DNA from: Siphonodentalium dalli
Taxonomy: Eukaryota > Mollusca > Scaphopoda > Gadilida > Siphonodentaliidae
Length of the DNA: 64,000 bases
NCBI GenBank assembly: GCA_032622095.1
Contig: CP136062.1
Location: 18,355,739-18,419,738 of the forward strand
Direction of reading: 5' to 3'
The position numbers and the translations under genes are program-made. The notes beneath the pieces were generated by a model that made no database searches, was not told where the DNA came from, and saw only the letters and a list, made by a program, of their open reading frames with translations. Within the stretch, counting starts at the first letter, position 1, and the number at the start of each line of letters is the position of its first letter. Positions 1 through 64,000 of this stretch are shown here, piece after piece.

Positions 1-1175
1 ACAATTTATTTTTATTCTTGTGGCAAAGGATTTGAGGGAGCGATTTGTTATGTTGACTAAGGTGTTAATTTAGTATGTGAAACATGTATGTCGGGGGATG
101 TATCGAGTAGACGGAGAAAGTGTTTTCTTTATCATCAGATGAACATAATTTAAACTCCCAATTTTGATAAACCCCGACCAGGAATTATAGCAACCACCCC
201 AGTGGGTGTTTATACCTAAATGCATGTGAATTATGACGTCATATAATTTTTATATAATTTTTATATATAATTTTTATATTTTATATATAATTTTTATATA
301 TTTCTATATACCATGAGAGAAATTACCGGGTACGTTTATTTGTGAATTTAACACGTGACTTCCGGGTGGTGACTGCGCAGAATCCAGCAGAAACTACAGG
401 GTGCTCCGATATAACGGAGGAATATGCAGACAACAACAACAACTGATCAAATTCATTCCCAGATTCTAGAATGTACCCGACTTTCAAGTTTAGCCTATTC
501 AGTTCTTTCTGAGGATTAATTACAGCCTTTTCATCTGATAAAAATCATTGGTATATCATTAGCATAATAATTAATTACCCCCCGTCAAGCGACCGTCCTG
601 TCAGTGTCATCCGGCTTACGGCAGTTACTTGATCGGAAATTACTTCCGTATACCCCATAGACCGATAAGGCCTTCACCTTCGCTTCATGGCAAACAATTT
701 TCACAAATGTACGAGTGTACGTAGATTAATTAATCTCTTGATTTCGTGACAATCGACAGTTACTGCGTTACTCGCCGTTAGGCTTCACTGTAAACTGTTA
801 CATACAACAATGATCAAGATTCCAGAATCATTCAATCAACCAAAAAGTTCGAAGTTCAAAGAAAGATAAAAAAAATGAAAGAACGAATTCTGTGTTATGT
901 GTAGTCGAAAATCTACGGGATACTAAATACATTCAATGTATAGTCAATTTTGGACTCTGTTATGTGTAAATTGTGATACTAAAATTGTAGTATGTTTCCT
1001 AGTTACCATCTTCAACTTCAACTTAAGTTCAAGGAATTGATATCTGATGAGGATTCTTGTGGAGTTGTGAACACAACCAGACAACAGCACAATGCGTGCT
1101 CCTGGAGGCATTTTTCTCCAAATCCAAGATTTTTTTTAAAGGTAGGTCTGTTTGCTTTAAATTAAACATTAAATT
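1..1175. other. Intergenic, no gene seen
   Basis: No open reading frame or family motif was recognised on either strand. The stretch is AT-rich, with a short AT tandem run at 241-306 listed separately. Confidence 0.5.
241..306. repeat. AT-rich short tandem repeat
   Basis: Irregular tandem copies of an 11-15 bp unit close to TATAATTTTTA are seen directly. It is low-complexity DNA. Confidence 0.7.
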
Positions 1176-1199
1176 TTGATTATTATTTCATTTAATCAT

Positions 1200-1515
1200 T
1201 TTTTATCATTTGACAATTTGTCGTGGTCATTCGTTGGTCATCAGTGTCACAGTCAGTGTGTTTGTCGTCATTCGTGTTTGGTTGTCGTCTGTCGTTTTTC
1301 GTCCTTGGTACTAGTAGTTTGTCGTCGTGTTTATTGTTGGTCGTTTGTTTTCATCCTTTGTTCATTTGTGATCAGTCGTGGTTTTTGTGGCAAGTACAAA
1401 TGTAGTTAGCCAGTGGAGCCGCGGTGTACAATGTAGTGCATTTCGGCCGCAGTGGCAATGCTAACTGCACCGTGGTCAACTGGAAACTTGTTTTGTCCAG
1501 CAGGGTACATTATAT
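1200..1515. repeat. Degenerate TCGTC-rich array plus GCGGTG-type repeat
   Basis: 1200-1400 is a decayed array of GTCGTCAT/TCGTTT words. 1420-1510 carries GCGGTG/GGCCGCAGTG words. Part of the second block (about 1421-1472) reappears inverted at about 3150-3195, and TTGTTTTGTCCAGC recurs in direct orientation near 3480. The two blocks therefore flank the inverted-repeat element at 1600-2801, with related sequence on both sides. Confidence 0.55.
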
Positions 1516-1668
1516 CCCGTAGATTTGGACTTGGATTACCTAAGCACAAACCAGGCGAAAAAAAAATACATGTACTGTAGGTTACACATAATTTTGAAAC
1601 CTGCAGGCAGGGATGTGGCTAGAGGGTCTCCGCTGGGGGGGTGTCCACCTTGGGAATTTCCAACTGCA

Positions 1669-1800
1669 CCCCCCCCCCCCCTTGAGTCGGAATCACACCA
1701 ACACAACTTTTTGCATAATTCCATTTGCACCCCCCCCCCCCTTGAGTCGGAATCGCACCAACACAACTTTTGCATAATTCCATTTCCACCCCCCCCCCCT
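1669..1800. repeat. Poly-C punctuated direct repeat, 3 copies
   Basis: Three copies of a unit of about 58 bp, each with CACAACTTTTGCATAATTCC followed by a run of C and CTTGAGTCGGAATC. They lie inside the left part of the inverted-repeat element. Reading frames across them are artefacts of the repeat. Confidence 0.7.
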
Positions 1801-1954
1801 TGTACCTCATGCTCAGGCCTAATTTCCTATATATTCACATGCTTCTATTTCCCCAGTATGAGAACATTAAGATATTTTAATCTGAAAATTGCCCCAAAAA
1901 AAAACAACTAGTGATCTAATTCCAGACACACAGCTACCGACAACAGACCAGGAA

Positions 1955-1989
1955 ACACCGGGCCGACCATGGTTGTTTGGCCCGGTGTG
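1955..1989. other. GC-rich hairpin, copy 1
   Basis: ACACCGGGCC pairs with GGCCCGGTGT across a short loop containing CCATGG. It is repeated at 2219-2250. Confidence 0.7.
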
Positions 1990-2218
1990 AGAAAATTTTG
2001 AAAACTATATACAAGAAAATCGCAAATCCTAGCATCTAGACTGACCTCAACTGAAGCTTTCCTAGTGTTGGAAATTTCAAACCTCATGCTCCCCCTCAGG
2101 TTGGAAAATTCTTCAACTGATGACCATTTATGTCTAGAAGTTTGACCAAATATAGTAAAATATTGTTTTGCTAAACTAATTAGCAGTTTTGTATTGGCCA
2201 TGTGGATGGGGCAATGAC

Positions 2219-2250
2219 ACACCGGGCCGACCATGGTTCGGCCCGGTGTG
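2219..2250. other. GC-rich hairpin, copy 2
   Basis: A perfect 12-bp stem, ACACCGGGCCGA with TCGGCCCGGTGT, encloses the loop CCATGGT. It marks the start of the second internal repeat unit of the surrounding element. Confidence 0.75.
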
Positions 2251-2804
2251 CGAAAATTTTGAAATCTGAACAAGAAAATCGCAAAATCCTAACATCTAGA
2301 CTAGCCTCAAGCCTTCCTACTGTTGGAAATTTCAAACCCTACACCCCTACTTAGGTTGGAAAATTTCCAACTGATGACAATTCCAATGACAATGTTGACC
2401 AATTGTATGACAATATTGTTTTCTTAAATTAACTACAAGTTTTTGACTGGCCACGGGGGAGGGACCAGGACACAAGCTTTCCAAGTGTTGGAAATTTCCA
2501 ACCTGTCACCCCGGCCCCTAAGGTTGGAAAATTTCCAACTGATGTCCATTTCTGTCAAAAATTTTGACCAAAAATAGGAACATATGCAAATATTGGTCGA
2601 AAAACAATAAATTCCCCCCAATAAATTGTTTTATAATCAAACTACAAGAACATTTTCAACCTATTGTTGGTGTGAAATTTCGTTGTGGCAGGTATGAAAT
2701 TTCCAACTATTGAAAATATAGCTCTCTGCTGGGGGGGGGTGAGACACCCCCCCCCACACCCCCCCCCCCCCCCCCCTCTAGCCACATCCCTGCCTGCAGG
2801 CCTG

Positions 2805-3130
2805 GGTCGATGTGTTTGTCATCAAGACATTTTTCGTCATCGACCATTCGACATCGTGTTCATCTTTGGCTGTTTGTTTTTCGTCATCAGTAATTTTTCG
2901 TCATCGATTGTTCGACATCGTGTTAGTCGTTGGCCATTTGTTTTTCGTCATCAGTCATTTTTTGTCATCAGTCGGTATTTTTCTTCGTTGTTGTTTGTTG
3001 CCATTTGCCATCGTCATCCTCGCCATTTATCTGTCATTTGCCACCATTCGTCAGCCGGTGTGTTTTTTCGTTAGTTGTTTTTCATCATCGGTCATTTGTT
3101 CATCGGTTGTTTTTCGGAAATTCTGTCTGT
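2805..3130. repeat. Degenerate TTCGTCATC array
   Basis: Irregular tandem copies of TTTTTCGTCATCAG/CATTCG-like words. Similar words occur at 1200-1400 on the other side of the inverted-repeat element. No coding. Confidence 0.6.
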
Positions 3131-3139
3131 GTGTGGGAC

Positions 3140-3500
3140 CACTTAACTGCGGTGCGGTTAGCATTGCCACTGCAGCTGAAATGCAACTACACCGCGGCGC
3201 CACCGGCTAACAGTTGGGTCGTGATGTAATTGCCATTCGGCATGGTGTATTTGCCACGGTGTACTTTCATCAAACTGAAAAAAGACAATACAAACCAGAA
3301 ATCTAACCACGGTGTACATGCCATTCGACCGTGAGGGTAGTTGCCTTTCGGCCGCAGTGAACTTGCCGTTTGGCCGCAATGTACATGTACTTGCCGTTCG
3401 GCTGCGGTGCTCAACTGCAGTTACAAACTCTGACACCGCAGCCGAACAGCAAATACACTGCGGTGCCAATGGATACTTGTTTTGTCCAGCGGAGTAAGTG
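3140..3500. repeat. Degenerate array of GCGGTG / TTCGGCCGC words
   Basis: About ten loosely spaced copies of short words such as TTGCCGTTCGG, CCGCAGTGAACTTGCC and ACCGCGGTG, in both orientations. The sequence is locally palindromic and relates to 1420-1510. Confidence 0.6.
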
Positions 3501-3509
3501 CATGTATTG

Positions 3510-3780
3510 TATGTCTACTTTGATCCCGGAAATGGGCGGGTCCAATTTCATGAGTGACCATGTCCTTGACCATGACCTCGCTCATATACATGTAGGTACA
3601 TAGAACTTCTGTCTCTGTGTGTTATAGACTTGAAAACTGCACGACTGATCGGACTAAAATTTGGTATTAATGTACCAAAGGCCTACTTTGATCCCGGGAA
3701 CTATATGGGTGGGTCCAATTTCATATGCGACTGTGTCCTTGACTGCGACCTCGATATATACTCATACATTGTACATGTAT
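3510..3780. repeat. Two-copy repeat, about 170 bp
   Basis: CTACTTTGATCCCGG...GGGTCCAATTTCAT occurs at 3516 and 3681, followed each time by a CTTGAC...GACCTCG block. The same style of GGGTCAAATC...TGACC motif occurs at 15160-15440, so this is probably a dispersed family. Confidence 0.6.
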
Positions 3781-4379
3781 ACCGGTTGGCAACGTTGTTC
3801 CCTAAAGATGAAGTCAGGCACATCAGCTAAGTGTACCGGTACAGACTTTCATTTTTGAGGCACGCGATCGCTCTTGCGCACCATCGCACGGCTAAAACTG
3901 AAAACCAGCGAGCGATCGATTGCGCACCTAGGCCAAATACAGAGAGCGAACCTGATAACGCTATTATCAGTGTCTACCCAGACGAGGTCACACGGTGTGA
4001 CGTGTCAAATGCACTATCTGTCTGAGACTGAATGATTCGAAGCTAAAAATACATTTCTATGTACCGGTATGGCTTATGACGTCACATAAATTCTTCGAAA
4101 ATCAAATCGAGACCACGTGGCCGGGAGATGTTGATATTTATTCTGTCAGCTTGGAATCTGAGTATTAAATTGATTCCTTATTAATTATTATGAATTACAT
4201 TTAATATAGGAGCATGTAGAATATAAAACATAGTGTGTAACATTCACTTGTGCTTATGGATAGTGGATTAAGCAGTGTTAAACCATCAAAGAGATTCACT
4301 GGACATCGATCGTGAGTAAACAAATTCAATTTACGCGGCATTTATGTACATATGTACATGTAATAAGTAATAATTTAGA

Positions 4380-4660
4380 AATAACAGTTACCAAATTATG
4401 AAAGTTTCCTCAATAATATCCTAATAGTATACATGTAGAATAATGATCATATTAAGAATGCGTTATTTTCCGCAAAACACTTTGTGTGAGCGGAGCGTTT
4501 GTATATATACAGCATGTAAATAGTGAGCGATAAGCAAAACACCGTGTTGATTGATTAGGTTGAGAGTGATTCATGGTGACCCATTCAACACCAAAATCGG
4601 AGATTTAGCTTATTAAATGGCTATACCGGTAATGCGGTATGTTGTAAATAAGTTCATGAT
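4380..4660. mobile_element. Left part of a dispersed element (interrupted copy)
   Basis: Similar to 39030-39250: GCAAAACAC, TTTGTGTGAGC, GATTCATGG, CATTCAACACC and CGGTATGTTGTAAA follow in the same order. The continuation lies at 5680-5940, about 1 kb away, whereas at 39.0-39.5 kb the two parts are contiguous. Confidence 0.6.
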
Positions 4661-5020
4661 TCCACTGAATTGTAGGGGCTATGAATCATTGCTGCCTTAT
4701 CGTAGCGAAAATTTGATATAACCCTTTCTTTACTAAATGGATTCTCCCACCAAGTAAAAAAGAATTTATTTGAATGATCTATTATTCATTCTGAGGGGTG
4801 TTCAGGAAATGCAAGCAGATGACAACAGACTAACAGATAATACATACATGTACATGTGTAGAAGGATATCTATCAATTGGTTGGAAATGTTCAGAAAAGC
4901 TCAACAAACGACTTTATCTGAACACTTCCCACAACATCTACATGTACTTGTCAATAAGCATTTAGTAAATGAAGGGTTAATATATGATTCTCAATAGAAC
5001 TAGAGGTGGGCGGTCCCCAA
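4661..5020. other. Unassigned DNA within the interrupted element
   Basis: No gene. A 75-codon open frame at 4770-4997 has no recognisable domain. Confidence 0.4.
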
Positions 5021-5180
5021 GCCTGAATTTAGTGTGGCTGACATTTGCGGAATGAGGTCCCCAGAGGGCTAGTATCACCAAATTCACCCTCTGGGAACCT
5101 CATTCAGCTTAGGCCTCTCTGTATGGGAGGCATTGGGTCAGATTCCACAGTTGAAGTTGGTGATGTTCAGCCATTAATTA
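5020..5180. mobile_element. Palindromic MITE family, copy a (truncated)
   Basis: Carries the family signature CAAGCCTGAATTTAGTG, GAATGAGGTCCCCAGAGGG and CACCCTCTGGGAACCTCATT, then AAGTTGGTGATGTTCA. The inner half of the left palindrome and the whole second end are missing. Other copies are at 13285, 19188, 43826 and 48476. Confidence 0.7.
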
Positions 5181-5679
5181 CTTTGATTATGCGATTTAAC
5201 TTGGATTAAATTAAATTTGAATTGGAAATACCCATGATCAGTGTGTTGGTGAACTGCTTGGTGAACTTTCAAGCACCGTACATCTATAAAATGGCTTTGT
5301 TGATGTCAAATGATCCAATATTCCCAATATTCAATAAATTGTGACGTACAAAACTTGAAAATATAAGGGTACATGACTACATGTACATGTAACATAACTT
5401 GCTGAATGCTGATATAAGCCCAAGTTGCCAGGAAATGATATGGGGGCCATTGGTTCATTTCTTTCACCTTTCATATGCTTCAGAACAACCAGACAGCCCC
5501 CATTTTAGGTTTACTTTAAAAAGTACCCCCAATAGTCACAAGGGGGTACCCCCCCCCCCCCCCCCCCCCCCACTCAAACCTATCACCTCTGTCCCCCAAA
5601 ATGTCCCCAAATTAGCCTAATCTAAAGGCGTGAAATAACGGTGGTATTTCTAACAAAATTTCATATACATGTATATGCA
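5181..5679. other. No gene; poly-C tract
   Basis: Contains a C homopolymer of about 22 bp at 5550-5571 next to GGGGGTACC. No coding seen. Confidence 0.5.
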
Positions 5680-5940
5680 GTGGGGGTCTACTCGGTGTTG
5701 AGTGTTTTGCTTATCGCATACTCTTTACATACATGTAGATGTACTGTTTGTTTACATTAGATGACATTTGCTTACATACAATGTAACACAAAGTACTAAC
5801 ATAACAACATGCTGAAATTAATGTGATACATGTATTTATGATTGGTATAAGAACAAGGTTTGTTTATAATATTAATTCTGTTTATCATTATGGCGGTTTT
5901 AACGGATGTTTTAACAGCTATACCCAGCGCCAACACTTAC
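5680..5940. mobile_element. Right part of the interrupted dispersed element
   Basis: GTTGAGTGTTTTGC, TTGGTATAAGAACAA, TCTGTTTAT and TTTTAACAGC occur in the same order as at 39285-39480. The end segment also occurs alone at 12840-12935. GATAAGCAAAACACCG at about 4528 is inverted relative to CGGTGTTGAGTGTTTTGC at about 5693, so the element is internally palindromic. Confidence 0.6.
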
Positions 5941-6136
5941 CCAATCTTTAAAAAGATCCTCATGGACATATATCATAATTTTCTTCAACGTCTGGTGTGA
6001 CAACCCGCTAATACCTGTAGGGCTGTAGACCGTGTATCATAACCTAACGGCATGTATTGTAACTCCACCGCAGTGACCGTTTCCATACTGCTGTCATTGC
6101 CAATTCATTAAAAGCGACACATCACATATTCATTAT

Positions 6137-7870
6137 TAGCTCAACGACGTCCATGTGTGCGTGTGTGTGTCCGTCAACAATTTCCTTTGGCGCGGGCTAC
6201 AGGTCGTACCTTTGGTCTGATCTTTATCAAATTTGTCATGAATGTTGACATTGACATGTAGATGGGAAAAGGTCATTTTGGGTCATTGGCCAAAAAACAT
6301 GGCGGCTGACAGCCATCTTGGATTTCAAAATTAAATCAATTGGCGCGGTCTACATGTCTTACTGTTTGTCTGATCATCATGAAATTTATCATGGATGTTA
6401 ACGAGTCATTTTGTGGTTGTTCCACCAAAAAACATGGCTGCCAGCAGCCGTCTTTGATTTTACTCTTTGCATGACTAAATCCTTTGGCGCGGGCTACAGG
6501 TCGTAGCTTTGGTAGGATCTTCATGAAATTTGTCATGGATGTTAACAATGACATGTAGATTGGAAAGAATCCTTTTGGGGTCAGTCGGCCAAAAAACATG
6601 GCCGCTGGCGGCCATCTTGGATTTCAAAATTAAATCGATTCGCGTGGTCTACATGTCATACTGTTCGTCTGATTATCATGAAATTTGTCATGGATGTTAA
6701 TAATGACAGGCAGATGGGAACGAGCCATTTTGGGGTCGTTCGGCCAAGAAAACATGGCCGCCAGCAGCCATCTTGGATTTTACTCTTTGCATGACTAAAT
6801 CCTCTGGCGCGGGCTACATGTCGTAGCTTTAGTCGGATCTTCATGAAATTTGTCATTGGTGTTAACAATGACATGTAGATGGGAACGAGCTGTTTTGTGG
6901 TAATTCGGCCAAAATACATCTTGGATTTTACTTTTTGCTTGACTAAATCCTTCAGCACAGGCTCCACATTGTATGTTGTACATTTGGTCATATCATTATG
7001 ATATTTGTCATCGCTATTGACATGTAGATGACATTGACATGTAGATGTGAACGAGTCATTTTGGGGTAGTTTGACCAAAAAACATGGCTACCAGCATCCA
7101 TCTTGGATTTTACTCTTTGCATGACTAAATCCTTTGGCACGGGCTACAGGTCCTTACTGTGGTCAGATCATTATGAAATTTGTCATGAATGTTGATGTTG
7201 ACATGTGGATGGGAGTGAGTCATTTTGGGGTCATTTGGCCAGAAAACATGGCCGGCAGCGGTCATCTTGGATTTCAAAATTCAATCCATTAGCACGGGCC
7301 ACAGGTCGTATCTTTTGTCGGATCATTATTAAATTTGTCATGGATGTTAAAATTGACATGTAGATGGGAAATGAGTCATTTTGGGGTTGTTCGGCCAAAA
7401 ACATGGCCGCCAGCAGCCATCTTGGATTATACTCTTTGCATGACTAAATTCTTTGTCAAGGGCTACAAGTCGAATCTTTGGTCCAATCATCATGAGATTT
7501 GTAATGGATGTTAACAATTACATGTAGATAGGAAAAGGTTCATTTTGAATTCAACCAAGAAACCTGGTCGCCAGCAGCCATCTTGTATTTTACTCTTTAC
7601 ACGACTAAATCCTTTGACACGGGCTACAGGTCGTATCTTTTGTCTGATCATCATGAAATTTGTGAAGGATGTTAACAATGACATGTAAATAGGAAGGAGT
7701 CTTTTTTGTGCCATTTGGCAAAAAAACGATGGCTGTCGTGGCCATCTTGGATTTTAATCTTTGCATAACTAGGCCTTTCAACTTTCCACATTCCTAATCG
7801 CTCCATTAACTGTAACACATGAAATTATTCCCTTTCCTCATTGAGCTACAGTGTCATTGACACTTTCATA
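6137..7870. repeat. Ten-copy tandem array, unit about 155 bp
   Basis: Repeated block: GGCGCGGGCTACAGGTCGTA, a CATGAAATTTGTCATGGATG segment, GACATGTAGATGGGA, then CATGGCCGCCAGCAGCCATC and TTGGATTTTACTCTTTGCAT. Starts are near 6187, 6339, 6483, 6638, 6803, 6951, 7132, 7289, 7451 and 7613. It is headed by AGCTCAACGACG...CCGTCAACAATTTCC and ends with TTGAGCTACAGTGTCATTGA. The same head and tail bound the elements at 37676-38250 and 40388-41240, so the array is an expanded member of that dispersed family. Open frames in it are not genes. Confidence 0.8.
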
Positions 7871-7984
7871 ATTACATTTCAGTCAATTCACATTTTCAGC
7901 TGCATATACATGTATACCGGTATGTGAACCAATTTCATCATTACAGAAATTGCAAATTCATCGTTGATTCCATCATCTCAACAT

Positions 7985-8395
7985 TTCATTAAAGTGAGAC
8001 TTTATGTTCACACATCGATTCATTCAGGCAACATTTTTTTTCCATTTCTACACTGGTCATTGCATTGATCGTCTTCAATGGGGATAATCTATAATTATAT
8101 ATGTATATGATTGTTAACTATTAAAGTGACATTTCTCTTCCTCCCAATCGATATTGCATTAAAATGACGCTTCATATTCATTACACTTAATTCAATATTT
8201 TTTGTTTCTACATCACTTATTGCATTGATTGCCTTCAGGTAAGGTAAGCTACCGGTATGTCCGACTCAAATATTAAAGTGACGCATCATATTCACTACAC
8301 TTCATTCAATAATTTCTTTTTCTACATAGTTTACACGTATTGCATTGATTGCCTGCAGCTAAGGTAATCTATGTCCGACTCAAATAATACAAATA
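7985..8395. repeat. Three-copy tandem repeat, about 120-150 bp
   Basis: ATTAAAGTGACGC...CATATTCA...TTCATTCAA...TTGCATTGATTGCC occurs three times, starting near 7988, 8157 and 8270. The last two copies add GTCCGACTCAAAT. Confidence 0.7.
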
Positions 8396-8477
8396 TTAGA
8401 GGCATTCCATTTCCATCCATTAATTCTAAGGAAACTTCTGCTGTGATATATATATATATATGTATACATTGTATATA

Positions 8478-9006
8478 CATACAGGGTACTACATGTGCTA
8501 CACCACTCGGAGAAATGTCTGTGTCATCACACTAAAATACCATGTTAGAACTTGAATTGATATATTCGTAATCGTATATAGTCACCAATAGCCGGGTTAC
8601 TACCGTAGTACCTGACATTGCCTATCTAGTGAACTATTCAAACCCAACAGGCCTGGTTGATTTCACTGTGGGATGATGGTTCACTTCCATCCTCAAGCTA
8701 CTTTTCTTTTCTGACGTGCAGGGGTAGATATGCTTGAGGCCCCACCACAGTTAAATTCGCACCAGGTTCTCAGCTATTATTATCTTATGTTCGAACTTTA
8801 CTCATATGTTTGGACTGATCATAACCATGATTTCAATGCTGGGTTTGAATAGTTCACTAGATGGGCAATGTCCGTTACTACGGTAGTAACCCGGCTATTG
8901 GTGACTATATACGATTACGAATATATTAATCCAAGTTCTAGCATGGTATTTGTGTGACGACACAGACATTTCTCCGAGTGGTGTAACACATGCAGTACCC
9001 TGTATG
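8478..9006. mobile_element. Foldback element with arms of about 168 bp
   Basis: Arm 8478-8646 is the inverted copy of 8840-9006. CATACAGGGTACT opens the left arm and AGTACCCTGTATG closes the right one; CACCACTCGGAGAAATGTCT is shared. A 193-bp loop separates the arms. The loop itself is present, decayed and inverted, at about 16300-16480. No open frame suggests a transposase. Probably a non-autonomous foldback or MITE-type element. Confidence 0.8.
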
Positions 9007-9289
9007 GTACATCATATAATTATTGTAACGTTGAACTTAATGATCAACTTGGTGGTTGCTCCATTACGTGTCACGTACGATCATATTAGAACAACCATCT
9101 ATATATGCCCAGCAATATTTAGCAATACATATGGACAGGATAACATTTTTTAACAATACCACCCTATCCACATGTATGGCTAAACATATCATTGGCATAG
9201 ATGAGTTGTTATAGTTGTTACGTTGATGCTGGTCGGGTTTCTCCAAATTTAATACTAAAACAGAATGATCCATAAGCTACAGTGGCTGG

Positions 9290-10475
9290 TTTAGGACATG
9301 GGAAATTGTTTTGTATGGCCACGAAATACTAATTCGTGTCCACGAAATTACCAATTCGTGGCAACGAACTACTAATTCGTGGCGAATTATAACTGATTGA
9401 CCTTTGCATATATCCAGATACCTTTACGGTTGGATAGGATAGGATATGATATTTTATTTCAATATACACATATTAATACACAATACATTTGACAAATATT
9501 GTATTGTATATTCGAGGGGGTGGCATAGTCAGGCTAGACTGTCTTAGGGTATGGTTACACTTGATGATGTTTTAGAAACTATGCGTACGATCGCAGAGAA
9601 GCTACTATAAACCCCTTATGGCGGGGACCCAGGGCTCTATAGTCTATGGGGATATGAACGTCCGATATAAACTAGCATAGAGAGAACGGGGGAACACGGG
9701 TTAGGTGGCTCCAAGAAAAACTGAATATTCATTAGTTTTTACCACAAGGGATCGAATGGGAATGACATTTCACTCGGCATATATATTGACCGATTTAAGT
9801 CAAATAAGGGGTTTTGTAGGGTGGGCCCAAAAACAAACTTATAAATATTCACCCCTTTCAACCATACCCGATCAGCAGCTGAGAAGGGGCCAAATAGGGT
9901 GCACATTATTTCTCGGTCACTTGACCGATATAGATCAAATAAAGGGTGTTGTACGGTAGCTCACAAAGCAACCTAAATTTTCACACCTTCAGCCCAATCG
10001 AGCGAAAATGATAAATGATCAGAGGGGTCCATATATGGTACCATGCAATTGCCCCCCCTCCCCCATTTTAGGTCGAATACAGTGTGTTGTAGGGTGACCC
10101 CTGATGAGACAAACTAAATATTCACCCGCTTTCACCATCCCCGATCCAAAATGGCCGCCCCAGATGGTTCAAATATGGCACCTATATATACAATTTCTCG
10201 GCCCCTTAACCGTTTGATGTGGTAGAATTGGTGCTGTATGGTGGCCCCGGGTTGGTGAAAGGGGTGATACTTAATTTGTTTTACGGGACACCCTACATCA
10301 ACTTTTATCTCAAATCGCCGTGGCTCATGCCAAGATGGTGGACTACAACCAGATCATCTCTGTCCGCTTCCATTACAACAATGGGACTGACGATCGTATA
10401 TCACAATTAGTTATTTCGTGGCCACGAATTATATTTCGTGGCTACGAAATAAAAGAAATATTCCCATGTCCTAAA
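9290..10475. mobile_element. 1.2-kb inverted-repeat element with TTCGTGG ends
   Basis: TTTAGGACATGGGAA at 9290 is inverted as TTCCCATGTCCTAAA ending at 10475. Both ends continue inward with clusters of TTCGTGGCCACGAA-like 14-bp palindromes (9320-9390 and 10405-10450). The interior (9670-10330) holds about four copies of a unit of about 130 bp (GTTGTAGGGTG...AATATTCACCCCTTT...CC), the last one inverted. No coding domain. The clustered palindromes could be transposase-binding sites (inference). Confidence 0.7.
9433..9545 (-). mobile_element. Possible retroposon 3' end
   Basis: Read on the minus strand, it ends in TTGAAATAAAATATCATATC followed by CTATCC repeats, like the polyadenylation-signal-bearing tail of a LINE or SINE. 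It is nested within the 9290-10475 element. There is no coding part and this is a weak call. Confidence 0.3.
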
Positions 10476-10944
10476 AGTTTTGACTGACATTTACATAAAT
10501 ATGACTCGCAGAATTGTTAGCACACAACTCCGTATTATGCGGCACTTCGTCCTGGCAATAAACATTAATTTGTCAATTGATGAAAAAACAATCATTCAAT
10601 TTTACAACGAAATCCTGAAACTGTAGTCATGATAAACATTACATTTGTAGAATATTGGACATTATCACTGAAGCACGTGATTGTGATGTATATGATTGAT
10701 GTGAACCATATTTTTATCAACTATTGTATCTGGTGGCCTGACTATATTGCAAGTTAATTTGGCAAAATCACATGTAGTTACGATATATTACATGTAAGAG
10801 CCATGCATATATGATAGCCATTAAGTTCCACCAATGTGAACATTTGAGTAAATTGTCAAACTCTATATAGGGTCCAACGTTAGTTTTGTTCGCAACTGTA
10901 GTACACTACCCGCGGAGACTTATCTGACGACATCATTCTCAAAA
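10476..10944. other. No gene seen
   Basis: AT-rich, without recognised repeats or coding. Confidence 0.4.
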
Positions 10945-11910
10945 ATAATTTCAACTCGCACAATTCATGAAAAGGCTAATCGTGTTAGTTAATATCTGTA
11001 TAATCAGGAAACGCTCTTTAAATTTTTTAAACCGTCCAAACAATTTGTTTCCACTAAAATGTCAGACTGGAAACAAGTAGACTCTGAAAGTAAACCACTA
11101 TATTTGATACTTTTGTTAATTTCAACTCGCACATCCACCAGAAGGTTAGTTATGAGGATTAATATTTGTATAATAAGCAAACGCTCTTTAAATTCTTAAA
11201 ACAGTCCAAAAACACTTTTTTTTCCCAATAAATTTTCAACTAGACACAGGTAAACTCTGAAAGTAGACACGCTATTGATAAATAAACAGTTCGCATGTCG
11301 TTTTAGAGAATCCGAAATTGCGCGACCGTTGTTTTCGACCAAAGGAATCTGGCTTGTGAAATCAGTGAGGGTGGGGGGTAGGGTTAGCTTTTCTGTGATA
11401 TCTTTACCAAAAATCGATGTATAGAGGTTTTGTTTGTGGCATATGATCAAGATATACTTGTAGATTGTTCATGTTCGTCTATATGGGATCTAGCTGATTT
11501 TTAGAATATCCAATGCCTTAATATTTGGGAAAGAAAATTGAAAATGCAGTCATAAATACAATTCATCTGATGATTTTATGATAAAATTCCACATTAAGAT
11601 ATGTAATTAAGTAATGTGTGGCAAGATCTCTCCATGTTTTTCGATTTCTAAGAACAAAGAAAGCCACTTACCGAACTTGCTATGCGTAATAGCATGTTTT
11701 TATTACCAGGTGGATGGGAAAAAAATAGAGGGGACCACAAACAAAAGCCTCACACAAACCTGTTTCCACTAAAATATCAAGCTGGAAACAGGTAGATTCT
11801 GAAAATAGACACACTGGTGGTATAGAAACTGTTCTCATATCGCTTTTAACATTCCGAAAACGCGCGACCATTTTTTTCGACATAAGGAATCCGACTATAT
11901 CTCAAATTAA
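10945..11910. repeat. Three dispersed direct repeats
   Basis: Blocks at 10945-11100, 11112-11360 and 11755-11910 share TTTCAACTCGCACA, AAACGCTCTTTAAATT, GTTTCCACTAAAAT, AGACTCTGAAAGTA and GCGCGACC...TTTTCGAC. The third copy lacks the first part. No coding. Confidence 0.65.
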
Positions 11911-12839
11911 AAAAATGTGATCATTATTAATACACTTTCCTAAAAAAAATAAAAAAAATAAAGGTGATGGACAGAAATAAGCCACTTTAAAAAAAACAAT
12001 TCCCATATATGTACGTAAAATTCTTTTTTTCGAAAAGGAATCAAAGAACAAATATCCTATTTATGACTTCTATCGTTGTCGGGGGCATATTGGATACCAT
12101 CTCGGATCTTAAAGTTTTCCCAAAGATGATTTTATCCGATATCCGATAGGGTATTCGGAAGTCAAAATCGCTCTCTGTTTACTTATTCTGGAACAAACTA
12201 TTTTGCGACTATCGCGACCGTGTGCCGTAAGTGTACGAAATGATGGTCGACCCGGAATAGGTAATATTTTCCAACCCGCGGGAAGCCACCAAAAGATTGA
12301 AAATAAACCAAGGCTCCATTATTATAAATATTAGTTTTGATGTATATAAGGCACAAAGATTAGCCAACTATCAACTGCATCCACCAGTCACAACTTCCAT
12401 TATATGACAAGCTGGGCGGAGTCTACCATTTTCATTTTGGAAGCCATATTAGATAATATTTTTTGGCGGCCATCTGGGACGAGGGGTTCCATTTTTGCCA
12501 TAAACAGGTGGCATAATATTTTATCTTCGCAAAACTGTATACATTTGTATACATATGACAACATTTGTTCTCACTATAATCGAATTAATCTCAGTCAGAG
12601 TCTCTTTTTACTAACGGCGGCCATGTTGGACGCCATCTTGGATCCTGGATTTTCCCCAAAGCCGATTTTGATATGTTATATACGAGATTCTCCCGCGTCG
12701 AATGACACCAAAAACAGCTTCTTTAACAATTTCTTCTGGGTCTAACATTCCGACGACCATACTATAACGTTTTTTGCTTTTCTTTACATAACAAAGGTAA
12801 AACATTTGACGATTACATACTGCTTATGCCATATTTCTG
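11911..12839. other. No gene; decayed repeat fragments
   Basis: Fragments of GGCGGCCATGTTGGACGCCA / CATCTTGGATCC type occur at about 12090 and 12615, similar in wording to the array at 6.1-7.9 kb. A 113-codon frame at 12404-12745 has no recognised domain and crosses these fragments. Confidence 0.4.
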
Positions 12840-12935
12840 ATTGGTATAAGAACAAGGTATGTCTATATTTTACTATTCTTTCTGTTTATGGCGGTTTTTG
12901 AGGAAGGTGAATATTTTAACAGCATACCCACCGCC
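12840..12935. mobile_element. End fragment of the 39.0-39.5 kb element family
   Basis: TTGGTATAAGAACAAGG...TCTATATTTTA...TCTGTTTATGGCGGTTTT...TTTTAACAGC matches 5838-5935 and 39378-39475. Confidence 0.6.
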
Positions 12936-13284
12936 AACGCCGCCCGTATCTTTAAAACCAGTGTGTCTAGAAAACATTCAAAAACATATGAATTTTTTTT
13001 AATATAATAATGCCTGGCCTGCGCTAGTGTTCCTAAAACGACGTGAATAACCATCTTGATTATAGTCGTTTTTTCAACAACTAATACAGCCAGTATTAAA
13101 ACTATTTCGCAATAAATATGAGTTTGAATGTTTTATACGCATAATGGCATGTTCAGATTATCGGAACACCCCGAAAAAGACAAATTAAAAATATATAACC
13201 GTACTTTTTGCTAACAGCATCAGTTTGCCCTAACAGCATCAGTTTGCCCTAACAGCATCATAGCAATTCAGATGGACAACCAGC
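12936..13284. other. No gene; short triplicate
   Basis: AACAGCATCAGTTTGCCCT is repeated in tandem at 13213-13260, with a third partial copy. Nothing else is seen. Confidence 0.4.
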
Positions 13285-13653
13285 ATCATACTGACCACTT
13301 GTCATTTGCAACGCTCTGGGGGCCTCATTCTGCTAAGGCCCTCAACTACCCAGGATCAGATTGAAGTTCCCCTGTTGAAGTTGATGATGTTCACCCATTG
13401 GGCACCTCAATTAGGAATTTTATCTTCTGCAAATTAGGGGATATAGAAACTTCCTAGAAGGGAAATGTAACTAAAAACAATGTTAATTTGATACTATAGA
13501 AACTTCCCAGAATATGATGCCTAAGCAGTATGAGGTCCCCAGAGGGTGAATTTAGTGATGCTAGCCCGCTATGCGGGATAGTGTCACTAAATTCACCCTC
13601 TGGGGACCTCATTCTGCAAATGACAGACACGCTATTTGCAGGCTTGGGTGTGA
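13285..13653. mobile_element. Palindromic MITE family, copy b
   Basis: The right end holds a near-perfect palindrome at 13529-13615: GAGGTCCCCAGAGGGTGAAT, a GCTAGCCCGC/GCGGGATAG centre, then ATTCACCCTCTGGGGACCTC. It is followed by TGCAAATGACAGACAC and GCAGGCTTGG. The left end is eroded (CTGGGGGCCTCATTCTGC at 13316). The centre carries AAGTTGATGATGTTCACCCA and GATATAGAAACTTCCTAG, shared with the other copies. Confidence 0.75.
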
Positions 13654-13667
13654 CACTGTTGAAATCG

Positions 13668-13733
13668 ATAGGACGTTTTCTCTTTCTCGATTACATGCAT
13701 ACAGCAGGCACGTTGCTTCCTGTAATCGAGAAA
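13668..13733. other. Imperfect hairpin
   Basis: GACGTTTTCTC...TCGATTACA pairs with TGTAATCGAGAAAACGTC around a 25-bp loop. The left arm has a small internal duplication. Confidence 0.5.
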
Positions 13734-14379
13734 ACGTCAGATTCCGCAACACTTTAATTTATTTAGAGTTCGAGTTAATTCGGCAACTTCAAACTGGCAA
13801 AGAATGTCATGGCATTGTGGTGTGCCAAAAATGCACATTCTACACTTAATTTGGATTCAACAACCCTACTACACTTCATATTCCATAACAGATGTTCCTT
13901 CAAAACCAACGATTATGGTATTATGAGCCTAGAATTGAGTATTGTTTGGACAACCAACATGTACTAAGCGTGAAAAGCTGTAACCGCACAATTTTTTAGT
14001 TTACTTCAAATTGTTAGAAGTCTTCGACATCTGCATTTTGTTTACATTCCATCAGATTTGCTCACCACTGAATGACAAATATCGAGCATATAAACCGGAA
14101 GTAATCTCCGAGAAGGTAATACGATTGTGTTATCCCCTCGGTCCAGTCGATTGATATATATTAACGCTCTACGCCACTGCAATTTTCCACTATTTAATGG
14201 GGAAGCATATAATAAAATGATATATTACATAGTATTTTGACAGCTAGGAGTATATTCTATACTATTTTTCAAACAATCTGATACCTCATTTCTGTCCAAA
14301 CGAACAGTTGTTTGCTCTAACATTCTTACCAAAGTTGTCAGTCGAAGGATTACCCTAGCTGTATGGACAGGAGTATGAC
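13734..14379. other. No gene seen
   Basis: No recognised coding or repeat family. CTAACATTCTTACCAAAGTTG at 14318 is inverted as CAACTTTGGTCAGAATGTTA at 14395, giving a loose 100-bp inverted pair. Confidence 0.4.
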
Positions 14380-14870
14380 ACGAATCTCACCTGGCAACTT
14401 TGGTCAGAATGTTATAGAAAACCACTGAGTATTTCGGAACAAATATATAGAACAAGGTACTTGGACAAATACAGATTACTCAGACCGAATTTGCACACTA
14501 AGTAATCTTGAAATTGGCGACAAATATCACATGGTACTGAAATGTAAGGAACTTAATGAACTTAGAATAAAATATATACCCGAAACCCTATAGTACTATC
14601 ACAGACCTAACACTTATAAACTAGCCGCTCTTTTCAACTCCAGCTTGGAAATCAAGACAGTTAAAATCTATCAGTGTCTATTAAGAAGGTCCTATAAATA
14701 TTTATATCCGCCTGAGGCTTATTACTACCCGCCTGGCAAACTCAACCAACCGAATACCGACCATCCTTTCTGTCTTCTAGTACTATGTCATATAATATAT
14801 ACATGTATGCCTATACTGAAATATATTATATCCATATATCTCTGTAATGTCTCAACTTGACGATCAGAAT
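14380..14870 (+). pseudogene. LINE-type retrotransposon 3' relic
   Basis: The conceptual translation of 14480-14580 gives a Cys/His-rich stretch (C-x-x-x-N-L-E-I-G-D-K-Y-H-M-V-L-K-C). This resembles the C-terminal C..C..H..C motif that follows the reverse transcriptase of many LINEs; a hydrophobic/basic tail is encoded at 14600-14720. The frame is interrupted by stops. The 3' UTR-like sequence ends at AATAAACTAATTGAATTGAA and then a short tandem tail. No reverse transcriptase domain is in the window at this locus, so the copy is 5' truncated, as is usual for LINEs. The clade is not assigned. Confidence 0.5.
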
Positions 14871-15022
14871 AAACTAATTGAATTGAATTACGCGCGATCC
14901 GGAGCTATAAACTAATTGAATTGAATTACGCGCGATCCGGAGCTATAAACTAATTGAATTGAATTACGCGCGATCCGGAGCTATAAACTAATTGAATTGA
15001 ATTACGCGCGATCCGGAGCTAT
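14871..15022. repeat. 4 x 38-bp exact tandem repeat
   Basis: Four apparently identical 38-bp units (14871, 14909, 14947, 14985), each ending in CGCGCGATCCGGAGCTAT. The first 18 bp of the unit are the LINE 3' tail, so the array grew across the junction between the tail and flanking DNA. Confidence 0.9.
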
Positions 15023-15159
15023 ACCATTTGCGGGGAAGCAAACTCCAGGCAGAGTTATCTTTCATCGCTTATTTTGATGGGACAGAAGGTTTTAATAATG
15101 CTTCTAGTATGTGATTGGTATGTACTTAACTCTTAGTGATGGGGGTGAGTTGACCATCA

Positions 15160-15440
15160 GTTAATAACAAGGTCAAATCTGGTAAAACGGAAGTATTTCA
15201 ACGAAATTTGATACCTACTGTTACTTTTGTCCCAGGAGTGTTTCGGGTGGGTCAAATCATGACCATGACCTGATCTTGACATTCAAAATTGTCAATTCAA
15301 GGTCAAATCGGGTATAAAGCCGGGCGGATTTCGACGGGTACTTTTGTCGTGACTTTTGTCCGGGGAGTGTTTTGGACGGGTCAAATCGTGACCCCGACAT
15401 GACCTTCACCTTTAAAATAGTCAATTCAAGGTTAAATCGC
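15160..15440. repeat. About 2.3 copies of a 130-bp repeat
   Basis: CAAGGTCAAATC, ACTTTTGTCC..GGAGTGTTT and GGGTCAAATC.TGACC recur in order near 15170, 15298 and 15428. It belongs with the related pair at 3510-3780. Confidence 0.65.
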
Positions 15441-16299
15441 GTATTTCTCCGAAAATCAGAGGGGAACATCCCGGACGAAGTGGGGTCCACGAGCTACTAT
15501 TATATATTTCTAGATTTAGTTACAAACTAAATACCTGTATATTGTACAAAGAAATGTTTGACAAATATATCTGTATCAATATTACCATACGGGTCATTAA
15601 AATAGATACGACGAAACAAATTTTGAAGGGTGCATGTATCAGGTAAATATTTATATTTCAAATGATGACAGGAATGCAGAAAGTTGGAGTACCTACGTAA
15701 TACTGGCTATCCGCATGAAGAGATATACATGTATATAAAAACCAGATGAGGGATATGTCTGTACAGTTGCTAAACAATTCAGTCATGCAAAAGAGGATCA
15801 AAGAGTAAGATACCAAATTGCTGCCTGTGGTAATGTTTTTTAACGAAATTCGGGAAAATTAGATTACTCTCACCCTGGTTATCCAGAAGATAATTGTGGA
15901 ATCTGATGACGATCGGACAAGGGGTGTCGTCTGTAGGATCAACCAAATTATTTAGCCATAAAAATAGTAAAATTGAAGATCACCGCTGGCAGTGATGTCT
16001 TCACAAGGACAGTTTGAGAACAAAATATGGCTCACATCTAGCGGTGACCCAAAATATCCACATAAGAAAAAGTTCTCCAATAAAAGCTGGCTGCAGGGTG
16101 CGCCAATTGATTCAAATTCGAAATTTAGCAGGGTGTACTGCTTGTGGCCATGTTTTCCCCGCAAATTTGATAGACTGATGGACAAAACCACTGAATCCGT
16201 TGAATCAATATACATGTATACATGGATTAATTTATATGCATTGTTATACTCAGTACTGGTATATAAAGGTACTGAAAATAACTATATTACTAGTATACA
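15441..16299. other. No gene seen
   Basis: Two overlapping open frames of 87-120 codons at 15952-16354 lie on opposite strands and have no recognised domain. A decayed piece of the CATGGCCGCC/CATCTTGG repeat type may be present around 15780-15960. Confidence 0.35.
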
Positions 16300-16480
16300 C
16301 AAAATAAACCATATATCATGGCTATGGGTTCTAATATCCGAACATGACAGCTGAGAACTTGGTGTGAATTAAAGAGTGGTGGTTTCTCAAGCATATCTAA
16401 CCCTCCACGTTAGAACAAAAAGGCCATTAAATGTCATAAGTATAATCTAGCTTGAGGACAGAAGTGATCCATAAAACCCC
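16300..16480. repeat. Decayed copy of the foldback loop
   Basis: AGCTGAGAACTTGGTGTGAA and CTCAAGCATATCTA match, inverted, the loop at 8647-8839. The foldback arms are absent here. Confidence 0.65.
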
Positions 16481-16779
16481 CCTTAATTCAACCAGGTCCT
16501 CGCGCGATGTATGATCGATCACATGATGATCTAGGGGGATTAGAATTGATGTATAAAAACAGCACTGCATGTAAATATAAAATAAAATAGTGCTACATCT
16601 TATTACAGATTATTGCCATATATAATCAGTGATTATACAGACAGTCTGACAAAATAAAGTTTCAGTGACACTCTATCCGAAGAGGGGAATAATTTCATCT
16701 GTTACAGTCAATGGAGCAATTATGAATCTGGAAAGGTGAAATTTCTAAGTAATACTAGATATCGACATGACGCGATATA

Positions 16780-16930
16780 ATATAACGTAAATGCAATATG
16801 GCCGCTGGCGACCATTTTTTTCTATGAAATTAAAAAAATATTTGATAGCTCACATCTGATAGATCAATATCAAGATAAATATGAAGTTTGGTGATGATCG
16901 GATGAGTGAAGTGGACTGTGGTCTGTGCTA
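16780..16930. repeat. Fragment of the CATGGCCGCC repeat family
   Basis: ATGGCCGCTGGCGACCAT and GAAGTTTGGTGATGATCGGA belong to the family seen at 18.3-18.7 and 24.6-24.9 kb. Confidence 0.6.
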
Positions 16931-16959
16931 AACGGTTTAGTAATGCTTAAAAAGATTCT

Positions 16960-17240
16960 TACCTTAATATTTTTATGTTCACTTTATAAACTTCACTGAG
17001 TCATCTTTGTCATGTATTGAGTTTGATATCTTTTGTTAACAGTTTATAAATCATGTATGTCTCATGTTTGTTATTTTAATTTATGTGTTTATTATCATTA
17101 AATAAAGTTGCATTCCTTAAAAAGATGCTTACCTCAATGTTTTTATGTTCACTTTATAAACTCCACTGAGTCATCTTTGTCATGTATTGAATTTGATATC
17201 TTTTGTTAACAGTTTATAAATTATGTATGTCTCGTGTTCG
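16960..17240. repeat. Direct duplication, period about 169 bp
   Basis: TTTTATGTTCACTTTATAAAC through CAGTTTATAAATxATGTATG occurs at 16969-17068 and 17138-17232. The copies differ at only a few positions. CATTAAATAAAGTTGCATTCC between them looks like a retroposon 3' end. Confidence 0.75.
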
Positions 17241-17984
17241 TTATTATATTATATACACTTTATAGTGTGTTTTCAGAACGAAAACAAATTGAATAAAATC
17301 AACAAATTGGTAAATTTAAAAACAATTCAAACGTTGTTGTATTCCATGTCCCAGCCCGGACATATACACCAAATTTCAATAATATTCGTTGAGAAACAAC
17401 GGACCAAACGCTATATAACACCCGTATACATCTTTTATTCCGTATCGGACTCGGGTACATGTTATAGTAGGTACCGAATTGACACACGTCGACTGGGCGA
17501 GTTGGCCCTGGGGCGATTAGGCCGATTCCGGCACATTCTAGAATTTACCGTATGTATCCGTTTACGCGTAGTTTACTTTAGAAAGTTCCGCAATTAATAC
17601 CGTAAATAGAGCGACCATATTTGACAGAGAATGCCTCTGTTATTGATTATCAAGTTGCTGTACATTAAAAACGACAAATTCACATGCTCGTTCAAGCGCA
17701 GTAGTCTATTTTCCCCATGTTAAAGGACATCCACAAATACTAAATAACGCTAACCTACTGCCGAATGTTTGACACGACAACTGTTAACATATTTGGGCTG
17801 AATTCATCTGACGCGGTATTATTCCTCAAAATAAACAACAAAACCATCGTTACTTGGAAATGTTGTTTGGGCTAACATTTACATAAATCCTCCAGATCAA
17901 TTATCCGACACACACGTCAGATGAAAAAGTCACATGAAGTAAACGGCCAAATTGGCCGAAATGAGGGATGACACCAATGGGTAA
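17241..17984. other. No gene seen
   Basis: A 124-codon frame at 17223-17597 has no recognised domain. No repeat was recognised. Confidence 0.35.
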
Positions 17985-18870
17985 TAACAGGTCAGCTTGC
18001 TAAATGTTTTAATCAAGGATCTACATGTATCAATGCACATTGACATGGAAAGGTAAGATTTAAACAGTTCTATTAAAAATCATTTATTCAACCTGATATA
18101 AATGAAAATATAACACAATAATAGATTCATTAAATAAATGTAAACTCTTCACTGAACTCCTAAAAATAATAACAACAGACTATTAAAAAAAACCATAACA
18201 AAATAAAACAAAGGTGTTGAAACAAACTTTGACCCATTTCAACGATATTCGGTATATGGGTCTAGGATCACCTCTAGATGGTGGGAGTTTATCAAATTTA
18301 AATGATTTTTTATGAAAAATATGGCCGCTGGCAGCCATTTGGGATTTTACTCTTTGCATCACTAAATCCTTTAATACACCATGCAGCGCTTATCCCTCAT
18401 CCGATCGTCACCAAACTTCATATGGATCTTCGGTGTGACCTCTCGATGGGTGCCTAACATTTCCCCCCATGGCTTCCAGCGACCATCTTGGATTTTACTC
18501 TTTGTATGAACAAATCATTTAGCACACCTTGCAGGTAATTTCCCTTCCAATCGTCACACAACTTCGAGGTGACCTCTAGATGGGAGCCTGCATTTTCCCC
18601 CAAAATTTGTTTAAAACAAACATGGCCATCAACAGCCATCTTGGATTTATTTCAAATGTCAATCCATCAGCACACCCTACAGCCCACATTTATTGGAGAA
18701 TTGTTTTGAAACTTTAGTCTTGTTGGTAAATAAAAAGTAGGAATGCTCCTACAATCATGATACGGGTCATTGATTGGATAGAAAACTGAGTAAAATGTAA
18801 AATTGTTATTTGCAGCAGTTTGGAGGGGTGGGTCCCAATCCCAGAATCGGAAAAAATATAAATTTAGGGG
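17985..18870. repeat. Inverted paralogous block, left copy
   Basis: Matches 24370-26085 in inverted orientation, in three blocks. 17985-18150 corresponds to 25930-26085, 18150-18215 to 25437-25500, and 18217-18870 to 24370-25036. The third block contains ATGGCCGCTGGCAGCCATTT, CACCAAACTTCATATGGATC and GGTCCCAATCCCAGAATC. The left copy lacks the two MITEs present in the right copy. Position 18217-18220 (TTGA) is the unoccupied equivalent of the TTAA insertion site at 25037. Confidence 0.8.
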
Positions 18871-19187
18871 GGGGGTGGGTACCCAGAGGGTGAAAAAACA
18901 ATTTTGCGCAATGTCCGGAAATGTTTTCCTGCCCCCCTTTCCCCTGCACATGATCTATGATTTTTCTTGTATTTTCTTGATCCTTCTGGTGTCAATCTAG
19001 CTGGGTAAATATCAATGAAGTGGCCTGCAGGCTTAAATTCGGTGAATTTGAATTTGGCTGAAACGTTAACACTGTCGTCTATGGGAAACCATTTAGTTCA
19101 GTGATTCATATAATCATGGTACATCGTTTAGCGTCGTCAGCACACCCCCACCCCCTTTGATTATAAATAAATCATGTATACCGGGGC

Positions 19188-19580
19188 CATGCAAGTCTGA
19201 ATTTAATGTGTCTGGTCTGACATCGCAGAATGAGGTCCCCAGAGGGTGAATTTAGTGACTCTATCCCGCACGGCGGGCAAGAATCACCAAATTCAGCCTC
19301 AGAGAATCTCATTCTGCTTAGGCCTCGTCTTTTGGGAAGTATCTATACTATCACACTGACATTGCTTTTAGTTACTTTCCCGCTTCTGTTCAGTTTCTAT
19401 ATCCCTAATTTGCATAATCGACGTGAATAATGAGTGAACATCACCAACTTCAACTGGGGAAATCAATCTTATCCTAGGTCTCCCATAGCAGTTGAGGCCT
19501 AAGCAGAATGTGGTCCCCAGAGGGTGAAATCCTGACGCTAGCCCACTCAATGTAATGACGACTAACTGAATTCAGCCTTG
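19188..19580. mobile_element. Palindromic MITE family, copy c
   Basis: The left end has GCAGAATGAGGTCCCCAGAG, a CCCGCACGGCGGG centre and CACCAAATTCAGCC. The middle has GTTTCTATATCCCTAATTTG and CATCACCAACTTCAACTGGG. The right end retains GAATGTGGTCCCCAGAGGGT but its palindrome is deleted, ending in ACTGAATTCAGCCTTGG. The orientation is opposite to copies a, b and e. Confidence 0.7.
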
Positions 19581-19631
19581 GTCGGGACGATATCAGTTTG
19601 AGTCTCGCCCGGTATAAACCACCTGAAATAT

Positions 19632-20070
19632 AATTAAAGGTACACAATCCAACTCGATGGTCCCCATATCATCAGATTCCAACAACAACAGTAACATTTC
19701 TTGAAATGCCACTTCAGTTATCAGAATCGATGAATTGCCCAAAGATAATGCTAAGCACAGTCAACTATAGTATAAAACTGCCCAAAACATGTTATTTATC
19801 AACATTTTGTTCACGGAAATTTTGCCGGTTTGTAAAATATCTGACACAAAAAAGCCACCTGATTTTAGATTTATCCATCTTCTCATATAATTTTACTGGG
19901 CCACTTAAAATTATTGGGGGTGGAAAATAATAGATTTCAAAAACCGATATCTGATCACAAGGAGCTTTGATGGGGGGGGGGGGGGGGCATCGAATCGAAT
20001 AAAATATGTATTACCCCCGAAGCCAAGGAAATAGTAATTTGCGAGCGTTCATTCCGATTATGCATCTTTA
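19632..20070. mobile_element. TTAA-flanked MITE (AGGTACxCAATCC ends)
   Basis: TTAA at 19633-19636 precedes AGGTACACAATCC. The other end reads GATTATGCATCT followed by TTAA at 20068-20071. The inverted paralogue is at 25488-25915, with ends AATTACTCAATCCGAAATG and ATCGGATTGAGTACCTT. Shared interior: CATATxATCAGATTCCAAC and GGAAATAGTAATTTGCG. A TTAA target and no coding suggest a piggyBac- or Kolobok-type non-autonomous element (inference). Confidence 0.65.
19970..19987. repeat. Poly-G tract
   Basis: An uninterrupted run of about 16-17 G follows GCTTTGAT, inside the TTAA-flanked MITE. The paralogue at about 25596 reads GATGGGTC, so the run is an expansion specific to this copy. Confidence 0.8.
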
Positions 20071-20340
20071 AACAAATCCCTGGCTTCGCCCCCCCCCCCC
20101 AACATGAGGGTACTTTAAACAAATCCCTGGCTTCGCCCCCCCCCCCCCAACATGAGGGTACTTTAAACAAATCCCTGGCTTCGCCCCCCCCCCCAACATG
20201 AGGGTACTTTAAACAAATCCCTGGCTTCGACCCCCCCCCCCAACATGAGGGTACTTTAAACAAATCCCTGGCTTCGCCCCACCCAACATGAGGGTACTTT
20301 AAACAAATCCCTGGCTTCGCCCCCCCCAACATGAGGGTAC
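20067..20340. repeat. 6-copy minisatellite, unit 43-48 bp
   Basis: TTTAAACAAATCCCTGGCTT CG, a C run, then AACATGAGGGTAC. Unit starts: 20067, 20114, 20162, 20208, 20255 and 20298. Unit length varies with the C run. The array begins at the right boundary of the adjacent TTAA-flanked MITE. The 125-codon minus-strand frame across it is a repeat artefact. Confidence 0.9.
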
Positions 20341-20344
20341 TTTC

Positions 20345-20799
20345 TCCATATGCACAGCATGATTAATTCAGATAATTGAAACGTCGGGCTTCGATTATAA
20401 CAAGCGCGATCCACTATCCGTTATATTGCGAGTGAATGTGAACAACGACATTCAGACTCATCGACTATAGTGGGCGTGACCGTAAACATACACAACAGGT
20501 AAACCAACTAACTACCGGTATATCAATTGAGCCGCTGATTTCATTATGAATTCGTCAATGTTTCAACACAGAGCTGAGTAATATTAATACGTTAATAGTA
20601 GAACGAATATAATATCACACGAAATGGCACAATGTCAACAACTCAAGAATTAGAATCTAAATCTTTGTGTAGTTTTGAAGAATGGCCGTTGATCGATGTG
20701 TCGTACCAAAAGTAATCGTCCTTGACATTAGACTCGTTCCTGGCTCTGACGCTCCGCTCACTGTTCCGTGCAACTCCACGACAAAGTTTTAACGCGTTG
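20345..20799. other. No gene seen
   Basis: No coding or repeat family recognised. Confidence 0.4.
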
Positions 20800-21578
20800 T
20801 GCGTTAGCAGAGATTAGAGCACAATCCCATTGTTGCAATCGTTCCCTGATTTTTGGTAAAGCACACCGATTCCCAAGGCTGGCGAATGAATAGTTCAATG
20901 ATTACCCCATTGTTAGGCACACTCAACTCACAACAGACAAATCGCACGGTCGCTTCGAAGTAGCTTCAATTACCAGGGGCACGAACAGCGCTCTGCTTCC
21001 CCCAAACACACTGCCATTATACACCGTTACTATGTATGCACCTCTAATATACTAAGCAGGCACATATCAAGAAAACCATAGTCAGAAATGGTAACGCCAC
21101 CAAGATCATATTATTAGCCATAAATATAAATCATAATATAAAATATATTGGTTACATGAATGGACCGCCTCCGAATTCCGTTAAGACAAGTAATTCTTCA
21201 AATTATTACAATGAACTACGGCTTATAAATTACTGCAGGTTTCTCATTCGCCACACCAGAATGCTTCTAAATGCGGATCAAAGCTAAGAGTGCACGGCAC
21301 AGCCATTGTTCATAGACATTTTACAGATAGCGAGAATGATGCATGCTGGGAACGAAAGTATCCACAGCAAAGCCATGTGCTTACGGCCGCATGCGTTTAT
21401 TATAGGGGATTTATGGTGGGCCTATAAAACTAATTATAACTTTGTTATCTGTCATAGTTTATGCGTGAAATTTTAAACATATTTACCATGGACATATACC
21501 CCTTCCAGAATGTTGAAAAACATTTTCAGTTGCTCATCGTATTTTTATAGACGAAATAGTCCGAAATTTCAGAAAATT

Positions 21579-21791
21579 GCGCTAACTGCTCAATGTTTTA
21601 ATGTGTTACAAAACGTCTGATAAAAATAGTTCTATCGGGAATATTCACACCATTTTTTTTCAGAGAACATAGAGTAAACATAGTCCTATCGGGATATCGT
21701 AAAGGAGATTAATTAAAACCCTCAGACTGCCGAAACTGACGACATTAAATTCCTTTTTTCGTGTCCCACGGAAATGAAACTTGTCTGTCCA
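21579..21791. repeat. Inverted repeat, left arm (about 210 bp)
   Basis: Pairs with 22053-22287. Shared words: ACTGCTCAATGTTTTAA, ACGTCTGATAAAAATAG, AACATAGTCCTATCGG, CCCTCAGACTGCCGAAACTG and TTCGTGTCCC. The loop is about 260 bp. Probably a foldback-type element; no transposase. Confidence 0.75.
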
Positions 21792-22052
21792 TTGATCACG
21801 TTATTTATTTAACATAGTATTGTTTTTCTGTTGTATTTGAACACTTGTTGCACGTGCAGGCTGCACGATCATAATAACTTCAACCGATAAGCGCCGACTG
21901 ATACCCGCGCAACAGTTTGTCTCAAATAAATTGTTATCAAAACGCAGGTTTATGGCCGCGGACATAAGCCGATTAAGTGTAATGTAATTTATCCATGAAC
22001 TTGACTGAAAAATTGTGATTCTATCACCATTAGCCACGAAAATGGGACCTCT

Positions 22053-22287
22053 AAACAGGCAAGTTTTATTTTCGGGGGACACGAACAAGCGAATTTATTG
22101 TCGGCAGTTTCGGCAGTCTGAGGGTTAATTAATCCCGAATCAAACGGAACTACTTTACGATAGTCCGATAGGACTATGTTTACTCTATGCATGTTCTCTG
22201 AAAAAATAGTGTGAATATTCCAGATAGAACTCTTTTTATCAGACGTTGCGTAACACCTTAAAACATTGAGCAGTTATAGCGCAAACC
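22053..22287. repeat. Inverted repeat, right arm (about 235 bp)
   Basis: Inverted counterpart of 21579-21791. CAGTTTCGGCAGTCTGAGGG is the clearest word. Confidence 0.75.
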
Positions 22288-22870
22288 GAAATGTGTTGTC
22301 TTGCAAGATATCCCACCGCTTTAGCTAAATTTACCTTCCTACAATATCCATAAAGAGGATCATATATTATATACCCACGGTTTTAATTATAGAATATAAA
22401 ATATATTGGTTTCGCGAATGACCAACTCAGAATTCCGTTAAAATAACAATAACAACCAGCACCTATAACGAACCGTTTTACTGGACTTGGCCTACTGGTC
22501 GCGTAGTTCCGACTTTTAAATAAACGGAATTTCCAACTCTATAAATAAATAAAAGCCCCACAATGCATTCGCCCTGTCCACCACGCAATATCAAAATCTC
22601 AGCAGCTAGATACACCACAGGTGGCGTAAATAGGGACGGCGTATAAGGGGAGTGCGGGTGGGGGAGATGCACGTTCTCTTGTATAATAACTGAAGCTACA
22701 TTGAAACGACCGCGCGATTTGTTTGTTAAGAGTGGCGCGTCTCGAACAATGGGATATCACTGAAATATTAGTTTGCCAGCCTTGGGAATTGGGTGTGATT
22801 TACCAAAAATACAATATATATACATACATCAACAGGACGAACGCAGGGGGTCATGGCAATATTAACACAT

Positions 22871-23600
22871 GCATTGGTTGAATTATTTATTAACTAGTAG
22901 AATAATTACATTTATTATAATTATTCCACAAAACTAATCCAGTTCCGAAAATATTCTCAGGACCACTAATCCAACGATGAAAGTAAACGAATTAACATTT
23001 ACATTTAGAACCACTAAATAGTGATATATCCAATAATCCAACAGAATCACCACTTCACTATATAGCGCTCCACATATCCGATATAACTAACAATAGAACT
23101 TGTATCTGGAGAATCTGGAGGAACCAATGGACTATTATGGTAGTAATTTCGAAACAGTTTCTTGAAAAGGCGACACGTTTGTCACATAATAATGATGTGC
23201 AGCATTACCTTTGGCAAAAAGTAGTTGGTTGTTGGTTACAGGTCCAAATTCCATGTCATCATTCTGGGAGACAGACTTCTTCGGAATTCATGATCCACTT
23301 ATACAATGTATATAATAATAGTAAGACACAATCATGCGACTTCCACATTTGACTTTCCAAACACATCTGCGAGTGACTTGGTTTGTGAAAACGCGTCACA
23401 CGTTAATCCGTGTCGCTTCGGACATATTTATTCACATTCAACGGCGATCACTGCATGGGTAATCACGATGATTGGTGTGGCTAACGGGTCATTGTGTTCA
23501 TCTCGGCCAGCGCACGGATTGTACGTCGTGTTCAACTTACGATCAATTGCGTATTTCGAGATAATCGCATTATGTGCGGTCAATTGTGCTCTAAGTAGGT
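22871..23600. other. No gene seen
   Basis: Two overlapping short frames (23137-23352 and 23306-23632) have no recognised domain. Confidence 0.4.
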
Positions 23601-23601
23601 C

Positions 23602-23682
23602 AGAGCACGCGAATAGTTCTTTACCAGAATAAATCTCGTCTCCGACTCGATTTATTCTATTAAAGAACTATTCTTGTGCTCT
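23602..23682. other. Long imperfect hairpin
   Basis: AGAGCAC..GAATAGTTCTTTA and AGAATAAAT pair with ATTTATTCT, TAAAGAACTATTC and GTGCTCT. The stem is about 33 bp with a 15-bp loop (CTCGTCTCCGACTCG). It lies just outside the arm that starts at 23726. Confidence 0.7.
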
Positions 23683-23725
23683 AACCATTACGTAGAGGTT
23701 GGCTCTCAGTCTCTACCCGGCAGTG

Positions 23726-24191
23726 CACAGTGTATAAACCGTACAAACATTAAATCGGAAGTTGTTTTCGAAAAGACGAAAAATACTATTTTTAGAACGT
23801 AAATGTGACAGAAATATCACAACAACACCACAAAATCCAGGTTTCAGACGGACACACGGTTGCACCACATCTGCTAACGTAATTATAAATTGTACATACA
23901 CATATGTCGATCATAAGCGGGGGCCATTTGAGCGAAGAACTCTGTTTAATAGATAAAAACGGCCTTTGATCACTTCAGAAAATAATTTTCTCGCAAAAAT
24001 TCCCTCTTCAAATGTCATTTTAACACATATCCAACATCTGTCGGAAATCCCACTATATTGCAACGGAAAGGCCGTTACGTGTGTAACGTATATGGACATG
24101 CTCTTGGCTCGAGTGTATTCACAATTTGAACGTAGATAGTAATCATAGTATTGATTTGGGCACCCCGCTCTGAGTCTATGTACGCCTAGTT
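23726..24191. mobile_element. Long inverted repeat, left arm (466 bp)
   Basis: Inverted copy of 26547-27004. It opens with CACAGTGTATAAACCGTAC and closes with TATGTACGCCTAGTT. The copies are highly similar, with scattered substitutions and small indels. The segment between the arms (24192-26546) contains the paralogous block shared with 18-20 kb. The arms define a possible 3.28-kb foldback unit. Confidence 0.8.
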
Positions 24192-24369
24192 TAAGTTGAT
24201 GATCACTAGTTGCCAAAAATATGTACGCCAAGTTGTGATGATGGGATTTATGTGAAAAGACGAACCCATGAATTAGGTTTCCATATTAGAGATACTCGGC
24301 CTCCCGATGGTCATTATTAACCTTCAATCACAAGAGAAAGGCACTGTTCCGCTCCACATCCGTTTTCCG

Positions 24370-25036
24370 AATCTTGGATAGGGACCCACCCCATCCAAAC
24401 TGCTTCAAATGACAATTTTACTCAGTTTTCTTGATCTATCTTTTCTTATCAATGTCCCGTATCATGATTATAGAAGCATTCCCACTTTTATATACCAACA
24501 GCACTGTAAAGTTTCAAAACAATTCTCCAATAAATGTGGGTTGTACGGTATGCTGATGGATTGACATTTTAAATCCAATATGGCTTCAGGTGCTCATGTT
24601 TGTTTTAAACACATTTTGCGGAACCATAGAGGCTCCCATCTAGAGACCACGCCGAAGATCCATATGGAGTTCGGTGACGAATGGGTGAGAAATGTGACCT
24701 GTAATGTGTGCTAAAGGATTTGGTCATACAAAGAGTAAAATCCAAGATGGCCAAAATGGCAGCCATTTATTTTACAAAATTTGGGGAAAAATCGAAGGCA
24801 CCCACCGAGAGGTCAGAACGAAGATCCATATACAGATTGGTGATGATCGGATAAGGGATAAGCTCTGCATTTTGTGTTAAAGGATTTGGTGATGCAAAGA
24901 CTAACATCCAAGATGGCTGCCAGTGGCCATAATTTTCATAAAAAATCATTCAAATTTTACATCTCCCAGTTATAGGTGATTCTCGACCCATATATGGGTA
25001 TATACCGAATAACGTTCAAATCGCTCAAAGTTTGTT
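24370..25036. repeat. Inverted paralogous block, right copy, part 1
   Basis: Inverted counterpart of 18217-18870. It includes AACTCCATATGGATCTTC-like and CCAAGATGGCTGCCAGTGGC words of the CATGGCCGCC family. Confidence 0.75.
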
Positions 25037-25040
25037 TTAA

Positions 25041-25431
25041 CCCTTTACCCAACAGAAAGGCCCTGTGCCAATGCATTCTCTTATATATGCGAGTCGACCA
25101 TAGGTCGCCTTGCATATATAAGAGAATGCATCGGCTTAACACATTAAAAATTATAAAATTGTTAAAGAATGTAAGAAAAATTGTAATAAGTGTTAAAAAA
25201 AGATTTTTTTTAGGCCAATGCATTCTCTTATCTATGCGAGGCGACCTATGGTCGACTCGCATATATAAGAGAATGCATTGGCACAGGGCATAGCTATAAC
25301 TATCACAATGTGGTCAAGGAGCCGGTTCCAATGATATCCATATTTGTATGGTTCTATTGAGACAGACCGAAGATATTTTAGGCTGTTGAAGCTTTATTTG
25401 GCCGGTTTTGGCCGGTTTGTTGGGTAAAGGG
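25041..25431. mobile_element. TTAA-target MITE with twin hairpins (391 bp)
   Basis: Flanked by TTAA (25037-25040 and 25432-25435), with terminal inverted repeats CCCTTTACCCAACA / TGTTGGGTAAAGGG. Inside are two 69-bp hairpins (25067-25135 and 25214-25282) that are near-exact inverted copies of each other; each arm starts GCCAATGCATTCTCTTAT. The TTAA target and CCCTTT start fit non-autonomous piggyBac elements (known family trait; assignment inferred). The inverted paralogue at 18217-18220 lacks the insert, which fixes the boundaries. A second copy is at 40533-40907. Confidence 0.85.
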
Positions 25432-25436
25432 TTAAC

Positions 25437-25490
25437 ACATTTGTTTTATTTTATTACAGTTGTTTAATAGTCTATTTTTATTTGAAGAAT
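25437..25490. repeat. Inverted paralogous block, right copy, part 2
   Basis: TTGTTTTATTTTATTACAG and TTTAATAGTCTATTTTTA are the inverted counterpart of 18155-18215. Confidence 0.7.
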
Positions 25491-25915
25491 TAAAATTACT
25501 CAATCCGAAATGTCGCTCGCAAATCTGCGCAAATTACTATTTCCTTGGCATCGGCGGTAAAAGATATGTGATTCGAGTCGCGGAACCGACCCATCAAAGC
25601 TCAGAGTGATTACATCTCGATGTTTGAATTCTATTATTTTAATTTGATGTGGCCCAGTAAATAGTCGACGAGAAGACTTATCTGAACAAATTGCGGATGA
25701 AGATGGATAACTCTAAAAACAAGTGACTTTTTTGTGTCAGATAGTTGACAATAACATGTTTTGCGCAATTTTATACTATAGTTGACTGTGATTAACATTA
25801 GTTTTGGGCAATTACTGGATTCTTATAACTGACGCGGCATTTTAAAAAAAATGTTGTTGTTGGAATCTGATCATATGGGAACCAACGAATCGGATTGAGT
25901 ACCTTTACTTGAAGA
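25488..25915. mobile_element. MITE with ACTCAATCCGA ends, second copy
   Basis: TTAA at about 25493, then AATTACTCAATCCGAAATG. The far end is ATCGGATTGAGTACCTT. Inverted relative to 19632-20070. The left paralogous block has no equivalent at this position (17985-18215 is continuous across it), so this is an insertion into the right block. Confidence 0.65.
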
Positions 25916-25929
25916 GTTTACATTTATTT

Positions 25930-26085
25930 GAAGAATCTATTATTGTGTTATGCTTTCATTTACACCAAGTTGAATAAATGATTTTTAATAGAACTAGTTA
26001 AATATCAGCCTTTCCATGCCAAAGCGCATTGATAGATCCTTGAGCATTTAGCAAGCTGACATGTTATTACACCTTGGTGTCATTC
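25930..26085. repeat. Inverted paralogous block, right copy, part 3
   Basis: ATAAATGATTTTTAATAGAAC, CTTTCCATGCCAA.GCGCATT and TTAGCAAGCTGACATGTTAT are the inverted counterpart of 17985-18140. Confidence 0.75.
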
Positions 26086-26546
26086 CCCATTATTAACTGC
26101 TGGTGAACTCAAACCCCCTACCAATGGTTAAGTGGATACATATTACATAATAGAAGCATTCGTAAAACCTTCTGTCCCATTGTTTTGAAGAAAAATTACT
26201 CTAGGAACAAAATTACAGGGCCAGGAAAAATGTGTAAGCAGGACCGCAGAAGCAACCACCGCGGCACCGCCCCACCTAGTGTTCGGAAAAACAATTGCAG
26301 ACCCCACCCCTGACATATACACAATTTCATCACAGAATACAACATATTTCCATACAGCTTTGTTACATGCGGAGTCGAATAAAAGTAACTAAATAGTTTA
26401 GGAATACATTGTTTGATTCAGGCAGAGTCTATAAGTTCAATGACGTGACATTTCGAAGACATAGTTATGTTTAAGTGGATCGAAAGGAACATATCATTAC
26501 TGTACGATTCCTGTATAACATCGCAACTAGTATTGTCGTCGTACAC
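26086..26546. other. No gene seen
   Basis: Inside the inverted pair. No coding or repeat recognised. Confidence 0.4.
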
Positions 26547-27004
26547 AACTAGGCGTACATAGACTGACGAGTGGGGTGTCCAAATAAATACTCTCTACTT
26601 TTAAATTGTGAATACACTCGAGCCAAGGGCATGTCGATATATGTTGCACACATAACGGCCTTTCCGTTGCAATATTGTGGGGTTTCCGACAGATTCTGGC
26701 TATGTGTTAAAATGACATTTGAAGAGGATATTTTTACGAGAAAATTATTTTCTGAAGTGATCAAAGGCCGCTTTTATTTATTAAACAGAGTCCTTCGCTC
26801 AAATGGCCCCCGCTTACGATCGGCAAATGTGTATGTACAATTTATAATTACGTTAGTAGATGTGGTGCAACCGTGTGTCCGTCTGAAACCTGGAGTTTGT
26901 GGTGTTGTTGTGATATTTCTGTCACATTTACGTTCTAAAAATAGCATTTTTCGTCTTTTCGAAAACAACTTCCGATTTAATGTTTGTACGGTTTATACAC
27001 TGTG
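26547..27004. mobile_element. Long inverted repeat, right arm (458 bp)
   Basis: Counterpart of 23726-24191. It carries a 144-codon + frame (26571-27005) that is broken in the other arm; no domain is recognised and it is probably fortuitous. Confidence 0.8.
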
Positions 27005-28269
27005 AGTGGGGTCTATCTTACCGAAAACACCTCTGTTAAATTACCGATTAAAAATTCCGTCTGCCATATGCCCTGTCACTAACTCGCGGGCATATTGGGT
27101 CTTCGCGACATTCCCGGCATAATGGGAAAACAATAACACGAACACTAGTTCAGTGGTTTTAGTATGCGCTAGGTGGTCGGTCCCAACTATATTTTTTATA
27201 TGAAATGAAATATTGATACCGTAATTTATATACATCATGTATACTGCCGTGTATATAATTCAAACTGAATTATCTTATATACCTCTATATGGAATGAATG
27301 ATACACACCCGTGTATTATTATATATTTTCCCTTTATCCATAATTAGTGCACACAAATTTTTAAAACTTTAAGAACAAAATTTAGCGATTGAGAACATCA
27401 CTTCCATCGGGAAAAGGACACCCTTCGTAAACCGGGGAGCCGCTCAGGTAAAATGGGAAACAACTTTTTTGGTCATCTCTTTTTATGACATATTTTATGG
27501 CCATCTTTTATTTTATGACTTCTTTTATTGGTGCTCGGAACCCTGCATCCGAAACGATGCTACCAATCGGTCTCCGGGTTTTGGAGTCGGAGTCCTCCAC
27601 CCTTTTTCCGATGAATTTTGTCATAATAGACAGGCATTATAAATGAGCCCAATGCTAATAAAACTGATAAACCTTTTAAAATATTCGACAAAATGTGTTC
27701 AACCTAACTCCAAAACTGTTCAAACTCTGCACTATCATAAAATATAATTTTACTTAATTCAGTTTAAGCATTCACGGTCCTGAAAAAACATTCACGTGTA
27801 TATGCATACGAAATTTGTTCTGCTTCAACAAACATATATACACTGTCTCAACAAACATATATACATATATGAATATCGTCCACGCTATACACGAATTAGA
27901 ATATGTGATGACACATATGCATTCGAGTAGAATCCTACGATTCGATTTTTAATGTCGTGTCTCGTCCGACCCTTAAGACCGCGTTCACTGGAATGACCTG
28001 AAAATGAAAAAAATCAGCCGGACTGTTCGACATGCCTGTCGAACAAGCTTTCCATTAACCTTCATCTGCCGCGAAGACAGTAATTTTCCTCTATACGTTG
28101 TAACGCGAAATATCATATATCCACCGGTCCGGTTCCGTGGTTTTAGTGCTACAAGTCAAAGTTCTGGAGTAGCATTCCATATATGGAAGTCATGAATAAT
28201 TCAAAAGCTCCATATATGGAAATGTTACTCCCTATTCCGAAGGCTTCTATTCTGGGTGTATTTAGTAAG
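27005..28269. other. No gene seen
   Basis: No convincing coding. TTTTATGACATATTTTATGG and TTTTATTTTATGACTTCTTT form a small AT-rich repetition at 27480-27530. CAACAAACATATATACA is duplicated at 27826-27870. Confidence 0.4.
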
Positions 28270-29020
28270 ACATGTATACAGTATATAGGCTCTTGTGTAG
28301 TCTCGTGTATACAGTATATATACTCTTGTGTAGTCTCGTGTATACAGTATATATACTCTTGTGTAGTCTCGTGTATACAGTATAGACTCTTGTGTAGTCT
28401 CGTGTATACAGTATATAGGCTCTTGTGTAGTCTCGTGTATACAGTATAGACTCCTGTGTAGTCTCGTGTATACAGTATATAGACTCTTGTGTAGTCTCGA
28501 GTATACAGTATATAGACTCCTGTGTAGTCTCGTGTATACAGTATATAGACTCTTGTGTAGTCTCGTGTATACAGGATATATACTCTTGTGTAGTCTCGTG
28601 TATACAGTATATATACTCTTGTGTAGTCTCGTGTATACAGTATATATACTCTTGTGTAGTCTCGCGTATACAGTATAGACTCTTGTGTAGTCTCGTGTAT
28701 ACAGTATATAGGCTCTTGTGTAGTCTCGTGTATACAGTATAGACTCCTGTGTAGTCTCGTGTATACAGTATATAGACTCTTGTGTAGTCTCGAGTATACA
28801 GTATATAGACTCCTGTGTAGTCTCGTGTATACAGTATATAGACTCTTGTGTAGTCTCGTGTATACAGGATATATACTCTTGTGTAGTATCGTGTATACAG
28901 TATATAGACTCTTGTGTAGTCTCGTGTATACAGGATATATACTCTTGTGTATTATCGTGTATACAGTATATAGACTCTTGTGTAGTCTCGTGTATACAGT
29001 ATATATACTCTTGTGTAGTT
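28270..29020. repeat. 33-bp minisatellite, 23 copies, higher-order
   Basis: Unit: AGACTCTTGTGTAGTCTCGT followed by GTATACAGTATAT. Most units are 33 bp and some are 31 bp (missing TA). Units 4-9 and 13-18 carry the same ordered variants, offset by exactly 293 bp (7 x 33 + 2 x 31), so a nine-unit block was duplicated. Near the 3' end a 66-bp dimer (GGATATATACTC type then GTATATAGACTC type) is repeated. The long + frame is a consequence of the 11-codon unit. Confidence 0.9.
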
Positions 29021-29024
29021 CAAA

Positions 29025-30112
29025 TTTCAGAAAGTATCACACCCTGTTATCACGTCTCTTACTCTTGGTGAATGCGGTTCCGTGCGACAATCATGCATAC
29101 CCTGTTCTCGCTAGCAATATACGCCCCTTTTCTCAGTGTGCATTTGTTGTTCGCTGCCGAATTTCAAACCACAGTTGTTGGAAATTATTATCAAAATCCA
29201 ATGATAAATGCACACACCATTAATATTATTATTAAAGTAATGATATGTGTACTTATCAGCGGATTTTGATAAACATCTGCCAACAACTGTGTTTCAAACC
29301 AAGATGCATGGAGCATCTATTTCAAAGTAATTATATTATTTCTCCACGTCATCAAGCAGACCAGATACCCCAGAGAGTTTGTGTCATCGATAGAAATGAA
29401 GCTTATATCCCGTGTTCACCCCCCCGGTGTACCTGGTATCACCAAATCGGAAGGTATCACCAAAACGGACCATGCGGTTTTGATAAATGAAAATAGCTCC
29501 TTCAGTTGAATATATTAATCACCAAGTTGATGATATCCACTATTCGAAACATACTTTGGTAAAGCGAATGTTCCCACAATGGGATAGCGATCATATCTTC
29601 TCTCACACCGATAAATTTAGTGGAAATTCGGCTCATTTCCGATTTTATCATTAATAATAGATTCGTTGACGTTATGCAGTTCGTTTGTGACATCATTATC
29701 ACCCATTGACGGTGTGGGATGCGTATATCGATATAAAAAATACATGTATATGTTCGGTTAATCTTAAAACTGCGCACCGGGGCCTACAGTGCGGTTCACA
29801 AAATACTTTCCGCGGTCACATGTGGGTGGCCATAAGAATTTCGGTATATATCAAAGCGCTGGAACAACGCAACCCATGCAGTCCTCTAAACGATCTAATC
29901 TACTTGTTATGTTGAGTTTTTGCATGACTGTAATAAATATTTTGTCATACCGGGTCGATCGACCCAATCAGTTTCGCGAAATCTAATTCAGCTATATTAT
30001 ATGGATTGACGTACAGCTTTCAAATGGAAAACTTAAATTGAGAAGTATGTTGTTTATTCTTCCAGATTACGACACATTGAGAAAGCTGAATGGGGGCAAC
30101 ACAGAAGGTGGT
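29025..30112. other. No gene seen
   Basis: Several 60-90 codon frames on both strands (29072-29490, 29502-29986) lack recognised domains. Confidence 0.4.
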
Positions 30113-30199
30113 TCTAACAGGCAAGTTTACGGGAAATGGGAATATTATAGGTCTTAACAGGCAAGTCTCGCGCGCGCGCGGGGAAGTGGGCACATTATA
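30113..30199. repeat. 40-bp satellite, left outlier
   Basis: Two diverged units (TCTTAACAGGCAAGTCTC, GGGAAGTGGGCACATTATA) with a (CG)n run. They belong to the array at 33978-37105 and are cut off from it by the 30200-32863 insertion. Confidence 0.85.
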
Positions 30200-30269
30200 C
30201 ACTGCAAAAAATAATTTCCTATAAACGCGTTTAATTAAAAACACCTGAGAGACACACTTATAAGACATG

Positions 30270-30590
30270 TGGTCTGTTTTAGTAAAAACACACGTGTTTT
30301 ATAATTAAAGCACCGGTGTTTATATAAAAACATGTCACAGTGTTTTAGAATAAGCACCCCATCCAATTATGAATAAACACCAGTGTTTATATAAAAACGC
30401 GTCATAGTGTTTTAACATCAACACTCTATCCGATTATGTATAAACACTAGTGTTTATATTAAAACATGTCATAGCGTTTTATAATAAACACACAACGTGT
30501 TGATTTTCCAGACACACTTTATAAACACTATGACGTGTTTATTATTATGAAAATAAAACACCCGATGTGTTTATAAATATTTTATTCTCA
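30270..30590. repeat. Subterminal repeats of the TA-target element
   Basis: AACAC.GGTGTTTATAT and AAAACATGTCA.AGTGTTTTA repeat about four times with a spacing of about 65 bp. The last copies are inverted. Confidence 0.7.
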
Positions 30591-30906
30591 AAAACAAATT
30601 TCAGTACAATTCAACAAATTGTTCAACATCATCTTCAAAATGTTCATGGGTTAACTAGTGTTTCGATTGGTCGTCAATTTGATAAGAACACAAAATGTTC
30701 TTAAACTCATGGAACTAGGTTGTTTCGAACTAGTTCGATGTGATCCTCGTGCATGTGCATGCAAATAACTGGTCGACATTGAATGAATGTAGTATATTAT
30801 ATACATTTAGAATTAAAGATGGATTTGTTCGCGGAGATTGAGATTTATTTTATATTTGACTATAATTATTATTAATTGTCATTTTTGAATCCACCTTGTT
30901 TCTTAA

Positions 30907-31151
30907 CACTTTCATGACGGGAGCTGCGCTGTTGCAGCATTAAAGATCATGTGCCATTGATTCTCTTACTTATGCGAGTCTCTGACGCGGAGCATCGCAT
31001 ATATAAGATAATGCATTGGCTTACAAGATCAATATTGATTGGCCAATGTATTATCTTGTATATGCGAGGCTCTCTATGGGAGACTCGCATATATAAGAGA
31101 ATGCATTGGAATATGGTTTTCGTAAAACTTCAGGAATCTCCAGTAATGAAA
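30907..31151. mobile_element. TTAA-target MITE with twin hairpins, second type
   Basis: TTAA at 30903-30906, then CACTTTCATGACGGGAGCTG. The other end, TCTCCAGTAATGAAA, is followed by TTAG. Two hairpins of about 69 bp contain the GCATTCTCTTAT...ATGCGAG core also present in the 25041 and 40533 elements, but the terminal sequences differ. Nested within the TA-target element. Closest relative: 47360-47605. Confidence 0.75.
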
Positions 31152-32863
31152 TTAGAGTAAAAACCATAAATGACTCAAATGTCGTATAATGGCACGAGTC
31201 TTTGGTTTCTTGTAAATCCATATTATAATATTTAAAGTCACGTGGTTTCTGATAAATCCATTATTTCGTCGTATGTAGAATCCATGTGTATCCCGTATAA
31301 TGGCTCTGAATCCCATATTTGGGACCATCTCCGAGGTTTTTGAGAGAAGTGGTAGTTTAATCTTCTGGCTCTGTTTTGAGTACAAGATGACTGATCATCA
31401 GATCACTGGTGGAATCAGTCTGTGCACGGAAAGCTTGTGTTTCAGTTTATCACTACATGCTCTTCATAATATTTAAATCATGGTTTCAAATCTCAGCTCG
31501 TGCCGTTATACAACTCGTGTGCTCCGTTAGTCCTCCATTTGTGTACACTAACTGCGTAATATCTCGCCAGTTCCTTAACTTTCCCGTCTCCTGTAATATT
31601 GCCTGGTCATTCAGAATCCTGAAACAATGAAGATTTAAAATTAATTAATTAAACTTTAGTGAAAATATCTGAAAAGCAAACAGCAACTTAGATCATTCGT
31701 ATATATAGCGGTCATATTATAAACCGTTTAATACGGATACTTGTTGATATTCTGACTTGTGTTGACAGCGAACTTTGTAATATTGAAAACCTAATGCAGG
31801 GACCATTGAATTGATTAATACACGGGAAATTTTCAACATTGTAAGAGACGCAAATCAAAATCGCTCACCAAAGTCACTTAAATCATGCAATCGCGAGCTT
31901 GGACATTCACCAACCCGTACGTGCAAGACAGATACATAATATACGGTCAGTAATAATGATTTTAGAATAAAGGGTTTGAAACTTATGTGCCGCTTTAAAT
32001 TTTGTTTTACCACTGGTGAGACTAGCCCCCAAAACGGATTCTATATTCTTGCAAATCAAAAAGATACACGCGTAACTGAGAGAGTTTGAGATTTAGATAG
32101 TGTCACCCTATCCATTTCAGATGACATGCACATATACAATATATCCTTTTCATTTCGATATAGATCGATTATATCTGCATTACTTCTTGCCAATACCATA
32201 GATATAAACTTACCTCAATTTCACGATACCACAAAATCCAAAGAAGACTGTTATTCTATGAAGAATTGATTGAACATTGAGTTATAGACATCACAGACAA
32301 ATAGATACAGTAAACATACACAATGCAGAGTGTGATTTAATTGAGGCCAAACTTAACTGGCTTTCCATGCGTGGTAACTTAGCACAGATGTTATTCCATC
32401 CAAAAGTCACCGAATTCTACCATATCAATGGTATTGTATTACACCCAGCAGACTATTGATAGACAAATCACAGCATGATACATGTCGGGAAGTCGCTCTG
32501 GCGTAGTCAAAAACGGTGGTGTTTAAGACATACATTAAAATATAAACGCTGGCGTTTTATACCATACGCAACAAGTGCAATTAGCCATAAATATTTGTTT
32601 AAGAACATTTATTACCACATATATTTATTTTAAAGTTAATTTGTAGTTGAATTAATAAATTGGACAATTGTATTCAGATTTTAAATTACAGTGCTGCACT
32701 GTCGAAGATAGTAATGCAACTGTTTAAAACATGTCGAGTGTTTTATTATAAACACTAGCGATTTCATATGTTACAAATAAACACATGATCCGTATATTTA
32801 TAAACACTACCAATTTTAATAAAACATGTGACACGTTTATATATCTTCAAATTTTTAGCAGTG

Positions 32864-32954
32864 TAGGTCTTAACAGGCAAGTCTTGTGCGCACAGGGATG
32901 TGGGCACATTATAGGTCTTAACAGGCAAGTCTCGCGCACGCTGGGAGGTGGGCA
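32864..32954. repeat. 40-bp satellite, middle outlier
   Basis: Two units with GCGC-rich variants (AAGTCTCGCGCACGCTGGGA), stranded between two insertions. Confidence 0.85.
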
Positions 32955-33977
32955 GTCTGGAGTAAACAACATACCCACATATAAAAAAAATAGTGGGTCT
33001 GACGACCTTTCGTTCAGTTTTCATTTCCCAAACCCGGGATTCCTTGTAATTACCGCCAATCAAAACTTAGCTCCAAGATATGTGTGCCCCAATAAAAAAC
33101 TAGTAACATGTCACGTGCTCTCGGTGTGGAAATTCCGAAGGTGTGGCTAAATGTTGTTAAAATAGTATCCATGACGTCATGTTATACCGGAAGAGAAATT
33201 CACAAATCGACAAATAAAGTAGATTGTTGACGAGCGGTCGAAAGTTTAAAATCAAGAATCACCGGAATTTGGATTGCATGCAGGCAACTGTAATTAGGGT
33301 ACAACTGGCCAATCTTTGGAGCTAATAATACGGCTGTGTAAGGTCGGGAGGGTTTCGGTGGGGTTGGTGGTATACTTGTGTTGCTCTGCGCTCGTTTTGG
33401 CTGCGGTGGTACTACTGCCGGTACTGGGGAACTGATAGATCGTTTTGTTATGTCATTTAACTTTTTTTTAGTTATGTAGTTGTTTTAGCAGATAGTCCCG
33501 ACATTCATGTATTTTTGATTCGTGGCCGTTGATTTGTGTTATTTTTTGACAACATGGGCGACAAATCGCCTGGCCAAGCTAAACAATAATTCGTTCTGAG
33601 TCCAAGAGATCCACATAAATTGACATTTTTTATAATTTCAAGAAGATCTGTCTTAGTTATTGTACATATTATTTTGGATCCCGGAAGCTAGCTGTTTCCC
33701 TTTATTGTCCGTCAGTAAAACAACCGCCGAACGAAAATTCACAAAACCCTGCAACTATTAATTCCGATTCTTAGAATCGGCTTCACAGGGTTTAAGCGGC
33801 CATGACGGCACTGGCACGTGACCATGTTTACGCCTGTCAATCACAACTAATTTCAGATTTATATTTAGTGCCGTGTGACGTAATTGGGGGGAAGCCTACA
33901 ACCGTTCAGAAATGAAAAGTTGATGGGAATGCAATAGACTCAGTATCAGTATGAATCTGAGTGTATGTTTACATAGA
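32955..33977. mobile_element. 1.02-kb insertion in the satellite
   Basis: CTGGGAGGTGGGCA flanks both sides (32941-32954 and 33978-33991). Taking one copy out gives a continuous satellite unit. The ends GTCTGGAGTAAACA and TGTTTACATAGA are weakly inverted. The interior has a hairpin (AATTCCGATTCTTAGAATCGG at about 33760, within AAACCCTG...CAGGGTTT). No coding is recognised; ATGGGCGACAAATCG at 33554 opens only 11 codons. The element type is unknown. Confidence 0.5.
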
Positions 33978-36900
33978 CTGGGAGGTGGGCACACTATAGG
34001 TCTTAACAGGCAAGTCTCGCGCGTGCAGGGGAGTGGGCACATTATATGTCTTAACAGGCAAGTCTCGGGAAAGTGGGCATATTATATATTTTAACAGGCA
34101 AGTCTCCTGGAAGTGGGCATATTATAGGTCTTAAGAGGCAAGTCTCTTGGAAGTGAGCATATTATAGGTCTTAAGAGGCAAGTGTCCGGGAAGTGGGCAT
34201 ATTATAGGTCTTAAGAGGCAAGTGTCCGGGAAGTGGGCATATTATAGGTCTTAAGGGGCAAGTGTCCGGGAAGTGGGCATATTATATGTCTTAAGAGGCA
34301 ATTATCCGGCAAGTGGGCATATTATAGGTCTTAACAGGCAAGTCTCGGGGAATTGGTCCCATTATAGGTCTTACTATGCAGCCATGTCTCCGGGAAGTGG
34401 GCATATTATAGGTCTTAAGAGGCAAGTATGTGGGAAGTGGGCATATTATAGGTCTTAATAGGCAAGTCTCCGGGAAGTGGGCATATTATAGGTCTTAAGA
34501 GGCAAGTGTCCGGGAAGTGGGCATATTATAGGTCTTAAGAGGCAAGTGTCCGGGAAGTGGGCATATTATAGGTCTTAACAGGCAAGTCTCCAGGAAGTGA
34601 GCATATTATAGGTCTTAACATGTAAGTCTCCGGTAAGTGGGCATATTATATGTATTAACAGGCAAGTGTCCGGGAAGTGGGCATATTATTGGTCTTAACA
34701 TGCAAGTCTCCAGGAAGTGGGCATATTATAGGTCTTAACAGACAAGTCTCCGGGAAGTGAGCATATTATAGGTCTTAACATGTAAGTCTCCGGTAAGTGG
34801 GCATATTATATGTATTAACATGCAAGTCTCCAGGAAGTGGGCATATTATAGGTCTTAACAGGCAAGTCTCCGGGAAGTGAGCATATTATAGGTCTTAACA
34901 TGTAAGTCTCCGGTAAGTGGGCATATTATATGTATTAACAGGCAAGTCTCCAGGAAGTGGGCATATTATAGGTCTTAACAGACAAGTCTCCAGGAAGTGA
35001 GCATATTATAGGTCTTAACAGGCAAGTCTCCAGGAATGGGCATATTATTGGTCTTAACATGTAAGTCTCCAGGAAGTGGGCATATTATAGGTCTTAACAG
35101 GCAAGTCTCCGGGAAGTGGGCATATTATAGGTCTTAACATATAAGTCTCCAGAAACTGGGCATATTATAGGTATTAACAGGCAAGTCTCCAGGAAGTGGG
35201 CATATTATAGGTCTTAACAGGCAAGTCTCCTGGAAGTGGGCATATTATAAGTCTTAACAGGCAAGTCTCCGGGAATGGGCATATTATAGAAATTAACATT
35301 TAAGTCTCCGGGAAGTGGGCATATTATAAGTCTTAACAGGCAAGTCTCCGGGAATGGGCATATTATAGAAATTAACATTTAAGTCTCCGGGAAATGGGCA
35401 TATTATAGGTCTTAACATATAAGTCTCCAGGAAGTGGGCATATTATAGGTCTTAGCAGCCAAGTCTGTGGGAAGTGGGCATATTATAGGTCTTAACATAT
35501 AAGTCTCCAGAAACTGGGCATATTATAGGTATTAACATGTAATTCTCCGGGAAGTGGGCATATTATAAGTCTTAACAGGCAAGTCTCCGGGAAATGGGCA
35601 TATTATAGGTCTTAACATATAAGTCTCCAGAAACTGGGCATATTATAGGTATTAACAGGCAAGTCTCCAGGAAGTGGGCATATTATAGGTCTTAACAGGC
35701 AAGTCTCCTGGAAGTGGGCATATTATAAGTCTTAACAGGCAAGTCTCCGGGAATGGGCATATTATAGAAATTAACATTTAAGTCTCCGGGAAGTGGGCAT
35801 ATTATAAGTCTTAACAGGCAAGTCTCCGGGAATGGGCATATTATAGAAATTAACATTTAAGTCTCCAGGAAGTGGGCATATTATAAGTCTTAACAGGCAA
35901 GTCTCCGGGAATGGGCATATTATAGGTCTTAGCAGCCAAGTCTGTGGGAAGTGGGCATATTATAGGTATTAACAGGCAAGTCTCCGGGAATGGGCATATT
36001 ATAGGTCTTAGCAGCCAAGTCTGTGGGAAGTGGGCATATTATAAGTCTTAACAGGCAAGTCTCCGGGAAGTGGGCATATTATAGGTCTTAACAGGCAAGT
36101 CTCCAGGAATGGGCATATTATAGGTATTAACATGTAAGTCTCCGGGAAGTGGGCATATTATAGGTATTAACATGTAAGTCTCCGGGAAGTGGGCATATTA
36201 TAGGTCTTAACAGGCAAGTCTCCGGGAAGTGGGCATATTATAGGTCTTAACAGGCAAGTCTCCAGGAATGGGCATATTATAGGTCTTAACATGTAAGTCT
36301 CCAGGAAGTGGGCATATTATAAGTATTAACATGTAAGTCTCCGGGAAGTGGGCATATTATAGGTCTTAACAGGCAAGTCTCCGGGAAGTGGGCATATTAT
36401 AGGTCTTAACATATAAGTCTCCAGAAACTGGGCATATTATAGGTATTAACATGTAAGTCTCCGGGAAGTGGGCATATTATAGGTCTTAACATATAAGTCT
36501 CCAGAAACTGGGCATATTATAGGTATTAACATGTAAGTCTCCGGGAAGTGGGCATATTATAAGTCTTAACAGGCAAGTCTCCGGGAATGGGCATATTATA
36601 GGTCTTAACATGTAAGTCTCCAGGAAGTGGGCATATTATAGGTCTTAACATGCAAGTCTCCGGGAAATGGGCATATTATAGGTCTTAACAGGCAAGTCTC
36701 GCGCGCGCGCGGGGAAGTGGGCACATTATAGGTCTTAAGAGACAAGTGTCCGGGAAGTGGGCATATTATAGGACTTAACAGGCAAGTCTCCGGGAAATGG
36801 GCATATTATAGGTCTTAACAGGCAAGTCTCGCGCGCGCGCGGGGAAGTGGGCACATTATAGGTCTTAAGAGACAAGTGTCCGGGAAGTGGGCATATTATA

Positions 36901-37105
36901 GGACTTAACAGGCAAGTCTCCGGGAAATGGGCATATTATAGGTCTTAACATGTAAGTCTCCAGGAAGTGGGCATATTATAAGTCTTAACAGGCAAGTCTC
37001 CGGGAATGGGCATATTATAGGTCTTAAGAGACAAGTCTCCGGGAATGGGCATATTATAGGTCTTAGCAGCCAAGTCTGTGGGAAGTGGGGACATTATGCT
37101 GACTA
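33978..37105. repeat. 40-bp satellite array, about 78 units
   Basis: Unit: GTCTCCGGGAAGTGGGCATA followed by TTATAGGTCTTAACAGGCAA. Variants (AGGCAA/ATGTAA/ATATAA; GGTCTT/GGTATT/GAAATT) are ordered in blocks. A 120-bp trimer recurs at 34620-34960, GAAATTAACATTTAAG blocks recur at 35270-35890, and a 130-bp block with a GCGCGCGCGCGG run is duplicated with the runs at 36701 and 36831. Units abut with no unique spacers. Confidence 0.95.
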
Positions 37106-37675
37106 GCCAGATTATATCTTCTTGCTTTCCCAATGCATTCGAAGTGCGAAATAACATAAACGTATGTAAAACAACTATCATCAACAAGTACATGTACATG
37201 TAAAATAGATTGACTTTGTTCTTAATTTCATTATTAAAACTCAAATAATGCGATTTTGCATGTCAAAGCCATTGTTATGTAAACATTAGTCATTAGTCAT
37301 ATTCAGACTAAAATATTTGAACTTGCTGCATACGCGATAAGCGATGTTTGTTGGCAAATCAAACAGTTTTTGTTTACATATCAATGATTTCAACACGCGA
37401 AAGTGCATCAATAATGAATATAAGAACAAAATGTATCTATATCACCATGTTCTTCTGATTAATCAAGATAACAACTTAATGCGTTGATTAATCAAGATAG
37501 TAACTAAAGTTGTTTGGCAATTGTATGCGGCCGTATCAAACCTGTATTATTAGACAACATCTAATTTATTAACACAGTACGATGTTTGCAGATATATCTG
37601 CTAAAATATGAAAACCAAACGTTAATAAATATAAACTAGACCTACATGTTTCTACACAAATAGTGCCATTTTGTA
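37106..37675. other. No gene seen
   Basis: AT-rich flank of the satellite with no recognised feature. The missing first exon of the peptidase gene could be here or further upstream but was not identified. Confidence 0.4.
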
Positions 37676-38255
37676 TTAGCTCAACTTTACAACGTAAAGT
37701 TTGAGCTATTGCTATGGGTTGGTGTCCGTCGTCTTTGCGTCCGTGCGTGCATGCGTGCGTCAACAATTTCCTTTGGCATGCCCTACAGGCCGCATCCCTT
37801 ATCCGATCTTTACCAAACTTCATATGTAGCTTCAGGGTAACCTATAGATGGGAGTTATCAATTTTTTCAATAGATTTCTCTTATCCGATCATCACCAAAC
37901 TTCATATTGATCTTCGGGATGACCTCTAGATGGGAGCCTCCTATGTTGACCGAATTAAAAAAAAAAACATTGTTGCCAGCAGCCATCTTCGATTTCACAT
38001 TTGAATCCATTTTGTTGAAAAACATGGCCACCAGTGTCCATCTTGCAATTTACTCTTTGTATGATTAAACCCTTTGGCGCACACTACAGACCACATATCT
38101 CTTCCGATCACCACCAAACTTCATATCGATTTTCGGGGGGTGACCTCTAGTTCATTTCCTTCTTTATCATTCTATTCATTGTTCAGCAAAAAATTAACTC
38201 TTTCCCAAGTTGAGCTACCATACAGTGTCATTGACACTTTCATTGTAATTTTTGT
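37676..38255. mobile_element. AGCTCAAC...TTGAGCT dispersed element
   Basis: Headed by TAGCTCAACTTTACAACG...TTTGAGCTATTGC, GTGCGTCAACAATTTCC and ACCAAACTTCATAT, with CATGGCCACCAGTGTCCATC. It ends with AAGTTGAGCTACCATACAGT and GTCATTGACACTTTCATTG. The same ends bound the 6137-7870 array. Non-coding, copy number high in the window. Confidence 0.7.
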
Positions 38256-38336
38256 TGTCCAGATTTTATCTTGAACAGCGTTTGAAACTTGGTATGTGGC
38301 CTGTGTGTAATCCCGATTGCTTATATTTTTGTTTAG

Positions 38337-38681
38337 GTTTTGGCCCGTTCTTTTTTTGTTCTCTGTATATTATTTTAGGTTTGTGGCCACTCGGTTATCA
38401 TCCATATATTATTTTAGATTTTGGGCCGTTCGGTTATCATCCATATATTATTTTAGGTTTTTGGCCATTCGGTTATCCATATATTATTTTAGGGTTTGTT
38501 CCGTTCGGATATCAATATATAATAATTAGTTTAGGTTTGGGCCATTCGGTTATCCATATATATTTTTTTTAGGTTTTGGGCCATCGGTTATCCATATATT
38601 ATTTTAGGTTTTGGGCAGTTCAGTTATCCATATATATTATTTTAGGTTTTGTGTCATTCGGTTATCCATATATTATTTTAG
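38337..38681 (+). repeat. Minisatellite made from the exon's splice acceptor
   Basis: Nine diverged copies of TATTATTTTAG|GTTTTGGG followed by CCGTTCGGTTATCCATA, starting after AG at 38337, 38379, 38418, 38457, 38493, 38535, 38573, 38608 and 38646. The tenth copy is the real exon start at 38682. Each unit carries a pyrimidine/T-rich stretch, a TAG acceptor and codons for G-F-G-P-F-G. Spacing is 35-42 bp. The nearest unit is 36 bp (12 codons, in frame), so use of that acceptor would add 12 residues without a frameshift. Confidence 0.85.
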
Positions 38682-38851
38682 GTTTTGGGCCGTTCGGTTG
38701 TCACGAGGAGAATGTCAGTTGGAGTGCAGTAAAGGGAGTGGAGAGGATGGGGCTCGGCGAGGGTGTGGCGCTGGTCACGGAACAGCTTCCTGTTATGTAC
38801 GAACATGTGAAGAGCAGAATTCCACAACTGTGGAACGAACATAAACCAACG
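38682..38851 (+). CDS. PGPEP1: Pyroglutamyl-peptidase I, exon with GFGPFG loop
   Basis: This exon encodes the N-terminal part of a cytosolic cysteine peptidase (family C15) that removes N-terminal pyroglutamate from peptides. The acceptor is TTATTTTAG at 38673-38681 and the donor is GTGAGT at 38852. The first two bases complete a Gly codon split by the upstream intron (phase 1). The translation begins G-F-G-P-F-G, the substrate-binding loop of the family, then NVSWSAV, LGLGEGV-like text (here MGLGEGVAL), LPVMYE and IPQLWNEHKPT. These align with the human enzyme's NASWIAV, LGLGDSV, IPVEYQ and IPALWEKHSPQ. The exon is 170 bp and ends in phase 0. The upstream copies of its 5' boundary make the acceptor choice ambiguous by sequence; this one is chosen because the rest of the exon follows it directly. 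Confidence 0.92.
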
Positions 38852-38999
38852 GTGAGTAATGTTTCACTACCAAAAATCAATGGTCATATTGTGTAGAAAA
38901 TTGTGTAGAAATGACACATGAGGTATGTGTCGGTGGAATTTCCTCAACGGATGGCCTTGGTTGTGGGTTTTATTAAAGAGAAATAAAAGTTTCCAAATT

Positions 39000-39490
39000 A
39001 TGAATTTCCTCAAGAATAGACTCATAGTATAGTATAGTATAGTATCATGATAGTATGGATGCAATATTATCCACAAAACACACTTTGTGTGAGCCGAGCA
39101 TTTGTTCGTGTACAGCACGTAAGAGTGTGCAATAAGGAAAACACTGAACACCGTGGCAATTTTTTGGGGAGATTGATTCATGGCGACCATTCAACACCGA
39201 AATTTTGATTGGCGTGCGCTATATCGGTATGTTGTAAACAATATGGTATCCATTTTAACAAATGTTCACAGAGTGGGGTCTCCCCCATGTTGAGTGTTTT
39301 GCGTAACACACACTCTCCGTATCATTTACTGTATCATAACATGGCTTTTGTTTACTAACAATAACATGCTATTTATCCGATATTGGTATAAGAACAAAAG
39401 CTGTCTATATTTTAATAATCTTTCTGTTTATAGCGGTTTTAATGGATGTGACTATTTTAACAGCAATATACCCGTCGCGAAGGCCATAAG
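39000..39490. mobile_element. Dispersed element, contiguous copy
   Basis: Lies in the first intron. It contains, in order, CACTTTGTGTGAGC, GATTCATGG, CATTCAACACCG, CGGTATGTTGTAAA, ATGTTGAGTGTTTTGCG, TTGGTATAAGAACAA and TTTTAACAGC. These are the same blocks split between 4380-4660 and 5680-5940. Internally palindromic around GTGTTTTGC. No coding. Confidence 0.65.
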
Positions 39491-39567
39491 AATAACCTAA
39501 TATGATAATATTGTTGTGTGCAAACTGGCGTATCTGTAGCCACGCCCCAGCGGTACCATTGTCTTAT

Positions 39568-39985
39568 ATGGTTACAGTACACCAATTATTCTCCATAGGC
39601 GACAGTGTTAATGTCTGGGGCTATGCTCGATTCCTTGTGAATTCTGGAACTTTCTAACCTAGTCAATTTTGAAGAATGGCTCTTCGGACCCAATTCGACC
39701 CGAAAAAATTAATAGATACGTGTGGGTTTTCCACCTTTAAATTTACCGCTTTTGATACTGCCCTAATTTCGCAGAAAAATTCATCACCAAATTTTCAAAC
39801 ATACCCCCATTAAATGCCAGGTTAATTATTTCACCCACTCTGTATCAATATTAATCTAGGTATAATATTTCCATGGTGGCTTTGATTTTTTCTTGTTTTT
39901 GCATTAATTTTATCCCAATCATAATCAACCATTCAGCTGTCAGGTGTGATTTTATGCTGACTTGAGTGTGGGCGATAGCACATAT
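39568..39985 (+). repeat. Diverged single copy related to the 1.35-kb tandem unit
   Basis: It begins GGTTACAGTACACCAATTATT and has CTCCATAGGCGACAGTGTTA, as at 59638. It ends with ATAATCAACCATTCAGC and TTTTATGCTGACTTGAGT, as at 59987-60035. The middle is strongly diverged. It shows that the tandem unit derives from a dispersed repeat, and both share the left boundary GGTTAC. Confidence 0.65.
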
Positions 39986-40065
39986 CACCAAGGGGGGGGG
40001 TAATTTTGTATAATTGGTGTACTATAACCATATTGGTCCAATAGTTCTTCATTTAATTGTTGCAG

Positions 40066-40298
40066 CTCGTTGTTCATGTGGGAGTTGCAGACCCTTATAC
40101 TAAGCTAATAATAGAACACCAGGCGTTCAATGGATCATACAACAGAGCTGATGTTAACGGTGTACATCCACCATCACAGTGCTGTGTTGATGGCGGTGAT
40201 AATTGCATACAATCAGGGATAAACATGGACCAAGTGGTGACTGATATTAATAATCATTCATGTGCTGCCACAGCTGACTCATCTAAAGATCCCGGTCG
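40066..40298 (+). CDS. PGPEP1: Pyroglutamyl-peptidase I, middle exon
   Basis: The acceptor is TTGTTGCAG ending at 40065 and the donor is GTAAGT at 40299. The exon is 233 bp, phase 0 in and phase 2 out. The translation starts LVVHVGV, the central strand of the C15 fold, identical to the vertebrate enzyme. KLIIEHQAFN follows, whose Glu aligns with catalytic Glu85 of the human protein (TLEKCGHN). Next come NRADVNGVHPPSQCCVDGGD (human LDNCRFCPGSQCCVEDGPE) and INMDQVV. The exon ends DSSKDPGR, the Arg codon split by the intron, just before the catalytic Cys exon. Residue identities to the human protein are from memory of that protein. Confidence 0.93.
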
Positions 40299-40387
40299 GT
40301 AAGTATTCAGTGTATATACGAATACAGAAAGAACATGTATAACACATTTTAAAGATAGGGTATCTCTTAATATTCCTAACAAGTTTT

Positions 40388-41240
40388 TAGCTCAACTCAG
40401 TTGACGAAGTGAAGTTTGAGCTATTGCCATGGGTTCGCGTCAGTGCGTGCGTCTGCCAACAATTTCCATTAGCACACCCTACAGGTCACATCTCTCATCC
40501 GTTCATCACCAAACTTCATATGGATCAATTAACCCTTTACCCAACAAAACCGGCCAAATAAAGCTTCAACAGCCTAAAATATCTTCGGTCTGTCTCAATA
40601 GAACCATACAAATATGGATATCATTGGAACCGGCTCCTTGACCACATTGTGATAGTTACAGTTATGCCCTGTGCCAATGCATTCTCTTATATATGCGAGT
40701 CGATCATAGGTCGCCTCGCATATATAAGAGAATGCATTGGCCTAAAAAATATCTTTTTTTAACACTTTTTTACCATTTTGTCTTACATTCTTTAACAATT
40801 TTAATGCGTTAAGCCAATGCATTCTCTTATATATGCGAGGCGACCTATGGTCGACTCGCATATATAAGAGAATGCATTGGCACAGGGCCGTTCTGTTGGG
40901 TAAAGGGTTAAGTTCAGGGTGACTTCTAGATGGGAGCCATCGATTCCCTCCATCCCCGAAATTTGTTAAAAAACATGGCCGCCAGTCCTCATCTTGGATT
41001 ACAAATTTGAATCCATCTGCACACCCTGCAGCCCGCATTTCTTAGAGAATTGTTTTGAAAATTTACATGCATGTTTAGGATCACCTCTAAATGGGAGCTA
41101 TAGAATTGTAAAAAGTTTCGTTGAAAAACATGGCCTCCGGCAGCCATCTTAGTTTGAAGAAATATGAACCCATTTGGTCTGATGGTACTTGAAATTGTTT
41201 TAAGAATTACTATGGAGGGAAAGAGTTATGATCCTGGTTT
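40388..41240. mobile_element. AGCTCAAC-headed dispersed element, intron copy
   Basis: Starts TAGCTCAACTCAGTTGACGA, GTTTGAGCTATTGCCATGGG, then CCAACAATTTCCATTAGCAC, ACCAAACTTCATATGGATC, CATGGCCGCCAGTCCTCATC and a final GAATTGTTTTGAAAATTTAC. It is interrupted by the MITE at 40533-40907. Confidence 0.7.
40533..40907. mobile_element. TTAA-target MITE with twin hairpins (375 bp), copy 2
   Basis: TTAA at 40529-40532 and 40908-40911. Ends are CCCTTTACCCAACA / TGTTGGGTAAAGGG. The 69-bp hairpins at 40673-40741 and 40813-40881 are near-exact inverted copies of each other. Opposite orientation to the copy at 25041-25431. Nested in the AGCTCAAC-headed element, within intron 2 of the peptidase gene. Confidence 0.87.
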
Positions 41241-42688
41241 GAAAACTACATGTATTTGACCCATGCAGTGATCAAGGGCAGATCTTTGGGGACGTGTCCG
41301 GGCGCCATTTGACTCCGAGCGCCCGAAGTTTCTGCCTTAATATTGCTATATACATTCATATATATACAACAGTTTCCATGTTTTACATTAATCTTACTGA
41401 AACATAACAAGTATTTTAACTGTGGTTGGATGTATATCCATGCAAGGGCGGCTCCAATATCCCGGCCGCACCCGCGTGGACTATTTTCGCCATGCAGGGC
41501 AAAATAAAAATCTGTTGACATTTTGTTTCTGGAAAATATCTGGCCCGGCGCCAAAATTTAGGTGCCAGAATTGTTTCTATAACCATAGATATTATTATAG
41601 CAGTTCTAACCATGGTGTCAACGGTCTATTCCATCTATTTATGCATGTAGCAAAAGAAATGAGATGACCACACTTTGGGATAGGCCTATACAACGTAGTC
41701 CGAGCATTCGATAGTACGGAGGTTTGCCTCGGACTATTGAACCTCAAACCATGAACACTGCACTGACGGCAGTATATCATCATAAAGAAATTATATATAG
41801 GCCTACGCCATAATATGGTATACTACTAAACATTTAGTGTCTTCAGTATAGAAATAAAGTGCTGGTTTCAAATTGTTTGAATATTTAGAATATGTTATAA
41901 CTTTGATCACATGTTTTGTCACCCTTAATAATTGGAACAAATGTGGCACAAAACTGTGACAAAAGACAGCAAGGTTACGACTCATAAACTGCCATTGTTT
42001 AATTGAAATAAGAGTAACGATCGAGTGCTTCAAAACACATATTTTTTCCAGGTGTCGTTATCATCATACTCAGTTGATTGAACATATTTATTGTGACCCA
42101 AACATTTACAAAACAAAATGATTACATGAGAGAATGATCGGACTACCTTGTATTGATAACTTGCTGGTGCAGCATGCATGCAGCTGATGGCTATTATGAG
42201 TAAAAATTAAATCGGCAGCATGAACAATGGAGGAAAGCTTTTGTAAATCCTCATGCCAACCTGATCATTCGCTATCATTAATGCACTGACTTTCTGAAAA
42301 TATAAGTTCTCTTTTCTCCCGTGATGTGGGAACTGAGAGAGTTGATGCCGAAGTTCAGACTTGTCTTTGCACAAATTGAACTAGCTGTAAGCATGCAGCT
42401 ATATAATTATAAGCTGACCAATTTGTAGTATCTTGAACACATAATCTGCAGTGTCGACACATCCCTGCCATACGTTTTGAGGACATATAACTGGGGTGAA
42501 AACACAGTAGCTGTAATCTTCTATCATGCACTGCACGACTCCGTATGATCCCGTATAGCATACCATAATTATACTGCCCACTCGTGTGATATACAGTCCT
42601 CGTGCAGTAACATTAGTACATCCATTGATCCACGTAAATTTAATTGTCACTAGCTCCGTATAAGCTATATAAACTGAGATTTGTGTTT
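41241..42688. other. Intronic DNA, no gene seen
   Basis: Several frames of 60-100 codons on both strands lack recognised domains. A GGGCGCCATTTG...CGAGCGCCC palindromic stretch lies near 41308. Confidence 0.4.
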
Positions 42689-43520
42689 TTAGCTCACCTG
42701 AGACGAAGTCTCCGGTGGAGCTATAGTCATCACTCCTCGTCCGTCGTCCGTCCGTCCGTCTGTCTGTCCGTCAACTTTTTTAAAAACATCTTCTCCTCTG
42801 AAACCATCATACCAAATTGGTTCATATTTGGTGTGGATGTTCCCTAGGTGACTCTCATTCAGATTTGTTCAAATGAGGGTCACTGGGTCAAATAGTTGCC
42901 AAACCAGGGTCATAACTCTATTCCTCCACAGTAATTCTTACAACAACTTCTTGTCCATAACCATTGTGCCGATTTAGCTAATATTTGGTATGGAGGGTCC
43001 TTGGTGACTGGTGTTCAGATTTGTTCAAATGAGGTCACCCGGTCAATTAGTTGAGAAACCAGGGCCATAACTCATAGTAATTCTTACAATGACTTCATCT
43101 ACAACAATATTCGGCCGATTTAGCTTATATTTGGTACTGAGGGACCTTGGGTGACTGGGAATCAGATTTGTTCAAATTGGATCACTGGGTCATTAGGGGC
43201 AGAGCCAGGGACATAACTCTAAAAACCAAAAAATTACATTTTTGTATTTTGATCATATTTGGTGTGGATGTTCCCAAGGTGACTGTCATTCAGATTTGTT
43301 CAAATGAGGTCACTGTGTCAAACAGTTGCGAAACCAGGGCCATAACTATATTCCTCCTTGGTAATTCTTATAACGACTTCTTGTCTATAACCATTGTGCC
43401 GATTTAGTTTATATTTGGTATGTGGGGTCATTGAATGACTGGGGTTCAGATTTGTTCAAATGGGGTCACTGGGTCAAATTCGGGTGCAGGCAGGGCCATA
43501 ATTCCCCAAAAAATAATAAA
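42689..43520. mobile_element. AGCTCACCTGAG...GGTGGAGCT dispersed element
   Basis: It starts with AGCTCACCTGAGACGAAGTC and TCCGGTGGAGCT (a short hairpin), then a (CCGT)n run and CCGTCAACTTTTT. About five tandem blocks of about 160 bp follow: GATTTAGCTTATATTTGGTA, CCTTGGTGACTG, CAGATTTGTTCAAATGAGG, TCACTGGGTCAA and CCAGGGCCATAACTC. I recognise this wording as common in bivalve genomic DNA (from memory). No coding. Confidence 0.7.
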
Positions 43521-43825
43521 AAATTCAGGAACTCCTTGATCAATTTAACATACAAAAAAAATTATCACCCTCCCCCCACATGACCCAGAACCCCACCCTG
43601 CCCCCAACCAACAGCATTCCACCCTATCTCATTTCCTAACTCACAGGATCTCCCCCACCAGCATATTAAGTCAATTGTATTAGCTACAGACAGAGAGAGT
43701 TAATATAAATACACACACAGGCATCAATTGAGATGTTTATCAGGCTGACAGGTGTGAACTTAATGCACCAGACAGCACTCATGCCAATGTGTGTTATTAA
43801 AATAAAAACAAATTATTGTTCTCTA
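43521..43825. other. Intronic DNA, no gene seen
   Basis: Poly-C-rich and AT-rich stretches, nothing recognised. Confidence 0.4.
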
Positions 43826-44262
43826 ACCTGAATTTAGTGTGTCTGGCATTTGCAGAATGAGGTTCCCAGAGGGTGAATTTAGTTATGCTACCCTGCACAG
43901 CAGTCTAGCATCACCAAATACACTAGCCAGGGTCCTCATTCTGCTTAAGCCTCATCTTCTGGGAAGTATATAGGCACTTAAATTGACATTTTTACTTACT
44001 TTTTCCCTTCTATTTAGTTTCTATATCCCCTAATTTGTGAATATAAAATGCATAATTGAGGTGCCCAGTGGGTGCACATCACCAACTTTAACTGGAGAAC
44101 TTCAATCTAATGCTATGTCTCCCATAGCAGTTGAGGCCTACACAGAATGAGGTCCTCAGAGGGTGAATTTGGTGATGCTAGCCCGCATTGCAGGATTGTG
44201 TCATTAAATTCACCCTTATGGGACCTCATTGTGCAAATGTCAGACACTATGTTCAGGCTTGG
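43826..44262. mobile_element. Palindromic MITE family, copy d
   Basis: The left end has ACCTGAATTTAGTGTGTCTG, GCAGAATGAGG and CAGAGGGTGAATTTAG with a GCACAGCAG centre. The right end has GAATGAGGTCCTCAGAGGGT, GCCCGCATTGCAGG, ATTCACCC and CCTCATTGTGCAAATGTCAG, then TTCAGGCTTGG. The middle contains GTTTCTATATCCCCTAATTT and CATCACCAACTTTAACTGG. Same orientation as copy c. In intron 2. Confidence 0.75.
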
Positions 44263-44682
44263 ATGTTCGAATATTATGTTCTTAATCACCAGTATCCAAT
44301 TGAACTCATTATACCCTGAAAAGAAAACTTGGGGGGGGGGTATATTGGATTGAATTTGTCAGTATCTATGTCAGACTGTTTTCCCATCCATCCATCTGTC
44401 ATGTCTCTATCCGTCCATCAATTGTTTTCTTCTCCAGATACATATTAAAGACCAAATGGGTTTAAATATTTAGGTGTGGATGTAAATCCTTGTAGGAGTA
44501 ACACAATACATTGGTATCACTGGGCAAATGTTTGTGCCATCATTAATTATCTTCATGTCAACAGGTCTCCCAGACATTCTTGTTGCTGATAGTGGCTTTA
44601 TGAATGGAATTTTATCCCATGTTTATCTCAGATACAAATTGCCTGTTTGAAAGATAAAGTTTATTTTTACTATTAATATTAA
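44263..44682. other. Intronic DNA, no gene seen
   Basis: An 11-bp G run at about 44330 and short CATCCATCTGTC words only. Confidence 0.35.
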
Positions 44683-44815
44683 CCATTTCATAACCAGAGT
44701 TGTGCTGGTGAGACCCTGTGCTTGTGCATTCTGTTATATATGCTCCCATGGGAAGCCTCCCATATAAAAGAGAATGCACTGGCTTTCCAGGTCATTGTAA
44801 TTTTGTTAAGGCAAT
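44683..44815. mobile_element. Twin-hairpin MITE, truncated copy
   Basis: TTAA at 44679-44682, then CCATTTCATAACCAGAG and CCTGTGC, one decayed hairpin (GTGCATTCTGTTATATATGC...AAAAGAGAATGCACTGGC) and the spacer to TTTTGTTAAGGC. The second hairpin and right end are missing. Confidence 0.65.
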
Positions 44816-44909
44816 AGGCATCCAAATAAATGATGTATGTCATATTCTTGCAGGGATGTCGCCACTGTGTTGGGGGGTGATTTACAGATTTGTTCAATGA
44901 AATGTAATT

Positions 44910-45500
44910 TTTGAGCTCACATCTTCTCTAGACTGAATGGGTTCATATTTGGTGTAGATGTTCCCTAGGTGACTTACATTCATATTTGTTTAAATGAGGT
45001 CACTCTATCAAATGGTTATGAAGGCAGGGCCATAACTCTTGCTCTCCATAGTAATTCTTAAAAACTACCTCTTCTGCTGTACCATCAGGTTGAACGGGTT
45101 CATATTTGGTATGAACAGTCCTTGGGTGACCTGGAGTTCAGATTTTTTTCTTCAAATGGGGTCATTGGTTTTAAATGGGGTCAACTTGTCAACTAGGGGT
45201 CAAGCAAAGGAAAGTTTTCCTCTTAATATGCTTCCTTCACACAGACCATCAGGTCTATTTTATTGATATTTAGTATGAAGGGTTCTTTGGTATCTGGGAT
45301 TCAAATTTATTCAGATGGGGTCACCAGATTAAATAGACTGGGACCAGGGACATAACTGTATGTCTCTATAGTAATACTTAAAAATGTCTTCTCAAGAGAG
45401 GTTGGACTATTTAGCTTACATATAGTATGGAGGATCCTTTAGTGACTGAGATTCAGATTTGTTAACATGAGGTCAACCTGTCAAGAAATGACGGGGCTAT
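44910..45500. mobile_element. Fragment of the 42689 element family
   Basis: ATTTGGTGTAGATGTTCCC, AGGTGACTTACATTCATATT, GCAGGGCCATAACTC and GGTTCATATTTGGTATGAAC repeat in blocks as in 42689-43520. Confidence 0.65.
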
Positions 45501-46239
45501 GGGGACTTCACTTAAAACATCTACCTTGGAACTACCTGACTGATTAATCTTGACATATATATGTTGTTTTCGGGTTCATGGATAATTGGGCTTCAAACAT
45601 GTCTAAATAGTTTATAAAACGGTGCTTGTGAGATTGGAAATTTCGAACAATTGAGAAAGTTTGAGACGTCAGTTGTGAAATTCTAACCTAAGACTTGGGA
45701 ATCTGGAGCCCGGTCAGGAGGGGATATGTTTAGCTGGAGGGGATCTGTAGTGTTCCATTGGTAATTTAAAGGTAGATATTCGCTGATCGACATGAAGCCT
45801 CTCTAGCCACATATCCTGTGTAGATCCGCTTCTTTTAAAGTGATTATGAAAAGTTCTGACTGTTATGGTCTCAAGAGTCCCAGTCTTATCAGTCTTTGCA
45901 GTCTGGTGAGCGACCCCACAGTCTTTGACTGTCTTGTTATTTGTGCATACCCCAGATTGGAATATATCAAATTTATATATGTAACTCAATATTATTCCTT
46001 TTCTAGTTATTTTAATATCAGTATACAATTGATTTGCAATGGGCACAGGGAAACGCGTCGTATTCAAAACATTTCACTGGGGGATGTCCCCCGGACCTCC
46101 ACCTACGAGAGGGGGAATACCCCCTCTCGTGCTCTCCACCACTCAGCACTTCGTGGCGAGGATGATGCTACGCTTCATATATGTCTTTATTCATGGCAGC
46201 AGTGCCCCCCCCCCCTTTTTCAAATTTCCTGGAACCGCC
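45501..46239. other. Intronic DNA, no gene seen
   Basis: Overlapping frames on both strands at 45714-46247 were not recognised. GGGGGATGTCCCCCGGACC and CGAGAGGGGGAATACCCCCT (46079-46130) are palindromic GC-rich words, and a C run follows at 46203. Confidence 0.4.
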
Positions 46240-46370
46240 CCTGGTGAACTCATTTGAACAAATCTGAATTTGAGTCACCTAGGGTACATCCACACCAAAT
46301 AAGAACCCATATGGTCTTATCATTCTGGAGAAGAATAAGTTTTAAGAATTGTTGACGGACGGATGTATTT
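46240..46370. mobile_element. Inverted end fragment of the 42689 family
   Basis: TTTGAACAAATCTGAATTTG, GGTACATCCACACCAAATA and GAATTGTTGACGGACGG are the reverse complement of 42765-42880. The blocks at 42.7-45.5 kb are therefore bounded by an inverted copy of their start. Confidence 0.65.
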
Positions 46371-47066
46371 TGTACTTTGAAAGTTAAGGCAAGAGAAACA
46401 AAACTTCACATAAAAATTATCGAAATAAAAACATTTTGTTAGGGGACCAAAATTAGGGTCAGGAAGGGATAAGAATCTAGCATGTTTTTATATTGGCGAA
46501 ATACAACCGTTTTCTTCAAAACAAGTGTACAATAACAACATTCAATAAAGATGATTTCATTTATAAATTATAAATGTTAACTTTTGGGTTTTATTAATTG
46601 AGATATTTTGGTGCGTACATTTGAAATTATTTTCCAATTTTTGTAAAACTGCTCCGGGCCACTGCTCTCCGCCCTAAATTTATGACAAGTGAACGAGGAA
46701 TCAGGTATCTGCACAAAATGGGTGACTGTTCCATTATTTTTTCCCACTATTTTCATACGCTTTGCAGATTCCCTCTTCTTTCTCTTGTCATCCATACATT
46801 TGGTACCAACTTCACTTCGTGAAAAATGTTATATGACTAATTGGTTTCAGGCCATTTTTCTTTCAACTTATCCTAATTTGACATATAAAAAAGCTTTCGA
46901 GCCATCAGCCAGCATTTCATTATGACCTTTTACTGTCATCGGGGGATGCTAGATTTTCGCTAACCCTACATGTGTTACCTGGTCAGACACCCACTTACGA
47001 CTTATTGGTTACCTATAAAATAAGCATAAAATAACAATATTCATTAAAGATATTTTTATTTTGTAG
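46371..47066. other. Intronic DNA, no gene seen
   Basis: AT-rich. ACAATAACAACATTCAATAAAGATG (46507) and a related AAATAACAATATTCATTAAAGAT (47028) form a loose direct pair. The branch/pyrimidine tract of the last acceptor is at about 47045-47066. Confidence 0.4.
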
Positions 47067-47223
47067 ATACCTCTGTGATTTCTCATACTACACATCTCTG
47101 AATATAGATAAGCAAAGAGCAGCCTTCATCCACGTTCCACGTAAAGATAACCCTTACAGCGTCGACGAGTTGGCCGAAGGAATCCGGGTAGCCGTCTTAT
47201 CAATGTTACAACAATTAAGCTAA
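47067..47223 (+). CDS. PGPEP1: Pyroglutamyl-peptidase I, last exon
   Basis: The acceptor is TTTATTTTGTAG ending at 47066. The first base completes the split Arg codon, followed by YLCDFSYYTSL. The Cys there aligns with the catalytic Cys149 of the human enzyme (RYLCDFTYYTSL). AAFIHVPRKDNPYSVDELAE carries the catalytic His (human AFVHVPPLGKPYNADQLGR). The frame ends LSMLQQLS and TAA at 47221-47223. The C-terminus is shorter than the human one by about ten residues. No canonical AATAAA is obvious in the next 130 bp before a MITE begins at 47360. Confidence 0.93.
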
Positions 47224-47359
47224 GCTGAGATATACATTTACAGATATTTTCAATCATATTTTATAGATATGCAGAATGGTATTTCAGGTTTTTTAAATTA
47301 AATATTATCATGTGAAGCTAAGATTTCTGCTCTATTTGACTACTGTTTGTAATTATTTA

Positions 47360-47605
47360 CCCTTTCATGATGGGAGCTTGGCTGGTGCAGCATTAAATAT
47401 CCTGTACCAGTGCATTCTCTTATATATCCGAGCCTCGCCCATATGCATGTAAGATAATGCACTGGCTACCAGATCAAGGTAAATACTGTTAGGCCAGTGT
47501 ATTCTCTTATAGATGTGACTCCCTATGAGAGACTCGCATATATTTAAGAGAATGCATTGGCACAGGGTTTTCACAAAATTTCAGGAAGCTCCAGTCATGG
47601 AAGGG
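47360..47605. mobile_element. TTAA-type twin-hairpin MITE, second type (246 bp)
   Basis: Flanked by TTTA (47356-47359) and TTAA (47606-47609). Ends are CCCTTTCATGATGGGAGCTT / CCAGTCATGGAAGGG. The two hairpins have GTGCATTCTCTTATATAT and GCATATATTTAAGAGAATGC arms. Relative of 30907-31151. Confidence 0.78.
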
Positions 47606-48085
47606 TTAAAGGAACCCAAGGCACTCACAGCGGGTAAATGTGCAAAAAATATAAACGTCTGTAAAAACATTATCACTATTAAAGGGACCCAAGGCATGTA
47701 CAAATAATATAAACGTCTTTAAAAACATTATCACTATTAAAGGGACCCAAGGCACACACAGCGGGTAAATGTGCAAAAATTATAAACGTCAGTAAAAACA
47801 TTATCACTATTAAAGGGACCCAAGGCACTCACAGCGGGCAAATGTGCAAAAATTATAAACGTCTGTAAAAACATTATCACTATTAAAGGGACCCAAGGGA
47901 CTCACAGCAGGTAAATGTACAAATAATATAAAAGTCTGTAAAAACATCACCCCTATTAAAGGGACCCATGGCACACACAGCGAGTAAATGTGCAAAAAAT
48001 ATAAACGGCTGTAAAAAACCCTATTAAAGGGACCCAAGTCACTCACAGCGGGTAAATGTGCAAAATTATAAAGTCTATAAAAGAT
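47606..48085. repeat. 73-bp tandem repeat, 7 copies
   Basis: TTAAAGGGACCCAAGGCACT, CACAGCGGGTAAATGTGCAA and ATAAACGTCTGTAAAAACAT, then TATCACTA. Starts at 47606, 47679, 47737 and onwards to about 48025. Copy 2 has an internal deletion. The array begins exactly at the TTAA of the preceding MITE. Confidence 0.88.
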
Positions 48086-48475
48086 CAGCACTAAGAACTT
48101 GGAGAAATAGATAGACTTTAATCTTATATATACTAAAGTGATGGTAAACACTCCGTTAGGGTGATCAAATAGAAATGGAGTATAATCTTGCTCAAAGTAG
48201 TTATTTTTACAAATATTAATCCAAATTGACAACACACACTGTCATTCTGATATATTAATTAAATGCAATGACTCTCGATGTCAAAATCATTTGTGTGTGT
48301 TGATCATCGATAGTTGCGTCCGAATGGAGATGTAAATATTCACAATTGAGCGTAGTTCTGACGATGTTTTTTATGGGGTGGTATGGTCGATTTCTTTCGG
48401 CATAATGCTTGAGCACTAACTTATCAGTTTCACGCACCGGTTCAACTATCCCACGATCACACTAGTCCCCATGTG
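48086..48475. other. No gene seen
   Basis: No coding or repeat recognised. Confidence 0.4.
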
Positions 48476-48927
48476 TGCAAGCCTGAGTTTAGTGCACCTG
48501 TCATTTGCAGAATGAGGTCCACAGAGGGTGAATTTAGTGACGCTATCATGCATAGCGGGCTAGCATCACCAAATTCACCCTCTGGGGACCTCATTCTACA
48601 TGGCCTCGTATGCTATGGGAGACATAGACTCAACATGAAGTTCCCAAATTTTAAATATTGTGATGTACAACCTTTGGGAACCTCGATTATGGAATGTGTC
48701 GTCTGCCAATTTGGGGATACAGAGAAACTAAAATTAGAGAAGAAATAGAATCAATGTGGAGAAGTTTCTGTAGAAATTTTTTAAGTAAGAAACTTTCCAC
48801 AGAAGATAAGGCCTGAGCAGAATGAGGTCCCCAGAGAGTGAATTTAGTGACAGGATAGCTTCACTAAATTCACCCTCTGGGGACCTCATTCTGCAAATGA
48901 CAGACACACTAAACTCAGACTTGCATT
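48476..48927. mobile_element. Palindromic MITE family, copy e (most complete)
   Basis: The outer ends TGCAAGCCTGAGTTTAGTG and CACTAAACTCAGACTTGCA are inverted. Each end continues into its own palindrome: GAATGAGGTCC.CAGAGGGTG ... CACCCTCTGGGGACCTCATT at 48510-48597 and again at 48829-48893. The element thus has four arms of the same sequence. The interior is AT-rich. No coding. Confidence 0.8.
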
Positions 48928-48984
48928 CGTTCAGTTCTTATCGGTACAATGACAGATGACATATGACCCACCTTCAGGGAACAG

Positions 48985-49590
48985 TCTAGAAGGAGACTTG
49001 AGAGACAGGGACCAGCCTAGAAGGCGACTTGAGAGACGGGGACCAGCCTAGAAGGCGACTTGAGAGACGGTGACCAGCCTAGAGTGCGACTTGAGAGACA
49101 GGGACCAGCCTAGAAGGTGACTTGAGAGACAGGGACCAGCCTAGAAGGCGACTTGAGAGACAGGGACCAGCCTAGAAGGCGATTTGAGAGACAGGGACCA
49201 TCCTAGAAGGCGACTTGAGACAGGGACCATTCTAGAAGGCGACTTGAGAGACAGGGACCATTCTAGAAGGCGATTTGAGACAGGGACCAGTCTAGAAGGC
49301 AATTTGAGAGACAGGGACCATCCTAGAAGGCGACTAGAGAGACATGGACCAGCCTAGAGTGCGACTTGGGATACAGGGACCAGCCTAGAATGCGATTTGA
49401 GAGAACAGTCTAGAAGGCGACTAGAGAGACAGGGACCAGCCTAGAAGGCGACTTGGGATTATATACAGGGACCAGCCTAGAAGGCGATTTGAGAGAACAG
49501 TCTAGAAGGCGACTAGAGAGACAGGGACCAGCATAGAAGGCGATTTGAGAGACAGGGACCATCCTAGAAGGCGATTTGAGAGACGGGGAC
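48985..49590. repeat. 31-bp minisatellite, about 20 copies
   Basis: GAGAGACAGGGACCAGCCTA followed by GAAGGCGACTT, with units of 25-37 bp and ordered variants (GCCTAG/TCTAG/CCTAG). It stops directly at the LTR boundary at 49591. Confidence 0.88.
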
Positions 49591-49734
49591 TGTGATACCT
49601 TGCTGTATCAATATTCAGTAAAGTACGGAGTAGTAATGAACACGTGAGATTAGTACTTGGGCGCGGACATCTTTATTAATGACACATCCCTTACAATAGT
49701 ACACATACTACAACCGGAAGTTGCAGCTATCACA
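49591..49734 (-). mobile_element. 3' LTR of the minus-strand Gypsy relic (144 bp)
   Basis: On the minus strand it runs TGTGATAGCTGC to AAGGTATCACA, giving the TG...CA ends and inverted TGTGATA/TATCACA termini typical of LTRs. CATTAATAAAGATG inside it is a polyadenylation signal on the same strand. A purine-rich AAAAGGGTGAGATG lies just upstream (minus strand) as a possible polypurine tract. No matching 5' LTR is visible in the window. Confidence 0.7.
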
Positions 49735-50080
49735 GGATATTACATCTCACCCTTTTATATGAAAAATTTGGTTATAACTTGTGAAAACATTAAAATACCA
49801 CTATACCAGAGGATACCATCAACTACTGATAGTCATTGTCATTTGTGCCAACAATTAATACAACTAATAAATGTTATAGTCCTTCTGCCATTCAGGCTTG
49901 GTCTTAGTACGCTGTGGACGGTTAGGAACAATTGGCTGGGGCAGCATTGACAGTTTCGGTAACAGTCTCGGTGTCGACGGTTACGGTCTGGGCGTCGTTT
50001 TCGGTGCGATTTTGTGTTGAATAATTTCAGCTATCTTATCGCGCTGGCATTGGATGTTGTCGTCCGGTACAACTTTGAAC

Positions 50081-51145
50081 TCAGACATGTTCCGAGTAAC
50101 GTATGTCATTCCCACGCGCGGTTATCATGGTCCCTTTAACACTTTCCACAACAAATGGATTTGGAAAGTATTGCGATGAGAATTTGTCGACGAACCCATG
50201 CTTTCTGAGTAATACCGACTGTCCTGGATGAAACTCAGATTTACCACTAAAATTCAGTTTAGCCTCTGCATTCTGTTTCATAGCGTCCTTGCGCGCACTA
50301 TCTCGTTCTCGAACTCTGTCATTCGGTTCAGCTGTAATCTCAGGAAGGCGCACACGCATGGTACGGTCGAATAACGCGGTGGCTGGTGGAATGTTTGTTG
50401 TGGAGTGTGGCGTTGCACGATAGTTACGAAGGAATCGATACAGTTCTTGTTTCCACATTTTATCATCGGTAATTGCAGTGCGTATGGCTTTCTTCAATGT
50501 TCGAATAAATCGGTCAACTTCGCTGTTGGCGCGCGGCCAGTACGGTGTGATTTTCCTGTGCTTGAACCCTGAGTATGCTGAAAACTCTTTAAAGTCAAAA
50601 CTGTTGAAAGGAGGTCCATTGTCTGACTTCAGTACGCACGGTTGTCCAAACGTTGCGAAAATTCTGTCCAGTTTGGGAATTACGGTTTTAGCGGCAGTTG
50701 ACGAAATAATTTCCACCTCTGGGAATCGTGAATAATCGTCCATTACGACAAGGAGATATTCACCATTTGGAGGTTCTGCAAAGTCTACGCTAACTTCAGT
50801 CCATGGAGATTTTGGAAGTTCTGACATTTGCAATGGTTCTTTGGTACCATCGACGATGTTTGCGGAACACATTATGCACGATTTAACTTTTTGTTCCACC
50901 ATTGAGTCCATCTTTGGGAACCAGACTTTTTCTCGCAGAAGTTGTTTTGTCTTCGTCATTCCCTGGTGGCCTTCATGCGCAATGTCAATAACGTGTTGTT
51001 GGTAGAGTTCGGGAATTACGATTTTGCTGTCTTTCAGTACGATACCGTTTTCAGTTGCACTGAGTTCATCACGTATTTGATATAGCGATTGGAGAAAACT
51101 ATCTGGTTTCATTTTCGAAATTGTGTCCCATTGTCCAGTTTGCAT
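50081..51145 (-). pseudogene. Ty3/Gypsy integrase region
   Basis: 354 codons open on the minus strand. Near residues 50-95 is an H-x-x-x-H...C-x-x-C zinc-binding motif (HEGHQG, then CIMC). The DDE core has Asp in VDFAEPP (about residue 140), Asp in KSDNGPPF (about 199) and Glu in RANSEVDRF (about 233). The C-terminal part (LRKHGFVDKFSSQYF) resembles the chromatin-side domain of metazoan Gypsy integrases. The pol frame is stopped upstream of this segment, so it cannot be made as part of an intact polyprotein. Known role of the family: inserting retrotransposon DNA. Called from recognised motifs. Confidence 0.88.
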
Positions 51146-51382
51146 GGCGGTTATACATCAACTCAAACTATCGTCACTCCGAGTAGCGGCTTGTAATTGT
51201 TCTAGTGTCAATGACTTTGGAGTTGCATTGTTTGCAAGAAAGTTAATGTAAGTGTCTGCCATTGACTGTTCCTTGCATGTTGGCACAACAGGACCAACTG
51301 GATGACGCGACATGAAATCGGCTGGATTGTCATTACCGGGTCGATATTCTACGGCAATATTGTATTCTTGTAACTGGAGGAT
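51146..51382 (-). pseudogene. Pol spacer between RNase H and integrase, with stops
   Basis: Conceptual translation gives YRPGNDNPADFMSRHP, the usual Gypsy linker. It is interrupted by an in-frame TAG near 51382 and a TGA near 51156. Confidence 0.75.
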
Positions 51383-51595
51383 CTATCGGCGGATTCTCGG
51401 TGTAGCATTCGACGTCACGTTATTGAAAAACGGCAGCGGCGGCTTGTGGTCACTGAATACGGTACAATGACTTCCATACACGTACAAATGGAAATGCATC
51501 ACACCCCAACATATCGCCAGACTTTCACGTTCGATTTGTGAGTAGCGTTGTTCAACTGGAGAAAGTGCATGTGACGCGTACGCGATTACTTTCAC
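51383..51595 (-). pseudogene. Gypsy RNase H region
   Basis: Carries ASHALSPVEQRYSQIERESL, with the conserved Glu, and FSDHKPP, the third acidic motif. The first acidic motif (LLVDASPMA) is at the end of the preceding reverse transcriptase frame, beyond stops at about 51600-51635. Confidence 0.85.
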
Positions 51596-51634
51596 ACTTT
51601 CATCGAACGGATCCCCTTTGTGTCAGAATTCCAG

Positions 51635-52405
51635 CTACGCCATTGGGGATGCATCAACTAAAAGCTCGGTTGTTTTGTTGATATCGAAATACGACACAGT
51701 TGCATCCGAACACAATGCATCTTGTATGGCCCGAAATGCATTCTCATGCTCAGAATGCCACTGCCATTCTGCAGATTGGTGAGTGAGCTTTCTCAGTGGC
51801 TCACTGATCGTAGAGAACTTCGGAATGAATCGCGCACAATATGTGGACATGCCAAGACATGATTTCACTTCATTGGCATTCACAGGCTTCGCAAAGTCCT
51901 TTATTGCAGCTACCTTGCTTGGATGAACGGACATACCTTCGTCGCTGAAGATATACCCGTAAAACTCGATGCGCGTTTTGCCAATCACACATTTGTCGCG
52001 ATGAAGGGTTAAACCCTTCTCTCTTAACCGATCGAGCACTAACCGAACACTTTCATCGCGCGCGGCTCTGGTATGTGCATGCACTAGAATATCATCGCAC
52101 ACGTGAATGACCCCGGGAATATTTTTGAGCACGTCGCTCAGCACCTTTTGGAAGATTTCCGAACTGCTTGATAGACCCATCGTGAGACGCTTGAATCGGA
52201 ATTGGCCTATATGACTGGAGAATGTGGTAATGTAGCGACTATCTGGATGAAGAACGCACTGATTGAATGCAGAATTCAAATCTAGAAGAGAGTAGAACTT
52301 CGAACCGTTGACTTCTGTGATGTCGTCGAGGGTTAGTGAAATATGCCGTTCCTGTTGAATACATTTGTTTACTGCTCGCATGTCAACAGATAAGTCGTAC
52401 CTCAT
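51635..52405 (-). pseudogene. Gypsy reverse transcriptase, main part
   Basis: 256 codons open. Motifs in order: VDMRAVNKCI, FYSLLDLNSAFNQ (motif A Asp), FKRLTMGLSSSSEIFQ, then VCDDILVHA at the active site, where most Gypsy elements have YVDD or YADD. These are followed by FYGYIFSDEGMSVHP and FIPKFSTISEPLRKLT. The Tyr-to-Cys-type change and the flanking stops fit decay. The frame differs from the N-terminal part, with a shift near 52380-52405. Confidence 0.88.
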
Positions 52406-52765
52406 TAGGTTGTTTCGGCTTAGGAACAGGAAGTAGCGCAGAAACCCATGGTGTGGAACCGCTTTCTACTCGTTCGATGATGTCGTTCTTCAAATGTTTG
52501 TCTAATTCACGTTCGACTGCCCTTCTTGTATGAAATGGAATTCGTCGATGAGGCTGTATCAAACCTGGAACGGTTTCATCGATGTGAAGTTTTATTTCTC
52601 TGTCGTTCAGTTTCCCGATCGTCTCCTTTGCAGAGAAAACATCAGAGAATTCGGTTATAATGTCTCGTGATTTATCACTGATTTGCTTTACTGTTGCACT
52701 TTGGTGTAATTTTATCACTTCTAAGTCTGGCAGTTTTGTAACTGAGCAAATTGACAGACTGACCA
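52383..52765 (-). pseudogene. Gypsy pol, segment before the reverse transcriptase
   Basis: Contains IITEFSDVFSAKETIGKL, HIDETVPGLIQPHRRIPF and GSTPWVSALLPVPKP, the conserved lead-in to Ty3/Gypsy reverse transcriptase. No protease or gag precedes it. Upstream sequence belongs to a different family from about 52765, so the element is truncated at its 5' side. Confidence 0.8.
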
Positions 52766-53400
52766 TGAACGACAAAAATACTCATGTATTGGTGAATAGG
52801 CACTCCTTTGCCTTTCACAATATCATCAACCTTGTATCTTTGTTGTCTTATGACTAACTGTTGTCTTGGCTGTAGTGGGGAATCATCGCGTGGAGTACAT
52901 ACAGCAATTATTTCCATTCCATGAAATGTCCCGTGACCATCTAGTGTTGCAACATTATGGTCCACGTCGTCATCTTCGGCCTGGATTACTGACTGCTTGT
53001 ACAACTCAACTTCATCGTAATTAATCGAGAAGCCTAATCGCGATAGTTCCGTTACAAGCCATTTGGACCCAAATATATGGTCCAGCTCGACACCAAGGCC
53101 GAATAAAATAGGTGATATCACTGATCGTGGTTGTGCTGCTTGAATAATAGACTGACCAATACTGATTTGCTTCAATTATAAAGGAACCAGAGCTTTCAAC
53201 ACAGTTAGCAAATTGGGCTTTAATCAAGCGTTTACCTCGCTCAACATCAGAAATGTCATCCATGCTAGGGTAAGGATGTACACTGTACTCCATCTCACTC
53301 AATTAGCTCTGATAATCTTGGCTGCCATTTCTTTCCTCTCTGCTTCTTCCTCAATGTCATTTTTTTCTCGGCGTACCTCTTATCATTACGTCACGTGCGC
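52675..53400 (-). pseudogene. Relic of a multicopy invertebrate gene family, C-terminal part
   Basis: Minus strand, three frame segments. 53305-53395 gives KNDIEEEAERKEMAAKIIRA then a stop. 53175-53302 gives MEYSVHPYPSMDDIS...GSFIIEANQ. 52765-53175 gives RSVISPILFGLGVELDHIFG, SKWLVTELSRLGFSINYDEV, HNVATLDGHGTFHGMEI and KVDDIVKGKGVPI. I recognise these phrases from large uncharacterised protein families common in molluscs and cnidarians; the function is unknown and the match is from memory. Frameshifts near 53305 and 53155 show decay. The N-terminal part lies at 54961-55425 on the same strand. Confidence 0.55.
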
Positions 53401-53967
53401 TCGCGCAACAGTATTGCGATCAGACAGATTCGTAGGTAGGTACGTGTCCCCTACTCCGTTTCACGCCATGACGTCACCAAAAACGACGTAAAACCTCGTG
53501 GCGTTCGGACATTTTTACTGTGCCGCGTTTTTGCTATGTTTATTTTATGTGTTGTTTTCGATTATTTGTTTGTCGCCGATATCGCCATTTGTCGGGATTC
53601 CCTGTTTCTATATTTAAAACTGACATGCTCACAGTGAGCCTCGATTTCGATTTTTTCTCCCAGGTCAAAATACGTCAGAGTTATGACAAAAATAGATCGA
53701 CCTACATTTTCTCCATCAGAACCCTACATCAAAGAGTCTATAGACTCCTTTGGGACCTACATAGGGTATTTTTACTTATAATTGGGAAGTTTTATCATTT
53801 TTGGTTCGTGCGAAGACCTCTTTTTATCGTGCGGGGAAAGAGAGACATTCAAAACCCGATTTCGTAATTCGACGAATGACGTAACACAAAACAAAACGCA
53901 TTAGTTGCTCCTTTGACTATCGGAAAATGAAAATGAAAATATGCCGCTGAAAAAAATGTATTCGATA
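53401..53967. other. No gene; probable intron of the relic
   Basis: Separates the two parts of the minus-strand relic. A 115-codon + frame at 53520-53867 was not recognised. Confidence 0.35.
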
Positions 53968-53971
53968 TTAA

Positions 53972-54571
53972 AGGGGTACTGTACACAGGGATAGACAATT
54001 TTTTTGATTTACTCCCATTGAAATAACTTTCAAGTTAGATTGTGTTCGTGTTATATGAGTTTCGTGTAAACCTAATTTAGCGAACAAAATATTGATCTTG
54101 GAAACAAAAATATTACGGAGAAGACTCATGTCGCAGGAAGAACCGGAAGTTCATTGTTCACAGCTTCAATTGATGCATCCAATCTCTTCCATCGAACAAT
54201 CTCACTCCGTATAAAATTATTGACGCTTCAGGACTCTCGTTTCTTTCTCCTTTTTCCGATTCGGTTATAGCGGGCCTTTCTTTTGCAGGTAACATGTTAT
54301 GTGTGCAACTCAATAATGTTCGCGAACGGCCCGCAACAGATACTATTTCAAGAACGGTAACTCGTACTGGCATAATTCTCCATTTTATGACTCCAGCCAT
54401 AAATGAATTTATATTAAATAATTCAATTTTACTTTTGTGATAGCCTGTTAACCGGAACGTTTTCAGTAGACATCGTCGACTCAAATTAGTTATTTTAAAA
54501 TATAATATTGATATTAGATCGTTATTGTCACCGGGAATTTATTGAAATTGGGGTACAGTACCGGTACCCCT
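53972..54571. mobile_element. TTAA-target element with AGGGGTACTGTAC ends (600 bp)
   Basis: TTAA at 53968-53971 and 54572-54575. The left end is AGGGGTACTGTACACAGGG and the right end is GGGGTACAGTACCGGTACCC CT, inverted with a small insertion. No coding recognised; the 108-codon minus frame inside has no domain. TTAA targets are shared by piggyBac and Kolobok elements; which applies is undecided. Confidence 0.65.
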
Positions 54572-54575
54572 TTAA

Positions 54576-54960
54576 AGACTCATCCTTTCGGCAACATGGA
54601 ATTGGTTTTAATTACTTAAATGATTAATATAGTAATTTGCCTTTTATCTGTGATGAAATGAGAAATGGTAATTGTCTTTTTTTGCTAACATTAAATTAAA
54701 TAAATTAAGTAAAATACAGTTAAATTATTTTTTTAATTATTGTTTATTACATTTTTGCGCACGTTGGCATCTCTGAGTGCATTCTAGTTTATTATGAAAT
54801 TGGCTATATTTCTGAAACAAATAACGATGCTTCGACCATCCACCTCAGCAAAAACTATGTAGGTCCCATAGTGGAATATACTTCGGACCCACCAGATAAT
54901 TCTACCATCTTACTATGAAGTTCATAGAGTGTATAATTCGGCACCAGATTTTGACTCAAT
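54576..54960. other. No gene seen
   Basis: AT-rich, no feature recognised. Confidence 0.4.
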
Positions 54961-55425
54961 CTACTCACAGACCATTTGAAACAATTGCTGCATTTCATAG
55001 TCTATTTTCCGAACGGACTGTGGCTTTCGATGATCGATCCGTTGGTACTGTGATATCTTCAGCCGCAACCAGATCAATACAACCATGATGTTTTGTTTGG
55101 ACAGAAAGATCAACGAATTCCCCCTTTTCGCGCGACACTCTAATAACTTGTCGCGCAGTGGAAGTGTGGTGACACTTCGAACTTGTGTTCTAAGAGGATT
55201 TTTTTTATCGAAATGGGCATGTTGTCCACATATCAAGCAGTCATCTTTGTAACTGAAAGGTAACAGGCTAGATCTGAGTTTTTGTCGATGACATATCAAC
55301 ATTCCCACTAGCACTGCACAACCCTCTCTACTCTTAGAATCTGTAAAATCACGTCTGCATTTTCTATGTATCAAACATTTCTTAGATACTGCATGAAACC
55401 GGTACATTTTTCCTCCACTAGGCAT
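54961..55425 (-). pseudogene. Relic of the same gene family, N-terminal Cys-rich part
   Basis: 154 codons. Contains CLIHRKCRRDFTDSKSREG and FSYKDDCLICGQHAHFDKKN, two Cys/His groups that may bind a metal, then VTTLPLRDKLLECRAKRG and IDYEMQQLFQMVCE. The order and wording match the N-terminal part of the family whose later part is at 52765-53400. A large middle portion is missing or intronic. The function is unknown. The call rests on remembered family patterns. Confidence 0.5.
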
Positions 55426-55429
55426 TTTG

Positions 55430-55500
55430 TAACACCGTTACAAATGTTACAAGTGTTACAAAATGCATATTCTGGGCATCTTACTTCATATGATTTCTGA
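55430..55500. repeat. TTACAAxTGTTACAA short repeats
   Basis: GTTACAAATGTTACAAGTGTTACAA-type words lead into the larger array. Confidence 0.6.
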
Positions 55501-56145
55501 GATACCAGAGATAATAAATGTTACAAATGATTTAAAGTCCCAGTAGAAAACCGCAGCCTATTTTTTTCTACCGTGTTCAATGTAGCGACATGTTACAATG
55601 TGTTACAAGTGTTACATTATTTCTGAGATACCAGAGAGACCGCTCGTAGACGGGTGTTACAAGTGTTACAAATGTTACAAATGATTTAAAGTCCCAGTAG
55701 AAAACCGCAGCCTATTTTTTTCTACCGTGTTCAATGTAGCGACATGTTACAATGTGTTACAATGTGTTACATTATTTCTGAGAGACCGCTCGTAGACGGG
55801 TGTTACAAGTGTTACAAATGTTACAAATGATTTAAAGTCCCAGTAGAAAACCGCAGCCTATTTTTTTCTACCGTGTTCAATGTAGCGACATGTTACAATG
55901 TGTTACAAGTGTTACATTATTTCTGAGATACCAGAGAGACCGCTCGTAGACGGATGTTACAAATGTTACAAATAATTTAAAGTCCCAGTAGAAAACCGCA
56001 GCCTATTTTTTTCTACCGTGTTCAATGTAGCGACATGTTACAATGTGTTACAAGTGTTACATTATTTCCGAGATACCAGAGAGACCGCTTGTAGACGGGT
56101 GTTACAAATGTTACAAATGATTTAAAGTCCCAGTACGGTCGAGAA
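55501..56145. repeat. Tandem array, unit 143-154 bp, 4.5 copies
   Basis: AAAGTCCCAGTAGAAAACCG starts at 55534, 55688, 55835 and 55978, with a partial copy at 56126. Each unit continues TTTTTTTCTACCGTGTTCAA, GCGACATGTTACAATGTGTT and GAGACCGCTCGTAGACGGGT, then GTTACAA words. Length differences come from the number of GTTACAA words and of the ATACCAGAG block. Confidence 0.9.
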
Positions 56146-56276
56146 TCGTAGATTTGTATAAATGACATACATACATACAGACAGACAGACAGAGGTCTTC
56201 AAAATATATAGGAGACTAGCCGATGAGCCCGACGTTGTCCGGGCTATTCAAAAACCAAATTTCAAGTCGATAGCTC
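56146..56276. other. Flank with short hairpin and CAGA run
   Basis: (CATA)n(CAGA)n at 56165-56193, then AGCCCGACGTTGTCCGGGCT at 56227-56246, a 20-bp hairpin. Probably the end of an older repeat, next to the LTR insertion. Confidence 0.45.
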
Positions 56277-56932
56277 TGTGGCAGTGTTAAATATAATATA
56301 TATGTGTGTGTGTGTGTGAAGGTGGCAGTGTTAATATCTAATATGTGTCTGCAGAAGCCAATAGTGTGTGTGTAAGCAGAAATGGTCTGTAAGCATTGTG
56401 CCAAAGTTTGAGCTGATCTAATTACATCACCTCATATAAATAAAGCTAGCCCAACCCAATAAATAATACTGCATGGCAACAGTAAAGTATAATACTTATT
56501 CTATATACTTTGGATTTCCCATTTAGCCCAATCTAAACCACTTGCACCAGGTTCTGTCTGTTATCTCTCTTTAAGATCTAGTGCCTAGCTTTGCTCTCGA
56601 ACCAAGATCTGGCACCCAGAATAATCTCCCGGCCCAGTTCCTTACAATCTGTCTTGGACGGCAGTTGACTATTTTAACAAATGGATGGTTGATTCCTCAG
56701 GGGATTTTATACAATTATGTGAGATGTGATGCTTCTGTTTATTATACTCCATTCTATACATATATATATATAATGTAGATATATAAAGGATTATCATGTG
56801 AAGTATTGTTTGTGTGTTTTCTGTATGTGCCTTGTGAGGCCTAGACTTTATATCCCGGACTGACCATGGGGCAAGTGCTCTCCCCTAGCTAGCAGTAGCT
56901 TATTAGGAAGACCGGGTTATATATGGCGCCCA
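56277..56932 (+). mobile_element. 5' LTR of a gag-only LTR retrotransposon
   Basis: Starts TGTGGCAGTGTTAAATATAA. It is nearly identical to 59007-59637 over about 630 bp; differences include the (GT)n length, a 10-bp CCGCCACTTT-type indel near 56520, and a handful of substitutions. It contains CATATAAATAAAGCTAG (polyadenylation signal) and ends just before a primer-binding site. The low divergence suggests a fairly recent insertion. Confidence 0.88.
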
Positions 56933-56933
56933 A

Positions 56934-56951
56934 CGGAAACCCTAGAAATTG
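56934..56951 (+). promoter_or_regulatory. tRNA primer-binding site
   Basis: TGGCGCCCAACGGAAACC follows the 5' LTR almost directly. TGG at the start matches the complement of a tRNA 3' CCA end, as required for reverse-transcription priming. The exact tRNA is not determined. Confidence 0.75.
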
Positions 56952-56959
56952 ATTATTAT

Positions 56960-57235
56960 GCCAGTCGTTTGGACATACCTGTTGTTTGTTCACATTGGAT
57001 TTACGAATGCTGAATGCATACACTATTAAGGGACAGTTGTTTGGACATTCCTTGTCCACAGACCAAGACCTGCTGTTTGATCACATTGGATTTACAAATG
57101 CTGAATGCAGACACTATTAAGGGACAGTTGTTTGGACATCCTTGTCCACAGACCAAGACCTGTTGTTTGTTCACATTGTAATTATAAATGCTGAATGCAA
57201 ACACTAAGGTACAGGTATTTGGACATTCCTTGTCA
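56960..57235. repeat. Three direct repeats of about 105 bp in the retrotransposon leader
   Basis: GAATGCxxACACTA...GGxACAG.T.TTTGGACAT.CCTTGTC recurs with TTTGTTCACATTG words. Starts are near 56965, 57068 and 57170. Inside the untranslated leader between primer-binding site and gag. Confidence 0.8.
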
Positions 57236-58055
57236 ATGGATCACGGATGGTTGCTTCAAGACTTTTGTGCTATTCGATTGGGAAAAAGCCTTTTTCCAAA
57301 TCGCACGGGAGGACACATGTATAGGTGATGGAATAAACGGTAAACCGGACCATTACAGTTCATATAGTGTTGGAATATAACAGAAGACAGAAGATGTCCA
57401 CATTAATTCGCACCTAATCTGGACTTACTCAAATAGAAGGAGGAGACATCATGCAGCCAGGAATTAATTTCTATCAGCCAGTAGACAGTAGCTAGTATAT
57501 TGGCTTGGAACTAATTAATTCTGTGTACAGCTGTAGGACCATGTGTGTTCTGTTATTGGATTAATTGTTGTTTTCATTTAGGTGGATATAGGTCAAACTG
57601 ATCAGCTGTTTGCTGTTTACATTACCTGGTAGGATGCATTATATACATTTAATGGGAATTTAAAAGGCTTTGTCTGAACATAATCTTTGGATTAATTCAA
57701 AAGTTTAATTCTTTTGGTTATAGTTAATTTTATGCCAAGTAATTTCATGTAACTCTCAATATTGACTGTGGCCATAACTTTAACCCCTCTTTTTCTCACA
57801 ATATTCTTTCTGTGCCATGTTCTGACTCGATCCCACTAAAATCTTTTGTTCTCTATTATAACTCTGGTTCTTTGCCATTTTGCCTAGCTCATAATTAGAT
57901 GTGTGGTTGTATGTATGACCGTGTGATTGCTTGCTATCAGGGGTTGGTAATAATTTAAGCAGGTGATATATAGTCGGTGTATGCTCTGCTGTCATTGAAA
58001 GACGGTAAGTAAGATAATTATTTCTTTGTGAGTCATTTCAGCGAATAATTTCAGT
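57236..58055. other. Retrotransposon leader, no frame
   Basis: Internal region between the leader repeats and gag; no gene recognised. Confidence 0.5.
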
Positions 58056-58542
58056 ATGTCCGATGTTGAGAAGGAGAATGAGGATGTGTTGGAAAATATG
58101 TTGGAAGGTTTTAGGAATTTGGGATTAAAGCCCAAAGCCGACAGTGCTGAGGATTTTGAACAATGGTTCAAATCCATTAACACGAGGCCGGAGGAACACA
58201 GGTTGATTCCTCCGGAGAGGCAAGTAGTTGTTAAAAATCCGACTCATATTCCAAATTTTTCAGGGGACCACAAGTCAGATATGGCTTACAGCATGTGGCG
58301 CTATGAGGTTGATTGTCTCCTGGAATCTACTTTTTCAGAATATTTTTTTTGGAATGTTGTATGCAATTCGACGCTCGGTGCGTGGGGAGGCTGCAAAAGT
58401 AGTCATGCGTCTAGGTAAAGAGGTTGACGTTCGTACCATCTTGACCAAATTTCAGCATTTATATGGTGACCTACAGTCAGAGGAGACTTTAATTGGCAAT
58501 TTTTTCAGTGCAAAGCAGGGTGCAACAGAGACACCCTGTTAA
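58056..58542 (+). pseudogene. Retrotransposon gag, frameshifted
   Basis: The first frame (58056 to about 58350) starts MSDVEKENEDVLENMLEGF and includes HIPNFSGDHKSDMAYSMWRY. The second frame (to 58539) carries AIRRSVRGEAAKVVMRLG and ILTKFQHLYGDLQSEETLIG, typical of metazoan Gypsy gag capsid. The shift lies at the T run at 58340-58352. It lacks a zinc knuckle. There is no protease, reverse transcriptase or integrase before the 3' LTR, so the copy depends on other elements for movement. Confidence 0.78.
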
Positions 58543-58991
58543 CCCTTTTCTGCTTCTACAGGAAACATCTACGGTCAGCATGGGCTTATCCGAGCTAAAC
58601 CATCTCTTAGTTGCAGTAGGGGTGGGGAGACGGCATTCATGTTCTTGTATGTAAATAGTTGTGACAATCTATTTCAGACTTACATACTGTTTCTGATATA
58701 TGATTTTACTGTTGTTACATTTTAACTCAGCTTGTCAATTGTTATGGGTGCTCTTACATTTATTTCAGGGTAGCATTTATCCTAGATAAAGTGTGTTGAA
58801 CTGTGGATTCATTCATTAATTATTGTTTAAACCCCTGAGTATAGGTTAATACGTCCGTTGGATGGTTATGGGTATCTTGACTCATCGTCAAGTGCAGGTT
58901 TGTATATTCTGTAGTGCATTTCAGCTTGCTGGTCGCATGAATTTCACCGGTGCAGTATATACTGGTATTTACAAGTATGTAAATGTTTGTT
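58543..58991. other. Retrotransposon internal region, no pol
   Basis: About 450 bp between gag and the polypurine tract, without any pol motif. Confidence 0.6.
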
Positions 58992-59006
58992 CAAGAGGGG
59001 GGAGAA
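58992..59006 (+). promoter_or_regulatory. Polypurine tract
   Basis: AAGAGGGGGGAGAA precedes the 3' LTR start, the expected plus-strand priming site. Confidence 0.75.
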
Positions 59007-59637
59007 TGTGGCAGTGTTAAATATAATATATATGTGTGTGAAGGTGGCAGTGTTAATATCTAATATGTGTCTGCAGAAGCCAATAGTGTGTGTGTAAGCA
59101 GAAATGGTCTGTAAGCATTGCGCCAAAGTTTGAGCTGATCTAATTACATCACCTCATATAAATAAAGCTAGCCCAACCCAATAAATAATACTGCATGGCA
59201 ACAGTAAAGTATAATACTTATTCTATATACTTTGGATTTCCCGCCACTTTCCCATTTAGCCCAATCTAAACCACTTGCACCAGGTTCTGTCTGTTATCTC
59301 TCTTTAAGATCTAGTGCCTAGCTTTGCTCTCGAACCAAGATCTGGCACCCAGAATAATCTCCCGGCCCAGTTCCTTACAATCTGTCTTGGACGGCAGTTG
59401 ACTATTTTAACAAATGGATGGTTGATTCCTCAGAAGATTTTATACAATTATGTGAGATGTGATGCTTCTGTTTATTATGCTCCATTCTATACATATATAT
59501 ATATAATGTAGATATATAAAGGATTATCATGTGAAGTATTGTTTGTGTGTTTTCTGTATGTGCCTTGTGAGGCCTAGACTTTATATCCCGGACTGACCAT
59601 GGGGCAAGTGCTCTCCCCTAGCTAGCAGTAGCTTATT
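59007..59637 (+). mobile_element. 3' LTR, truncated at its end
   Basis: Matches 56277-56907. It stops after AGCAGTAGCTTATT, about 20-25 bp short of the 5' LTR end (AGGAAGACCGGGTTATATA is absent), exactly where the 1.35-kb tandem array begins. Confidence 0.85.
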
Positions 59638-62600
59638 GGTTACCCACAACTAATTATTTTCCATAGGCGACAGTGTTAACTAAAAGTCCCGTCGGCCATG
59701 GCTTTGACCTAGTTGAACTTCTAGTGGTCAATTTTCCCTTAGAACGTCATCCTCTGCACCAGTATGTGACAACAAACGCGCCCTTTTCGGTATTTTTTTC
59801 AAACGATAATCTTGCATTTCCACAACTACCCCATTTACTGCAAAAAAATCAGCAGCATAAAAATACCCAGACCCCTTCCGTAACTTCTGGACGGCACCAG
59901 ACTCTTCCTGGACATCTAAACATACACGATCGCCATATTTACGTAGGCTATGATTTTCTGTTCCCGATTAGGGATATTTCCCTCAGTGATAATCAACCAA
60001 TCAGCAGCCAGAATTTTTTTTTATGCTGACTCGAGTTTCCCTACACAAATTCAAGAAAAGTAACTCTATATAATTAGTTGTTTGTAACCTATATTTGAAA
60101 AGAAAATTGAAGTTTGATCGTGTAAACCGCGCCAATTTTACAAAAAAAGCTTTACCGTGATACAATAGAAATATAGGAGTTATTGGACATCCTATTATCT
60201 CCCAGCGGTCATTTAACCCACATACCCCGTTTTAAAATTAACAATTTTTTTGGGGTAAGAAATAACACCAGTAATAGAATCCTGATAAATCTGGAAGCGC
60301 AGTTTAGTAGAAAAGATACTAATGTCTCATGTTAGGCTTGTCATAGACATATATACTGCACAGTGTCGCATGTCCCATGTCCATCCACTCACTAGTGGGG
60401 ATATTATGACCACAAATGTGACCACACCCCAAATTCAGGGTTTTTCATCATAATTTAATTTGTAAAAACCGACTCGCGTGCATAACGCACACGATAGAAA
60501 GTAATATGTATAAGTTTTGAAAACTAGTCACGTACATCTACCATACGTTTTAAGGAATTTATCTAATTTTGAACAATACAATGTTTAATTGTATTTGAAA
60601 TAGACCCCCCCCCCCCCCCCCTCAAAATTTCACCATCCGATGATGGTTTGGTTCAATGATAGGCGGATGTCCCTTTAAATTTCAGTACTTTTCAGGAGTT
60701 TGAGTCGAATTTCTATCAGAGAAACTTCCATCACCTCGACCGTGCTATTTTGAACATTAAAGGTCCACCCATATGCACAAAATGGATGATTTTCAGAAAA
60801 TTTCGCCTCCGGAAAAAGTTGAAGTTCCGGCGACAGAGGGTTAATAAATGTCTCGCATAATCTGAAAATGGGTCTGTAGGGCGTGAAAATATAATAACTC
60901 AACAAAACGAGTGAGTCTTTGTTTATCAGTGTTCCTAAATTCGCTGCCCTGAACGATATTTGAAAAATGTGATTTTTTTGCCTATAGGTTACCCACAACT
61001 AATTATTTTCCATAGGCGACAGTGTTAACTAAAAGTCCCGTCGGCCATGGCTTTGACCTAGTTGAACTTCTAGTGGTCAATTTTCCCTTAGAACGTCATC
61101 CTCTGCACCAGTATGTGACAACAAACGCGCCCTTTTCGGTATTTTTTTCAAACGATAATCTTGCATTTCCACAACTACCCCATTTACTGCAAAAAAATCA
61201 GCAGCATAAAAATACCCAGACCCCTTCCGTAACTTCTGGACGGCACCAGACTCTTCCTGGACATCTAAACATACACGATCGCCATATTTACGTAGGCTAT
61301 GATTTTCTGTTCCCGATTAGGGATATTTCCCTCAGTGATAATCAACCAATCAGCAGCCAGAATTTTTTTTTATGCTGACTCGAGTTTCCCTACACAAATT
61401 CAAGAAAAGTAACTCTATATAATTAGTTGTTTGTAACCTATATTTGAAAAGAAAATTGAAGTTTGATCGTGTAAACCGCGCCAATTTTACAAAAAAAGCT
61501 TTACCGTGATACAATAGAAATATAGGAGTTATTGGACATCCTATTATCTCCCAGCGGTCATTTAACCCACATACCCCGTTTTAAAATTAACAATTTTTTT
61601 GGGGTAAGAAATAACACCAGTAATAGAATCCTGATAAATCTGGAAGCGCAGTTTAGTAGAAAAGATACTAATGTCTCATGTTAGGCTTGTCATAGACATA
61701 TATACTGCACAGTGTCGCATGTCCCATGTCCATCCACTCACTAGTGGGGATATTATGACCACAAATGTGACCACACCCCAAATTCAGGGTTTTTCATCAT
61801 AATTTAATTTGTAAAAACCGACTCGCGTGCATAACGCACACGATAGAAAGTAATATGTATAAGTTTTGAAAACTAGTCACGTACATCTACCATACGTTTT
61901 AAGGAATTTATCTAATTTTGAACAATACAATGTTTAATTGTATTTGAAATAGACCCCCCCCCCCCCCCTCAAAATTTCACCATCCGATGATGGTTTGGTT
62001 CAATGATAGGCGGATGTCCCTTTAAATTTCAGTACTTTTCAGGAGTTTGAGTCGAATTTCTATCAGAGAAACTTCCATCACCTCGACCGTGCTATTTTGA
62101 ACATTAAAGGTCCACCCATATGCACAAAATGGATGATTTTCAGAAAATTTCGCCTCCGGAAAAAGTTGAAGTTCCGGCGACAGAGGGTTAATAAATGTCT
62201 CGCATAATCTGAAAATGGGTCTGTAGGGCGTGAAAATATAATAACTCAACAAAACGAGTGAGTCTTTGTTTATCAGTGTTCCTAAATTCGCTGCCCTGAA
62301 CGATATTTGAAAAATGTGATTTTTTTGCCTATAGGTTACCCACAACTAATTATTTTCCATAGGCGACAGTGTTAACTAAAAGTCCCGTCGGCCATGGCTT
62401 TGACCTAGTTGAACTTCTAGTGGTCAATTTTCCCTTAGAACGTCATCCTCTGCACCAGTATGTGACAACAAACGCGCCCTTTTCGGTATTTTTTTCAAAC
62501 GATAATCTTGCATTTCCACAACTACCCCATTTACTGCAAAAAAATCAGCAGCATAAAAATACCCAGACCCCTTCCGTAACTTCTGGACGGCACCAGACTC

Positions 62601-64000
62601 TTCCTGGACATCTAAACATACACGATCGCCATATTTACGTAGGCTATGATTTTCTGTTCCCGATTAGGGATATTTCCCTCAGTGATAATCAACCAATCAG
62701 CAGCCAGAATTTTTTTTTATGCTGACTCGAGTTTCCCTACACAAATTCAAGAAAAGTAACTCTATATAATTAGTTGTTTGTAACCTATATTTGAAAAGAA
62801 AATTGAAGTTTGATCGTGTAAACCGCGCCAATTTTACAAAAAAAGCTTTACCGTGATACAATAGAAATATAGGAGTTATTGGACATCCTATTATCTCCCA
62901 GCGGTCATTTAACCCACATACCCCGTTTTAAAATTAACAATTTTTTTGGGGTAAGAAATAACACCAGTAATAGAATCCTGATAAATCTGGAAGCGCAGTT
63001 TAGTAGAAAAGATACTAATGTCTCATGTTAGGCTTGTCATAGACATATATACTGCACAGTGTCGCATGTCCCATGTCCATCCACTCACTAGTGGGGATAT
63101 TATGACCACAAATGTGACCACACCCCAAATTCAGGGTTTTTCATCATAATTTAATTTGTAAAAACCGACTCGCGTGCATAACGCACACGATAGAAAGTAA
63201 TATGTATAAGTTTTGAAAACTAGTCACGTACATCTACCATACGTTTTAAGGAATTTATCTAATTTTGAACAATACAATGTTTAATTGTATTTGAAATAGA
63301 CCCCCCCCCCCCCCTCAAAATTTCACCATCCGATGATGGTTTGGTTCAATGATAGGCGGATGTCCCTTTAAATTTCAGTACTTTTCAGGAGTTTGAGTCG
63401 AATTTCTATCAGAGAAACTTCCATCACCTCGACCGTGCTATTTTGAACATTAAAGGTCCACCCATATGCACAAAATGGATGATTTTCAGAAAATTTCGCC
63501 TCCGGAAAAAGTTGAAGTTCCGGCGACAGAGGGTTAATAAATGTCTCGCATAATCTGAAAATGGGTCTGTAGGGCGTGAAAATATAATAACTCAACAAAA
63601 CGAGTGAGTCTTTGTTTATCAGTGTTCCTAAATTCGCTGCCCTGAACGATATTTGAAAAATGTGATTTTTTTGCCTATAGGTTACCCACAACTAATTATT
63701 TTCCATAGGCGACAGTGTTAACTAAAAGTCCCGTCGGCCATGGCTTTGACCTAGTTGAACTTCTAGTGGTCAATTTTCCCTTAGAACGTCATCCTCTGCA
63801 CCAGTATGTGACAACAAACGCGCCCTTTTCGGTATTTTTTTCAAACGATAATCTTGCATTTCCACAACTACCCCATTTACTGCAAAAAAATCAGCAGCAT
63901 AAAAATACCCAGACCCCTTCCGTAACTTCTGGACGGCACCAGACTCTTCCTGGACATCTAAACATACACGATCGCCATATTTACGTAGGCTATGATTTTC
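59638..64000. repeat. 1.35-kb tandem array, at least 3.2 units
   Basis: Units start at 59638, 60987, 62334 and 63680 with GGTTACCCACAACTAATTAT and end TTTTTTTGCCTATA. Lengths are 1349, 1347 and 1346 bp. The internal C tract is 17, 15 and 14 bp long, so outside it every unit is 1332 bp, and those I compared appear identical. The array runs off the window. Each unit has a 118-codon + frame and a 107-codon minus frame, neither with a recognised domain. The unit resembles the single diverged copy at 39568-39985. Confidence 0.93.

Follow-up and report, generated by a model that had tools for sequence, protein, structure and literature searches.

The closest described relatives of the structure reported here are the 'mirages' of amphioxus, which occur in Adh3, the globins BflGb6 and BflGb9, PGBD5 and troponin C and are minisatellite-like tandem duplications over an intron-exon boundary, on the acceptor or the donor side, with many copies carrying the AG or GT (PMC3087553, PMC3902484). 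RT-PCR suggests that these genes are spliced normally, and haplotypes differ in repeat number (PMC3087553, PMC3902484). Related tandem duplications are described for the potato RdRp, where the duplicate covers the end of an intron and the start of an exon, and for fission yeast, with 24-bp exonic duplicates (PMC4974935). In the open-licence literature searched, mirages were not found named outside amphioxus genes, the related duplications being those of potato and fission yeast.

We find that a peptidase gene in the window (the whole 64,000-nucleotide stretch analysed) carries an array at the 5′ boundary of its exon 2 whose closest known kind appears to be the amphioxus mirage; judged from the sequence alone, it matches the structural features of a mirage and would work like one. 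The parts of the gene and of the array are:

38311-38336, + strand: sequence to the left of the array, probably where the intron once ended, with a CTTAT motif
38337-38681, + strand: nine upstream (decoy) junction units, each with an exon-derived part (as GTTTTGGGCCGTTCGGTTATC) and an intron-derived part (as CATATATTATTTTAG)
38570-38572, + strand: TAG of the acceptor preceding 38573, the in-frame stop for the six most distal decoys
38646-38681, + strand: nearest decoy copy, the use of which would add 12 in-frame residues
38682-38851, + strand: exon 2 of the Peptidase_C15 (pyroglutamyl peptidase I) gene, which starts with GFGPFG in phase 1 and has the tenth copy as its first ~21 bases; its end is supported by the spliced retrocopy
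40066-40298, + strand: exon 3
47067-47334, + strand: exon 4 with the stop codon and the 3′ UTR, as far as the retrocopy matches (from the retrocopy alignment)

Ten tandem copies of the junction, with a unit of 35-42 bp, span 38337-38702, and the exon-side first bases of their TTTAG acceptors lie at 38337, 38379, 38418, 38457, 38493, 38535, 38573, 38608, 38646 and 38682 (successive spacings of 42, 39, 39, 36, 42, 38, 35, 38 and 36 bp). TRF detects the array independently from 38366 to 38699 or 38703, with scores of 330-378. In each copy TTTAG is followed by a variant of GTTTTGGGCCGTTCGGTT, the version in the last copy encoding GFGPFG, and the copy at 38682 is the sole one continuous with the Peptidase_C15 exon. 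We thus recover what a preliminary description had read from the letters, namely ten copies of a T-rich tract, TAG and GFGPFG codons 35-42 bp apart with the last alone joined to the exon; the TAG that it had the upstream copies 'mostly keep' is kept by all nine. The AG is present in 10/10 copies and is followed directly by GT in eight of them. All nine full units differ from one another, and the array, used as a DNA query against the whole 2.23 Gb assembly in a search that skips simple repeats and very common words, matched this locus alone. It is a minisatellite-like tandem repeat across an exon-intron boundary, as mirages of the amphioxus type are, and its unit falls within the 10-72 bp given for Adh3 (PMC3087553, PMC3902484). 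A chance origin was rejected on the TRF detection, the ten TTTAG acceptors and local shuffles of the loci sampled below. Elsewhere in the window, a 40-bp unit is repeated about 76 times (3 kb) at 34028-37097, upstream of exon 2, and further minisatellites lie at 28273-29019, 48975-49590 and 55516-56135, with units of 33, 31 and 145 bp, respectively.

The solved pyrrolidone-carboxylate peptidases carry GFDPFG or GFEPFG where the gene has GFGPFG (three alignments). Since this type of motif is a property of the family, the direction of copying is clear, from coding sequence into the intron, and the earlier proposal of decoy 3′ splice sites born by tandem duplication of the intron end and first coding bases is supported. 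The joined exons 2-4, all of them open frames, match Peptidase_C15 in a profile search at 54.2 bits against a gathering cut-off of 22.7, and the query stretches IIEH, YLCDF and FIHVP align with the ERV/ERA-, C- and H-containing stretches of the solved structures. The catalytic Glu, Cys and His of pyroglutamyl peptidase I lie in exons 3 and 4, and GFGPFG is the N-terminal loop of the enzyme, lining the pyroglutamate pocket. Calling the repeated codons a 'catalytic loop' was therefore loose.

The gene has a retrocopy on contig C3 (G000:C3:164909026-164909490, minus strand), in which the final 71 bp of exon 2 run directly into exons 3 and 4 and the 3′ UTR, with no introns between them, and an A-rich tail follows. 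It is 4.5% diverged from the gene over 154 codons (6 synonymous and 15 nonsynonymous differences) and is best read as a young, 5′-truncated processed copy of a spliced mRNA from this gene. With the whole 186-residue product as the query it is the one other match in the assembly besides the gene itself; the PF01470 family search matches the retrocopy alone, the exons in the window needing the protein query. The retrocopy supports recent transcription of the gene and the joins 38851/40066 and 40298/47067; starting 99 bp inside exon 2, it covers these two downstream junctions only and is thus silent on splicing at the array. Part of its 3′ UTR is doubled in tandem and is single in the parent gene. 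At four further junctions tested in the peptidase gene, no duplication was found. Upstream, no convincing exon 1 emerged from 118 kb (38 kb in the window and the next 80 kb) in a scan for a hydrophobic strand followed by T/S, G and a GT donor: the strict form of the pattern, which adds a start codon, had no match, and the relaxed form had nine, none convincing, among which the one at about 32012 (ending in MCRFKFCFTTG followed by GTGAGA) is a conceivable candidate.

The decoy acceptors lie 36, 74, 109, 147, 189, 225, 264, 303 and 345 bp from 38682, seven of the nine distances being divisible by three. Nevertheless, use of eight of the nine is predicted to lead into a stop, the TAG at 38570 serving six of them and the stops at 38605 and 38643 one each, and 38646 alone is open into the exon. 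As first noted, this nearest decoy is in frame and would insert 12 residues, GFVSFGYPYIIL. The accompanying view that the next three spacings shift the frame holds for 38608 and 38573, whereas 38535 and the five beyond it are back in frame and run into the stop at 38570. In the seven indel-free copies, the exon-derived part differs from the exon by 14 nonsynonymous and 5 synonymous changes, which indicates that it is not maintained as coding sequence.

Scored with a matrix built on 69 acceptors that were called in this genome outside the loci with duplicated junctions, the true acceptor at 38682 reaches 8.78, the 67th percentile, and five of the nine decoys equal or exceed it (8.78 to 11.18). 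Moreover, the 24 nt preceding 38608 and the 27 nt preceding 38493 match exactly those preceding 38682. Thus, local sequence gives the true acceptor no distinction over the decoys. Of the 69 genome acceptors, 54 have a full yUnAy motif 12-45 nt upstream, as against one of the ten AGs of the array: the CTTAT in the left flank (38311-38336) is the array's one full yUnAy and serves the outermost AG, the true acceptor being devoid of one. The array may perhaps have separated exon 2 from its former branch-point region. With the GT of the array unit taken as a donor, nine of the ten copies, including two that lack the GT, score no higher than the 2nd percentile of 92 donors from the genome, and the best, the copy at 38379, reaches the 22nd; by matrix score, then, the unit does not supply a usable 5′ splice site.

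With the tandem duplications of potato and fission yeast the array shares the copying of splice signals (PMC4974935). It differs from them in that the GT of its unit is a poor donor and in that it offers predicted sites alone, no new intron being seen. Tandem acceptors such as NAGNAG, where several AGs compete near one exon, likewise have multiple AGs close to a single exon; the acceptors of the array, in contrast, are 35-42 bp apart, each with its own upstream tract, and are copies of the whole junction.

For this genome, in a further difference from the amphioxus mirages, the frequency of such structures can be given among sampled exons. The sample comes from one assembly of one animal genome, with 2.23 Gb in nine contigs; lancelet genomes measure about 0.5 Gb, in 19-20 chromosomes, and the difference in size speaks against a lancelet as the host. 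It comprises 110 exons of conserved families, 30 of Cpn60_TCP1 taken first and 80 added, out of 304 matches listed (Cpn60_TCP1 38/39, proteasome 6/7, AAA 14/20, tRNA synthetase 15/28, myosin head 27/75, kinase 10/135). The added exons were hand-picked before their letters were seen, on the grounds that their open frame was short and that no near-duplicate had already been taken, with some eligible kinase matches omitted and some paralogous exons retained. Of the first 30 loci, L017 and L018 have long open frames and probably lack introns, and ten others make up five apparent near-duplicate pairs (L019/L020, L027/L028, L030/L031, L032/L033, L039/L040). A heuristic caller placed 178 junctions (76 acceptors, 102 donors) in 106 of the 110 loci; it missed L023 and L037 and, for L038 and the donor of L044, settled on a nearby AG or GT; these were placed by eye. 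A junction was counted as duplicated when its central 24 bp recurred within 300 bp with at most five mismatches. As a side observation on the kinases, at least 87 of the 135 protein-kinase matches listed lie at G000:C2:149.8-150.6 Mb, most with an equal score and a 281-codon open frame; from scores and places alone, they apparently form a large tandem array of near-identical, intronless frames.

With L023 and L037 added to the called junctions, tandem duplications span 12 junctions in 11 of the 110 sampled exons, five on the acceptor side (L023, L038, L044, L068, L077) and seven on the donor side (L037, L041, L044, L049, L094, L105, L125). Among the called junctions ten of 178 (5.6%) are duplicated, against 0/890 in local shuffles. 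At sampling points 12-180 bp into the intron the duplicated fraction is 2.8-6.7%, and at 72 bp inside the exon it is 0/178. In the first 30 loci, examined with longer flanks and a stricter cut, the values are 1.4% for exon interiors, 4.1-4.5% for exon edges, 3.7-6.6% for intron within 400 bp and 8-11% for intron at 400-1000 bp; there, TRF arrays lie across the exon edge in two loci and local duplications at the exon edge in five. Junctions thus behave as nearby intron does, with a possible deficit relative to farther intron, so that duplications at junctions may be subject to some purging. Tandem-array DNA constitutes 14% of the window, 10% of the 80 kb upstream and 5.9% of the first 30 sampled loci.

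Seven of the 12 duplicated junctions have a single extra copy, and others form ladders. In an AAA ATPase exon (L068; G000:C8:150238825-150239595, 1-330), which is an even cleaner case than the peptidase array, at least five near-identical 71-bp acceptor copies are found; as its frame is read, the repeat would encode the Walker A sequence GVLLYGPPGTGKTLL after the splice acceptor. In L077 the acceptor is present six times at intervals of about 50 bp, in L125 the donor is present six times at intervals of about 55 bp, and in L041 seven extra copies align with a 39-bp donor unit. Taken together with the nine of the peptidase array, there are 38 decoys, only four of which would be productive, giving an uninterrupted product in frame; five of the 34 predicted to be non-productive are so wholly or partly through loss of the GT. 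We therefore reject the idea that such ladders are generally usable in frame. Over the array and the genome sample, the acceptor AG is retained in 21/21 extra copies and the donor GT in 12/17, so that, as in the mirages, many but not all copies keep their splice dinucleotides. Six of the 24 acceptor columns compared show no change at all, and the chance that both AG columns fall among them is about 0.05, with copies that are not independent; on this basis the AG retention is not significant against the other columns as a sign of selection for the AG in the copies.

Comparisons between paralogues show births of such duplications over short time scales. The array of L077 is missing from its paralogue L127, whose exon is 75% identical. 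The duplication of L105 is common to L129 (92%) and missing from L130 (87%), L131 and L132, while that of L094 is common to L128 (97%). Further, between the 98% identical loci G000:C7:133489000-133489660 and G000:C7:133433220-133433880 (L133 and L134) the difference is about 61 bp of intron sequence duplicated in tandem, a sign of recent duplication.

We consider it probable, and hold with good confidence, that the peptidase array reflects a background birth of minisatellites that is tolerated at splice junctions, making it one example of a widespread by-product, not a special switch. Under this account, a short segment running from the 3′ end of intron 1 into exon 2, for ~20 coding bases, would have been duplicated in tandem and would have grown by slippage or unequal exchange into a ten-copy minisatellite, as is presumed for the many other short tandem duplications of the genome. 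Copies on the intron side would leave the protein unchanged as long as the copy abutting the exon is used, and so the array would be tolerated; we infer that splicing settles on this copy, exon definition being one possible means, and that decoys are rarely used, their use being expected nearly always to give a stop and probably mRNA decay. The same structure at 11/110 exons on both junction sides, together with the mere four productive decoys among 38, argues for a general mutational process. Three observations count against tolerated background: the AG is kept in 21/21 copies, although loss might be expected if decoys drift or harm; duplications at exon edges may be purged relative to those in farther intron; and the true acceptor is without a full yUnAy 12-45 nt upstream.

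The preliminary description instead saw a 'tunable ladder', in which controlled use of upstream acceptors would lower enzyme output through stop-containing transcripts or make an isoform with 12 added residues. The TTTAG of all nine decoys, the five that score at least as high as the true acceptor and the open frame at 38646 are in keeping with it. We nonetheless judge it unlikely: eight of the nine decoys are predicted to end in a stop, the retention of the AG is not significant, the copied exon sequence shows no coding conservation, and similar structures in unrelated genes and on both junction sides bespeak a general process. For the amphioxus mirages, splicing is reported to proceed undisturbed (PMC3087553, PMC3902484). 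A gene that is dead or dying, bereft of a usable first exon or acceptor, would leave the array free to drift, and the fruitless search for exon 1 over 118 kb upstream would fit; yet exons 2-4 are open and hold the catalytic residues, the spliced retrocopy, just 4.5% diverged, speaks for recent transcription, and exon 1 may be farther away or unusual in sequence, so that we give this reading little credence.

Early intron gain or sliding after the Rogers model, in which the unit would provide both splice sites and some of the array would turn into a new exon or intron, is favoured by the GT that directly follows the AG in eight of ten copies and by precedents, the model having been proposed for the amphioxus mirages (PMC3087553) and a related case described in a potato gene (PMC4974935). 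Given donor scores as poor as those above and no known spliced product, we regard it as highly improbable here. Tandem repeats are prone to misassembly, and an assembly artefact has that general proneness in its favour; with nine full units that all differ and similar arrays at 11/110 sampled exons, it is barely credible.

Returning to tolerated minisatellite birth, we tentatively put forward a broader view, as a serious possibility short of a probable one: that this lineage duplicates its junctions in tandem at close to the rate of nearby intron, leaving about one exon in ten with one decoy or a ladder of them; that the copy abutting the exon is recognised by position and not by local sequence; and that the decoys make up a store, spread over the genome, from which exon extension, control coupled to decay and intron sliding could arise. 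The 11 of 110 exons with a duplicated junction amount to many natural experiments in which near-identical or identical sites stand next to each other and differ in position alone. RNA of the species would accordingly measure how position, exon definition and decay set the choice of splice site, and would also show how often such duplications turn into new exons or introns.
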